Shown one piece after another: positions 1 through 64,000 of a DNA stretch of 64,000 nt (position 1 is its first letter; every line of letters starts with the position of its first letter). Under the pieces are notes generated by a model. That model ran no database searches. It was not told the DNA's origin and was given only the letters and a program-made list of their open reading frames with translations. A program made the translations under genes and the position numbers. Source of the DNA: Nicotiana tabacum (lineage: Eukaryota; Streptophyta; Magnoliopsida; Solanales; Solanaceae); the NCBI RefSeq assembly GCF_000715075.1, contig NC_134087.1, positions 130,005,518 to 130,069,517 of the forward strand, in the 5' to 3' direction.

Positions 1-486
1 CGAAAACCCTGGAAAATGCTCAATGACAAGTGCGCGGTTAATTTGCAGCAAATAACGGATAGTTAATCTCACGTTGGGCATGATGCACCTATACAGTTAA
101 GTGAATTGCTATATGTCTGCTACGAGAGCATGCGTCATTCCGGTATTTTTCCTCTTATTTCCCCCTTTTTTTTTCTTTTGTTTTCCTTTTATTTTATTTA
201 CATTTATTTTTCTTTTATATTTTTTTTTTTGTAGCAAAAGAAAATGCGATCGGATCCGATGAGGATTGCCTACGTATCACGATACTCACGTGAATCAGAT
301 CATTACGTAGTTTGAAAACACAAATGAGCGTGAAAGAAGCAAACTCTTTATTATTGAAGCAGTCTATTACAAACTACATTTTGCAAAAGAAAAAGCAAAC
401 TTTGAAAATAAACCTAGACTCAAAAAATAGACTAAAAATCACCCTGATGAAAAAACAGGCAGAAGATGCTAAGATACAGATTTGAC
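1..486 (-). other. Spacer between ORF1 and the off-window gag-pol of the left Ogre-like element
   Basis: No ORF is supported here. On the plus strand it holds a strongly T-rich tract (about 140-235), which is A-rich in element sense. At 268-312 there is one copy of a two-stem hairpin motif that recurs five more times in the Ogre-like elements of this window. Confidence 0.5.
268..312 (-). other. Two-stem RNA-like motif, copy 1 (between ORF1 and gag)
   Basis: In sense orientation: outer stem CTACGT/ACGTAG, conserved TGATT, inner stem CACG/CGTG, then AT and trailing GGCAA. The inner stem sequence differs from every other copy but pairing is kept. Confidence 0.6.
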
Positions 487-2535
487 CTATGAATGCATTA
501 TGGTTTTAAAAATTGGTTTCCGCGGGGCGTCGTTCGGCCTCGCCGCGGTCCTAGGCGTGAGATCCCTCTCAAGTTGCTCTAGCTCGTGCATAGTCTGCTT
601 GACATAAACCATTACTGCCGAGAGGAAGGTAACACTAGACATGTTCTCACATCGTAGACATCGTCTGGTGATGGCGTGGGCAACGGCTTTGATCCTATCT
701 CTGGTTTGCTTCTTCTCTACAAGCAGGTGCTTTATCTGATCGCTGCATATCTTGAAGACTTGAACATCTTGCACGTGTTGATGCTTCAATCGCCGTACTT
801 CCAATTTCATATGGGCTATTGTGTCATACCAGTATCTGCTTTCCATTTGGAAATCCTTGGCCTGACTAGCTGCTTTGATTTCAAGTGCTGCCATCTCTCT
901 CTTTATTTTAGCAACAGTCTTCTCGTGGTCGCCTTCCAATTGATTCAGGTGTCTGCGATGCTTATCTGCTCTTGTATCCCACTGTGCCTTGAACTCTGCT
1001 ATGATGTTTTCAGATTTCTCCAAACCATCTCGCCATTCCCTGATTTCACCTTTTAGACCTTTTATCAGCTGCTCGTCCGATCGACGCCTTGGTTGTCTAT
1101 CTGCGTCCAACCTTATTTGTTTGATCTGAGCTCTGAGCATCTCATTTTCTTGAGTTAACCTGTTCCGCTCTCCCAGATCGGTAGCAATCTGCACGCTGTG
1201 CTCGTATTTCATGCCTTCTACTTGTTGTTTTAATCTGCTGATTTCGGCACAATAACCTCTTTCCTTTGCTAACCAATCCCAATGCCTTTTCGATGACTCG
1301 GTGAAATCCCAGATGTGGGGTCTCTTAGCTGGCCTTTCATGCTCGAGTTCCCTTCTATACCATGCAAGGTAACCTGGCGCCGTTTCTCCCTTGGCTCGAT
1401 CCCGCACGCAAGTATCTGATTTCAAATATTGACCCTCATTCCAGATTTGGCGAATCCTCGCTTCTGGGAATTGTCCGTTAGGACTTATCTCAACTGTTTG
1501 AGTGCTAAGATCTTCCTCATGAGGTACTGTCTGGCACCTTCCGAACTGTCTCAAAACTCGGCAGGGTGCGTAAGGTTGAATGCTCTTAAGCCCCATCAGT
1601 AAGAAATGAGTTTTAGCCGCCGACATATATAAGATCTCATCAACAGGTAACCATCCCAACGCCCATTGTATTTGGCTGGCAGTAAGAGCTTGCAAGAACG
1701 AGGTCCATGCCAGGACTCCTTTAGGCCAAGTGATCTCTCTGGTTCTCGTGTAAGATTCTTCTATGCGGGTTTTTTCCGGGGAACCATGGCTCAATACCTC
1801 GGAATGATGGCAGAGGTGCTCGGTCATCCATATCTGTAGGAGCAAGTTACAACCTTCGAAGAAATTTCCCCCAGCTTTACAAGTTGTGAGAGCTCGAAAG
1901 ATGTCAGATACCACCATTGGCGCGAGAGTGCTGCCACTTTGCGTGAGTAAAGTGCTGGCGACCCCAGATATCTTCAAATCAATGTTTCCATCTTTTCTCG
2001 GAAATACCAGAAGACCCAGAAACGTTATCATGAACGCCACCCGTCTGTGCTCGTCCCACTTCTGACGAACTCCTTTGCTGCACAGTTTGTTGATTGGATT
2101 ATTGAATCCCCCCTCGTGACCGTATCTATCATATATGAAGCATGGAGTACAGAATCCGGCTGCTAGATCCGGGTTGTGGACCGTTCTAGGTATTTTCAAT
2201 GAATCCAGGAACCGATGTACCGTGACGACTCTTGGGGCGACCAAGTATTTTTCCCTCAACGGGAGTTCAGTATTCCCGATGTATCCGGCCATTTCTTCCA
2301 AAGTTGGGGTGAGCTCAAAATCAGAGAAATGGAAAACATTGTGCGCCGGGTCCCAATAGGTAACCAAAGCTCTTATGATATCTCCCCGAGGCTAGACTTC
2401 CAACAGACCCACAAGACCTTTCAAATATTTCTTAACCTCATTTTGTCCTTCAACACCTAGATCATTCCACCATAGCCGTAACTTGACAGGGATTTTGGTC
2501 ATTATTGAAAAATGTTCATTTTGCATCGTGCTCAT
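487..2535 (-). CDS. Ogre-like element ORF1, DUF7745-type protein with C-terminal coiled coil; one in-frame stop
   Basis: This is the extra ORF carried between the leader and gag in Ogre-type elements; its biochemical role is unknown. The natural start is the ATG at 2535 (reads MSTMQNEHF...), in frame with the long ORF. A TAG at 2392-2394, codon 48, interrupts it, so an ORF caller starts only at 2367. Without that stop the product would be about 682 residues. The N-terminal two thirds (for example VTYWDPAHNVFHFSDFEL and a WPKGVLAW stretch) resembles the plant DUF7745 family, which is related to plant mobile-domain proteins. The last third is rich in Lys, Glu, Arg and Gln with heptad-like spacing and is probably a long coiled coil. 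A single nonsense codon in an otherwise open 2-kb frame suggests recent decay or, less likely, a readthrough site. Confidence 0.8.
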
Positions 2536-2715
2536 CCTACACATTTATTAAGGTGATTTTAACAAAATTGACTGACTCAAAAAATATATATTTTTTTTAG
2601 AGAGGATCAAGCTTTGCCCACGGCCTTTAAACACTTCGGAGACAAAGATTTTAAGGCTGTGCGGGTCTAAAAAAACGCTAAACAAGACCCAAAGGTGGCT
2701 GTTTATGCAAAGTCA

Positions 2716-2739
2716 GCCTTCCGGCGTCCCTTTCGGGAA
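2716..2739 (-). promoter_or_regulatory. Double GNRA-tetraloop hairpin in leader (candidate packaging signal)
   Basis: In element sense this reads TTCCCGAAAGGGA followed by CGCCGGAAGGC. The first part folds as UCCC-GAAA-GGGA and the second as GCC-GGAA-GGC, so two adjacent stems are each capped by a GNRA tetraloop. The same pair is present at 58164-58187 and 58381-58404. Adjacent tetraloop hairpins in a retroelement leader resemble known packaging signals; the function here is inference. Confidence 0.5.
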
Positions 2740-2872
2740 CATTTGGCTATTTATGATAAAACAATGTCACCTGACTTATTTACGACTCTATTAAAAATTT
2801 GACACATCTTTTATTTGTTTATTTACTGATTTTTGGCTATTTAGAAAAATGGGGTTGAACCCGACGAGGGTT

Positions 2873-2915
2873 GCCTACGTATCTCACATCCGGTGAGAAT
2901 CAAACCGGCGTAGTT
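2873..2915 (-). other. Two-stem RNA-like motif, copy 2 (leader of left element)
   Basis: In sense orientation: outer stem CTACG/CGTAG, conserved TGATT after the left outer strand, inner stem CTCAC/GTGAG, then AT before the right outer strand and a trailing GGCAACCC. It occupies the same leader position as the copy at 58611-58653. Confidence 0.6.
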
Positions 2916-3891
2916 CGGGCATATCATGAATAGAGAAAACCTAGAAATCAAGAATAAGTATTATTATTTTGAAAAAAGATAAAGGCTAAAGAAAAAATAT
3001 TATATTTTTTTTTTTTTTGCAATATTGGACCATTAGTCTGAATTTATAAAAGGGGTACTACAAAAGAAACAACACACCTTTTGAATTATGAATTTTCCAT
3101 TTTTTTTTACTTTTAAAATAAATACTTTTTATTTTTTTTTTGATTTTGAAAGTGATAAAAGAAATTTTATTTTTTTTTTATTTTTTTATTTTTTTTTAAT
3201 AACTCTCAATAAAAGACAGTTTTTTTTTTTTAGAGAAAAAAAAAATCCGGCGAGGTTTTGACACTACTTGGACATTGGTTTTATTTTCCAAAAAATAAGT
3301 AATTATCTCCCCTACGCTGTTATTTTCCCCTTTTTAGGAACCGGTCGACATGCGGAACCGAAGCAAATAAATGCACAACACAAATAGGATGCACCAGGGT
3401 GGTCTTTTTTGTTTCAGGCTGCCTGTCCTAGACGGACCCAACCCCTGTGTTGAGTCCCCTAAGTCAAATGCAACATGATGCAGATAAGCGTTCCTACTAG
3501 GGATCCGGCATGAAGTCAAGTTATTCTAGGTTCGTAACCTGGGTATTTGTTCTAGACTGTGCACCCGAGCGGACAACTCGAGTCGAGGAGGGGGCTACGT
3601 ACCGGGGACCCGCGAGATCGTCCGGCTTTGTAACTTGTCCGTCCTCTTTCTTATTTTAGGTATTGACATTAACAGAATAGGGAGTCCCGACCAGCGAGCT
3701 TCTCCCCGGAAGTAAGAAGAGAAAGGTTTCGGCACAGTTTATATACAGTTCAGATAACATCAAAGCGGTAAAAGACAACATTTAGCACGTTACGCAAAAA
3801 ACATGTAATAAAAATCAGATAATAAAGCCAAATATAACAATTATTCTAAGCTCGAATTCTTGAACCCTGAACCAGTGGTTCTGGGTAAATG

Positions 3892-3909
3892 TCCCCAGCA
3901 GAGTCGCCA
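3892..3909 (-). promoter_or_regulatory. Primer-binding site, tRNA-Arg type
   Basis: On the minus strand the site reads TGGCGACTCTGCTGGGGA, four bases (GCTC) downstream of the 5' LTR end. It is complementary to a tRNA 3' end of the Arg type, the primer reported for Ogre elements. It primes minus-strand cDNA synthesis and fixes the element's orientation. Confidence 0.85.
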
Positions 3910-6641
3910 GAGCTGTCACACCTCCTTTTTGCGCGCCCGCCCCGAAGGGTTAAAATGCGCGGGTGGAGTTTTTCCAATTTAAGTGACAATATTCGAAATG
4001 GGATTATTTATTTAATTCAGAGTCGCCATTTGGGAAAGGTTTGGCTTTTTGGTGTCCCAAGTCACCGGTTTTATCTTGAATCCCAAATCGAGGAAATTTT
4101 CGACTTTTCCAAATGAAGTCTGCGAACCAGAAATTCTAAGTAAGGAATTCTGTTGACCCGAGGGAAGGTGTTAGGCACCCTCGAATCCCGTGGTTCTAGC
4201 ACGGTCGCTTAAATTGTTATAATGGCTAAATATCTGATTTAAATACAGGTTGTGACTTATGTGCCTTTATTAAGTTTAAACCGCTTTTATTATTATCATT
4301 TATTTTTATGGAATTACAACATCGTGAAAATGCATCTCGAACCACGTCACAATCAATGCACCCGTAGTTGTTAACACATTTTGACTCCGTTGGGACTTGG
4401 ACTTGGGTCACATCAATGTGCACCCGATTTTTAAGAATATAATTTACTAAAGGTCGCGCCTAAAGAATCTAAACGCGTTATTATCTTCGTAGAAGGCCAT
4501 GAAATTTATTAAATGGCCTATCTTGAATTCTAAATAATTACCATGGTTATTTATTGAGGGCCCCGCAATTTTGCATCTTTGTTTGGCGAGGCTCATCTCT
4601 ATTTTAGAAAAGGATATCCTAAAATGGCTAAATTTCTAATGCATTTGTCTCTGAAACTAGAAGAAAAGGTACATGCTAATTCAATTATAGGCTTTGGCCT
4701 AATCCGGATTTTTGTTAGTTTCTGATTAACTACTTATAAAGTAAAAACGTCATGCCTTGCAGGGATGTTTCAGTCGAACAAAAGACTACATATGAGATTG
4801 ATGAAATGCAATACCTAATCCGAACATTTTTGAGTTGAACTTAACTGAACTTATTCGGCCTAGATTAAAGGATAACTGGCAAGTAAAATACTTTAGTTTG
4901 GCAAGGAATCATGTACGAGCTAAACGAAATACAACACTTAATCGGAACACTTCTCGAGTCGAACTTAACTAAACTTGTGTGGACTAGTCTTAACTAAACA
5001 AAAACCAAATGAAACAAGAACAGTATTGTATAAGGCCGAAATATACATGCCCCTACTGACAAACAACTACAGAGTTAAAGTACAACAGGGTAAACTCAGT
5101 CAAATATCAATACATACTTTCGAACTGTTGAATCATAAACTAAATCAATTTTCACAGGCCTGTTAATGTACTATGAATATTACAACAAATACTTGAACTT
5201 CTTCAACCCTTTTTTCATTTCATGCTTTCCAACTGTTTTAATTACATCAATATGGGACTTGAAATGTGTACCTGGAAATGCTGAAAATGCAAAGGAGAAG
5301 AAGAAGAAGAAGATGTGGAAATCAGCAGCAGAAAGAAGCAGGACTAGCAAATAGCAGCAGGGCAGAAATGCAGCAACAATAGTGAGCAAGATAGCAGCAG
5401 TAATCAGAACAGCACCACAGAAAGAACTCAATTGAAATTTAGAAGAAGAAACACTGCCTAACGTATTGACAATAGCTGAACTTCAGACAAACAAGACCAA
5501 GTTTCTGATTTCTTAATCTGTTTTTATCTTCTTCTTGCTCTCTCTCTATTCCTCACAGTGTGTTCCCTCTTTCTTCCTGTATTTTCTGATTTCCCCTCCC
5601 CTCTAATTCTGTATTTGTTCCTATGCCTCACTCCCTTTTTTAGCTCTCAAGGTCCAGTGTGTATCTCCTCTCCTTCAGATGGTATCTCCCTTTCAAAACT
5701 CCTCACAATATCTGTATTTTTCTTTCTCTTCCTCTAATTCTGTCTATGTCTATCTCCTAATTCTGTCCCTCTCTATATCTCTGTGTGTGTCCTAATATCA
5801 GATGGTCTTCTCCCTTTTATAAGCCTCCCTCCTACTCCTTTTAACAGCCTCTTTTTAATATCACAGTACCCCTCCCATGTGCCCTTTTCATTTTTCAGAT
5901 TCCAATTAGTTATTTAAGTATTAACCCCCATCAACATTCCCTGGCAGGCTTTCCTTTCCTATTTTATTAACTAAAAGCAAGCATGGGCAGTAGAATATAT
6001 CTGACAGCATATGCTGTCAAACCATTTTAAAATTGAAAGCCCTTTATGCAGGAAAAAACAGGCTGTGCACAATGCACATGCTGTGCACAAGTGCACATGC
6101 TATCAACTCAGATTTCAATTACAGATCAAGCCTTAGGTTTCTGAAATCATATTAACAACTATAAGTAACTGAACTTGGTTCTTAATTGATTCAGGCAAAT
6201 GTTCAACAGAAGCGAATCGATTTATTTTGTTCAGGCAGTTGAAACTAATTGACGACTCATGTCGACTCGACTATATTAGCATTAACATACACAATCGTAG
6301 CCAAAAATCAGACATTCAAAGTATAGGGCACATGACTTGAATTGTACTGGCTAAACAAAGTGGTGCTCGAGGAGTCAATTGATCAGTTCAAATTTTGAGA
6401 ATCAGCTAATTGCACACTACTTATATCAGGGCAAATAGAAAGACTCATTCAAACAAGCAGAGGTTTAGGCAAAGTGGACGGGGCACAGTTGACAAAATTC
6501 AAAGACACAAAATCAAAGTATGAACCGATTTTTACCACAATCAGAGGGGCCAAAACGAATAAAGAAAAGAAAAGACTCACCTTAAACCTTGAAAAATCAA
6601 AACTTGACTCGGACTTGGACAGACCTTTCTTAAGGCTGAAC

Positions 6642-6691
6642 GGACTTTAATCGAAGTGTTTCTCAAATGAGAAACACTTTGATTAAAGTCC
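6642..6691. repeat. 24-bp inverted repeat with 2-nt loop inside the LTR
   Basis: The left arm starts GGACTTTAATC and ends GTTTCTCA. Two A's follow, then the right arm TGAGAAAC...GATTAAAGTCC. The arms match over 24 bp with a single mismatch (G versus A), so a transcript from either strand would form a stable hairpin. Confidence 0.85.
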
Positions 6692-7114
6692 ATTAGACCT
6701 TAACCGCTTCGGTTTGAACGGATATGGACCAGTGACGAAGAACCACCAAGTTCCAAAACTCAGATCTGGGATTCATGCTTCCTTGATCAGATTCGGACCA
6801 AACCAAGTATGGTTTGGTCACGAGGGGGGTCTGGGGGGTGTCTGGTATGAAGCTGGGGTTGTTTGGTGTAGATCGAGTTTTGACTCGAATCTTCAAATGA
6901 AGATTCGAGGACCTGGGGGTGATTCGAACCAAACGGTTAACAGGTCTATGTTCAGGGTGGTGAGGGGGTTCTATGGTGTTCATGGCGAGGTCACCGGCGT
7001 TCATGCCGCCGGTTTTCATGGTGGGGGATACAAGGGCGGCTCTAGGGTTTGATGGGGGATGAGGTTGAAGACGGAGGTCGGGGTATTGGATAGGGGGGTA
7101 GGGTATGTTAAGGG

Positions 7115-7122
7115 CTTATATA
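7115..7122 (-). promoter_or_regulatory. TATA box of the left LTR promoter
   Basis: On the minus strand the sequence is TATATAAG, in the U3 half of the LTR. The solo Ogre-like LTR at 19336-23106 has the same TATATAAG at 21073-21080 in its own sense direction, which supports a promoter role. Confidence 0.5.
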
Positions 7123-7866
7123 TGGAATGAGTAGGCGGATCTCGACCGTTAGATCAATTTAGATCTACGGTCTGGATCTGATGGCTTAAGTGGAACGGTG
7201 TCGTTTCGAGGGTAAGGGGTTTGGGTTGGTCCGGGTGGAAACGGGTCGGGTTCCTCAGTGGGTTGTGGGGAAATGATCTTGGCCGTTGATCAATCTGAGA
7301 TCAACGGCCCAGACCACACTGGATTAAAACGGTGTCGTTTAGACACCCTGGGCATCCGCTGGTGTTGGACCGGGCAGGCCTGGGTTTGGGCTGAGTTTGT
7401 TTGGGCCAATTTTGTTAAAATTGGCCCAAGTCCGGAAGGGAAGGGGTCTTTTCTTTTTTTTTATTATATTTTTTATTTATTTATTTCCTTTTCTTATTTA
7501 TTTTAAAAACAAAACTAAGCCAAAAAATCAAATTAAAATTAAATACACACTCAATACAATTATTTGCACACACACTAAAATATTTCAAAACAGGTAAAGT
7601 CAAACCAAATAAAATCACGGACGAAAATGCCTATTCATGATTTTCTATTTAACGACCGGATTACGGTTTGAATTATGCAGGACACATATATTTTTTTTGA
7701 ATTTTATTTTAATAAAGTAAATAAATAAAAATGGGCCAAAGTCACAAATAAATCAACAAGGTGCCGCACAGAAATCCGAAATTGTACAGCAGGGCCAATT
7801 ATATTTGTTTTTATTTCTTTTTGGAGCGATTGTCGTGTGAAACAAAAATCACGTGCTCACAATAAC

Positions 7867-8874
7867 TATAAGTGGGAAAACGTTGTATCAAAGAACCATC
7901 ATTCTTAAAACATGAATACATATAGGCTATCATAGCGTCTGATATATTGTACATAATGAACCTATGTCTACAAAGCCTCTAAGAGTATTTGACATCAAAT
8001 GGGACAGGGTACCGGCCTACCCATAAGTCTGTAGCAAAACTCTGACATGATGACTTATAGACTCGGCTGCACTCCGAATGAGGTGGAGTCTTACAGATCC
8101 TTCACTGAATGCTAACCTTGTCTACTATGAGGGCTCGTCAAACTAATTATCTATACATGCAGGCATGAATGCAACGTCGCCAACAAAAGGATGTCAGTAC
8201 GAATAATGTACCGAGTATGTAAGGCATGTAAATAAGTATTTAAAGGATATGGAAGAAACATGGAGTAAAGGACCCAACATGTAAGTCTGGATAGTTCTGT
8301 AAATCATGAAATATTTATAATGTTATGCATATGCGTATGAATGTCATATAATGCATAGGTATATACGTACATAACATCATCAAGCCTCTGAGGCCATCCC
8401 ATCATATCATCTCAGCCACTGTGGGTAAAATCATCAACGTATACCAGCTGATCAAGTTGTGGTACGTATATAACGCCGTAAATTTTTCCCATACCCCATA
8501 TACATATAATATATGTGTATATAACGTCATCTGGTCATGAGTAAATGTGCATGTATAAATGAATGCAATGTATAATGAAGTAAGTCAATACGATCTCTTG
8601 GAATGTCATGAGACCCATGAATAGACGATATAACATTAAGACATGTGAGGAATCAGGAACGTGGGCACCTCTAGTAATTCTATGAATAGAGTCATTTATG
8701 AAAGTTGCGCGTTTACTCATTTCGTTTGTATCATATGGATCATGCCAAAAAGAAAGAAAGGATAGCCTTAACATACCATACTTGAGGAATTTATCAAACA
8801 CTTTTACTTGCACTAACACACACACACACACACATACACAATCAAAACAAGCCATTTATTAGCATTTGAACCTC

Positions 8875-8876
<2 letters not shown>
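7867..8876. repeat. Ty3-gypsy LTR fragment (Solanaceae Tekay/Del-type)
   Basis: No coding capacity is seen. The text, including the stretches around 8180-8230 and 8630-8760, matches what I recall as the LTR of an abundant Solanaceae chromovirus family. Only part of an LTR is present and neither terminus can be placed firmly, so this is an undated remnant. Confidence 0.5.

Positions 8877-8961
<85 letters not shown>
8877..8961. repeat. Compound microsatellite (GT)n(GA)n
   Basis: About 40 bp of GT dinucleotides change at 8921 to about 40 bp of GA dinucleotides. A short CA run lies just upstream (8817-8833). It is directly readable and likely polymorphic. Confidence 0.97.
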
Positions 8962-8963
<2 letters not shown>

Positions 8964-8984
8964 AATAAAAAGTATCTTTGCAAG

Positions 8985-9150
8985 ATCAGCACCGATTTTT
9001 TCGGTTATTTTTTATTAAAATCAAACCCAAACTAAATTTGATCGGTTTTTAAAATTCAAAACCAAAACCAAACCAGCCCTAAAAAGTATCGATTTTTTTG
9101 GTCGGTTTGGTTCGATTTTCGGTTTGGTTTGATTTTTCAGATTTTTATGA
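8985..9150. repeat. Remnant of a CGGTTTGGTT-type repeat element
   Basis: Repeated CGGTTTGGTT and AAACCAAACC blocks face each other, giving a loose inverted-repeat structure typical of a common class of short plant repeats. The family is not assigned; no target duplication was found. Confidence 0.35.
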
Positions 9151-9850
9151 ACACCCCTAAATTTGTGAAGCCATTGTTAGGTAAAGCAGAATCACGAAGA
9201 GAAAAGGAGAGTTGCAAAGAAGATTTAGTCAAAAACGAAAGAGAGTAGGAGAAGTTTTGGAAGAGAGTAGGAAAAAACGTCATCATGAACCGTCATCATG
9301 GAACCGTCACGTCGAACTGACGCAGCTGCAGAAATCCTAAAAAGTCGATGCAAACTGTAGAGCCAACCAATCTTAATACATGTGCCTCGAGTATTAAATG
9401 GAAGAGACATATGTTTCTTCGTTTTTGAAGAAAATCATAATGATATCGGGAAGAGGCGGCAAGATATCCTGCCATAAATAAACTCACCACTTCCCAAATA
9501 TTCAGTTGAGAATATACAGAAAGTGGGATGACTATTCGTATTGGTAAAGACATAGACTTGCCATGTGGACTACTGATATGTTGACAGATGACCTTAGAGT
9601 TAAAATGATAAAGAGGAGTGAAGATTAGAGAAAGCATGGGTAAAACACCAACTGGATCGTTTACAAAGATACCGTAACTGACATCTGGAAAAGAGGAGAT
9701 ATATGCGGGATGGATAATTAAGACCACGAGAAAGGAATGTTCATTAATAGCCACGAATATGGAAAGAAATTGACATAATTCTTGATTATGCGTGATTGGC
9801 TGTTATTGCCATAGCTGTTACAAATTACCATGTAACGAGCAATCAATGCA
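9151..9850. other. Unassigned stretch with one unrecognised minus-strand ORF
   Basis: A minus-strand ORF of 152 codons (9754 to 9296) is open and moderately hydrophobic, but I recognise no domain, signal or partner exon in it. It may be chance or part of a decayed repeat. Nothing else in the stretch is identifiable. Confidence 0.2.
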
Positions 9851-10098
9851 CTCCTTCCGTTTCAATTTATGTGAACTTATTTCCTTTTTGGTCTGTTCCA
9901 AAAAGAATGACCCCTTTCTAAATTTGGAAATAATTTAGCTTAAACTTACAATTATACCCTTAATGAGAAGCTTTTATAACTACACAAGTCATCTGACCCC
10001 TTTTTAACTTGTTTAGGACCACAAATCCCAAAAGTCTTCATATTCTCTTAAATTTCGTGCACAGTCAAACAGGTTCACATAAATTGAAACGGAGGGAG
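9851..10098. mobile_element. Stowaway-type MITE (Tc1/mariner)
   Basis: A 248-bp AT-rich element. The left end is CTCCTTCCGTTTCAATTTAT and the right end is the inverted form of CTCCCTCCGTTTCAATTTAT. The terminal inverted repeats run about 26 bp with one mismatch. The CTCCCTCCGTTTCA terminus is the hallmark of Stowaway MITEs, which duplicate TA. TA flanks the right end (10099-10100); the left flank is CA, probably a decayed TA. Confidence 0.9.
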
Positions 10099-10670
10099 TA
10101 ATAAATATTAGTAACATGCAAGAATTAAGTAGGGCAAGACAGTTACATATTGCACCCTTATATAAACTCCCTTACCATATCTTGTACTAACATCAAGAAA
10201 TTTTCGAAATTATACTATCAATCACTTATATTTTATCTACTACTTAAAGATATTATTCTCTCCTTTTTGAAGGAAGTTGTGATTACCAATAAGATTTTTT
10301 TTTCCTTTATTCTCTCAATATTTTATTTTTATTATTTGCAATTCATCTATATTAAAAAAAGTGAAGTAAATTTGAATATTAAAAACCTGAATTATTCTTT
10401 TATTTGCTTTAACCACAAAAATTCTTTTCACGGCGGAAGTTTCAATTCCCACTACGTTCTTTAAGTTAAAGTCCTGCAGTTTAATTATGACAAATAGGCC
10501 AATAAGATGGCTGCCGCATATGATTGAGAACAGTAAAGGTTGCAATAAATTGTATTCTCGGTAAAAGAATCGCAAGCATGCCTTTCCAATATACTCTCTT
10601 GTAAGTAAATTCATCATAAATATATTTCACTCTTTCTCCAATTGCCGATGCTACTTTAAAGGCAGCAACT

Positions 10671-10680
10671 GCTCTATATA
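10671..10680 (+). promoter_or_regulatory. TATA box upstream of DUF674 copy 1
   Basis: CTATATATAG lies about 85 bp upstream of the ATG at 10765. The surrounding 300 bp (about 10440-10760) is similar to the region upstream of copy 2 (about 34240-34580), so this was duplicated with the gene. Confidence 0.45.
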
Positions 10681-10764
10681 TAGAAAACATATCGTCCCTA
10701 GTTATGTACAGCTCCAGATTATCCTCATCCACTATAATATTGCAGCAGCAACTGATTCACAAAT

Positions 10765-11664
10765 ATGGCAGAGTCCAAAGTTATTGATACACTCTAAAAC
10801 CAAAAGAGTTATGTTCGCTGAGGCTGGGAAAGAATGTATTGATTTCCTATTTCACATTCTGGCATTGCCAATAGGCAGTGTGATTAGGCTTCTCACAACC
10901 AAAGGGATGGTTGGCTTCTTGGGTAACTTGTACGAGAGCCTTGAGAATCTTGATAATATGTTCATTCAACCGAATCAGGAAAAGGACATCCTCCTGAAAC
11001 CAAAGTCAGCAGCCTATGTTACTTCAGGCCCTCTGTTGCTCGCTGATTCCCCTGTTATAAAACAGTTTTATAGGTGTTATAATAACCATAATTACACGAC
11101 TGATGATCCTCGAACACGTTGTCCTTCAGAAAATGTGGTAGCAACCGGTGGAGGCTTGGTAAAGGAAGTTGTCACGTACATGGTATTGGATGAACTTGTT
11201 GTGAAGCCAAAGTCCACTATCTCAAGCATCACTCTGCTGAATGAATTCAGTGTTAAGGATGTTGGGGTTCTTAAAGAAAAAGTTGTTACTCTTGGAATGG
11301 AGGAGGTATTTAAACTCGTATTTCTATCTTCATAACTTAAATATGATTCTCAATATGTAAATTTGATCTTTATCATTTTCATTCCATATAAATTTTATAA
11401 ACACTATATTTATCTTCTGATCAATCTAAACTTCATTTGGATTCCATTAGTGATGTTGATTTGGAATATCACAAGTTGATTTATCAAAGAGAGTTGCAAA
11501 ACTGAAATGAAATAGTATTGATTATCTGGGATCCTAGCTTTTTCTTCAACTGAAAATGGATTATTTCCTTGTTGTTTTGACAGGCTCTATTGCTGTTGAA
11601 GACTTCTCTGCAGTCAAAGAATGTCTTGACGAATGTTTTCATGGCCGATATTTTAAAATTTTAA
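10765..11664 (+). CDS. DUF674 family gene, copy 1 (two exons; N-terminal frame damaged)
   Basis: A plant-specific DUF674 protein; its molecular function is unknown. The family core KRVMFAEAGKECIDFLF...LLTTKGMVG.LGNLYESLENL is clear from 10784. Exon 1 ends ...TLGMEE at 11305. A GT-AG intron (11306-11583) follows, and exon 2 continues in frame as ALLLLKTSLQSK...VFMADILKF to the stop at 11664. An ATG at 10765 reads MAESK, the usual start of the family, but a small deletion just after it puts it out of frame with the core. The core frame itself opens only at an internal ATG (10811) or a TTG (10784). Compared with copy 2 it lacks a 39-bp in-frame segment containing a Trp and a Cys. It is therefore either a shortened functional gene or an early pseudogene. 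Confidence 0.75.
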
Positions 11665-12854
11665 GTAACTTTTGCTATTCCGGCAGATTGAGAATTGAAC
11701 TGAATTACATTCTTAGGTTACTCTGGAGGCTCCTTTTGCTGTACTCTTTTTTCATTGACTTTAGCTTGTTTGGTTTTCCATCTATGAAGTGGATCTGTTG
11801 CTTTCCTTATTAACTATGTTTGTCTTAACTAGTTTTTGCTTAGTCATGTACAATAGTTTCTTTTATTAAAGTGAAGTATCTAAATAAATAATTATGCATG
11901 AAAAAATAAACCACAAGTGATGGGCTAATAATGATCATTATAATCATTTAATCCTACGAAGATCAACAATCAGAGTATAATTAAATACACGTGAACTAAG
12001 ATAAGCATCACAATTAGCTAGACAACTATTGTATGTCGTTCCCCTTAACACATCCATAGACAGATGGCTATATATATAATTAGTGTGCATGTTGTAAGAA
12101 ATATTTCCCAAAAGATGAAGTTTCTAATTGAACTTATAAGACTAGTAATAAATCTTATATACATAATTAACCTAGGTCTACACCTCATATTAATTGGATC
12201 CTATCATCATTTGCTACGAAATGACATAAAGGGACTCAAGAATATAAAAGAAAAATATTTCCTCAAGACATCAACAGCAGCAACATATTCATGATTATGC
12301 GCTCCAATTTCTTTTCACATCTTCAATTACCATCGCCTTCTCTTCAATGTTTTTTCTTCCCATCCTTTATTAATTAGTTCTCTTCTTCTCCGTTTTAGAT
12401 AAATAGATTCCTTTACCCTTTGGCAATAATGTGCAATTTGTCATGCAAGAATCATTTTTTTCTACCGCATTAAACTAAAATTTTAAACTCAAGTCCTCAT
12501 TCCCCATGAACACAAAAAAAACTTAGTTTTCTTGATTCAGAATTAACAGGGCAACTACTTATTAAACCGGTAACAAAAAAAAGTAATAAGATAATTTCTA
12601 GAAAACCTAGAGAGATTAATATATCTGAAGGTTAATAGATGAATTGCAAAAACATATTCAGCAATATGCATATATATATGAAAAGAAGTTCATCTGAACA
12701 AGTAAACAAAAAGAAAAAATCAGTTGGATACTTGGAAATAGAAAGTCATACTTGGCAAATGACACGAATACTGTTTAAGGGTATGAAATAAAAAAGAGTT
12801 TATGTACATCGTTGTAAAAGAGAAATAATAAAGCTTAAAGACTTAAGTATAAAA
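11665..12854. other. AT-rich intergenic stretch, nothing identified
   Basis: No ORF of substance, repeat boundary or RNA gene is recognised. It begins as the 3' flank of DUF674 copy 1 and ends where a 5'-truncated Copia gag begins. Confidence 0.4.
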
Positions 12855-12876
12855 GAATTAGTTTTTTATTGCCTTA

Positions 12877-13521
12877 ATGCCCTGCCCTGGGTGTGGCTGT
12901 GAGCAGTCGAAAAAATATGCTGAACACTTTGAATCTCATAGGCTCTTGCAGTTTCTTATGGGACTAAACGAGTCATATGCCCAGTCCAGTAATCAGATTA
13001 TGATGATGTCTCCCACTTCTACCATAAACAAAGCCTATGCTATGATTATCTCTGAGGAAAGTAGACGATCATTAACAACCTCTTCACATACTGTTGACAA
13101 CCAAGAGAACACAACCTTGTTGAGTAGTGGCAACAATGGAGCTTACAATCCTAGCAGCATAGCCTTGTTTACCAGTAAAGGAGGTCCTAATTCAATGAAC
13201 AACTTTAGGACAAGAAAGAATACTGTGTACTGTTACTATTGTAATTACAAAGGTCACACCAGAGAGACTTGCTACAAGCTAAATGGTTATCCATCAGTCT
13301 TCAAGCCAAAAAATAAGTACAATCCTGCAGGGAACTTTGCAAAAGGCGATCAAGGTGTGCATACAGGGAGCACAGTTAAAGCTTCAAACCCTGGGCCAAC
13401 AGGAGAAAACTTTGGGGGTACCACAACTAATTTTGCAGGAAGCACCTCAGCTAATGGAAAAGCAACTTATAGTCAGAATCAGATTAGCTCAGTGGGAGTA
13501 CCTCACTTCACTCCAGAATAA
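12877..13521 (+). pseudogene. Copia gag fragment with zinc knuckle
   Basis: It begins within gag (RLLQFLMGLNESYAQSSNQI...) and continues to a CCHC knuckle, CYYCNYKGHTRETC, at about residues 114-127. The rest is a Gly/Ser/Asn-rich linker. The normal gag N terminus is absent; the ATG at 12877 is incidental. A stop at 13519 separates it from the protease frame. Confidence 0.8.
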
Positions 13522-13575
13522 TACTCACAGATTCTGCAGCTCCTAGGAAAGGGAAGTGAGAGCAATGAAGCAGCT

Positions 13576-13800
13576 ATGGCAACAGGTATGGACAATAATG
13601 TTATTGATGTCACTGATGAGGCTGTTAGATTCACTAAATGGATAGTAGACTCAGGAGCCTCTAATCATATGGTTAGAAGTTTGAATTCCTTGATTGATTC
13701 CAAACCTTGTGATAATTTCAGAGAAGGAAAAGTACTTCTACCAACTGGAAGTCTAGCTACAGTTAAACACATAGGAACTGTCTATATCTTCCCAGGATAG
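13576..13800 (+). pseudogene. Copia protease fragment
   Basis: It reads KWIVDSGASNHMVRS, with the DSGA catalytic motif of a retroviral-type aspartic protease at about residues 23-26. It stops at 13798-13800 just before the region that should join to integrase. Confidence 0.8.
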
Positions 13801-14480
13801 ATGATAACTAATGTCATGCATATCTCAGAGTTCAAGTACAATCTACTGTCCATATCAAAGATAACAAAAGAGTAAAAGTGTTTAGTCTGTTTCTTTCCTA
13901 ATTTCTGTATTTTTAGTATCTATTCAGTGGCAAGGTGAAGGGGATTTGTAAGGAAGATAGTGGACTGTATGTGCTCACTTCTACAGTAGACTGTAGGTTG
14001 TGGATAGTTCAAGAAGGACACTTCAACATCACTTGTTGTAAATACAATAAAGGAGAAGGATCGTAGAATAAATGTACCCTTGTGTCATAAGAGACTAGGC
14101 CATATTCCAATTGATGTTCTAAAGAAGTTACTTGTGTTTTAGACTATTGATAGTGCAAATTCTGATAAACATTGTACAGTATGCTCATTGGCTAAACGAA
14201 CAAGCTATCATTTCCTTTGGGTACTACTATTTCTACTAGTTGCTTTCATACAGACCATGATGATATTTGGGGGCCATACAGAGTGCCTACTCATGATGGA
14301 AAAAAGTATTTTTTAACTCTAGTAGATGATCACTCCAGGTATACCTGGATTTTTTTCTTACCTTCCAAAGCTGAAGTCATTGTTGCACTCAGAAATTTCA
14401 TTCTTATGGTTAAGAATGTATATTTCTCCACAATAAAAGTTCTTGAAATTGTGATGACACTGAAGGTCATCTATTATTTT
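13801..14480 (+). pseudogene. Copia GAG-pre-integrase and integrase N-terminal half
   Basis: Interrupted frames give LCHKRLGHIPIDVLKKL and CTVCSLAKRT (the HHCC-type integrase zinc region). An open stretch at 14217-14510 gives HDDIWGPYRVPTHDGKKYF and LVDDHSRYTWIFFLPSK, the start of the catalytic core with its acidic residues. The integrase reading is lost at the insertion beginning 14486. Confidence 0.75.
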
Positions 14481-15169
14481 AGAAGTCAAAACTGTATTCC
14501 TAGACCTTGAAAACCTCTTTTGTTCTCATCTCGATTTACGTGCGCAGTCCGGGCACGTTTCTGGAAAGCTTTTATGTGAAGTTTTAGGAAAATAATGAAA
14601 TTGGAATTTAAAATGGGTTAAAGTTGACTTTGGTCAACATTCTTGGTAAATGGACTCGGACCCGCGATTTGATGGTCCCGTAGGGTCCGTAGTAAAATAT
14701 GGGACTTGGTCTATGCCCGGAATCGAATTCCGAGGTACCAAGCCCGAGAAAAGAATTTTTAAAGAAAATTATTTGCTAGAAAATATAAAGGCTTTTTGAA
14801 ATGAAATGATGCGTTTTCTTGATGGTATCGGGCCCGTATTTTGGTTTCAGAGTCTGGTACAGGTTTTAAATAATAATTAAGACGAATCTGTGAAATTTGA
14901 TAAGAATCGGAATTGGTTTGGTATAAATCGGACTTATAGTTGAGAAAATGGAAATTTCAATGTTCTTGAGTGATTTCATGAATTTGAGGTTAAATTCATA
15001 GTTGTCGATGTTATTTTGATGATTTGATCGCACGAGCAAGTCTATACGATATTTTTAGACTTGCGTGCATGCTCGGTTTGGATCCTCGAAGGCTCGGATG
15101 AGTGTTGGATAGGCTATGGGGTGAATTGGACTTAGGAAGTTTCAGATTTTTTATCTGGTATGTGTTGCA

Positions 15170-15465
15170 GGCTCTGATCTCGCAATTGTGAGGTCAGATG
15201 TCGCAATTGCGAGCCTATCAGGCCTGGGAATTGCGAGGACTTCATCGCAATTGTGAGGAAGTCTGGCCATCCTTTGATCGCATTTGCGATCTTCCCCTTC
15301 GCATTTGAGAAGTCATCAGGGGAGGTTAGTCATTGCAATTGCGACTAATTGTTCGCAATTGCGAAGAGAACAGGGAAGGCCTACCTTCGCGTTTGTGAAG
15401 CCTGGGCAGCATTTGCGAGTTCGCATTTGCGAACCTGTTATCGCAAATGCGATAACTGCGCCTGT
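15170..15465. repeat. Reiterated CGCAATTGCGA-type palindromes in the solo LTR
   Basis: The word TCGCAATTGCGA and near variants (CGCATTTGCGA, CGCAATTGTGAGG) recur about a dozen times at irregular spacing. Each is self-complementary or nearly so. I recall the same pattern in LTRs of this Solanaceae gypsy family. Confidence 0.8.
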
Positions 15466-16399
15466 GTAATTCCAACTTAGACGGAATTTTCTTCATTTTT
15501 CAAACTCCCTCAAACCCTAAGCTCTCTTGGGCGATTTTCTAAAGAAAGTTTCTTCCCCAAATAATAGGTAAAAAACTTCTAACTTATTTTCTTCAATCTA
15601 TAACATCTTTTTACATGATTTCAATTTAAAATTAAGGGTTTTTCATGAAAAATTGGGTGTTTTTGGGTAGAAGTTAGGATTTTCAAATTTTGGGGATTTA
15701 GACCTCGATCTGAAGTCCGATTTCAAAACTAATTTACATATTTGAGTTTGTGAGTGAATGGGTGATCGGGTTTTAGTTCGAACTTCGGGTTTTGACTAAG
15801 CGGGCCCGGGGTTGATTTTTGACTTTTTGGAGAAATCATTAGAAAACCTATTTTCATGCATTAGAATTGGTATATTTAGCATTTATTGATATCGTTAAGT
15901 AAATTGTGACTAGATACAAGTGGATTGGAAGTGGAACCGAGAGGTAAAGCGGTAGTAGAGGCTTAATCTTGTTCGTGGAATCGAGGTAAGTGTTTGGCCT
16001 AACCTTAGCTTGAGAGAATAGGAGTTGTGGTCTATTTGTTATGTGTTTGTATCGAGTACGACGTATAGTTGTGTGACGAGTACCTATATGTTGGTGTCAA
16101 GCATGCCCGTGAGTCTTATATCATGATTGTTGTGACTCCATTATGTATCGATCATGCTCAAATTGATGATTATAAATGTTGAACAAAGCTTATGAAAGTT
16201 CCTGGTAATTGATTATTGTTGAGTATTGGCTCAAGTTGAGTTTCATTATGTGAAGTAATTGTTGAAAACGAGATTGGTTATAGTTGAATCCCTTGTCGGG
16301 ATATCATTATTGATATTGTTGATTCCCTTGCCGGGATATTATTGTTGATATTGTTGCTTCCCTTGTCAAGATGAATTGTTTTTATTATTTGGGTGAGGA

Positions 16400-16690
16400 A
16401 AAGTGTAAAGCACGAAGGATGATGCCGTGCATGATATGGTGAATGAGTGTAATGCACGAAGGGTGATACCGTACCGATATGATGAGTGTTAATGTACGAA
16501 GGATAATGTCGTGCCATGATTTGAGAGTTAATACACGAAGGAAGATGACGTGCCGATATTGTGAGAAATAATGCACGAAGGGTGATGTCGTGCCATGATT
16601 ATGTGAGGTAATGCACGAAGGGTGATGTCGTGTCGTATCCTATGGTGAGGATGAGAGTAAAAGCACGAAGGGTGATGTCGTGCACGTGTT
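16400..16690. repeat. Tandem GCACGAAGGGTGATG repeat in the solo LTR
   Basis: About seven units of 40-50 bp share GCACGAAGG(G/A)TGATGNCGTGC. The GCAC...GTGC ends of each unit can pair, so each unit is a potential small hairpin. Short minus-strand ORFs over it are by-products of the periodicity. Confidence 0.85.
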
Positions 16691-17374
16691 ACTGCTTCCT
16701 TATTCCTGTTGATATTGGCATGATGTTCATTATGCTTCGTTATAAATGCTTCTTTATTGGCTCATTGTTAGAACCTGTTAATCCCCGTAGCATGTCCCCT
16801 TCCCACTTTATCCTGTTGATTCATGTTATTATGATTCTGTTTGTATATGATTTAACTATACAGGTTTATTTGGCTGGTGTGTCCTAGCCTCGTCATTACT
16901 TCGCCGAGGTTAGGCTTGACACTTACCAATACATGGGGTCGGTTGTACTGATACTACACTCTGCACTCTTTTGTGTAGATTTCGGTACTTGACCCAGTGA
17001 GTAGCTGAGGTAGCTGCCTTCAGTCCAAGGGGACCAGGGTAGATCTGCTGGCGTTCGTAGAGCCTGAAGTCCCCCTTCCTTGTTTGTTGTCTCTTTTCTT
17101 TCCGAGAACAGTCGTATTTCCTTTTCAGACCAGTATTTGTAGTAAATTCGTAGATGTTCGTGAAGTTGTGACACGAGATTTGTGTGTAGACTGGTAGTGG
17201 TTTATGTGATCATGTTATAACTCTTCCGCATTTATAGTCTGTTTAACTTTAGTTTTTGGCTTATAACTATTTGGGTTGAATGTTGAATGTGTAGAACTTT
17301 AATAGTTGGCTTGCCTAGCTTTCACGAGTAGGCGCCATCACAACTCCTAAAGGTGGAAAATCCGGGTCGTGACA

Positions 17375-17870
17375 AGAAGTGACAATGGTGTGAGCTTTTT
17401 AACTCTCAGATGACAGACCTCTTATAGAATCTAGGCATAGTTCATCAGAGTTCATGCACCTACACTCCACAACAAAATGGAATTGCAGAAAGAAGGCACA
17501 GACACATCCTTAATGTAGCTAGGGCCTTGAGGTTTCAAGCAGCTATTCCACTCTGATTTTGGGGAGAGCGTGTACTCATTGCAATATATCTTATCAACAC
17601 GCTGCCTACATCAGCTCTCAAGGACAAATCTAAGACTCCTTTTAAAGTATTGCACAATAAACCTCCCAGCTTAGATCATCTACGAGTGTTTGGGTGCTTA
17701 GGCTATGTTACTGATCTGAGGAAGGCAAATAAATTCTCGCCTAGAGCCGTCCCAGTTGTATTTCTTGGTTATTCTATAACATAGAAAGGGTATAAGATAT
17801 ATACTATTCACTCTAGAAGCTTCTTAGTTAGTAGAGATATGGTATTCAAGGAAGATGTTTTTCCTTTTCA
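17375..17870 (+). pseudogene. Copia integrase C-terminal half
   Basis: The frame reads RSDNGVSF, then [18 protein letters not shown] and FGCLGYVTDLRKANKF, typical of the end of a Copia integrase catalytic core and the following domain. Two or more stops interrupt it. Confidence 0.8.
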
Positions 17871-19107
17871 ATACTTAGATACCCTGGTTACATCTTTGTT
17901 TCCTATACTGGATCTATCTACTCTTCCTAGTCCAGAGTACAGGCGAGATATCCCTACTCCAGCTACATCTCCTGCATATTCTACCATAGTAACTGATGAA
18001 GCGACTATAGCACCCTCAAATATGCATGTTTCTTTTGATGGAAGTTCACCAGTTCCATCTATGGATGCAATGCCCAATGGAACTGAGCACAATGCTCCCA
18101 TACAGACTGCATCTGACACAGGAAGAAAGTTAGTCAGAGTAAGCAGACCACCTATTTGGCTGAAAGATTATGTTACTCAAGGCAAAGGGAGTGTCAACTG
18201 TTGTTATCCTATGTCCAACTATGTGAGCTATGACCATCTCTCTGCTTCATTCAATACTGCTCTAGCAGATTACTCCTCTATTGAGGAACCTAAAACCTAT
18301 CTTGAAACATTCAAAAATCCCAACTGGATTGCAGCCATGGAATCTAAGATTGCAGTATTAGAAGAAAACAAGACATGGAGTATTGTTGATCTACCTGCTA
18401 GCAAGGTTCCAATTGGCTGTAAATGGTTGTTCAAGGTCAAGTACACAGCCTCAGGAATAGTAAAGAGATACAAAGCCAGGCTTGTGGCTAAGGGTTACAG
18501 TCAATAAGAGGGCCTAGATTACACTGAAACATTTTCACCTGTGGCAAAAAATGGTGATTGTTAGGTATGTGATTGTTGTTGCTGCTGCTAAACACTAGCC
18601 TATATTCCAAATGGATGTACACAATGCATTCCTACAAGGAAATCTTCTAAAAGAGGTCTATATGAATATCCCTCAGGGGTTTGCTAGCCAGGTAGGGTAT
18701 CATAGAGTCTGTAAACTACATAAGTCTCTATATAGACTTAAGCATGCTCCAAGACAATAGAATAAGAAGTTGACTGATGCACTACTGAAACTAGGTTTTA
18801 CTCAAAGTCATTTTGACTATTCCTTATTCACAAAGCACATACTAAGGAGTTGGTTATCGTGCTATTGTATGTAGATGATCTCCTTCTAACTGGAAGCTAT
18901 AATAATTTGATTCTAAAGACAAGGAGTGACCTAAAGCTGAAGTTCAAAATAAAGGACTTGGGAGAGCTTAAGTTCTTCCTTGACATAGAATTTTCCAGAT
19001 CAGACAAAGGGATTGTCATGAGCCAAAGAAAGTATGTCCTAGAACTAATTTCAGAAATGGGACTCAGAGGTGCTAAGCATGCTGGTGCATGCACCATCGT
19101 AAACTAA
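17839..19107 (+). pseudogene. Copia reverse transcriptase, broken
   Basis: An open stretch to 18504 ends ENKTWSIVDLP...IGCKWLFKVKY...YKARLVAKGYSQ, then a TAA replaces the next codon. Further pieces give [22 protein letters not shown] and, at 18850-19107, LLYVDDLLLTG with the catalytic YVDD box and FKIKDLGELKFFLDIE. At least three stops or frameshifts are present. The RT to RNase H connection is cut at 19336. Confidence 0.85.
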
Positions 19108-19335
19108 TGTGAAGTTGACCTCTATTGAGTATGATTCATTTGTCAAAAATAATGAAGCTATTGAGGACAAGTTACTCACTGATGCAAGTTCATACCAAAG
19201 GCTTATTGGCATATTACAGCATTTGACAATGACTAGAGTTGATATTGCCTTTGTAGTGCAAGTGCTAGTTTATGTACAAGCCTAAGCCGTCACACAAGGA
19301 AGCTGCTCTAAGGGTAGTAAGGTATATTAAAGTTG

Positions 19336-22300
19336 TGTGAGCGAGTAATTTTTGTCTCACCGAAAATACTCCTACAAAAATCAATAAATAGATTTTTTTC
19401 CTAATTGTTTTTAATTTTTTATAGAATTTTTAGGAATATTTGTTAATTCTTTGCATGTAGTCGCATTTTTGTGCACTTTTATAAATATAAAATCATGAAA
19501 AATACCAAAAATATTTAATTCTTCATTGCATAGAATTTTAGGTCTTAATTGCATCAGTTAATTGTATTATTAAACAAAAATCAACAAAAAATACCATGGT
19601 CCTTCTATATTTTTAGTTTTTAGTCTTAATTTGTTAATTTCCTTGTAAGTAGTTTAAATTAATTAATTGTTCAAATGTTAGAAATAGTTAATTAGTTTTA
19701 TTTTACAAATTAGATTTTTAATTTAGGACTTAATCTAGGTTGTTTAATTAATTATTTTAGGGCTTTTAAAACAAAAGAAAAGAAAGAAGGAAAAAAGGAA
19801 AATAAAGAAAAAGAGAAGAATACCTTTTCAGTTTTAAATCAAATTAGGCCAGGTCCCTTTGGCCCAATTCTTCTCCATCCGCCCAAGCCCCAAAAAACCC
19901 TGCCCGATCTGGTCCACACCCCAACCATACGACCCCGTTTTGTAGACAGTGGATCTAAGCCGTTTAAAATCTTTAGTCCAACGGCTCCAAACTGATCTCT
20001 CAAAATCCCATTTAACTGTCATAACACCCCCCTCCCCCCCCAAACCAAGAGACCTTCCCCTTTCACCATCTTCATCACCTCTCTGAGCTTCCGCCAACAG
20101 GCGCTGCCGGAAATCACCCACAGCGGCAGCCAGTCACGAAATCACCCCAATCTTTACCACATAGTCCCCACACCTCCCTCCTCACTAGTATCTCACTAAT
20201 TTTTCCAAAATCCCCACCCATCTTCTCCAATTTCGGATATAAGAAAGTCAGAAAAAACCTAAATTTGATTTTTATGGAAATTTCAAGAACGTTTTGGGTC
20301 AAACTTACATCTTACATGAGTTGATTGCTCTTGACACGAGCAATCGATTCATGATAGTTTGGTTCATTTTGAAAGTCACCGGATGGTATTCCCATGGCAA
20401 TGACCGCCAAAGTTTCATCGCCTTCATCGTTCGTCGATATTCATTTCTGGACAAAATCAGTATACCCCTCCTCTCTTGTTCCTTTGTTTCTTTTTCTTTT
20501 TCTGTTTTGAAATTATCAGTTAATGTTTTAATTTCTTATTTATTTTGTTTAATTGATTCCATTGTCTAGCTAATTGCGGGATCGTTACTTTAATCGCATA
20601 TGTTTAGGCTAATCAAATTAGTTCGGTGATTTAGTTAGGTTTAACTAGTAGTTTTGTTTCTGTTCTGTTTGGTCTTTGATTTGGTTTTAATTGTTTGTTT
20701 GTTAATGTTGAGTATCAATTGGAATTAAATGGTTGAAAGAGTAATAATAGAAACTTTAAGGGAGTTAATTGGAAGCTAAAATCAAGAAATCTAAGGCAGT
20801 AATACATAAAATTGCTAAATGAGGGATTAAAGTGCAATAAATTAATTAAGTTAAATCAGATTTTTGGAAAAAAAGTTGAATTTTCAGAAGTTTAAAAGAG
20901 TTAAAATGAAAAGAAACTTCTAGAAAGGGACAGCTGTCCCAATATTGTTTAGATAAGATGCAAAATTTAAGTACATCTATCCGTACAAAAGATGTCATTT
21001 ACCTGAATTTAAGGAAAGCTGGCAGATTCTTTTGTACCTGATTTTATTCCATCATAAGGTTTTCACATATTCTATATAAGGAGGGCACTTGCTGAATTTT
21101 CGGACAGACTTGACACACGATTTACACAAGAAAAACCCTGAGAAATTCAGAGATTGGTTTCTCCATTTTCATTGTGAGTCTTTTATTCTTCTGGGTTTGA
21201 AAGCTAGAAAGAGAAAACAGAAAACAAAGAAAAATAGAGATTTTCGGACTGCTTTTCTTCTCCATATTTTACTGGTTTTCTCCATGTTGCTGGGATTTTT
21301 GGATTGAGGTGTGAAGCTGTTGTATTGGATTTTCTGATGCTGTATTTTTGCTGTTGCTTCTTCCCAGTTTTCAGAGATCTATTTTCTTTTTTATTGTCTA
21401 TTCTGCTGATAAAGGTACACATCTATGAACTCACATGTTTGAATTGGGCATAATCAAGTGTTCTTCTGTGATTTTTCAGGCATTTATGGTGTCTTTAGTG
21501 ATGTGGTGTTTTAGATTTCACGTGAAAGGTTGTAAATGTTTAAGTGAATGAAATTGAAATCTGCTTGACCTTATTATTTTATTATTGCCCTTCAACTTCT
21601 CTAAAGCATATGCTATCTCTGTTAGGTCATGTTCTAATATCCCAGACTATTTTGAGCATGAATTCTAGTTCAAATATGTTCCTAATGTTGTACTAAGTAA
21701 TGTTGGTAGTAAAATCGTGACAGGAAAAGGTTATTGCTGCAATAAACATGGTTGTAATTTATAGAGGTGACTACTAAGTTGGCTAAATCGGTGAAGCCAA
21801 ACTCGGCCATCAGAGGTGTTTGAAATCATTGCATATTTTTCTCGATTGAATTTTTTTGATGTTTGGGACTGTAATATGAAACTTTGACATGTAATTGTAA
21901 TTGAAATGATTTATGAAGTTAAATGTTAGAGTAAAGATTTGATTGCAAAGTACAAATGCAATGGCAATGACTCCAGTCGATTATTTTTCTGTTGTATGTT
22001 AAAAAAAATGTTCAACAATTAGTGTTAGAAATGTTAATAATTGTGCAGTCTGGCCTAATTATGGGCCTGAAATTCAAAAGGACCTAGAGCCCAATATTGA
22101 GGCTCACTTTCTCAAGACAGCTCATTTCGTTGTTGGGCTCAATGGGAATCCCAAGCACCTCATAGTTTGGGGCTTAATTTGCGTGAAGCACGACTGGGCC
22201 CAGGAATCAGCACATTCAAGGACCATAATGAGTTTATGCTCACCTAAAAATCGGATAATTGACTAAATAAGCGAACCTCTTTAATATTAACTTGTTGCAA

Positions 22301-23106
22301 CCAATGTTTAGCCTATCTAATTGTGTTCCACATTTGTTTATCTCGTGACAGTCCAAATACATGAGCTTTAACCGAATTCTCATTCGGGAACCAAAAACAG
22401 AATCACAGCAAGCTTTTGAAATAATTCAAGCGTACTTCATCATGTAGGCCAAATCAATTGTGGACTCCAACAGTTCTTCACCATATCATGTGACCTCCAA
22501 TAATCTCAAATAGGTTTAGGGAAATTAATTCAACTGTGAACTTTCCTAGAATGACTAATTTACTATCGTGGTTATGTACACGTTCGCGTGACATAATTAC
22601 GATTTCTAAAATTAAATCAAGGTTGCGCGACCAAATAATTATAAATTAATAAAGCGTAATTAATTGTGTATACGTACGCGTGATATGGTTTTAGCACCCC
22701 AAATAAAGCGGACTTACACACATGTAGTCCGTTTCAAAGATTAAATCCATAAACGTCATAATTTAAAAGCGGTAAAAGGTTAAATACACATAGGTTCTCA
22801 AATATGTAATTAAACAATTTAATTAGTCCAGATATGATTAAAGCGGTCGTGCTAAAATCACGGAATCCGGGAGTGCCTAACATCTTCTCCCGGGTTAACA
22901 AAATTCCTTACCCGATTTTCTGGTTTCGCGAACTTTTAAAACAGAGTCAAAATTTCCTCGATTTGGGATTTAAAATAAACCGGTGACTTGGAATTCCATA
23001 TAATTATCCCAAATGGAGACTCTAAATCAAATAAATAATCTCATTTCGATTAATGTCACTTTAATTGGAAAAACTCCTTATCCCTCGAGAAAAAGGAGGC
23101 GTGACA
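19336..23106 (+). mobile_element. Solo LTR of an Ogre-like element (3,771 bp)
   Basis: It begins TGTGAGCGAGTAATTTTTG and ends AAAAAGGAGGCGTGACA, the same termini as the other Ogre-like LTRs here but on the plus strand. The flanks are AGTTG (19331-19335) and AGCTG (23107-23111), a 5-bp duplication with one C-to-T change. Copia homology is continuous across the join (...YIKAAPGLGL). A TATATAAG box lies at 21073-21080 and the palindrome GGGACAGCTGTCCC at about 20928-20941. The length is close to the 3,948-bp LTR at the left edge. No internal region is present. Confidence 0.85.
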
Positions 23107-23630
23107 AGCTGCACCTGGACTTGGCCTTCTAATGTCAGCTCAAGGATCAGACACACTACAAGCCTTATGTGACTCAGATTGGGGAGGATGTTTACAAACT
23201 AGGAGGTCTGTTACTGGCTATCTAGTGAAGTTTGGCAATGCTATAGTGTCCTGGAAATCCAAGAAGCAAGACACTATTGCTAAAAGTTGAAGCAGAATTT
23301 AGAAGCATGACTTCAACTGTTGCAGAAATAACCTGGCTAACTGGTTTGTATAAAGAAATAGGAGTAACTGTGCAATAGCCTATAGATCTCTAATGTGATA
23401 GCAAAGCAGCCATTTAGATTGCAGTCAATCCTATATTCCATGAAAGGACAAATCGACATTGACTGTCATTTTGTCTGGGAGAAAATAGTTCAAGGAATTT
23501 TAAACACATCATGTGTCTACCAAAGAGCAGCAGGCTGATCTTCTGACTAAAAGCTTAGGGAAACTACAACATGACTATCTTGTATCCAAGCTGGGGTTGA
23601 AAAACAAATTTCAACCATCAGCTTGAGGGA
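23107..23630 (+). pseudogene. Copia RNase H, broken
   Basis: It reads APGLGLLMSAQGSDTLQALC followed by DSDWGGCLQTRRSVTGY and VSWKSKKQ, then stops. The terminal block STKEQQADLLTKSLGK is in a second frame. This order is diagnostic of Copia RNase H and the pol C terminus. Confidence 0.8.
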
Positions 23631-23633
23631 GGG

Positions 23634-23872
23634 TATTGAAGAGTAAAGTTGTCAGTTAGGAAGTTAGTAGTCAGTTAGTTAGTTAGTAGTGACAGTAAGT
23701 TATAGTAGTAGCAGCAATTAGTGAATAGTTGTATATGTATGAGCTATGTGGTGTATTTGTAGTAAGATCAATTCAATGAAAAAATAGCTCATTTTCTTCT
23801 GCTCATCACTCTCTCTGTTCTCCTTCATATTCTTCAATTGATCCATGAGAACTTGCTCTAGATTTGATCACA
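23634..23872 (+). repeat. 3' LTR of the plus-strand Copia element
   Basis: It follows a purine run (GCTTGAGGGAGGG, the PPT). It starts TATTGAAGAG, probably a decayed TGTTGAAGAG, and ends near ...TTTGATCACA. With no 5' LTR in the window the right end is approximate. It contains GTTAG repeats. Confidence 0.6.
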
Positions 23873-25076
23873 GTTTATATATGAAAATAAATATGGTTCT
23901 AAAGTAGTTTAAAATTTGATTAGCTATAATTTAAATGTTTCTTGGCTATACTGCAGTTAATCTCAACTATAATTTTTTTTTTTTTTTTTTTGCAGAAAAT
24001 CTATAGTTTTATCTTGTTTATATGAGATAATTCGAAGGTCGGGTGGCTTTCTTTTTTAAAATGTTGAACACTCTTAACAAACAGTTGGGTTCATCTTTCA
24101 TCTTTGGGTCATATATATTCTGATGATGTTATTCCTATCATTTATGCATCCTACTTAAGTTGTAGTTCTATCACGAAAAATTATCATATTACTATACTAT
24201 ATTATTGCCAAATATAAAAGAAAATCTAAGACAAGAAAAAATAAAGCGCAGAAATCAATTAAATTCTAATCATCTCCAAAGTATAACAATTTCGTAAAAT
24301 ATATTTCAGTTCAATAACAAATTGTATAAGTAGATGTAGCAGTAAGTGAACTTACAATCAATTGCGAGAGGCAAATTAAGTAAACCAAGGAATTAGCCGG
24401 ACGATCTAGAATAGATAGATGGATGGAATAGTAGCTAGCAGTGTTAAGTCTCGAGATACCAAACACAGTATTATCGCCATGTCTCAAAATACGAATCCAT
24501 TCAATAACTTAAATCTCTTCAACCGCTAAATGAAGTAATGGCTAACACTCTCAAATATTCAATAAACGATTTCTGAGGAACAATCTTAAGAAATTTAGAT
24601 ACTAAAAACCAATTCTATGTAAAAAATATCAGAAAACATATGTATCATCCTATCCATCATAGAATTGTCCGGCCAATAAGTTTGGTGACACATAAGAGGC
24701 CAAAGCAACGTTAGAAGCAGGGGCTCTTCAAACAGAGTGTAAAAGGTTTATTTCTTTTGGTAGATGGAGTACCCGGGCATTCTCTTATCTTCCCATTCCT
24801 CTAGGCTTCTATTTATAGTCTGAAGGTTTGTGACCTTTAACATTGTGTATGAAGCGTTGTGCTAGTTTGTAGGCGTTTGGTTTTTGTTAATTAGGTAATT
24901 AGGTTTTAATAAGTCAATAGGGTATTTAAGTACATAACAATGATAACTAGGATATTGTAGTAATTTAACTTTTAAGTTGGACGTTTCCTGTTCTTAATAT
25001 ATTAATTAATTAATAATAATAATAGTAACAATTATTATCATTATTAATATAGGATCAGCTATCTTAGTTCAAAGAT
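23873..25076. other. AT-rich intergenic stretch with no gene
   Basis: No coding signal is recognised. There is a poly-T run (about 23972-23992). A minus-strand ACTATAAATAGAAGCC near 24812 looks like a TATA box preceding a short transcript-like segment, perhaps another LTR remnant. A (TAA)n-rich patch lies at about 25000-25050. Confidence 0.35.
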
Positions 25077-25339
25077 TGTGAAAACTAGAATTGAAGTGTA
25101 GATCAAAGAAAAACAATCTAGGGCTTGAGAGCTTTTGAGAACGTTCTGGAGTAAGACATTTCTTCTATTAGTCAAAATGGCAAAAGCTGTAAAATGAGCA
25201 TCAAGTCACCTATTTATACAATGGGCCAAAGTGAAAAATAAAACTAAACTAACAGACCACTTTTAGGCCCAAATACAAAATACACATAAATAATCTACAC
25301 AAGCCCAATACTAATTGTGTTCACTATGTCACTCCAACA
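25077..25339 (-). repeat. 3' LTR of the minus-strand Copia element (263 bp)
   Basis: The minus strand begins TGTTGGAGTGACATAG and ends ...CTAGTTTTCACA. It matches the segments of the 5' LTR at 30376-30541, 31830-31878 and 32738-32787. A duplicated piece follows at 25363-25446. Confidence 0.9.
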
Positions 25340-25468
25340 TCCTCCTCAAGTTGGCGGGTGAGCCACTTTTAGGCCCAAATACAAAAATACACATAAATAA
25401 TCATCACAAGCCTAATACTAATTGTGTTCACTATGTCACTCCAACATCCCCCTCAAGTTGGAGGGTGA
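25257..25468 (-). repeat. 106-bp tandem duplication covering the LTR edge and PPT
   Basis: The sequence starting CCACTTTTAGGCCC occurs at 25257 and again at 25363. Each copy includes the last part of the LTR (TGTTGGAGTGACATAG on the minus strand) and the PPT-like run (CAACTTGAGG(A/G)GGA). The 3' LTR therefore has two candidate PPT/U3 junctions. Confidence 0.9.
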
Positions 25469-25499
25469 GCAATTGCCCAACTTGCCAGCTAAAGAATGA

Positions 25500-25990
25500 T
25501 GAGGAACACCTGTCAAACACTTGGTAAAGATGTCAGCTAATTGCAAAGCAGTAGGAATGTGAGACAGAGATTAATCCATCAGCTCGCTTAGTGCGTATAA
25601 AATGGCAGTCAACCTCTATGTGCTTCGTTCTTTCATGAAAAACTGGATTGCTTGCTATATGATTGCAGCTTGATTGTCACAAAAAACTGGAATAGGTGCA
25701 GAGAATGCCAAACCCAAATCTGATAGCAAACGAACCAACCAAGACAATTCAGCAACAACCTTACTTATGGCACGATATTCAGCCTCCGCGGATGATAAGT
25801 AAACTATATATTATTTTTCGGACCTCCAACTAGTCAGACTACAAACCCAAGGTGACACAAAAACAACTAACTGAACGTCGTGAATCCGGGCATGTAGCCC
25901 AATCACTGTCACAATAACCAACTAAAGAAAAGTCAGCAGAGTTATTCAAGAAAAGTCCAGCTTCAGAAGTCCCTTTTAGGTATCACAGAA
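25500..25990 (-). pseudogene. Copia RNase H and pol C terminus, broken
   Basis: Minus-strand frames give CDSDWATCPDSRRSVSCFC, SSAEAEYRAISKVVAELSWL and DNQAAI, all standard for Copia RNase H. Stops interrupt the frame in at least four places. Confidence 0.8.
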
Positions 25991-26956
25991 CATGTAGAGC
26001 TGCAGTCATGTGGGGGACTCTAGGAGATTGAAGGAATTGACTAAGATGTTGAACAGCAAAGCAAAGGTCTGGACGATTGTGTGTAAGAAAATTAAGTTTC
26101 CCAATAAGACTCCTATATGTATCAGGCTTAGGTAAAAGCTCTCCAACATTAGACTTCAGTTTGACAGTTAAATCCAAAGGACATATAACAGAAGAAGCTT
26201 CAGAACAACTAAATTCATCCAAAAGCTCAGAAATGAACTTTTTTTGGTGCAACAGAACACCAGACTGATAATAATGAATCTGTATTCCCAAAAAATAGTT
26301 AAGAAGCCCTAGATCCTTTATTCAGAATTGCTCATCCAAAAAGTCTTTTAATGTTGAAATTTTGGTCAAATCATTACTAGTTAAGATGATATCATCTACA
26401 TACACAGCAAGAAAAACAATAGAGTTCTCTGATCGTCTCACAAACAAAGAATAATCATTTAAAGAATAGGTATAACCTCTGGAACAAAGTGCTTGGGACA
26501 ACTTGGCATACTATTGTCTAGAGGCTTGTCGAAACCATAAAATGATTTGTTTAATTTGCATACCAGATGAGGAATAGAAATGGTAGCTGCAGCAGAGGAA
26601 GAGACAACAGACAACCCTTGGGGAAGTTTCATATACACTTCTTCATTCAAATCACCATGCAAAAAGGCATTGTTAACATCTAGTTGAAAAAGAGACCATG
26701 ATTATTTAACTACATAAGTAATGAGACATCTAATAGTGCACATTTTTACTATAGGGGAGAAGGTCTCATGAAAATCAATGGCTTCTACCTGTGTATCCCC
26801 CCTCACAACTAGCCTCATTTTGCATCTTTCTACACTCTCATCAGCCTTATATTTGATCTTATACACCCACTTGCAACCAATTGCTTTCTTCCCCTTTGGT
26901 AGCTCAGCAATTTCCCAAGTCTTATTTGCTTCCAATGCCTTAAACTCCTTCCTCAT
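25983..26956 (-). pseudogene. Copia reverse transcriptase, broken
   Basis: From its N-terminal side it shows [33 protein letters not shown] and [11 protein letters not shown] (26956-26702), then [20 protein letters not shown] (about 26650). The catalytic box AVYVDDIILTSND is at about 26380-26415, then FLGIQIHYYQSG and the thumb region (26291-25983). It is split by a stop near 26700, a stop after DEQF (about 26322) and frameshifts. Confidence 0.85.
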
Positions 26957-27070
26957 GGCTTCCTGCCAAGATGGACTAGTAGCAGCCTGAGTATATGAGT
27001 GGGGCTCAACTGCAACAGTTGATGCAACAGAAGTGGAGGTAGCAGAAGAACAAGAAATAGATGGAGGAAG

Positions 27071-27910
27071 CTAAACCACGTAATCTTGAAGGTGGGAAGG
27101 AAGCTGACGAGATCTAGTGGATCTCCTTAGCTCAGGGAGAGGAGCAGCAGGGGAAGGAACTGGTTCGGATGGGACAGAAATAAGGAAGGATGGAGGATCA
27201 GATCCAGAATATAACAAGGAAGAATTGAAAGAAGTAGGGGAAACAGAGGAAATAGGAGTGGAAGAAGGGAAAGAGTCCATAGTCTCATTGAAAATAGTGG
27301 AAGGAATAAGAGATGGAGAGGTAAGAGAGGGAGAGGAATTAAGATGAAGAGGGAAAATAGACTCATGAAAAATGACATCCCTAGAGACAAAAACAGATTT
27401 GGTGTGCAAGTTATAAAGCTTATACCCCTTCTTGCCAAAAGGATAACCAATAAAAACAGAAGGAACATCCCTTGGTTGGAATTTATGTCTATGACATTTA
27501 GGCACGATTGCATAACATAGACATCCAAAAGGTTTTAAGTGAATGTAAGAAGGAACGGTACCATATAACATTTCAAATGGTGTCTTATTGGATAGGACAG
27601 AAGAGGGAAACCTATTTAAAAGATACGTAGCCGTTAACACACAATCCCCCCCAAAACTTTGGTGGAAGTTTGGATTGAAATAATAAAGCTCTAGATGTTT
27701 CCAATAAATATTTGTGTTTTCTTTCAACACCACCATTTTATTGAGGTGTGTGAACACAAGTTGTTTGGTGTAAGATTCCATTGTCAGAAAAAAATTGGCA
27801 AGAGTTAGAAGAACCATGTTCCAGGGCATTGTCACTTCTAATTGTCTGGACATGAAGGTTAAATTGTATCTTAACCATTGCAAGGAATGCTTTAAGAAGA
27901 GTAAAAGCAT
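27071..27910 (-). pseudogene. Copia integrase, C-terminal part and linker
   Basis: The ORF covers the integrase core C-terminal part (FGGDCVLTATYLLNRFP, KTPFEMLYGTVPSY, FGCLCYAIVPKCHRHKFQPR, FIGYPFGKKGYKLYNL). A Ser/Pro-rich linker runs towards RT. Upstream, at about 27965-28110, HIDTWGPYHTQTYSGARYFL marks the start of the core in another frame. Confidence 0.8.
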
Positions 27911-28108
27911 TGCTCTTAGAAAATATTAAATGTGTCCTAGTAGCTCTACAATAGTTAAGAAATATCTAGCACCAGAATAAGTTTGGGTATGATAAGGTCC
28001 CCATGTATCAATATGAATAAGCTGAAATAAAGAAGTAGAAAGAGATGTGCCATCTGGGAAGCGCAATCTAGCTTGTCTAGCTAAAGTATAGATAGGACAA
28101 GTAAACGA

Positions 28109-29141
28109 CTATTTGGGAGACAAATCAGAAGATATAGAAGATATACACTTCATCTTCACAAAAGGCATGTGACCCATTCTGTGATGCCAAAGTACATCAA
28201 GTTTATTCAAAGAAGCAGAAGAAGAAAACATAGTGTCATTCACTTGTTGTACAGTTTCAGTTAAAGAAGGAATAGGAAAAACATTCACACTGCTTACAAC
28301 AATATTCAAGGCTGAACTAGGGACATTATCCAAACTTTTCACGGCATTGTTCAAAGCAGAAGTAGAAATTTGTATCACATTGTTTAAGGCAGAATTAGAA
28401 GGGAAATGATAAAGCTTATACAATCCTTGGTCCAATCTACCAAGTACCAGAAGCTTCTTCCTCGAAAGGTCCTTTATCAAATAGGAAGAAGTGAAAAGGA
28501 CTATACTGTTAAATTGTTGAATTAACCTGTATACAGAAATGAGGTTGTATTTGAAAGTAGGAATGTAAAGTACTTTGTGTAGAGTGAAAGTAGAAGATAA
28601 AGTGAGTGATCCTATATAAGCAACCTTCACTTTATATCCATTAGGCAAAGTAACCAAGTAAGGGACAGAAAGAGGTGATATCAATTAGAAGTTCTTTATC
28701 AGGGGTCATGTGGTAAGTCGCTCCCGAGTCTACTATCCAAACACTTTTTGCCACACTGGTCAACATGCATGCAGAATAAGCAACATGATTAAACTTAGGC
28801 AAAGGGAGATTACTACCAACAAAGTTGGCAAAACCCATAAGATTGGGCTGAGTGGTGGAAGCAAGAAGATTGGACTGTTGCAGCAGATTCATGAGCTGGG
28901 AGTATTGTTCCTTAGTAAGACCAGGCACCAAAGAATCCGGACTAGTGGAAGCACATGGTGGACCAAATTCAGGATTCTCGGAAGATGAAGACTCAGCATT
29001 TGCAGCAGTACCAAATTTTCTGCCCTTAGTAAACTTGAAATGTTGAGAAAATCCATTCAATTTGTAGCATTTGTCAATAGTATGTCCACTCTTCTTACAG
29101 TATTTACAAAAAAGAGAACCCTTGTTCTGTTCAAAATTCAC
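28109..29141 (-). pseudogene. Copia gag 3' part, protease and pre-integrase region
   Basis: The first ORF (29141-28641) has the zinc knuckle CKYCKKSGHTIDKCYKLNG and then VWIVDSGATYHMTPDKELL (protease active site). The second (28684-28109) overlaps it and continues LPNGYKVKVAYIGSL and VLWHHRMGHMPFVKMKC, the pre-integrase region. A frameshift joins them. Confidence 0.85.
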
Positions 29142-29159
29142 CCTCTGATTATTTGTATC

Positions 29160-29943
29160 AAAATTAACCTTCTAATTGAATTGTCTTTGTAGAGGAAATT
29201 TAGTGGTTGCATTGACATTAAAGGAAGCCAGATCAGGAGAAAATTGAGTATTAGGAATCACTTGTCTTTGCTTTTCATCTTGCAGAAGAATGTTGTATAC
29301 ACTATTCAAGTGAAGGAAGTGGATTCATCATCAGTATATTACTTCTTACAGTGACGTATATTTCATTGAGACCCATTAAAAACTGGTGGACTTTGTTCTC
29401 TTCATCTTCCTTTAGGGAACCATGTTTTGCAGCACAAGTACAATTCTTAGCATGATCTGATCCCATGATCTCCAGTTCATCCCAAAGTTTTTTTAATTTG
29501 TTAAAGTATGAGGCTATGTCAAGAGGGGTCTGGCATGTGGAAGCCAATTCTTTCTTTATTTCAAATTTTTTTGTCCCATTAACCGTCCCATATCTATTAT
29601 TTAACTGCTTCCATGTACTTTCGGCGGTGTCAGAATACTGTACACTCTCAGCAATTTCAGGAGAAAGAGAACTGGTTAGCCAGGAAATAACCATATTGTT
29701 ACACCTATCCCATTGTTTGAACTAGGGAGATCTTTCAGCTGGTTTAGGACATGTACCATCAATGAATCCTATTTTATTTTTGGATGACAACGATACAATT
29801 ATGCTCCTTCTCCATCCACCAAAACCAGACCCAGCAAAAGGAACATTAACAAGTGACATTCCAGGAACGTCGGAGGAGTGAATGAATAGAGGACTAGAAG
29901 AATGAGGAGTAAAATCAGAATCACTATCACTAGAGCTTCCCAT
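29160..29943 (-). pseudogene. Copia gag N-terminal part, broken
   Basis: The ATG at 29943 opens MGSSSDSDSDFTPHSSS, a usual gag start. FGGWRRSIIVSLSSKNKIGF follows. A TAG near 29722 interrupts it; it then continues WDRCNNMVISWLTSSLSPEI to QFLMGLNEIYVTVRSNILMM, with a frameshift near 29302 and a second stop near 29174. Confidence 0.85.
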
Positions 29944-30363
29944 TTTTAGAGTAAAATGAAACAGGAAAACTACTAACCCAGAATACCAAAACAATTATCC
30001 GAAAATCGGCATCTACATGAATCAAATCTACACATGCAAATACTAACAATAGAAGAGCAAGTTTTTCAGAATAACTCAGTCCGCAGTCATAGAAGAATAT
30101 GAAGAGTGTGATAGTTTACCACCCTTCTTCGTAACCGAAAGACGCACAACCTTCAATTATCAAAAAATCACAGCAACAGATGAAGAGAAATACCACCAAA
30201 ACGCTGATTGAGTGGAGAAAAGTGAATGAGAACTCTGAATCCCATAAGAAAAAAAATACCGGTGAACGACGAGCAGAGAAACCGACGAAACTCAGAAACT
30301 TCGGCGAAATAGGTCGAGGGTACCACCGCTCGAAAGATGATGGTGAGATATCTCAAAATCCTC

Positions 30364-30375
30364 ACTCTGATACCA
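30364..30375 (-). promoter_or_regulatory. Primer-binding site, initiator Met-tRNA type
   Basis: On the minus strand TGGTATCAGAGT directly follows the LTR terminus ...TTTTCACA. It matches the 3' end of plant initiator Met tRNA, the usual Copia primer. Confidence 0.9.
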
Positions 30376-30541
30376 TGTGAAAACTCGAATTGAAGTGTAG
30401 ATCGAAGAAAAACAATCTAGGGCTTGAGAGCTTTTGAGAACGTTCTGGAGTAAGACATTTCTTCTATTAGCCAAAATGGCAAAAGTTGTAAAATGAGCTT
30501 CAAGTCACCTACTTATACAATGGGCCAAAGTGAAAAATAAA

Positions 30542-31829
30542 GGAAATTTTGCAGAAAGCACCATCTTTTAGTCCTAATTAGTCATTTATAAATACCTTTT
30601 GCTATATTACGCTCTATAGATATCTTTTATGTTTTTATACAATGTATTTCATGTATTTAAACGGTTGTATTCATTAATACAAGAAAAAAATAGGCGTAAA
30701 AACGGGAAATCCAGCTAAGTGTTATCTGTATTTAACTGTATTCAAGCGAAATTTCAGCTGTATTTAACTGTATTCAAGCAAAATTTCAGTGAAATACAGT
30801 AACTTTTTTGCGCAAATTCTGGGAACTTAAACTTGTTAAAAACGGAAGAAAATCAAATCACATGATAGTCTCCTAATTTAACTCAAAGAACTAAAACGAG
30901 TACACACTAATTTGTATTTTGCTCAAAGAAAGCAACTCAAAAACGTGAAAAGAAGGAAAAACCAGAGCAACACATCTGATCGAACTTCTCAATTCTCTTC
31001 TCCTTTTTTTCTATTGAATACAGCTTAATAAAACTCTTGAATGCAACAAAATACAACTAACTTCTGCTGAATAAAATAGTTGAATATAACTAACTACAAC
31101 TGAATACAACTGAATACAGTTGTATAAAACACTTGAATACAACTAACTACTGCTGAATAAAATAGTTAATTACAACCGATTAAAACTGAATACAAGAGAA
31201 TAATCACAACTTTTTAATACATCTAAAATATATAAATGAATGTTGCTGAATACATGTGAATACAGTTTCACCTCTTTCATCTGTAAACATGGCTTTCGAC
31301 AAAATCAAGGTTGAAAACCCTATCGTTGAGATGGACGGTTAGATCTCTTTCTCCTCTACTTTCTCTATCTCTATATTTCTTCCGTTTTTCTTGCTGAAAT
31401 TTGTTGTTTTATAGATCTGTTTTTGTATGCCAAATAATAATAAAGATTGATTATGCTGTGAAAATACAAAGAGGACAAAGAATTTAAGTAACGTGGGTAT
31501 GTGGGAGAAGAGAGTAGAGGTGACAATGGCGGAGAAATAGAGATTTAGGGTGGGAGAAGATTTATGAAACGTAGGTTTGTGGGAGAAGAGGTTAAAGTAT
31601 ATGGAAGAAGAGAGAGAAAAGCTGGTAAGAGGAGATATACGCTAATTAGGTGAGAGAAAATATAAAAAATGAGAGAAAAATATTTTGTAGCATATATGGT
31701 GCCTTAATTGTAGGATGGAACTATATTTAGATTTTTTGCTATAAACTATAAAAGGTATTTATAGGATGTAATATTTTAAAATGGTATTTATTTAATATAA
31801 ATAGGGTACTAACCTATTCTATAGGTGGT
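30542..31829. mobile_element. Non-autonomous DNA transposon-like insertion carrying a host exon
   Basis: An insertion of about 1.29 kb in the Copia LTR. Near its ends it has inverted similarity (TATAAATACCTTTT at about 30590 and AAAAGGTATTTATA at about 31748). Its interior has many repeats of GAATACAACT and CTGTATTTAACTGTATTCA. It contains exon 1 of an isocitrate dehydrogenase gene. The flanks suggest a short TAA duplication. The superfamily is not assigned. Confidence 0.55.
31289..31337 (+). pseudogene. Captured exon 1 of cytosolic NADP-isocitrate dehydrogenase
   Basis: The ATG opens MAFDKIKVENPIVEMDG, the conserved N terminus of plant cytosolic NADP-dependent isocitrate dehydrogenase, an enzyme that oxidises isocitrate to 2-oxoglutarate. 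The exon ends at a GT, where the parent gene would splice, and intron-like T-rich sequence follows. Only this 49-bp exon and adjacent flanks are present, so no enzyme can be made from it. It was copied as genomic DNA, not through mRNA. Confidence 0.8.
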
Positions 31830-31878
31830 AAACTAACAGACCACTTTTAGGCCCAAATACAAAAATACACATAAATAA

Positions 31879-32737
31879 GGGGCATTTGCATCTATACCCG
31901 CTTTTTGGGTCACGTTTTAACTTGTGTCCGCTTTACAAAAATAATTGCAAGCGTACCCACTTTTTCGCGTAACTTCAGCATACGAGGCTGAAGTAGCAAA
32001 GACAACCACGCAAAACTCCAGCATTCTAGTAGACGGGACTGAAGTAGTAAGTGTGCTGAAGTTTTTATTTGTAATTGTTGAACTTAAGCATAGTAGCTGA
32101 AATTTTGTTCTCTATTTGCTGAAGTTTTTGTTTGTAATTGCTGAAATTTTTATTTTTGCAACTGGCGAACTTCAGCTCTAGAGCTGATGTTTTTGTTTTT
32201 GTAACTGGCAAACTTCAGCTCTAGCGCTGATGTTTTTGTTTTGTAACTGGCGAACGTGAAGTTTTTGTTTTGTAACTGGCGAACTTCAGCTCTAGAGCTC
32301 TAGGGGGCATTTCGCGTCTCCTTTTGTTTATCCTCAACTCTGCTTATATTCCCTACTGTCTGTTTCATAAATTTTATGCTGGCATGTTGTTTTGGTCCAG
32401 TTGGGTAACTAGTCCTCCCACTATTGAGAATTCCATCTCAGTGATATTCCAGTAGTCCATGCTCTTGGTTGTTCATCTAATGATGCAGGAATTGCATCTG
32501 ATGTCTCTGTTCAGGTATGTGATGCAAAGAAAGACTTTCAAAGAGTAGGAATTGATAACTTGTAAACAAAACAAGAGAAGGTAACATTTAAGAGTACACC
32601 AAGACAGAGAACTTGCCCCCTTGTTTGACGAAATTCACCTTCCCGCCTAGTTTCATGAACCTTACTTCTAGAAAAAAAAAAGATAAAATTTTGAGGAGAA
32701 AAAAGAGTGCTGAAGTTATTTAAAAAGTAAGTACAAG
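31879..32737. mobile_element. Second insertion in the Copia LTR, unclassified repeat
   Basis: It starts GGGGCATTTGCATCTATACC and is rich in CTTCAGC/GCTGAAG words. Three or four subrepeats of about 57 bp (32155-32315) contain the palindrome CTTCAGCTCTAGAGCTGA. The start word reappears as GGGGCATTTCGCGTCTCC at about 32305. The right part (32330-32570) looks gene-derived. Both flanks carry TAA. Confidence 0.5.
32420..32564 (+). pseudogene. Possible captured host exon fragment, unidentified
   Basis: One frame reads EFHLSDIPVVHALGCSSNDA...SDVSVQVCDAKKDFQRVGI to a stop at about 32564. Its composition is protein-like, unlike the surrounding repeat. I do not recognise the family. A GTATGT within it could be a splice donor. 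Confidence 0.25.
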
Positions 32738-32787
32738 TTAATCTGCACAAGCCCAATACTAATTGTGTTCACTGTGTCACTCCAACA

Positions 32788-33199
32788 GAGATATTCAGAG
32801 AAGTTCGTTTCATTGAAATGTGACAGCTTTAACATTAAATAGTGATAATTTTATGCACTAGATATTGACACCGTGGACGCAAAATTGGTACTTGTTACAG
32901 CAGAATGAAATCACACGGGAGTTGTTTGGTTAATCGGTTGTAAAATACATTACGTACGGACTGTAATTCAAGAATTTGTAATGCATTAGTTATTTTTATT
33001 GGATATTCGGTTGTAAGAATGTTAGACCTTATTAAATTACTTGATTAGACTTTTGCGATCCATGATTTTGGTGACATTCATGATTTTACGCGTATCTTGA
33101 CATGTAGACATAATGATATAATTTTCTCACGCTATCTGAAAATGAAATATCTTATTTATTGTTGAAAGGATTTTTGGAAAAATCACAGTTTTCAAGCTT
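32788..33199. other. Intergenic stretch with DUF674 3'-flank similarity
   Basis: No gene. The segment 32850-32945 closely resembles 35660-35757, the sequence just downstream of DUF674 copy 2. It is probably the detached 3' flank of copy 1. Confidence 0.5.
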
Positions 33200-33826
33200 A
33201 CTCATATTATTTTTTTTGCAATTTCGATAAAATATTTGGGTTTTCACTGAGATACTTGAAAAGTATGCCTATTTTTTCTGGAACTGTGAATGAGCTGAGC
33301 ATTCTATTTCTGAGATACTTCTTTTATTACTTGCATTATGTTGTTATGAACTGTTGTTTGCTATTGGTGTCAGATCCGACCTTTGTTCCAACTCGTCATT
33401 ACTTTCAATCTAAGGTTAGGTTTATTACTTATTGAGTACATGAGGTCGATTGTACTCATATTACACTTCTGCAACTTGCGTGCAGATGTTGGATGCTGAT
33501 ATTGCTGTGTTCGACGGGAGCTGGAATTGAAGACGTGCCTACATTCCGGTTGTAGCTGCCTCTTGTTCATGGTAGCCTTAGATTCATAAAAATCTGTTTA
33601 TGTATATTTCGAATAGATGATGTATTTATTTCGTACCAGCTTTGTAAATTCTAATCTTAGAAGCTCATGATTTGTACTATCAGTCCTTGGAGAATGTATC
33701 AGATTTAGATATTTTCTTTTATTTAATTGTCTTATTAATTTCATTGAAATTTGGTTAGTTGTTAATTGGCTTACCTAGCAGGTTGGTTAGGTACCATCAC
33801 GACTAGTTGGATTTTGTGCCGTGACA
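33200..33826 (-). repeat. Ty3-gypsy LTR fragment
   Basis: The right end reads, on the minus strand, TGTCACGGCACAAAATCC, like the start of the solo LTR at 17374. Blocks at about 33380-33500 align with 16890-16990 of that LTR. The left boundary is approximate. The following 33827-34140 contains more gypsy-LTR-like text (around 33880) but no clear boundary. Confidence 0.55.
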
Positions 33827-34583
33827 AACATTCCCTAGGATTTGGCCTTATTTGCCTATTTTTGTTATGTGATAGTAACGCGCACGCGAGGTGACGAGCG
33901 TGTATAGGGGTGATATTTGTGGTTATGACCGGATTAGACCTTAAACTATTAATATGCCTTAATTTGATGATATGATTTATATGAAACATGTTTAATCACT
34001 TTGTGACTACATGAACTTGATTGCTAAAATTGATTTAGTCGTAGTCATGCTTTATATATTGACCTCCGATATGCAATTTATTATTGTCATTCCTTGTGCG
34101 GCTTGTTGACAATTTATAATTTATTATTGTCATTCCTTGCCAATTATTGTTTTCCGGGTAAATTTTACTAATGCTCTTTCAAGTTAAGGTTTGTAACATA
34201 AAAATCTTTCTTTTCTTTTCTTTTTTTTAACATAAAAATCACCTCAATTTCCCACTATGTTAAAGTCCTACATAAATAGGAGATTAATTATGACAAATAG
34301 GCCAATTCAACTCAAGATGGCCGCCGTATGATTAGAGTAGTGAAGGGTGCAATAAATTGTATAGCCGCGCACTTCTCGGTTAAAGAACAAAGACTGAGAA
34401 ACCCAACCAGTCAATCGCTAGCTAGCATGCCTTTCCATTTACCATCTTGGAAGTAAATCCACCATAAATATATTGCACTCTTTCTCTAATTCCCGGTGCC
34501 ACTATAAATGCAGCAACTGCTCTACATAGTGTGATATATATATATATATATGGCAAACTTATAGTTCCTTATTTAGTGTATCA

Positions 34584-35568
34584 ATGAAGCTATTGATCGA
34601 CTCCAAAACCAAAAGAGTAATGTTCGCAGAGGCTGGGAAAGAGTGTATTGATTTCCTATTTCACATTCTGGCATTGCCAATAAGTAGTGTCATTAGGCTA
34701 CTGACAACCAAAGGGATGGTTGGCTGCTTGGGTAACTTGTATGAAAGCCTTGACAATCTGGATAATATGTACATTCAACCAAATCAGGAAAAGGACACTC
34801 TTGAAGCCTAAGTCAGCAGCCTATGCTACTTCAGGCCCTCTGTTGTTGCTCACTGACTCCCCTGTTAAGAAACCGTTTTATACGTGCTATAATTACTATG
34901 TTTACATGACTGATGATCCTCGAAAGAATTGTCTTTCATGTTGGCGAACTAAACTGGAATATGTAACACCCACTGCAGAAAATGAGGTAGCATCCAGTGG
35001 AGGTTTTGTAAAGGGGGTTGTGACTTATATGGTATTGGATAACTTGGTTGTCTACTATTTCAAGCATCACTCTGCTGAATGAATTCAGCGTTAAGGATGT
35101 TGGGGTTCTTAAAGAGAAAGTTGTCACTCTTGGAATGGATGAGGTATATAAATTCCTACTTCATGTCTTCATACTTAAATATGATGTCTCACTCTGTAAA
35201 TCCGATCCTTATCTTTTTCATTCCATATAAATATTATAGACACAAACATGCACACTGAATTTATATTCTGAACAATCTAAACTTTAAGTGGATTCCATTA
35301 GTGATCTGATGTTGAATTTGGAATCTCACAAATTGATTAATCAATGAGAGTTGCAAAACTGAAATGAAATATTGATTGTCTGGGATCCTAGCTTTTTCAT
35401 TCCATAAAGTCGGGCATATTCTTGAATAACGCCATTCTTGTTCCCGGTAGACTCCTGAAAATGGATTATTTCCTTGTTTTTTGACAGGCTCTATTGCTGT
35501 TGAAGACTTCTCTGCAGTCAAAGAAGGTCTTGACGGATGTTTTCATGGCCGATATTTTAAAATATTAA
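34584..35568 (+). pseudogene. DUF674 family pseudogene, copy 2
   Basis: It starts MKLLIDSKTKRVMFAEAGK, in frame with the DUF674 core. A small deletion after QPNQEKDTL (about 34800) shifts the frame; the next piece runs LLKPKSAAYATSGPLL to MVLDNLVV. There a deletion of about 10 bp (about 35050) shifts it again to STISSITLLNEFSVKDVGVL. The exon 1 donor after LGMDE (35142) and exon 2 (35488-35568, ALLLLKTSLQSKKVLTDVFM) match copy 1. Two frameshifts make it non-functional unless corrected by assembly error. It keeps the 39-bp segment missing from copy 1 and also lacks the MAESK start. Confidence 0.85.
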
Positions 35569-36033
35569 ATGCCTTTTGTTGTTCCAGCAGATTGAGAATT
35601 GAACTGAATTACATTCCTAGGTTATATATTCTAGAGTACTTTGGTTGCTTTTTTTTATTATGCACTTGATATTGACACCGTGGAAGAAAAATTGGTACGT
35701 CTTGTTATAGCAAAATGAAATCACTCGGGAGTCGTTTGGTTCAGTGGTTGTAAGGGTGTGTTGTTTTGGTGTTTAATCTATTTTATTTCATACTTATATT
35801 ATAGTAGGTACAAAACAATATCGTAATATCATATCAAATGCAGGATAAAGCAATATCAAATTTTATATCATGATTATTTCCTCTAATACATCAAACCAAA
35901 TGAGTCCTAAACGTTGGAGAAAACTACTCTCACAAAACTAAATTGGTTTTGTGAAATCTGTTCTCTTCTACATCTAATAACTTCAGTATTTACAGCCAAT
36001 ATTAGCTTTGTTGTTTTAAAACTAAAAGAAAAA

Positions 36034-38094
36034 CTAAATAGCTGAGTGAAGCAACTTGGACCTATTCCATCTATGTAGCACTCTACCAAAAACATCATAG
36101 TACTTGATCTCAGCTTCTGTTGGTGTTAACTGGACAGACATGAAACCTTGTCCATCGTGGAAAAAGTTCACGTCTTCTCTATTTAATCCTTTCACATCTC
36201 CTCTCCATGCCTTTGACCCTGCCCCACTTGTTAAAAATTGAATCGGACTGCAATTTCAACCAAAATATACACAAAAACAAGAGAAAAGTAAGATATTATT
36301 TTAATTTATTTTTTTAAAAACGTGTTGAATATCAAAGTATTGAACTGTACTTGCAAGATTTGAACTTTACTCTTACCTTTCGGTGTCGCTAATATGTTCA
36401 AGGCAGTGATCGTGTCCATTCATGTAAAAATCAACATTGTATGCCTGACAATTTAACGAGAGAGAGAGAAATCAAAGTTAAAGACTCGGCAAGAAATTAA
36501 AAGTGCAATTGATATAATTAAGAAAAGTTACGTACCCTAAGCATAGGAAGAAGGCGATCCACAAGTACTTGAGTGTCGCCATGATGCCCAACACTTCTAA
36601 TGGCGTGATGCCCTACTACTATTTTCCATCTCGCCCTCGATTCACTCAAGGCTTTTTCAACATCCTAATTTTAAACAAATAATTTAAAATTTATAATATT
36701 ATCTTGGGAAATCTTAAAATGAAAATACTACTGACTAGAAAAGATAAGAAAAGCCTAAGTTCAACTTACTTTTAATATGTTCGCAGTGTATGTGTTTGGA
36801 GGGATCACACCTCGCCAGTCATAGGTATGATCCTTAGGATTCGTGAAATAATCTTGCACGAATGGAGTTGTATCCACCATGAATATTTCAGCAATTTCTT
36901 CAAAGAACAAAAAGGAGAAAACATTTTTATTTTTGTTAAAAATAGAAACTTTAAGACTGAGAAATTAAAAGAAGAGATTATGCACCTGCATTAACTATGA
37001 AAGACCTTAAACAAAGCCATCTTCTATCAATTTTCCTAAGGTAAGGACTGAGTTGCGCTTCTACATTTCCTCTGTAATCATGATTGCCTAATACTGCAGA
37101 AAATTACAATTTTAAGACCAATTCAAATGTCATATAAAACCGCAGTGTGTTTAATTAATATTTGGGAACTTACCACTATACCATTGTTTCTGTAAGCTCT
37201 TTGCTGTATATATATTGGTAAATGACTCTACAAAATTTGGATCGTACACCCCTGTCAATCCGTTATCATAGAAATTATCACCAGTTGATACTACAAAATC
37301 AATGTTTAGCTCCTCTCCGATTCTTCCCATCTGCATCCAAAAGAAGTTTATTCAGTACTTTTGCCTAGATCCCTTTTTAGTGAAACAAGCTCATTATATA
37401 TATAAAAATTATCAATCAAATGAAATGTTGAATTGTGTGACCAACTTATCTAATAATTTAATGCAAAATAGTACCATAGCATATAAAAGTCATGCGTTCA
37501 AATTTCACCCCACCAAAGGCGGAGCCAAGCTTTGAACTTTAAGGGTTCTAAATTCTAGGGTAGCAACATCAAATATCAGTAACTAGTAACTGGATTCTGA
37601 ATTTAACTTTTAGTACATATTTAATAGATCTCTCAATACAAATATAGAATTAAAGCTATTGAATTCAGCCTAACTCGTACTTAACCTTCTAGCTCCGCCC
37701 CTAAGCACCACCCTCTGAATTTTCGTATACTTAGGCCCATAAAAAGGTCAGACGGACACATGAGGAAACATTGAAGATATAATTAAACAAATAAAAGTGA
37801 GCTCTTTCTAATATATTAAGCTTTTAGATGAGTTGTTCATGCAATTCAATATTAGAAACTCCAAATTAAATTGATGAAAGCCAAAGATAAGAAAAATGGT
37901 ACCTTTTGAGCTACGTGAGATTGATTAAAGGTGCCCTTTCTTCCCCAGTCACCAAGAACCAAGAAGTTAAGAGTGCCATCACCTTTAGTGGGGTGATCAA
38001 ATTTCTTAAGCCTAACACCATTTGCACAAGAGATTACAAAAACAATGACTAGCCAAAAGCACAGAACCATGGAATTCTTGGAAAACTTTGCCAT
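36034..38094 (-). CDS. Purple acid phosphatase, small plant type, seven exons
   Basis: Metallophosphoesterase that hydrolyses phosphate monoesters, normally secreted or vacuolar, and tied to phosphate supply. Exons on the minus strand: 38094-37903, 37330-37174, 37093-36986, 36897-36770, 36664-36536, 36444-36377 and 36247-36034. All introns are GT-AG and phases join without error, giving 331 residues. An N-terminal signal peptide is evident (about residues 1-26, [15 protein letters not shown]). All five metal-ligand blocks are present: LGDWG (47-51), GDNFYD (81-86), GNHD (119-122), VGHH (212-215) and GHDH (248-251). About 330 residues is usual for the low-molecular-weight class (Arabidopsis PAP3/7/8/17 group). 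A minor oddity is TSGAGSKAW where TSGGGSKAW is more usual. It looks intact. Confidence 0.93.
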
Positions 38095-39057
38095 GGCTCT
38101 GTGTTGAGATTGACAAACAGAGGAAATCTAACAAAGAACCACAGATAATTTTACTCAGCCCCTATCCCTTTTAGTTTTTTTTTTATTTAATTTTTTTATT
38201 TTCTATTTCAATTACGCAATATATTTTATTTGCCTGAGCTCTTCATGGATCATGAATATATATAGAAGTAAGCAGGAGTGAAAGTGGGAGTGGGAATGGG
38301 AGAGCGAGAGAGTCGGTGCAACAAGGGAAAATAGGATGAAAAGTTCATGCAAACCTTTATGGTTTAACGTATTTAGAGGATCGTTAGGATTAAATTCTAA
38401 AGAGTAAAAAAATAAGATAATAATAATAATAATAATAATAGAATGGAGGAAAATAATCTATGAGAAGGTGGTAGTTCTGTTAGTTTTGTATTTTTTTCAT
38501 GGATAAATCGAAATAGGGAGGGGGATTAGTTTTTGCAAAATGAGTGGATATTATTATTTATACGGTATTTATACCAAACCACGAGATGCATGACATATGT
38601 TAAGTATAAGCTTTTGCAATCCATGATTAACTAACATATATTTAACCTTATTAAATCACTTAACTACGGTAAATTAATCAGATGCAAGTAAATATGTTAG
38701 ATCCTTGTTTTGAAAGAAAAATACTGCATCTTATTTAGCATAATAGTAGTTACTCTAAAATTCGGAATTAAGAAAAATTTGGAAACACTTAACCCGACAA
38801 TTCATCAGGAAAAAACAAAAACGAATTATATGTTCTCGTTTTTCACTATAAATATTTCATTCAACTATTTCCTCAATATATGCTTGACACAGGCCCACAG
38901 CATATCAAAATCTGTACCAACACACATACATAACAACTATGCGACTAAACTGGAATTTTTTTATCGCACAGGGAGAGTGATTAAGCCACATTCATATCAT
39001 ACTACAGGAAATCAAAACTTTGTTCAGAATAGAAACGTTAATTTCTTGAAACCAAAA
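38095..39057. other. Intergenic: promoter side of the phosphatase gene
   Basis: On the minus strand TATATATA at 38257-38264, about 165 bp upstream of the ATG, is a plausible TATA box. There is a (TAA)n microsatellite at about 38417-38440. Short plus-strand ORFs are unsupported. Confidence 0.4.
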
Positions 39058-39594
39058 TCAATATAAGTCAACATCCTCCCTTTTATTGGAATTTTTCCAC
39101 TTGCCATTAGACCATTCTTGATGAAATCTCAACACATGAGAAGGATATGCAATTTTATCCCCAGTAGTAGGAAAGTAGACATAGCACTTTGTTCCAATTT
39201 TCCAATATATAAATCCAATCCACCAGCCATCGTTGTCAAATACATCAACCATATCGTACATGTGAAAGTCGTTTTCTGGCGTAGTTTCATTTTTATCAGG
39301 TGGCAGAGGGCGGACCTCGGCGGCAGTGACAGTCTCCTCTAATGGCGCAGACTTATCATCAGTCAACAGAGTCTTGTACTTGACTCTGTACTGAAAATTA
39401 GTGCAATCGAAAGAAACAATAGTTGCGGTGTAGTAAGAGCCTATGAAGCCATATTCTTGACTTGCCACATCAACTTGATCACCCTTTTGGAATAATTTTC
39501 TTGTCTTGAATGCTAATGCTTTTATTGTCTGTGAGAGCATCGCCATTCTGAATTGGTGCTTCTTGAAATTAAGTGTGGTTTTAGGTGGGGCCAT
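39058..39594 (-). CDS. Double-Agenet (Tudor-like) domain protein, single exon
   Basis: 178 residues from the ATG at 39594 to TGA at 39058. Two Agenet modules are visible. The first (about residues 36-100) runs FQKGDQVDVASQEYGFIGSY, YTATIVSFD and YRVKYKTLL, to the Pro-rich end RPLPP. The second (about 108-166) has YDMVDVFDNDGWWIGFIYWK, YVYFPTTGDKI and LRFHQEW. Agenet pairs occur in plant DUF724-type and other chromatin- or RNA-associated proteins and bind methylated or charged ligands; the specific role here is unknown. It is short and lacks any extra domain, but is complete and intron-free. A TATAAATTC box lies about 65 bp upstream on the minus strand (39653-39661). Confidence 0.85.
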   Translation of the reverse strand: MAPPKTTLNFKKHQFRMAMLSQTIKALAFKTRKLFQKGDQVDVASQEYGFIGSYYTATIVSFDCTNFQYRVKYKTLLTDDKSAPLEETVTAAEVRPLPPDKNETTPENDFHMYDMVDVFDNDGWWIGFIYWKIGTKCYVYFPTTGDKIAYPSHVLRFHQEWSNGKWKNSNKREDVDLY

Positions 39595-39864
39595 TGCGAA
39601 TCTACGGAGTAATTGTTGAATGAAAAGTGAGGAACCTTGAGGCTTTGCAAGTGAATTTATAGGATGAGAATTTGGTTTCCTTAGGGAATTGTTTTCCTGT
39701 TTAATTTGGTTTCCTTGAATAACCAGGAATTGGAATTTGGACTTGAATTGGCAAGGGTAAAAAAGGAAAATACCAAGAAAGCGTTAATTGCCTTTTTCTG
39801 GTAGACCTGGTTATATATGGAAAGTTACTCGTTAAAAATCTAGTAGAAGTACACCGAAACTATA

Positions 39865-41047
39865 AGGGTCTGTTTAGAAAGCCATGTGTAATTACTTGAT
39901 GGTGTAATTACTTGAACAGTAATTAGACACACTAAAAATTACACTGTATAATATGTTCGATGATCTTTTTATTTGCCACAATATAAACACACTGTAAATT
40001 TCATTATCATATTTGTTTGGACAAGTATAATTACATAGTTAAATAAACATTTTTAGATTAATGTTTGAATAATTTACTATATGACAAACATATATGTAAA
40101 TGATAAATATCAAAAATAATTTACTATGAGATATTTAAAATAAATATTATTCTAAAAACTTATTAAATAATTATAAAGTGATAAATAATATCATAAAAAT
40201 CATCTGTATCTTATAAACAAATAATATCATTCCATAAATTAATTAATTGAAACGCCAATAACGAATATAATCTTCTCACCTACTCATGTGAATATAAGAA
40301 AGTTATATATGAGCTTAGAAAATATTTTTTATGACAAATATTTATACTAATGACTAGAAAATAAAACTACTAAAATATAAAGAAGTAAAATTTAATGTGA
40401 TTAACATACATGCATATATAAGAAATATTATATATTATCTATAACTATGTAATTTAATTGTATACTTTTAATAAAAATATTAAATAATTATAAGTTAGTA
40501 ACTAATATTGAAAAAAATGATCTGTATCTAACTATCTTTCAACTAACTAATATTTTAATTTAAAATAATTAATAAAAGTTTTAATTATGATTTTAATTTT
40601 TTTATCAACTCAAATGAATACTTATAATATAAAATCTATTATTTGTTTCACTATTTAAATAACAAAAGGATAGACATGAATTTAGAAGGTATTGTTTCTT
40701 AATATTTATTTTATACTGTTGAATAAAAAATAAAGTTAGTAAAATATGAAATTGTTGTTAACAAAAAAATTATAAAAAAAAAGAAATAAAATAAAAGAAG
40801 TCGGATAATTATATGAAAGTACATATAAGCAACACGTTGGAAGGTTAGAAAATGAGAATAAGAAAAATAGTGTAAAAGAATACTAAATATATTTAAAAAT
40901 AAAAACAAAAGAAAAATAGATAATTATACGTATTAATTTCTAATTACACAGTATAATTACCACTAATTCTCACCTCCCCTTTGAGAATTGGAAAGTGCAA
41001 TTATCCCTTCAATTACACTAATTTCATGCTTACCAAATAATACATAG
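39865..41047. mobile_element. AT-rich non-autonomous repeat, possibly hAT-like
   Basis: No coding frame. The left end (AGGGTCTGTTTAGAAAGCCA and following TGTAATTAC words) and the right end (inverted: TATTATTTGGTAAGCATG and TAGTGTAATTG) are imperfect mirror images enclosing about 1.1 kb of very AT-rich DNA. Boundaries and superfamily are uncertain. Confidence 0.35.
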
Positions 41048-41050
41048 TTA

Positions 41051-41290
41051 CACTACAAAAAAAGCTTATTTTGTGGGGGTTTATTTGTGGGAGTTATAAG
41101 AACCCCACTATAAGATCATTTTGTGGCGTTTATTTTATCCCCCGCAATATAATTCTTTTTGTGGAGATTTTATTGTAGAGGTTTTTTATAACCTCCACAA
41201 ATTGCATCAGATTGTGGGGGTTTCCAGAATACTAGAATTCGATACAATTTGTGGTGTTTAATAACCCCCCCCCCCCACTCACACACAATT
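41051..41290. mobile_element. CACTA (En/Spm) transposon terminus, fragment
   Basis: It starts CACTACAAAAAAAGC, the defining CACTA terminus. Many TTTGTGG(G) and CCCCAC/CCTCCAC subterminal words follow in both orientations (41075-41240), as expected for transposase-binding repeats. A poly-C run is at 41266-41277. No opposite terminus was found. Confidence 0.65.
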
Positions 41291-41473
41291 TAGGATGTCA
41301 AACAAAAGTTTGAATTATATAAAAACATCTTAGAGAGCAAATATTTTAGGATTAATAGAATAAGAGTGAATATACGCACTACAAGTTTAATCAGCATGTG
41401 AAGAGAGAAGTTGAGGTGAGACTAGACGTGATTGCGGTGCTAAAATGCTAACAATTTAATATTTATATATGGG

Positions 41474-41845
41474 TATTGTGAACCATCCCGACTTAGTAAG
41501 GAATTATGAGCCAGAAGTGTGGAACGAGGCTGATCCACTTGGGACTATTGGGCTTGGAGCTAAAGGCCCAATGATGAAACAACCGAATAGAATGCTAGGG
41601 CATTATATTTGGGATCCCAGGGGGAGATACAGGGATGTGTACTGTTGAGTGAAATGTCTGCTCTTCATCGTCCTTCTGAGTGTCTATATCCTCTCATACC
41701 CATTCATAGTATGAGTTTCTCATCCCTTCTTCTCTATTCCTTGTATTTTAGTTTAGTATCTCTAATTCCTCGAATAATTTGAGTTGAGCTGTAATTTACT
41801 GTCACTTTTGAAGTAATAGAAGTGTTGAAAAATCGGTTTTTTATA
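41474..41845 (+). repeat. 5' LTR (372 bp) of the non-autonomous gypsy element
   Basis: It begins TATTGTGAACC where the 3' LTR begins TGTTGTGAACC, a G-to-A change that destroyed the TG terminus. The following bases (TTAGTGCTTTCATCC) resemble a common plant gypsy primer-binding region. Confidence 0.85.
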
Positions 41846-41913
41846 TTAGTGCTTTCATCCAGAGGTCTTCAATGGAGGACCAAATATTTTGAACTATCGA
41901 TGATCCAATTAAG

Positions 41914-42420
41914 GTGGTGAAGGATTTGTGGTCGAAGGATATCGCTGAAATTCGTTCATTGTTACATGAGTTGGTTGAAAACTTTGCAACGAGTAAACCT
42001 ACTTTGGTGGAATTTCGACGATTCAGTGGTGAGGATTCAGAGTTATGGATTTCTCGGGCTGAACGTTACTTTGAATTCTACGGTACATCAAAAAATAACA
42101 AATTATTATGCGCGTTTATTTACCTAGATGAGAAGGTGTTTGAGTGGTTTCGATGGCTTCTCCGGAACAAACAATTGACGGATTAGGAACACTTTGCTGC
42201 AAAGGTGCGAATTCATTTTTGTAAACAACATCTCGAACCGCCGGAAGGTCACATGGCTACAAGAAAGGAATATTCTACCGAAATCGAAGCCCAAGTGTTC
42301 GACAATATATCATATGGCTGTTGTTGTTCCAAGGTGTTTGCTATTGAGCGATCAAATGTTGAAGTCTTTACTGATACAACGAAATCTGCTTTAAACAATG
42401 CAAAATCAAAGGAGGTATAG
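41914..42420 (+). pseudogene. Gypsy gag fragment
   Basis: Frame 1 reads VEFRRFSGEDSELWISRAER, YFEFYGTS and KVFEWFRWL, the usual gypsy gag core, and stops at 42184-42186. The frame continues as KVRIHFCKQHLEPPEGHMA to 42420. There is no zinc knuckle. Confidence 0.7.
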
Positions 42421-43686
42421 GTATTTGATGAAGGCTCTCACATAAATGGCAACACGCACCAGTCTCACTCTGAGACCTTGCAAACTGAGTATACTACTGA
42501 GATTCTAGTCAATCAGATTGGTACTCCTTCAATCTCTGCTCTCATTAATTCCTTAGTAGGTTTAACTGGTTTCAATGGTAACGTGACAAAAGTACTGGAA
42601 TCTATAAACAAAGAGGAGGAAAATGCAAGAGATAATGCAGCTCCGGTGTTAAAAATATCTCCTCTAAGAGATATAACTGGTTATCAGATTTTTTTTGCTA
42701 GACAAGGATATGTCATGTCAAATGCTATTGGAAGATTTCATGGGATAAAATTTTCATTTGCTAGGGCTAATCAAAATATATTGTTTCGTCACCATGATTT
42801 TGCCTTATACAAATGCAGTTGGATTGACACAGGGAAAATAATCGAGGTGGGTAGTTCTTGTTTATAATTGTTTATAAACAGTAGGCACATATATGTTCTC
42901 TTGGAAATTGCCTTTGATGGCAGACACTATGCTAGCTATTTTATTGTTTGTGCCCTGGACCTGCCTCCTGTACTCACTCAGGGTTGTGGTAATTACATGA
43001 AAAATCTGGTTTCCCCAAGTAATTTAGTTGAAAAGGGTGTAATTTTTATGTATGGGACCCAACACTAAAGTCTGCAGCTCTTGAAGTTAAACAATTCGAG
43101 TTCCAGCATTGTGTCCTTAATTGTAGTTCCGGCTGATGCAACACATGTCTCTTCCATGGAGGCATCTAAGATGCTTGAATATGCCAGAAATCATATTGTT
43201 GCTTGTGCTTATTTTAGTTTATCATGTAGTTGCGTGGACATTTGGTTCGATACAGGACATGATTATCCGACTGATTCCAATGCACTTTTATGTAGTGAAT
43301 TTGAAGAATTAAAACAGTATGATGGATTTCTATCACTTATCACCCATGCAGAGTTAGATTGTGAATGTGTCGAGGTTGTAACATCTCTTTCTTACATATT
43401 CGTACAACCATATGTAGCCTTAGTATCTATTACTCTTATTATGGTTGTATCTATTGCTCGATTTTTGGAACTGCTATACTTTTACTCATGCAGTAGTGAG
43501 TTTGTCGAGGATAACGCATTTCCCTTGATACATTAGAGTGGGACAAAATAGGAGGATCCACTTAATCTTATCTTGCCTTTTGGTCGTTTTCATGCATTTC
43601 TATTTTCTAAGTATCTAAAATATACAATGGAGACACTTGTTGCAGTTATTGTGAAAGTGAGTTTCATGTCCTATGGTCACCAACTT
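42421..43686 (+). other. Unrecognised frames inside the non-autonomous gypsy element
   Basis: Three adjacent open stretches (42478-42867, 42868-43068, 43081-43536) contain protein-like text such as VPADATHVSSMEASKMLEYA. They match no family I can name. They occupy the space where pol would be and may derive from captured host DNA. Confidence 0.35.
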
Positions 43687-44080
43687 GATTATTATGATAT
43701 GGTGACTAATCATTCGGCTCGATTTATGATTGTGATTCTAAGTGGAGCTCTCCTAAAGTTCATTGGTACATCTGTTGTTTGGGTTAGCCAAGCTATTCAC
43801 CTGGAAGTGTTTGAATTTCCCACGAGAATCGCAAAGAAAGGGAGGAGACAGTTCCCTTTTGCTAAAGCTTGTGTTGCGGCTGAAGAGATACTTTTCGGTT
43901 TGCTTAAACATAAGGTTGATGAGATCATAACTTTGCTTGAACAGGTGAGTTGGTGTGATTGCTGGCATAAAATGCTCATTTTCCTTGAAACTGTGGCTAT
44001 TTCTATACAACATATCTTGTCTGTTCAAGTTCTCAAAGGAGTTTTGCCAGATACTCTCTTTCACTTCTCTGAAAAAATGA
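43687..44080 (+). pseudogene. Captured exocyst SEC15-like fragment
   Basis: Within an ORF (43573-44529) that runs on into the 3' LTR, about residues 39-169 resemble the C-terminal half of plant SEC15, a subunit of the exocyst vesicle-tethering complex. Recognisable blocks are ALLKFIGTSV..VSQAI, RIAKKGRRQFPFAKACVAAE, EILFGLLKHKVDEI, LIFLETVAIS and VQVLKGVLPDTLFHFSEK. A segment of about 25 residues between the first two blocks is missing, as is the whole N-terminal half. The assignment is from memory of the family. Confidence 0.6.
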
Positions 44081-44354
44081 GGCTTGGAAAAGGAATATTC
44101 AATCTAGAACATCTGTTACAATTTTGGGAGCAAGATATTAGAAGAGTACTTTCTTTGATACGTGAACTCATCTGTATATCCAACTCAAAGGGCGACATCA
44201 TGGACACTCTGAGTATCTCTTCACGCACTAGTGTCGTTATGAAATATGGGGCTAGCGGTTTGTTTCTGGGACGCAAGTGGACCTCGAGCACTACGATATC
44301 AATATTGCTCTACTCGAACCTTGAGGACAAGGTTCTTTTTGAGGATGGGAGTAT

Positions 44355-44726
44355 TGTTGTGAACCAGCCCGACTTAGTAAGGAATTATGGGCCAAAAGTG
44401 TGGAACGAGGTTGATCCAGTTGGGACTATTGGGCTTGGAGCTAAAAGCCCAATGATTAAACAACCGAATAGAATGCTAGGACATTATATTTGGGATCCCG
44501 GGGGGAGATACATGAATGAGTGTTGTTGAGTGAAGTGTCTGCTCTTCATCTTCCTTCTGAGTGTCTGTATCCTCTCATCCCCATTCATAGTCCGAGCTTC
44601 TCATCCCTTCTTCTCTATTCCTTGTATTTTAGTTTAGTATATCTAATTCCTCGAATAGTTTGAGTTGAGTTGTAATTTCCTGTCACTTTTGAAGTAATTG
44701 AAGTGTTGAAAAATTAGTTTGTTACA
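44355..44726 (+). repeat. 3' LTR (372 bp) of the non-autonomous gypsy element
   Basis: Same length as the 5' LTR, with scattered substitutions. TG...CA termini are intact (TGTTGTGAACC...TTGTTACA). Confidence 0.9.
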
Positions 44727-45252
44727 ATGGGTTCATTGTTCAAGAAAATAGAATAACAAATAAAAATGTTACTCATATAATTTAAATCGGATTGTTATAA
44801 TGGAGAAGTATTATGTGATAGAAGGATATCTATCAAAGTAAAAGATAAATTCTACATAATAGTTATAAGATCGATAATATTATATGGTAGTGAGGGTTAA
44901 GTCACTAAAATCCAACATATTCCAATATGAATGTTTGAGAGATACAAATATTAAGATGCATGACGGTAAAATGAGAGGTAGCTTAAGATGGTTCAACCTA
45001 CATACACATTAATCCATAAGTGTAAAATTAAAAGAAAATTACAAAAAATATGCTCATGAATGTCGTATATTCATAATATTAGAAGTTTTGATATTAAACA
45101 AATGATACTAGTAATTTTGAATTTTTGTAACTTTTTATTTAATAAAGGATATTTACAATTTTAATTAAATGATTTAATGTAATGCCATTTTGTGATTTTT
45201 CTCTATATTTTAATTTATTATTCGTTTGGATGTGTTTTTTTTGTGTGTAGTG

Positions 45253-45283
<31 letters not shown>

Positions 45284-46437
45284 CAATAATGTTTAAATAT
45301 ATTTTATTAGTAATAAGTTAGATTTATTGCCTAAATTCTTTTCTATATAAATAGTAAAAAATAAATAAATAAAACAGAAAAAATATAATTAAAAGACAAT
45401 ACTGGACATCATCTTCTTGGTTTTTAATATGCACATTACGGGGTAATTAAGATATTAGACTCAAAATTTTTAGAACTACGCGGGTAAAATTCCCTCTCCT
45501 TTTCTCCCTCCTTTTTTTCATAGGGCACAATATCTTCCAGAAGGGCTCAATTCCCTCTCTCCAACTCACGAAAATTTTCAGGAGTCTCAATTTTTGCTTT
45601 CCATTTCGCCGGAAAGGTAAGCTCAATTCCCCTTCTTCATCATCTTCTCTACATAGTAAGTTAACACAATTCGAAAAATAAAAATTTGTCATGCTCTTTC
45701 TTAGTTTCTGTTGCGCTATGTCTTCTTTGTTTACTTTCCGATGTAGAGTTTGAAGCTGAAATTGTTTAAGTATTCTTGTGGATCTATGTATTATTATAAG
45801 TATTGGGTTAAATTGTTGTTCATTATTGTGTGAGTTGCTTTGTTCTCGAGTTCCTAATTACAAATGAGATTATACTTTTTAGAATCTAGGTTTTATAGTA
45901 TGTGTTTTGCTCTTCAATTTTTCTTTAAATTGTTAAATTTTTAATAATAGGAAATCATGTGAGATCATATTAGAGTACCATCACAGTCTTATTGCCTACT
46001 ACCTTTTTTTAGGGTAGGTGGAAAGGAGAGGGGGGAGGGGATTTCATTAAGAAGGGAAAGAAGAATTGAAAAACTTTTGGCTCCCTGCAATTGTTCCATT
46101 GATTTTTCTTAACCTTTCGATGTTTATCTTCTATGCTAAAAAACACGGTGTTCAAATTATGAGTTTTTGATAAACTAAATTTTTATGATTTTTATTTTTA
46201 TCAGTCAGTATTTTTTGTGTGCTTTACATTCTATTTAGTTATAATAAGGTGATGCACAGTGCAAAGGTTTTAGGATTGGTGGGTTAGTATGATAGCAATG
46301 ATGGGTAATTTATGTTCTTAACTCATTTTGGCAAGACCTTTTTCAGAGAAAACTTTATATAATATGCTTCTTGAATAATATGAAGCTACAATAATTGAAG
46401 ACCATTTGCAACATCGAATATCAGTTGCATAAAGTAG
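44727..46437. other. Intergenic stretch, mostly AT-rich
   Basis: No gene is supported. A (TA)n microsatellite lies at about 45255-45283. The segment 45480-45620 is pyrimidine-rich on the plus strand and ends CCGGAAAG|GTAAGC, which looks like a 5' UTR exon with a splice donor. No coding exon follows that I can identify. Confidence 0.35.
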
Positions 46438-46797
46438 TGTCACACCTCCTTTTTCACCCGCGCTGCCCACAAAAGGGACGCAGAAGGGAGTTTATTCCAA
46501 TTAAGGGACAATCGAAACGGGGGTTATTTACTTATTTCAGAGTCGCCACTTGGGAGATTTATGGTGTCCCAAGTCACCGGTTGAATCCCGAATCGAGGAA
46601 AAGAATGACTCTGTTTAACAGTCTGCGCACCAGAAATCCAGATAAGGAATTCTGTTAACCCGGGAGAAGGTGTTAGGCATTCCCGAGTTCCGTGGTTCTA
46701 GCACGGTCGCTCAACTGTCATATTCGGCTTGATTATCTGATATAATACATGTTGAACATATGTGCGAATTTTAACTTTTAACCGCTTTTATCATTAT
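46438..46797 (-). repeat. Outer Ogre-like LTR, left segment (3' end in element sense)
   Basis: The plus strand starts TGTCACACCTCCTTTTTCAC, so in element sense the LTR ends ...GGTGTGACA here. No PBS lies outside it, so this is a 3' LTR or a solo LTR. After 360 bp it is interrupted by the inner element and resumes at 63152. Confidence 0.8.
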
Positions 46798-47163
46798 TGT
46801 CACACCTCCTTTTTCCGCGCCCGCGAGGGTACGAGGGAGTTTTTTCCAATTAAAGGACAATCGAAACGGGATTTATTTATTTATTTCAGAGTCGCCACTT
46901 GGGAGATTTAGGGTGTCCCAAGTCACCAATTTTAATCCCGAATCGAGGAAAATAATGACTCTATATTATAGTCTGCGTACCAGAAATCCGGATAAGGAAT
47001 TCTGTTAACCCGGGAGAAGGTGTTAGGCATTCCCGAGTTCCGTGGTTCTAGCACGGTCGCTCAATTGTTATATTCGGCTTATTTATCTGATTTTATACAA
47101 GTGTGAACTTATGTGCAAAATTTAAACTTTCAACCGCTTTTATCATTTAACTGTTTTTATCAA

Positions 47164-47770
47164 GAATTTGCAACGTTGTGAAAATGTATCTCGAACCACG
47201 TTACAATCAATGTACCCGTGATCGTCGACATACTTTGACTCCGTTGAGATTTGGATTTGGGTCACATCAATGCGCACCCGAGTTTAAGGAAATTGAATTA
47301 TTAAAGGCGTGCCTAACGCAACTAGCGTATTGTCATTTTGGGGAAGGCCGTAAAATTCGCTAACCGGCCTATCCCGAATTCTAAGTGTTTTAATATATAT
47401 ACATTTAGAGGGCCCCGCAACTTTGTATTTTTTATTTGTCGAGGCTCATCTCATTTTATTTTTTATTAGAATTTGCAACGTCATGGGAATGCATCTCAGA
47501 CCACGTCACAGTCAATGTACCCGTGATTAGAGACACATTTCGATTCCGTTGAGATTTGGATTTGGGTCACATAAATGTGCACCCGAGTTTAGGGAGATAA
47601 CATTATTAAAGGCGCGCCTAAAGCAACTAGCGCATTATTATTTTGGGCTAGGGCCGTAAAATTTGTTAAACGGCCCGTCCCGGAATCTAAGTATTTAATG
47701 CATATATTTTGTGAGGGCCCCGCAATCTGTCCCTTTATTTGGCGAGGCTCGTCTCATTTTATTTTTATTA
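47164..47770. repeat. Tandem duplication of about 305 bp inside the inner LTR
   Basis: Units starting GAATTTGCAACGT at 47164 and 47469 run in parallel through the motifs CTCGAACCACGT/CTCAGACCACGT and GAGGGCCCCGCAA. The 5' LTR has the same pair (about 60630 and 60935). The outer and left LTRs have one copy. Confidence 0.85.
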
Positions 47771-49040
47771 TTATTATTATTATTATTATTTTTTTTATTT
47801 TTTTTTTATATTTTTTAAAGGGATGCCATTTTTTACGCCTTTAACCATACTAAACCTTACAGCCTCTTTACAAATACAATCTCATAACTTGTCAAGATTT
47901 AATAAAAGAAGTTAAGCGAATGAGTGTTTCAGGCGTAGTAACAACAGGTACTAATACTAATTTTGTCCAAATAAACTAAGACAATGAAGGGCCGAGCGAA
48001 TCGACGTCAAACTGTGTCTTAGGACTACTAATACAACTAAATCAAATGACATCAAGTAAACAATAATAACATAACGCAGAATGAGCAAAAATGCGTACGA
48101 TGAAAACATAAGCAGAAAATTATCATACCAATTTCTATATTGCATTTTTTGAACATTCCGTAACATTTCCTCGTCTAATGCTTGAAGTTTACTAACCTGG
48201 ACAGACAGAGACAGATAGAGCCATGGACCAAACCTCAACATCGACTTCAACGAATAACCGCGACCGGGAAACCATAGAAAAGGTTATCAAAGCTCGGACG
48301 GAATAGCTCGCGCCAGAAACTCGAACACGAACGGACTAACAATGAGTCATGGCTACAACTGACTTTTCCAGGCGGTCATTTGGGCGTGGGGGAGCTGAAC
48401 GGAACAGCAGCGAGGGCCGGATTCAATGGAGGATCGTCGGACTAGTTTTTTTTTTGGTTACGACGGAGGAGAAGAAATGGCCGTGGGCTGGTGGTTTGGA
48501 TGTAGCGTCGACCGGCAGTGATGAACCCGAACCACAGCAGCAGTGGCTGCTGCTCGAACAGCGCAACAATGGTGACAGCAGTAGGGTCGACGAGCAGTAG
48601 AGCTTGTTGGCTGAGGAGGAGAGGTTGTTTGACGATGAGGGAGTGAAGCTGGGGGCAATGACGACGAAGGCGAAGCAGCAGTACTCGCCGGATTTAATGG
48701 AGGATGGAAGCGATGGTCGTTCGGACGTGAGGGAGTGGCGTCGCGACTGGTTTTTGGGTTGCGACGGGTGTGATGGAGCTGGGCATCGTTGGTGGTGGTG
48801 TTGAACTGGTTTTTTGGACGTGAGGGCAACTGGTTTGGTCGTTTTCTGGACCGGGGATGCGACGCGGGGAAGTAGGGTTCTTGTTAGGTTTTTCGTTGGG
48901 GGGGGGGGGGGGTCGGGATCCGATCAGTAGGGTTTGCTCTTTCTTCTTCTTTTGAAGAAGAAAGAGGAACAGTGGTCCCCGTCCAAATTTTTCCCAAGTC
49001 CTTTAAAAATGTGTTTTCCGTGTTTTTGTAATATAATGCC

Positions 49041-49095
49041 CATCAAAATGAGCCCCACGCGTGGTGGGGTTCGAGGCATATGTCCCCCACGCGTG
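49041..49095. repeat. Pair of short GC-rich palindromic repeats in the LTR
   Basis: CCCCACGCGTGGTGGGG occurs twice about 37 bp apart. Each can fold as CCCCAC/GTGGGG with a 5-nt loop. The other LTR has the pair at about 62518-62565, the second copy altered to GTGGCGGGG. Confidence 0.8.
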
Positions 49096-49685
49096 GTGGG
49101 GTTCCCCACGTGTCCTGGACACGGTTTATTATGGGCTAGGTCCGAAAATTAGGCCTAAAACCGGGTAGTTTGAATCCGAATATTATTCTTTTGCCCGGAC
49201 CCGAGAAATAGGAAAACGTTGCTTAACTAGTCCTATGTAAACAAAATAACTACCAAAAATAAGACTAGTATTTAAGCAGAACTATATCTTTTTAAATAAT
49301 TTTCAAGATTTAAAATAGCTACAAAATATTAATAAAACTATTTTTGTAATTTTCGTTTTTTAAATATTAAGAAAAAATATGAAGCAATATTTTTTTTGTA
49401 TTTTTCAAAGTTAAAATGACTATAAAACCTTAATAGAACTATATTTTATTTTTATTTTTTGTAATTTTTCGGAATTATATAAAGTACAAAAATAAAGTGC
49501 AATTTTTGTATTTTTCAAGTTTATGAGAGATACATAAACTAAAATTTATATATATATTTTTCAAATTTTTCTTTTTGCAACGAAATAAAGTAAAATAGTT
49601 AAAATAGCTATACTAGACCCAATTTCACATATTCACGCTAAAAATGTGAAAATTCTCGGGGAGGGTCAAAAATCACGTGCTTACA

Positions 49686-49698
49686 GCTGCCCCTCTTT
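49686..49698 (-). promoter_or_regulatory. Polypurine tract of the inner element
   Basis: On the minus strand AAAGAGGGGCAGC directly precedes the 3' LTR start TGTAAGC. It is the expected primer site for plus-strand cDNA. Confidence 0.75.
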
Positions 49699-50560
49699 GA
49701 CTGGAAACACGAAGAGTTTTCCGACAAAGAACGACTAGACGTGTTTTTGACCCGACCATTACTTGGACGGACTACACTTAAGGAAAGGGAGGGAATGTGA
49801 CCGAGCCCTGGTATCTGAGCTGCCTACATATCCTTGGTTATACAGGAATCAGGCCACGTGTAGTTCGGGAATGAGAGAGATAGTGAAGTGTACCGAGGTG
49901 AAGAGCCGATCGAGGTGCCGTTCCGTTGAGGTTCTGGTCCGCGGTCCTGTCATTACATCAAAAAATGATAACTGAAAAAGACTAACTAAACCTATCAGCT
50001 GCTAGTTACAAGAATTCCTATCTCTAAGTCTTCTGAAACTTGATCTTGAGTCTTGAATGGTGCTTCATACAGACTTTTGGATTTGAACCTTGATACTTGC
50101 TAGTTGTAGGCGCTAGTTCTTGAGCAGACCACATCTGTTCTCCACATCCGTGCTTCGGATTCATTCATTTTTTCTTTTTCTTTTTTTTTTGTTTTTGTGA
50201 CTAGCTTTTGTTGACCCTCTCAGACTGTTGACTCGCATTCTTGGGGCGAGCTTCTTGTTGCTTCTATCTTGGATTGAGTGCTGGGGACTTCTATCGTAGC
50301 CTTCTGCCTTCCATTTTCTCCGGTGCCTCGGGACATCTTTTTTCTTTTTCTTCTTAGATTCCGAACTGGGACTCATCTCGTGGGTCGTTTCGATCTATGT
50401 GGCTCGAGGTTAGACCTGCGGGAGAAAACAAACGAACGAAATTTTCTGCCCTAGTTTCACTAGGAAAATTTCGTTAATTACTCGCCAGGAAGTTCATAAG
50501 ATTGATGAAAGAGGATATGCATGCTCAGTTCAGGGTTGGAGCCCTAATACCGACTAGCTG
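49699..50560 (-). other. 3' untranslated region of the inner element
   Basis: No coding frame is supported. It carries one two-stem motif (49822-49865) and a T-rich tract (50165-50195), and leads into the telo-box array. Confidence 0.45.
49822..49865 (-). other. Two-stem RNA-like motif, copy 3 (near the 3' LTR)
   Basis: The outer stem here is CTACA/TGTAG, a compensatory change from CTACG/CGTAG in the other copies. TGATT is conserved; the inner stem is TCCT/AGGA. GGC follows the right outer strand, as in the other copies. Confidence 0.6.
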
Positions 50561-50562
50561 GG

Positions 50563-52990
50563 GAAAGGTTCAATTTAGGGTTTAAAACCCTAACGTCGAA
50601 CAAAGGAAGAATTCAGTTTAGGGTTTAAAACCCTAATGCTGACTAAGGAAAAATTCAGTTTAGGGTTTAAAACCCTAATGCTGATTGAATGAAAAAAGTT
50701 CAGTTTAGGGTTTAAAACCCCAATGCTGATTAAACGGAAAATTCGGTTTAGGTTTTAAAACCCTAATGCTGATTGCATGAAAAAAGCTCAGTTTAGAGTT
50801 TAAAACCCTAATGCTGGCTGAAAGGAAAAAGTTCAGTTTAGGGTTTAAAACCCTAATGCTGACTAAAAGGAAAATTCAGTTTAGGGTTTAAACCCTAATG
50901 CTGATAGCATGGAAAAGCTCAGTTTAGGGTTTAAAACCCTAATGCTGGTTGAAAGGAAAAAAGTTCAGTTTAGGGTTTAAAACCCTAACTCTGGCTGAAT
51001 GGAAAGAGTTCAGTTTAGGGTTTAAAACCCTAATGCTGACTAGAGGAAAGAGTTCAGTTTAGGGTTTAAAACCCTAATGCTGACTAAAAGGAAAATTCAG
51101 TTTAGGGTTTAAAACCCTAATGCTGATTGCATGAAAAAGCTCAGTTTAGAGTTTAAAACTCTAATGCTGGCTGAAAGGAAAAAGTTCAGTTTAGGGTTTA
51201 AAACCCTAATGCTGACTAAAAGGAAAATTCAGTTTAGGGTTTAAAACCCTAATGCTGATTGCATGAAAAAGCTCAGTTTAGAGTTTAAAACTCTAATGCT
51301 GGCTGAAAGGAAAAAGTTCAGTTTAGGGTTTAAAACCCCAATGCTGACTAAAAGGAAAATTCAGTTTAGGGTTTAAAACCCTAATGCTGATTGGCTGGAA
51401 AAAGCTCAGTTTAGAGTTTAAAACTCTAATGCTGGCTGAAAGGAAAAAGTTCAGTTTAGGGTTTAAAACCCTAATGCTGACTAAAAGGAAAATTCAGTTT
51501 AGGGTTTAAAACCCTAATGCTGATTGGCTGGAAAAAGCTCAGTTTAGAGTTTAAAACTCTAATGCTGGCTGAAAGGAAAAAGTTCAGTTTAGGGTTTAAA
51601 ACCCTAATGCTGACTAAAAGGAAAATTCAGTTTAGGGTTTAAAACCCTAATGCTGATTGCATGAAAAAGCTCAGTTTAGAGTTTAAAACTCTAATGCTGG
51701 CTGAAAGGAAAAAGTTAGGTTTAGGGTTTAAAACCCTAATGCTGATTAAAGGAAAAAAAGTTCAGTTTAGGGTTTAAAACCCTAATGCTGACTGCATGGA
51801 AAGCTCAGTTCAGGGTTTAAAACCCTAATGCTGGCTGAATGAAAAAAGTTCAGTTTAGGGTTTAAAACCCTAATGTTGACTAAAGGGAAAATTCAGTTTA
51901 GGATTTAAAACCCTAATGCTGACTAAAAGGAAAAGTTCAGTTTAGGGTTTAAAACCCTAATGCTGACTAAAGGAAAAATTCAGTTTAGGGTTTAAAACCC
52001 TAATGCTGATTGCATGGAAAAGCTTAGTTTAGGGTTTAAAACCCTAATGTTGGCTGAAAGGAAAAAAGTTCAATTTAGGGTTTAAAACCCTAATGCTGAT
52101 TAAAGGAAAAAATTCAGTTCAGGGTTTAAAACCCTAATGCTGATTGCATGGAAAAGCTCATTTAGGGTTTAAAACCCTAATGCTGGCTGAAAGGAAAAAA
52201 GTTCAGTTTAGGGTTTAAAACCCTAATGCTGATTAAAGGAAAAAAGTTCAGTTTAGGGTTTAAAACCCTAATGCTGACTGCATGGAAAGCTCAGTTTAGG
52301 GTTTAAAACCCTAATGCTGACTAAAGGAAAAATTCAGTTCAGGGTTTAAAACCCTAATGTTGATTGCATGGAAAAGCTCAGTTTAGGGTTTAAAACCCTA
52401 ATGCTGGCTGAAAGGAAAGAAATTCAGTTTAGGGTTTAAAACCCTAATGCTGATTACATGGAAAAGCTCAGTTTAGGGTTTAAAACCCTAATGCTGGCTG
52501 AAAGGAAAAAAGTTCAGTTTAGGGTTTAAAACCCTAATGCTGACTAAAGGAAAAATTCAGTTCAGGGTTTAAAACCCTAATGCTGATTGCATGGAAAAGC
52601 TCAGTTTAGGGTTTAAAACCCTAATGCTGGCTGAAAGGAAAAAAGTTCAGTTTAGGGTTTAAAACCCTAATGCTGACTAAAGGAAAAATTCAGTTCAGGG
52701 TTTAAAACCCTAATGCTGATTGCATGGGAAAGCTCAGTTTAGGGTTTAAAACCCTAATGCTGGCTGAAAGGAAAAAATTCAGTTTAGGGCTTAAAACCCT
52801 AATGCTGACTAAAAGGAAAATTCAGTTTAGGGTTTAAAATCCTAATGCTGATTGCATGGAAAAGCTCAGTTTAGGGTTTAAAACCCTAATGCTGGCTGAA
52901 AGGGAAAAAGTTCAGTTTAGGGTTTAAAACCCTAATGCTGATTAAAGGAAAAAAAAAAAGTTCAGTTTAGGGTTTAAAACCCTAATGCTG
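50563..52990. repeat. Tandem array of about 55 palindromic telo-box units
   Basis: Units of about 40-48 bp each contain TTTAGGGTTTAAAACCCTAA, a perfect inverted pair of the plant telo-box AAACCCTAA. TGCTGA/TGCTGG plus a variable linker (CTAAAAGGAAAATTCAG, TTGCATGGAAAAGCTCAG or GAAAGGAAAAAGTTCAG) separates them. In 51060-51720 units alternate in a higher-order repeat of about three monomers. In this zone one monomer type is TTTAGAGTTTAAAACTCTAA, with both arms changed. It lies on the 3' side of the element, where Ogre elements usually carry tandem repeats. Confidence 0.97.
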
Positions 52991-53430
52991 ACTGGCTGGG
53001 GACAAAGTTCGAGAATACTAAACGATCTTTTTTTTTTGAATTTTCTTGTTTTAGTAGAAGATAAAAGGGAGTTTCGTGGAAACTTACCTTTCGAGTGAAT
53101 TCATCATTGCCAAAGTATTTCTTGTACCCGTGTACCTTCTTCTTTGGGTGACACCTGCTTCTTGCACGGTTGTCTTGGATTATACCTGTTTCAAACTTTT
53201 CAGACAAAGAAGAATTGTTAGTTCGGAAATGACGGTCGGTTTGGTGACCTTGATCGTTCCTGTTGCTTTGTTGCGTCCTTATTTCTGTCGCGAAGTCCTG
53301 CCGTTGATTGGATTCAAATGGCGAAACTCTTTTGACTGCTCAGGCTTTGTATTTCCAGATTTTGTGATTATTTGCCTCGCAAGGCTCTCTTTTATTTTTT
53401 TTTTATTTTTTTTTTTTGGGTCCCATCTTG
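52991..53430. other. Spacer between arrays in the inner element
   Basis: Open plus-strand frames exist (from 53076) but run into low-complexity repeats and are antisense to the element. No family is recognised. Confidence 0.35.
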
Positions 53431-53800
53431 CTTGGAGATTCTCAACGGGGATTTTATTGGGGATACTCTGTGGGGATTTGTACAAAAGGAAGCTCTGTGG
53501 GGGGGAATATTTACAAAGTGGATTCTTTGTGTGGATTTTTGTACAACGGGGCATGCTGGGGATTTGTTTCAAAGCGGTTTTTCTAGGATTTGTTGGGGTA
53601 AGATCTTTGGGGAATTTTTACAAAGGGACTCGCTGGGGATGTGCTGGGGAGATTCCATTTTTTTTTAATATTGGGGAGACTCTGTGGGGGATTGTACAAG
53701 GGGAGACTCTGTGGGGATTTGTACAGAATGGACTTGCTGGGGATTTGTTGGGGCAAGCTTGCTGGAGAATTTTTACAAGGAACTCGATGGGGATGTGATC
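53430..53800. repeat. Degenerate GCTGGGGATTTGT-type repeats
   Basis: Irregular reiterations of (G/T)CTG(T/G)GGGGATTTGTACAA and GCTGGGGATTTGTT form the start of the next array. Glycine/Trp-rich ORFs over this region reflect the repeats. Confidence 0.75.
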
Positions 53801-53804
53801 TTAG

Positions 53805-54660
53805 GATTTTTGGCATCTTAGGAGAAATATTCATCAGACTAAGATTTCGATCCTACGAGAAGGTTCATCAGACTAGGTCTCTATCTTAGGAGAAAAAATT
53901 CGTCGGACTAAGATTTTGATCCTAGGAGAAGGTTCGTCAGCCTAGGTCTTGTTTTTTTTGGTATCCTAGGAGAAAGATTCGTCAGACTAGGTCTTTTCTT
54001 TTTTGGTATCTTAGGAGAAAGATTCATCGGACTAAGATTATGATCCTAGGAGAAGGTTCATCAGACTAGGTCTCTATCTTAGGAGAAAGATTCGTCGGAC
54101 TAAGATTTTGATCCTAGGAGAAGGTTCGTCAGACTAGGTCTCTATCTTAGGAGAACAATTCGTCAGACTAAGATTTTGATCCTAGGAGAAGGTTCGTCAG
54201 ACTAGGTCATTTTTTGTTTTTGGCATCTTAGGAGAAAGATTCATCAGACTAAGATTTTGATCCTAGGAGAAGGTTCATCAGACTAGGTCTCTATCTTAGG
54301 AGAAAGATTCGTCGGACTAAGATTTTGATCCTAGGAGAAGGTTCATCAGACTAGGTCTTTTATTTTTTTTGGTTATCTTAGGAGAAAGATTCATCAGACT
54401 AAGATTTTGATCCTAGGAGAAGGTTCGTCAGACTAAGTCTCTATCTTAGGAGAAAAATTCGTCGGACTAAGATTTTGATCCTAGGAGAAGGTTCATCAGA
54501 CTAGGTCATTTTTTGTTTTTGGTATCTTAGGAGAAAGATTCATCAGACTAAGATTTTGATCCTAGGAGAAGGTTCATCAGACTAGGTCTCTATCTTAGGA
54601 GAAAGATTCGTCGGACTAAGATTTTGATCCTAGGAGAAGGTTCATCGGACTAGGTCTTGT
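53805..54660. repeat. Tandem array of about 33-bp half-units (about 66 bp full unit)
   Basis: It alternates (C)TTAGGAGAAAGATTCATC(A/G), GACTAAGATTTTGAT and CCTAGGAGAAGGTTCATCAG, ACTAGGTCTCTAT. Roughly two dozen half-units are readable, some with inserted T-rich runs. CCTAGG at the unit start is a short palindrome. Confidence 0.95.
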
Positions 54661-57535
54661 TTTTTTTTATTCTTTTTTTTTAATTATTATTATTCTTTTT
54701 TTTTGCATAGCTTCTTCCTTCGAAGACTACCTCCCTTGAGAGTCGTTTTGCCTTTCCCCGAAAGGAACCGCTGAGGATACCGACTTTCCAACCTTGTGTT
54801 GGACTCCTCGCAACTGCTAGGGATAACACTGTTGGGGAATTATTTACTTACATGTTAGGGGTACTTGACTTCCAGAAAATTTTCTAAATGGAAGGAAAAT
54901 TTTCTGCCCCAGTTTGATAATATCCCTGTGCATGCATTTCTGGCATCAATGCCATTTCCCTTACCTGTTTCAAATCAGACAAAATTTGTTAGTTTAAAAC
55001 ATGGTGGTTGGTTGTGATACTCCCACTGGGATGGTTTTCCCTTTCTCCTTCCTTGTTCTACGCTCCACAGCTTGTTGGGGATGATATTAAGTGCTGGGGA
55101 CAATCCCTTTCTGCTGGGGATATCCCTCTTCTTTTGCGACATAGCTCGGAAACTGGCATTTCCCCGACCTTTTAGTCTAGTATGAATTTACCAAATCATG
55201 CTCACTGCTCTCCCTGCTCTGTTCATGGGCCTTGGCCTTGAGGTTTATAACTTTTGATAAAGGCAATGGTATCCCTCTTGACACTTGTCAACCCTTCTGT
55301 CAATTCCCTTTTTGCTAGGGATATCTTTTTGACACTGGCCTCGCGTTTGTTCCCTGTTGACTATACCACTTGGATGTACTAGTCAGATCTCATTTTGGAA
55401 AGCTGATGGCCTATTTTGAAGTCAATTCACACTTGTTCTGACCAAACAGACTCTATTGGGGATTTTTTTTATGAAGAAAAAAAAAGATAAAAGAGAACAG
55501 AATAAAGGACGAAAGGAAAAAATGACTCTTTAACAAAAGAAACTATAAATGAAAACCTTTCAAACGCAGATACCGACTCTAATGGCCATGACATGCGTAT
55601 GTGGCCTATTCTCTACCGTCAATCATCTTTCAAGATCTTCAATTGGCGATTCCCCATCTGATTCTCAATCTTATTTGACTTGTAGTGCCCGAAGGGTTTT
55701 CACTATCAGGTCTCTCTCATTTTTGGTTCTTCTCTCAGCTTTCATCGCCTTATGGTGCCTGTGAAGGTTTTCACCAATAAGACTCTCTCGTTTTATATCT
55801 CTCTCCAGCTGGGGATTTGGAGTGTTGCCGGTATGACTCTTTCTGTTGGAGATTAGAGTCCTTTCTGCTGTGGAACAGAATGTTATGTGCGCCGGTAAGA
55901 CTCTTCATTTGTCTGGCTTGGCATCTTTTGAAGACTGATCAGAAGGTCTTTCTTTGGACCGTAGTGTGGGTTTTGGATAGGCTAGAAAGAAAAGGTATAA
56001 AAGGCTCAAAAATACATTAATTTTTGGGTTATTAGTTACAACCTTCGGAATTAGATTTATTTACAACAAACGCAACCTTTGCCCCAGTTTCTTGCCTGGG
56101 GATATTTTAATTGATTTTTTTTCGTTTTCAAAACTATGACCGAGCCGTGAAGCGCCTACGTATCCTCTTTGAGGAATCAGGTCAAACGTAGTTCCCAACT
56201 CCTCTTTTCATTCCGACTTTCTTTTGTTTTTCTTTGTTATCAATTTCTTTTCTTTTCTTTTTCTCTTTTTTTTCTCTTTTTTCGTTTTGTTGTTTTCTTT
56301 CTTTCTCTTTTTTTCTTCTTTTTCGTTGCTACTGATTCCGAACGAGGGGTATGAAAGAAAATAAATAAGGCCCAAAAGGGGTTAACGAAGGATAAAGTGT
56401 TTGGGTAGCAGAACAAAATGCCTTCGTCATTCCAGTCTTCAAAACATGCCAAGTGCGAACAACACAATCAAACAATAGATTTATAGTCTCTTCCGATGGT
56501 GCTGGACTTGACAATTATATTCAACATATGTTTGTTCATTTGTCACTTCTAAGCACCGTTGGGCGACACTCTCATTATCATGACCGACCCTCATGCCAAT
56601 TTGGCGAATCTTGCTTTTAACGGTTTTCTTTGTGCTTAACTTGCCCCAGTTCCACATGACTCGAGCTCTGAATAATCTCAAACCGTCCTTATTTTCTTTA
56701 AATGGTCTGATTGCCTTTCCAGGGTTTTATGATTAACTTTAAAGACTAGGCCCAAAGTGTGTGTGCATGTCATGTCCCTAGAATCGGCATTGAATGAAAT
56801 GATAAAAGGACTTAAACAAAAGACGACTGGAACTAACAAAAGACCGACTTTGTATTAGACTACCGGCGAAATGGTTTGAATAATAAAACAAACAAAACAA
56901 CCAGAATAAAATCCTAACACAAACTGGACAAAATTTAAACAAACTGCTATGACAAAATGGAAAGATAAGAAGGTTTGACACAGGACAAAATCCAAATTAC
57001 AACCTTAATAATCCGGACAACAGAAATGACAACAAAATAAGCCACTACAAGCTTCTCTCTTGCTAACCAAGGAACGGAGCGTCCTCCCACTTTATCAAAC
57101 TTGGCATCTTAGCCACTGAGCTTTGCATTAGTATTGTCAAGACCATTGCCAACTTCAATATCATTACCCTTAGTCAACAAGTCCCCAATAGGACTGGAAT
57201 GCTTCTATCATCAGGCCTGATCCCCGCAGAGTGTGCATCATGAGGTGCAAGTAAAGGATTCCGGGTGTCATTGTCCGGCTTACCACAAACCAACCACCTT
57301 AACTTATTTGCAAAACAAACAGGTTAGAATGGACTCAGTAAAGTCGGTCCTCATTATTGACAACATCTTTTTCTTTTCTTTTTTTTTCGATGTTTTTTTT
57401 CTACTCTTTCTCTTTTAGTTTTTTTTCATTGTTTTTTCCCTTTTTTTTTTCCTTTTTTTTCTTTTCTTTCTCTTTTCTTTTTTTCATTTTGCTTTTTTTC
57501 ATTTTTATTTTTTTGTTGTGGTCGAATCTTATGGA
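54661..57535 (-). other. Inner element interior without recognisable pol
   Basis: This is where gag-pol would be expected. I found no RT, integrase, protease or zinc-knuckle motif on either strand. It holds T-rich tracts (56220-56320, 57360-57530), GCTGGGGA words (55060-55130) and two-stem motif copies at 56154 and 57540. Confidence 0.5.
56154..56193 (-). other. Two-stem RNA-like motif, copy 4
   Basis: In sense: outer stem CTACGT/ACGTAG, conserved TGATT, inner stem CCTC/GAGG with AAA loop, AT, then GGCGC. Confidence 0.6.
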
Positions 57536-57539
57536 GATT

Positions 57540-57582
57540 GCCTACGTATCATGACCCCGCATGAATCAGACTTTGCGTAGTT
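57540..57582 (-). other. Two-stem RNA-like motif, copy 5
   Basis: In sense: outer stem CTACG/CGTAG, conserved TGATT, inner stem CATG/CATG with CGGGGT loop, AT, then GGCAA. Confidence 0.6.
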
Positions 57583-58163
57583 CGGACCAATAAAAGATAA
57601 ACAATAATGAACATTTTTTCTTTTCACTTTCATATTAAAACAAACTGGGTTTCAAAGGTTTAAAGATGACCTACAAACTTGAAAATCAAATAACCCATAT
57701 ACTTTAATCAAGAGATTTATAAACTCAAAAACAAAAGGCTAACTCCCTTTCTCTGTTCGACAAATGCAACCAAATAGTTATTTTTGCAAATGTGGCCCCT
57801 TCCGAATTTCACATGAATTTTGAGGCCGGGGAGGATTATTTTATGACACTTTACAAACTTGTCCATTCTTTTACGAAAATAGCCTTTCGACCACTGAAAG
57901 ATACTCTAAGGCTATTTCGGCAAGAACGGTTTAAGACGCGGCCGAAACTGGCTCGGCTTATTTTATTTTTTCATATTTGTTTTTTGACTAAACATCCAAA
58001 TGGCATTCACCCGACCGTTGACTCTTTGTTTCTTTTTTCAAATTATGATAAAAACTTGGTGTTGCAAAACACGGCCCTTCAGCGTCTCGGGGACGAAGCT
58101 TTCTTAAGGCTGTGTGGGTCCATATCTCAAAATGACCCAAAGGTGGTTGTTTATGCCAAGTCA

Positions 58164-58404
58164 GCCTTCCGGCGTCCCTTTCGGGAACATTTGGCTATTT
58201 ATGACAAAACAGCATCACCTGACTTATTTATAACTATTTTTTTCATAGTTTTTCAAATTAGAAAAGTCAATATTGCAAACACGGCCTTTCAACGTCTCGG
58301 GGACGAAGATTTTTAGGCTGTGGGGGTCAACTGGACCAAGTCTTAAAAATGACCCAAAAGTGGCTGTTTATGCAAAGTCAGCCTTCCGGCGTCCCTTTCG
58401 AGAA
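58164..58404 (-). promoter_or_regulatory. Two further double GNRA-hairpin units (58164-58187 and 58381-58404)
   Basis: The first is identical to 2716-2739. The second changes TTCCCGAAAGGGA to TTCTCGAAAGGGA, turning a C-G pair into U-G and so keeping the stem. The GCC-GGAA-GGC hairpin is unchanged in all three. Confidence 0.5.
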
Positions 58405-58610
58405 CATTCGGCTATGTCTTGATAAAACTGCGTCACCCGACTTCTTTATGAAATTTGACATATATTTTTGCTATTTTTTGTAAAAGGGGAAGTTGGACAT
58501 CACCCGACTTATTTATGAATAAAAACTTGACATGTTGTTTTTTTTTTATTATTTATTATTTGTTTTTGGGTTTTTAGCAAAAAAAAAAGGGGTTGGACCC
58601 GATGAGGGTT

Positions 58611-58653
58611 GCCTACGTATCTCACATCCGGTGAGAATCAAACCCGCGTAGTT
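58611..58653 (-). other. Two-stem RNA-like motif, copy 6 (leader of inner element)
   Basis: In sense: outer stem CTACG/CGTAG, TTGATT, inner stem CTCAC/GTGAG with CGGAT loop, AT, then GGCAACCC. It is near-identical to the copy at 2873-2915. Confidence 0.6.
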
Positions 58654-59464
58654 CGGGCAAATAAGAATAAGTAGGCAAATAATAATAAGCAGATGAACTA
58701 ACCTTTTTTTTGAATTTTCGTTTAAAAGAACTACTTTAAAAGAAGCGAGGAAATAATATTTTTTGATTGATTTTCTTTTTAAAAGAAAGACTAATATATT
58801 TTTTTTGAATTTTCATTTTTTTTTATTCTAAAGAAAAGAAGAAAATATTTTCAGAATTTTACCTTTAATATAAGAAATGCTTCTAAAATGTTTTTTTTTT
58901 TGAGTTTTGAATTTTCTAAAGAAGAATCAAAATATTTTCGGATTTTTTTTATCTATTTTATCCTTTTGAATTTTGAACTTTCTTTTGAATTTTTTTTTGG
59001 ATTATATATATACTTATTTTTGGAACAAATAATAAAATCACATTCAACGTCGGACTCTTTTTATTTTTATTTCTGGTATTTTCATAGACAAACAAAATAA
59101 AATAAATAAAACATTTTAAAAAAAACAAACTCTTTTTCATTTTCATTTAATGGCAAAACAAACTATTTTCTTTAATATTTAAAAAAAAAACCAGACAGAA
59201 CAATGATGATTTTTTTTTATTTTTCCTTTGCTTTTAATATAACAAACTAACAAAACATTTTTTCATTTTCAAAATTTCGGCAGAGTTTCAACTCTACTCG
59301 GACTTCTATGCTGTTATTTTCTCCCTTTTTTTCACGATTTTCTTATATGTGGAAAATGATGACAACATACAAAATCTTTTTGAATTTTCATGCTTTGTTT
59401 TTATTTGTATTTTTATTTTTTATATTTATTATTTCTTTCAAAAATGTGGCATGGGAGGCATAAC

Positions 59465-59655
59465 GATTTCCAAGACTTCTTGGATTCCGCAAATGCTCCC
59501 CATGCGCTTTTCCCAACATATGAAGCGTGGGGGACATATGGGAATTCCAAGACTTCTTGGATTCCACAAATGTTCCCCATGTGCTTTCCCAAAAAGCAAG
59601 CGTGGGGGACATAGGGAATTCCAAGAATTCTTGGATTCCACAAATGTTCCCCATG
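59465..59655. repeat. Tandem repeat of about 70 bp (three units) in the inner leader
   Basis: Units contain TTCCAAGACTTCTTGGATTC (or the palindromic CCAAGAATTCTTGG), ACAAATGTTCCCCATG and GCGTGGGGGACATA. The left element lacks them at the corresponding place. Several overlapping ORFs on both strands result from the periodicity. Confidence 0.9.
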
Positions 59656-60241
59656 CTTTGATTAAAATAAACCATGCTGGAAATGACCAAATGACTCATT
59701 CGCCCTTGACTAAATACAACATGTTGCACATAGGATGCCGAAAGATGGTCTATTATTTTCAGGTTGCTTGTCCTAGACGGACCCAACCCCTGTGTTGAGT
59801 CTCCTAAGTCAAATGCACATGATGCAAATAAACGTTCCTACTAGGGATCCGGCATGTGGCTTTGTTATACTAGGTTCAAAAACCTGGGTATTTGTTCTAG
59901 ACTGTGTACCCGAGCGAACAACTCAAGTCGAGGAGGGGGCTACGTACCGGGGACCCGCGGGATCGTCCAGCTTTGTAACTTGTCCGGCCTCTTTCTTATT
60001 TTCAGGTATTGACACTAACAGAATAGGGAGTCTCGACCAGCGAGCTTCTCCCCGGAGGTAAGAAGAGAAGGGTTTCGGCACATTTTATATGTACAGTTCA
60101 AATAATATCAAAGCGGTAAAAGCAGCATTTAGCACATTAGGCTCAAAACATGTAATAAAATCAGATAATAAATAAAGCCAAATAATAACAATTATTCTAA
60201 GCTCGAATTCTTAACCCTGAACCAGTGGTTCTGGGTCTACA

Positions 60242-60259
60242 TCCCCAGCAGAGTCGCCA
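60242..60259 (-). promoter_or_regulatory. Primer-binding site of the inner element, tRNA-Arg type
   Basis: TGGCGACTCTGCTGGGGA on the minus strand, four bases after the 5' LTR terminus. It is identical to the site at 3892-3909. Confidence 0.85.
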
Positions 60260-60263
60260 GAGC

Positions 60264-63151
60264 TGTCACACCTCCTTTTTCCGCGCCCGCGAGGGTACGA
60301 GGGAGTTTTTTCCAATTAAAGGACAATCGAAACGGGATTTATTTATTTATTTCAGAGTCGCCACTTGGGAGATTTAGGGTGTCCCAAGTCACCAATTTTA
60401 ATCCCGAATCGAGGAAAATAATGACTCTATATTATAGTCTGCGTACCAGAAATCCGGATAAGGAATTCTGTTAACCCGGGAGAAGGTGTTAGGCATTCCC
60501 GAGTTCCGTGGTTCTAGCACGGTCGCTCAATTGTTATATTCGGCTTATTTATCTGATTTTATACAAGTGTGAACTTATGTGCAAACTTTAAACTTTTAAC
60601 CGCTTTTATCATTTAACTGTTTTTATCAAGAATTTGCAACGTTGTGAAAATGTATCTCGAACCACGTTACAATCAATGTACCCGTGGTCGTCGACATACT
60701 TTGACTCCGTTGAGATTTGGATTTGGGTCACATCAATGCGCACCCGAGTTTAAGGAAATTGAATTATTAAAGGCGTGCCTAACGCAACTAGCGTATTGTC
60801 ATTTTGGGGAAGGCCGTAAAATTCGCTAACCGGCCTGTCCCGAATTCTAAGTGTTTTAATATATATACATTTAGAGGGCCCCGCAACTTTGTATTTTTTA
60901 TTTGTCGAGGCTCATCTCATTTTATTTTTTATTAGAATTTGCAACGTCATGGGAATGCATCTCAGACCACGTCACAGTCAATGTACCCGTGATTAGAGAC
61001 ACATTTCGATTCCGTTGAGATTTGGATTTGGGTCACATAAATGTGCACCCGAGTTTAGGGAGATAACATTATTAAAGGCGCGCCTAAAGCAACTAGCGCA
61101 TTATTATTTTGGGCTAGGGCCGTGAAATTTGTTAAACGGCCCGTCCCGGAATCTAAGTATTTAATGCATATATTTTGTGAGGGCCCCGCAATCTGTCCCT
61201 TTATTTGGCGAGGCTCGTCTCATTTTATTTTTTTATTATTATTATTATTATTTTTTTATTATTTTTTTTTTATATTTTTTAAAGGGATGCCATTTTTTAC
61301 GCCTTTAACCATACTAAACCTTACAGCCTCTTTACAAATACAATCTCATAACTTGTCAAGATTTAATAAAAGAAGTTAAGCGAATGAGTGTTTCAGGCGT
61401 AGTAACAACAGGTACTAATACTAATTTTGTCCAAATAAACTAAGACAATGAAGGGCCGAGCGAATCGACGTCAAACTGTGTCTTAGGACTACTAATACAA
61501 CTAAATCAAATGACATCAAGTAAACAATAATAACATAACGCAAAATGAGCAAAAATGCGTACGATGAAAACATAAGCAGAAAATTATCATACCAATTTCT
61601 ATATTGCATTTTTTGAACATTCTGTAACATTTCCTCGTCTAATGCTTGAAGTTTACTAACCTGGACAGACAGAGACAGATAGAGCCATGGACCAAACCTC
61701 AACATCGACTTCAACGAATAACCGCGACCGGGAAACCATAGAAAAGGTTATCAAAGCTCGGACGGAATAGCTCGCGCCAGAAACTCGAACACGAACGGAC
61801 TAACAATGAGTCATGGCTACAACTGACTTTTCCAGGCGGTCATTTGGGCGTGGGGGAGCTGAACGGAACAGCAGCGAGGGTCGGATTCAATGGAGGATCG
61901 TCGGACTAGTTTTTTTTTTTGGTTACGACGGAGGAGAAGAAATGGCCGTGGGCTGGTGGTTTGGATGTAGCGTCGACGGGCAGTGATGAACCCGAACCAC
62001 AGCAGCAGTGGCTGCTGCTCGAACAGCGCAACAATGGTGACAGCAGTAGGGTCGACGAGCAGTAGAGCTTGTTGGCTGAGGAGGAGAGGTTGTTTGACGA
62101 TGAGGGAGTGAAGCTGGGGGCAATGACGACGAAGGCGAAGCAGCAGTACTCGCCGGATTTAATGGAGGATGGAAGCGATGGTCGTTCGGACGTGAAGGAG
62201 TGGCGTCGCGACTGGTTTTTGGGTTGCGACGGGTGTGATGGAGCTGGGCGTCGTTGGTGGTGGTGTTGAACTGGTTTTTTGGACGTGAGGGCGACTGGTT
62301 TGGTCGTTTTCTGGACCGGGGATGCGACGCGGGGAAGTAGGGTTCTTGTTAGGTTTTTCGTTGGGGGGGGGGGGGTCGGGATCCGATCAGTAGGGTTTGC
62401 TCTTTCTTTTTCTTTTGAAGAAGAAAGAGGAACAGTGGTCCCCGTCCAAATTTTTCCCAAGTCCTTTAAAAATGTGTTTTCCGTGTTTTTGTAATACAAT
62501 GCCCATCAAAATGAGCCCCACGCGTGGTGGGGTTCGAGGCATATGTCCCCCACGCGTGGCGGGGTTTCCCACGTGTCCTGGACACGATTTATTATGGGCT
62601 AGGTCCGAAAATTAGGCCTAAAACCGGGTAGTTTGAACCCGAATATTATTCTTTTGCCCGGACCCGAGATATAGGAAAACGTTGCTTAACTAGTCCTATG
62701 TAAACAAAATAACTACCAAAAATAAGACTAGTATTTAAGCAGAACTATATCTTTTTAAATATTTTTCAAGATTTAAAATAGCTACAAAATATTAATAAAA
62801 CTATTTTTGTAATTTTCGTTTTTTTTAAATATTAAGAAAAAATATGAAGCAATATTTTTTTTGTATTTTTCAAAGTTAAAATGACTATAAAACCTTAATA
62901 GAACTATATTTTATTTTTATTTTTTTGTATTTTTTCGGAATTATATAAAGTACAAAAATAAAGTGCAATTTTTGTATTTTTCAAGTTTATGAGAGATACA
63001 TAAACTAAAATTTATATATATATTTTTGAAATTTTTCTTTTTGCAACGAAATAAAGTAAAATAGTTAAAATAGCTATACTAGACCCAATTTCACATATTC
63101 ACGCTAAAAATGTGAAAATTCTCGGGGAGGGTCAAAAATCACGTGCTTACA
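60264..63151 (-). repeat. 5' LTR of the inner Ogre-like element (2,888 bp)
   Basis: Same length and layout as the LTR at 46798-49685, including the 305-bp duplication, poly-G run and CACGCGTGG repeats. Small differences noticed include GTGGTCG for GTGATCG, GCCTGTCCC for GCCTATCCC and a shorter poly-G run. The PBS at its left end identifies it as the 5' LTR. Confidence 0.9.
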
Positions 63152-64000
63152 ATTATTATTATTTTTTTTATCGAGAATTGCAACCTCGTGAAAATATATC
63201 TCGAACCACGTCACAGTCAATGTACCCGTGTTCGTCGACACACTTCGACTCCGTTGAGATTTAGATTTGGGTCACATAAATGTGCACCCGAGTATAGGAA
63301 AATAACATTATTAAATACGCGCCTAAAGACTAACGCGTTGTTATTATTTTGGGTAGGGCCGTAGAATTTTCTAAACGGCCCGTCCCGGAATCTAAGTATT
63401 TTAAAACAAATAATTATTGAGGGCCCCGCAATTTTGTATTTATTTTGGCGAAGCACGCCTCATTTATTTTAAGGATATCCTAAAGTGACTACATTTATAT
63501 TAAATTCGTCTCTAAAATAAAATAGAAAAAATCTTAATTAATTACATGCTTTTTAAAAAAAGCGTAACATATTAAATGCTAGATTAAGACAAATGTTAAC
63601 GGAAAGGAATATTACTAAAATTGAAATTATAAATAAAATACGGAATCGACAAATAATATATTCAAAAGAAACTAATTATCCTATAACTAGATTAAACTCG
63701 CATTGTTAGATGACTTGAACCGTTGGAATTAATTATTTACAACTATTTGAAACTAGAATCAATCTTAATTACTAATGCATATTCGAAAATTTATTAAATT
63801 TAAACATTAACTCATCTTGTTTGAACTCAAATCATGCCATAATGCCTAATTCGCGAAATTAATTTAAATTCATGCTTTAACTAAATTTAGCTACATGTTC
63901 ACGATTAACCTAATGTTGACAATATTAAAACCTTCATAGCTAGTGAACTTAATCAGTTTTGCCAAACCGATTCACTAAAGACCAACTTATGTTATTTTCC
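63152..64000 (-). repeat. Outer Ogre-like LTR, right segment (continues off window)
   Basis: It resumes the LTR interrupted at 46797: after the target duplication it reads GAATTGCAACCTCGTG and then the CTCGAACCACGTC and GAGGGCCCCGCAA blocks once. AAGGATATCCTAAA follows, as in the left LTR near 4610. It therefore belongs to the left element's LTR type, not the inner one's. Whether a body follows to the right cannot be seen. Confidence 0.8.

Follow-up and report, generated by a model that had tools for sequence, protein, structure and literature searches.

The comparative evidence gathered here argues strongly for a folded RNA of about 66 nt, built from three stems and one pseudoknot, that recurs along retrotransposons apparently of the Ogre type. 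We analysed a window of 64,000 nt from contig NC_134087.1 of Nicotiana tabacum (GCF_000715075.1; hereafter the host genome), in which all six copies, carried by two elements, A and B, read on the minus strand. What could such a module do? Tentatively, with a probability of roughly 0.45, we read it as a cis-acting structured module for the stability or export of transposon RNA that would be recognised by a host factor.

Architecture of the RNA module

An earlier note, made from the letters of this window alone, had described six dispersed copies of a two-stem element. All six are present on the minus strand where it placed them and with the layout it gave: an outer stem CTACG/CGTAG, which is CTACA/TGTAG in the copy at 49822, and an inner stem with five different sequences among the six copies, every one of them paired. 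Both stems are real, but the description was incomplete, as the element does not end at GGC: each copy extends 18-25 nt beyond it, and this part adds a third hairpin, P3, and completes a pseudoknot, PK. Likewise, the spacer regarded as variable does vary, but its last bases are the 5′ strand of PK and pair with bases behind P3, and to the constant TGATT can be added a C that follows it in all six copies, so that the inner stem P2 opens with T-A and C-G. Nor do six copies amount to six independent cases, since two pairs of them (2873 and 58611, 268 and 57540 in the note's numbering) are homologous in place: 2851-2916 corresponds to 58589-58654 in the leaders of elements B and A, and 246-313 to 57518-57583. 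Even so, compensated changes in both P2 and P3 separate the last two.

In the sense RNA, the strands follow one another as GAA, the P1 5′ strand CUACG, a spacer whose end is the 5′ strand of PK, UGAU, P2, UA, the P1 3′ strand CGUAG, GC, the hairpin P3, a C and the 3′ strand of PK. P2, beginning with U-A and C-G, is nested in P1 and bounded by UGAU and UA, while PK joins the end of the P1-P2 spacer to the bases after the nearly fixed C. The parts of the index copy and the remaining copies of the window are as follows.

58589..58654, minus strand: index copy, complete, at the leader position of element A (58611-58653 in the earlier note)
58654-58652, minus strand: GAA of the index copy
58651-58647 with 58617-58613, minus strand: P1 of the index copy
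58645-58641 with 58594-58590, minus strand: PK of the index copy
58640-58637, minus strand: UGAU of the index copy
58636-58631 with 58625-58620, minus strand: P2 of the index copy
58619-58618, minus strand: UA of the index copy
58612-58611, minus strand: GC of the index copy
58609-58606 with 58600-58597, minus strand: P3 of the index copy
58595, minus strand: conserved C of the index copy
57518..57583, minus strand: copy 2 of element A, PK 3/4 paired
56136..56194, minus strand: copy 3 of element A, of the same type as the copy after gag-pol in locus L205, P3 partly decayed
49797..49866, minus strand: copy 4 of element A, separated from the 3′ LTR by 111 nt, P1 CUACA/UGUAG, PK GUGGCC/GGUCAC
2851..2916, minus strand: leader copy of element B, upstream of ORF1 of element B
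246..313, minus strand: copy downstream of ORF1 in element B

Five of the six window copies have a PK of 4-6 pairs, at least four of them contiguous, and the copy at 57540 forms three of its four; of P3, the copy at 56154 retains a remnant. The extension by P3 and PK was predicted from the window copies before other copies were examined, and a copy behind a hAT transposase (L115, see below) then fitted it, with seven pairs in P3 and six in PK. A covariance model built from 20 copies (R1, comprising P1, P2 and P3 without PK) recovers the six in the 64-kb window at E 4.9e-19 to 1.2e-13, matches that arise by construction because the six were among the 20, and finds no further copy there up to E = 10. 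Under nested folding without the pseudoknot, the six single copies have energies close to those of shuffled sequences (z -0.02 to -0.48), while L115 reaches z = -2.40. Folding energy thus does not distinguish the window copies from shuffles, and the argument for the fold depends on covariation and conservation.

Covariation and conservation of the fold

Two alignments were used: A3, the 20 diverse copies behind R1, and A4, 95 copies found by R1 in 77 host loci (L124-L206 minus L128, L134, L143, L151, L202 and L203, which were set aside for overlap or on grounds unrelated to the test; some retained loci overlap), which reduce to 82 distinct rows when identical ones are counted once. In A3, 93.5% of the pair cells are paired, as compared to 82.9% after shuffling, with 57 two-sided cells vs 19.2 and a covariation score of 0.434 vs 0.222; none of 500 shuffles reached the observed paired cells, two-sided cells or score. 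The 82 rows of A4 behave alike (91.8% vs 81.3% paired, 226 vs 81.9 two-sided cells), again with 0/500 shuffles as high on paired cells, two-sided cells or covariation score. By helix, pairing in A4 amounts to 98.5% for P1, 90.1% for PK, 94.9% for P2 and 83.2% for P3, and PK is 93.3% paired in A3; sliding the partners by 1-3 columns leaves 17.0-39.5% (A3) and 19.5-38.6% (A4) paired. Two further measures did not rise above shuffles, namely the number of pairs with two-sided change (31/500 on A3, 48/500 on A4) and of further pair types (238/500 and 103/500, respectively). These cells should not be taken for events: position types form families, and the number of independent double changes is lower than that of cells. 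Since the search patterns fixed TGATTC plus most or all of GATACGTAGGC, the P1 3′ strand (P1′) and the first two P2 pairs were preselected and say little; free of this selection are the P1 5′ strand (except for GAAC in the second pattern), the rest of P2, P3 and PK, the last of which also lies outside the model.

All four PK pairs show two-sided change. PK is fully paired (4/4) in 65 of the 82 distinct rows and lacks at least one pair in the other 17; half of its 28 strand combinations pair fully, among them GACC/GGUC, GGUC/GACC, GGUU/AACC, GAUC/GAUC, GACU/AGUC and GGCC/GGCC, and the other 14, found in those 17 rows, do not. Shuffled partners reached the PK total in 13/20,000 trials and, with Watson-Crick pairs alone, in 0/20,000; a Watson-Crick run of at least four, counted from the UGAU side, occurs in 46/82 rows. 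This 82-row test supersedes an earlier one in which L115 was misplaced (29 combinations, 95/116 pairs vs a mean of 85.2, reached in 2/10,000; from 90 copies, 3 were dropped for want of a P1 strand and then 5/87 for want of an anchor). Genome-wide, copies with GACU as PK 5′ strand end in CAGUC 97 times and in CGGUC three times (100 of 4,211 CRGUC matches). In every one of the 82 rows, one or more bases of the spacer stay unpaired beside a Watson-Crick PK, as an H-type pseudoknot requires; in L115, the final U-G pair would consume the PK spacer. The base directly after the P1 5′ strand (A4 column 9) is C or U in 82/82 distinct copies and possibly crosses the PK groove.

The sense strand is favoured as the folding one, because G-U cells outnumber A-C cells (109 vs 53 in the 82 rows, 21 vs 12 in A3). 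When the first P1′ base is not C, it forms A-U in 76, G-U in 19 and no pair in 5 cases (100 of 14,907 matches, counted by eye); since the majority of the A-U cases seem to belong to a single position type, they represent few events. CpG decay, considered as the origin of the P1 double change, is a possible cause of single changes, given that both P1 strands contain CpG.

To what extent is the fold more conserved than its surroundings? Seven to eight hand-picked copies at each of four positions were compared pairwise. Mean identity of the motif was 0.84, 0.81, 0.75 and 0.77, as compared to 0.44, 0.42, 0.34 and 0.41 for the upstream and 0.34, 0.43, 0.38 and 0.53 for the downstream flanks, in the same order. 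Flanks of single pairs reached up to 0.87 and exceeded the motif downstream in L176/L155 (0.84) and, just so, upstream in L174/L182 (0.71). Between element A and a further element, L206, the motifs of copies 1-3 are 98-100% identical and their flanks 34-87%. On the whole, the surroundings appear to have changed while the fold persisted, which would point to selection rather than to recent duplication. The latter, which the earlier note had named as what would speak against it, is at odds with motifs more alike than their flanks (0.75-0.84 vs 0.34-0.53). Its central claim of a selected RNA structure with compensatory changes is strongly supported by the conservation island, by PK pairing and by covariation, which is strong against shuffles in the wider alignment of 82 distinct copies as well.

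Carriers and copy number

The carriers in the window are delimited by the following features.

60264..63151, minus strand: 5′ LTR of element A, 98.9% identical to 46798-49685
46798..49685, minus strand: 3′ LTR of element A
487..2367, minus strand: ORF1 of element B (plant mobile domain / DUF7745, 626 aa), between two copies

From its leader copy to its 3′ LTR, element A holds no sense ORF of 100 aa. Beyond the window, one element of each of two spacing types was read for ORFs. In L204/L205, an element of autonomous type, a copy is followed by an ORF1 frame (plant mobile domain), 196 nt, a second copy, gag, RT, RH, an additional RH (RVT_3), integrase, a stop, 330 nt and a third copy; together with ORF1 of element B, this gives the features of Ogre: an ORF1 with plant mobile domain, gag, RT, RH and an extra RH before INT. 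L206, which has the spacing of element A, carries three copies found by pattern and a fourth found by R1, and shows no sense ORF above 75 aa in its 3.5 kb. By domain order alone, the carrier appears to match an Ogre-type retrotransposon, element A itself being non-coding. In the available part of a published account of Ogre (Tat lineage; PMC6317226), 57% of Ogre elements have an ORF1 with plant mobile domain, and Ogre and Retand share an additional RH located between RH and INT; that part makes no mention of the RNA module, and neither 'secondary structure' nor 'untranslated' appears in its text.

Several other features of these elements may be recorded. Some elements have two leader-type modules, as in L206 (one at 468-533, ~230 bases apart) and L150 (1487-1552 and 2304-2369, ~820 bases apart). 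Element A contains a tandem array between copies 3 and 4 (window 50525-53000, spacings of ~44 and ~133 bases) and a second one at 53807-54668 (steps of ~68-82 bases), and repeats of ~305 bases lie in and beside its LTRs (47154-47770, 60620-61238 and 63158-63470). On the sense strand, A-rich tracts follow the copies at 57540 and 268 (57348-57520 and 138-235) and precede the copy at 56154 (56186-56335).

How abundant is the module? Across the 3.996 Gb of the host genome, TGATTCN{4,34}GATACGTAGGC has 61,298 matches vs 2 for its reversed form, and a second pattern, with a non-C first P1′ base and GAAC upstream, has 14,907 vs 4. As the two sets cannot overlap, the genome holds at least 76,205 copies (6 for the reversed patterns). 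Among the first 100 of the 61,298 places, counted by eye, seven triplets are spaced like L204/L205 (2.4-2.8 and 7.7-7.8 kb apart) and five like element A (1.0-1.5 and 1.2-1.4 kb apart). From this spacing and the few loci read, we infer that most host copies sit in Ogre-type elements. In viral contigs, a loose form of the core pattern gave 115 matches in 114 loci, which by eye resemble phage or coding sequence, and a separate pattern gave seven further loci; two of the 114, L033 and L113, contain GATACGTAGGC without TGATTC. Applied to 57 of these 121 loci (50/114 plus all seven; L033 included, L113 not), R1 gave at best 18.9 bits, and 17.3 for L033.

A core-pattern scan of a genome collection of 84,980 prokaryote species returned one match, L115. 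It scores 40.3 bits with R1 (E 6.1e-9), lies outside the training set and starts ~52 nt past the stop codon, on the same strand, of a gene for the C-terminal part of a hAT transposase (PF05699, PF14372). Among named proteins, this transposase is most closely related to those of Dipteronia and Acer (73-80% identity over 40-79% of the query sequence); an unnamed protein, 96% identical, is closer still. The contig, JAFUBK010000065.1, belongs to a public 'Bacilli' MAG of the roe deer gut and is chimeric, bacterial sequence being joined to plant sequence (L115 at ~7645-7953, L123 at 1600-3018); its bacterial side encodes MreB, SpoIID, RpiB and an SSB gene without its N-terminal half. A bacterial origin of L115 was considered and rejected: the contig is bacterial only to ~7645, where SSB is truncated, and the transposase beyond is plant-like. 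Since the missing half of SSB is absent from all three frames in between, bacterial sequence should not reach the motif.

Taken alone, the pattern match proves nothing for L115, because ~10 exact matches are expected by chance in the 257-billion-base collection at equal base frequencies and one was seen; the R1 E-value scaled to the collection is ~0.02. The six-pair PK outside the model and the site behind a plant transposase are further evidence against chance. R1 found the module behind host hAT genes in 0/20 stretches of 411 bases (20 of 90 scored matches); those genes are only 29-33% identical to the L115 transposase. The hAT argument rests on one copy.

Possible functions and known systems

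What, then, is the physiological role of the module? Two arguments narrow the choice. First, the module should serve some step other than reverse transcription or the translation of ORFs in the element itself, because non-coding elements keep it and a DNA transposon of another plant has one; RNA export and survival are needed by both carriers, and we therefore prefer host-read stability or export. Second, the helices are variable but paired while P1, the internal loop, GGC and the C are nearly fixed, which suggests a junction that is read by a protein or does chemistry. P2, P3 and PK would be scaffolding, free to change in sequence as long as they pair, and P1, the UGAU/UA loop, GGC and the C would form the surface read by a factor, possibly a host protein that mediates survival or nuclear export of the transposon RNA, with several copies acting additively. 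In its action the module would resemble an ENE or constitutive transport element, though it is neither of them. Speaking against a host factor, the copies of non-coding elements could be carried along without need, and leader copies are unusual for a pure 3′-end stability element. That this fold is common to unrelated transposon orders, i.e., LTR retrotransposons of the host and a hAT element of a maple-like plant, as a portable pass read by the host, we consider rather unlikely.

Alternatively, each copy could bind Gag or another element protein as a packaging or dimerisation signal, marking the RNA for virus-like particles. The retention of copies by non-coding elements, which need Gag in trans, and their multiplicity (four in element A, triplets in others) agree with this; the hAT DNA transposon lacks Gag but still has a copy, albeit as one case, and we judge packaging the next most likely reading, though an unlikely one.

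An improbable role is that of a roadblock to 5′-3′ decay, where the pseudoknot would ring the 5′ strand in the manner of an xrRNA and fragments starting at the module would persist. The compact pseudoknot with its conserved junction bases and the position of copies upstream of ORF1, gag-pol and the 3′ LTR would suit it, but the module has no Rfam match and its strand order is unlike that of the familiar xrRNA classes. Translation of the flanked ORFs, by internal entry, reinitiation or a 3′ cap-independent enhancer, is improbable too. The earlier note had proposed a role at ORF boundaries, and copies do flank ORF1 in element B and, in L204/L205, the single element of autonomous type that was read, both ORF1 and gag-pol, which there fill the triplet gaps of 2.4-2.8 and 7.7-7.8 kb. 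Element A and L206, however, retain copies without those ORFs, which disfavours a role tied solely to translation of a neighbouring ORF; besides, copy 4 of element A has only an LTR behind it, and the hAT copy comes after its ORF.

Could the junction do chemistry? HDV-like ribozymes share the strand order P1, P2, P3 hairpin, P1′, P4 hairpin, P2′, with a P1 of ~7 pairs, usually a G at the cleavage site, a P1.1 formed by the P3-hairpin loop and the G's after P1′, and a catalytic C in J4/2. The module matches this double nested pseudoknot order, is associated with retroelements and has a C just before the last strand (89/95 rows), near the position of the HDV catalytic C though with a linker of only 1-3 nt. 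It differs in its short P1 of only five pairs, starting with C in 93/95 rows, in the GAA conserved 5′ of the would-be cut (91, 95 and 93 of 95, with 30 loci selected for GAAC), in an extra conserved UGAU/UA loop and in copy-3 types whose P2 loops, AAA or GAAA without C, cannot form P1.1; Rfam returned no ribozyme match either. Because several cuts would destroy the genomic RNA that is to be copied, and P1 and P1.1 depart from those of HDV-like ribozymes, self-cleavage, and with it a new class of small ribozyme with HDV strand order, is very improbable. Least probable of all is a bistable switch in which P1 and PK alternate and never coexist: nested minimum-energy folds take PK and P2 (and P3 in some) with P1 open for 58611, 56154 and L115, and P1 without PK for 57540 and 268, but the free spacer base kept by all 82 rows with a Watson-Crick PK is what a simultaneous pseudoknot needs.

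Is the module new? Rfam 15 gave 0 matches for the whole window and, for the index copy and L115 at E<=10, only matches far below gathering scores, in support of the earlier note's view that this is not a named RNA family, as far as Rfam 15 reaches. Literature searches by element names, structure words and motif letters, mostly in open papers, yielded no description of the module. Similar sequence may occur in other plant genomes.

Retroviral constitutive transport elements are structured cis elements of retroelement RNA, as is the module. The MusD transport element (MTE) is likewise such an element and, according to the available part of its description, contains a pseudoknot (PMC12786077); the module differs from both kinds of transport element in its lack of an Rfam match. 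The ENE of Evade, a plant retrotransposon, raises RNA stability and mobility according to the accessible portion of the report (PMC12501189). The ENE and the module are both cis-acting structures in the RNA of plant LTR retrotransposons, and a role in survival is proposed here by analogy. In contrast to the ENE as characterised in that portion, the module has no U-rich internal loop flanked by G-C pairs, its loop being the spacer and UGAU opposite UA, and without such a loop it offers no partner for a poly(A) tail; it has a pseudoknot instead, and occurs in several copies, the leader included.

Structured cis elements of transposon RNA are, in sum, already known, but no Rfam 15 family or description found shows this architecture: three stems and a covarying pseudoknot, repeated along an element, retained even by elements that code for nothing, and also placed after a DNA-transposon gene of another plant. 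Being abundant, short and easily transcribed, the module makes export, survival or packaging of large plant retrotransposon RNA directly testable. If the fold is indeed common to unrelated transposon orders, the bolder and rather unlikely reading, it would constitute a portable RNA pass for the plant host machinery, numbering >76,000 in one genome and recurring around the ORFs of the elements that carry it.
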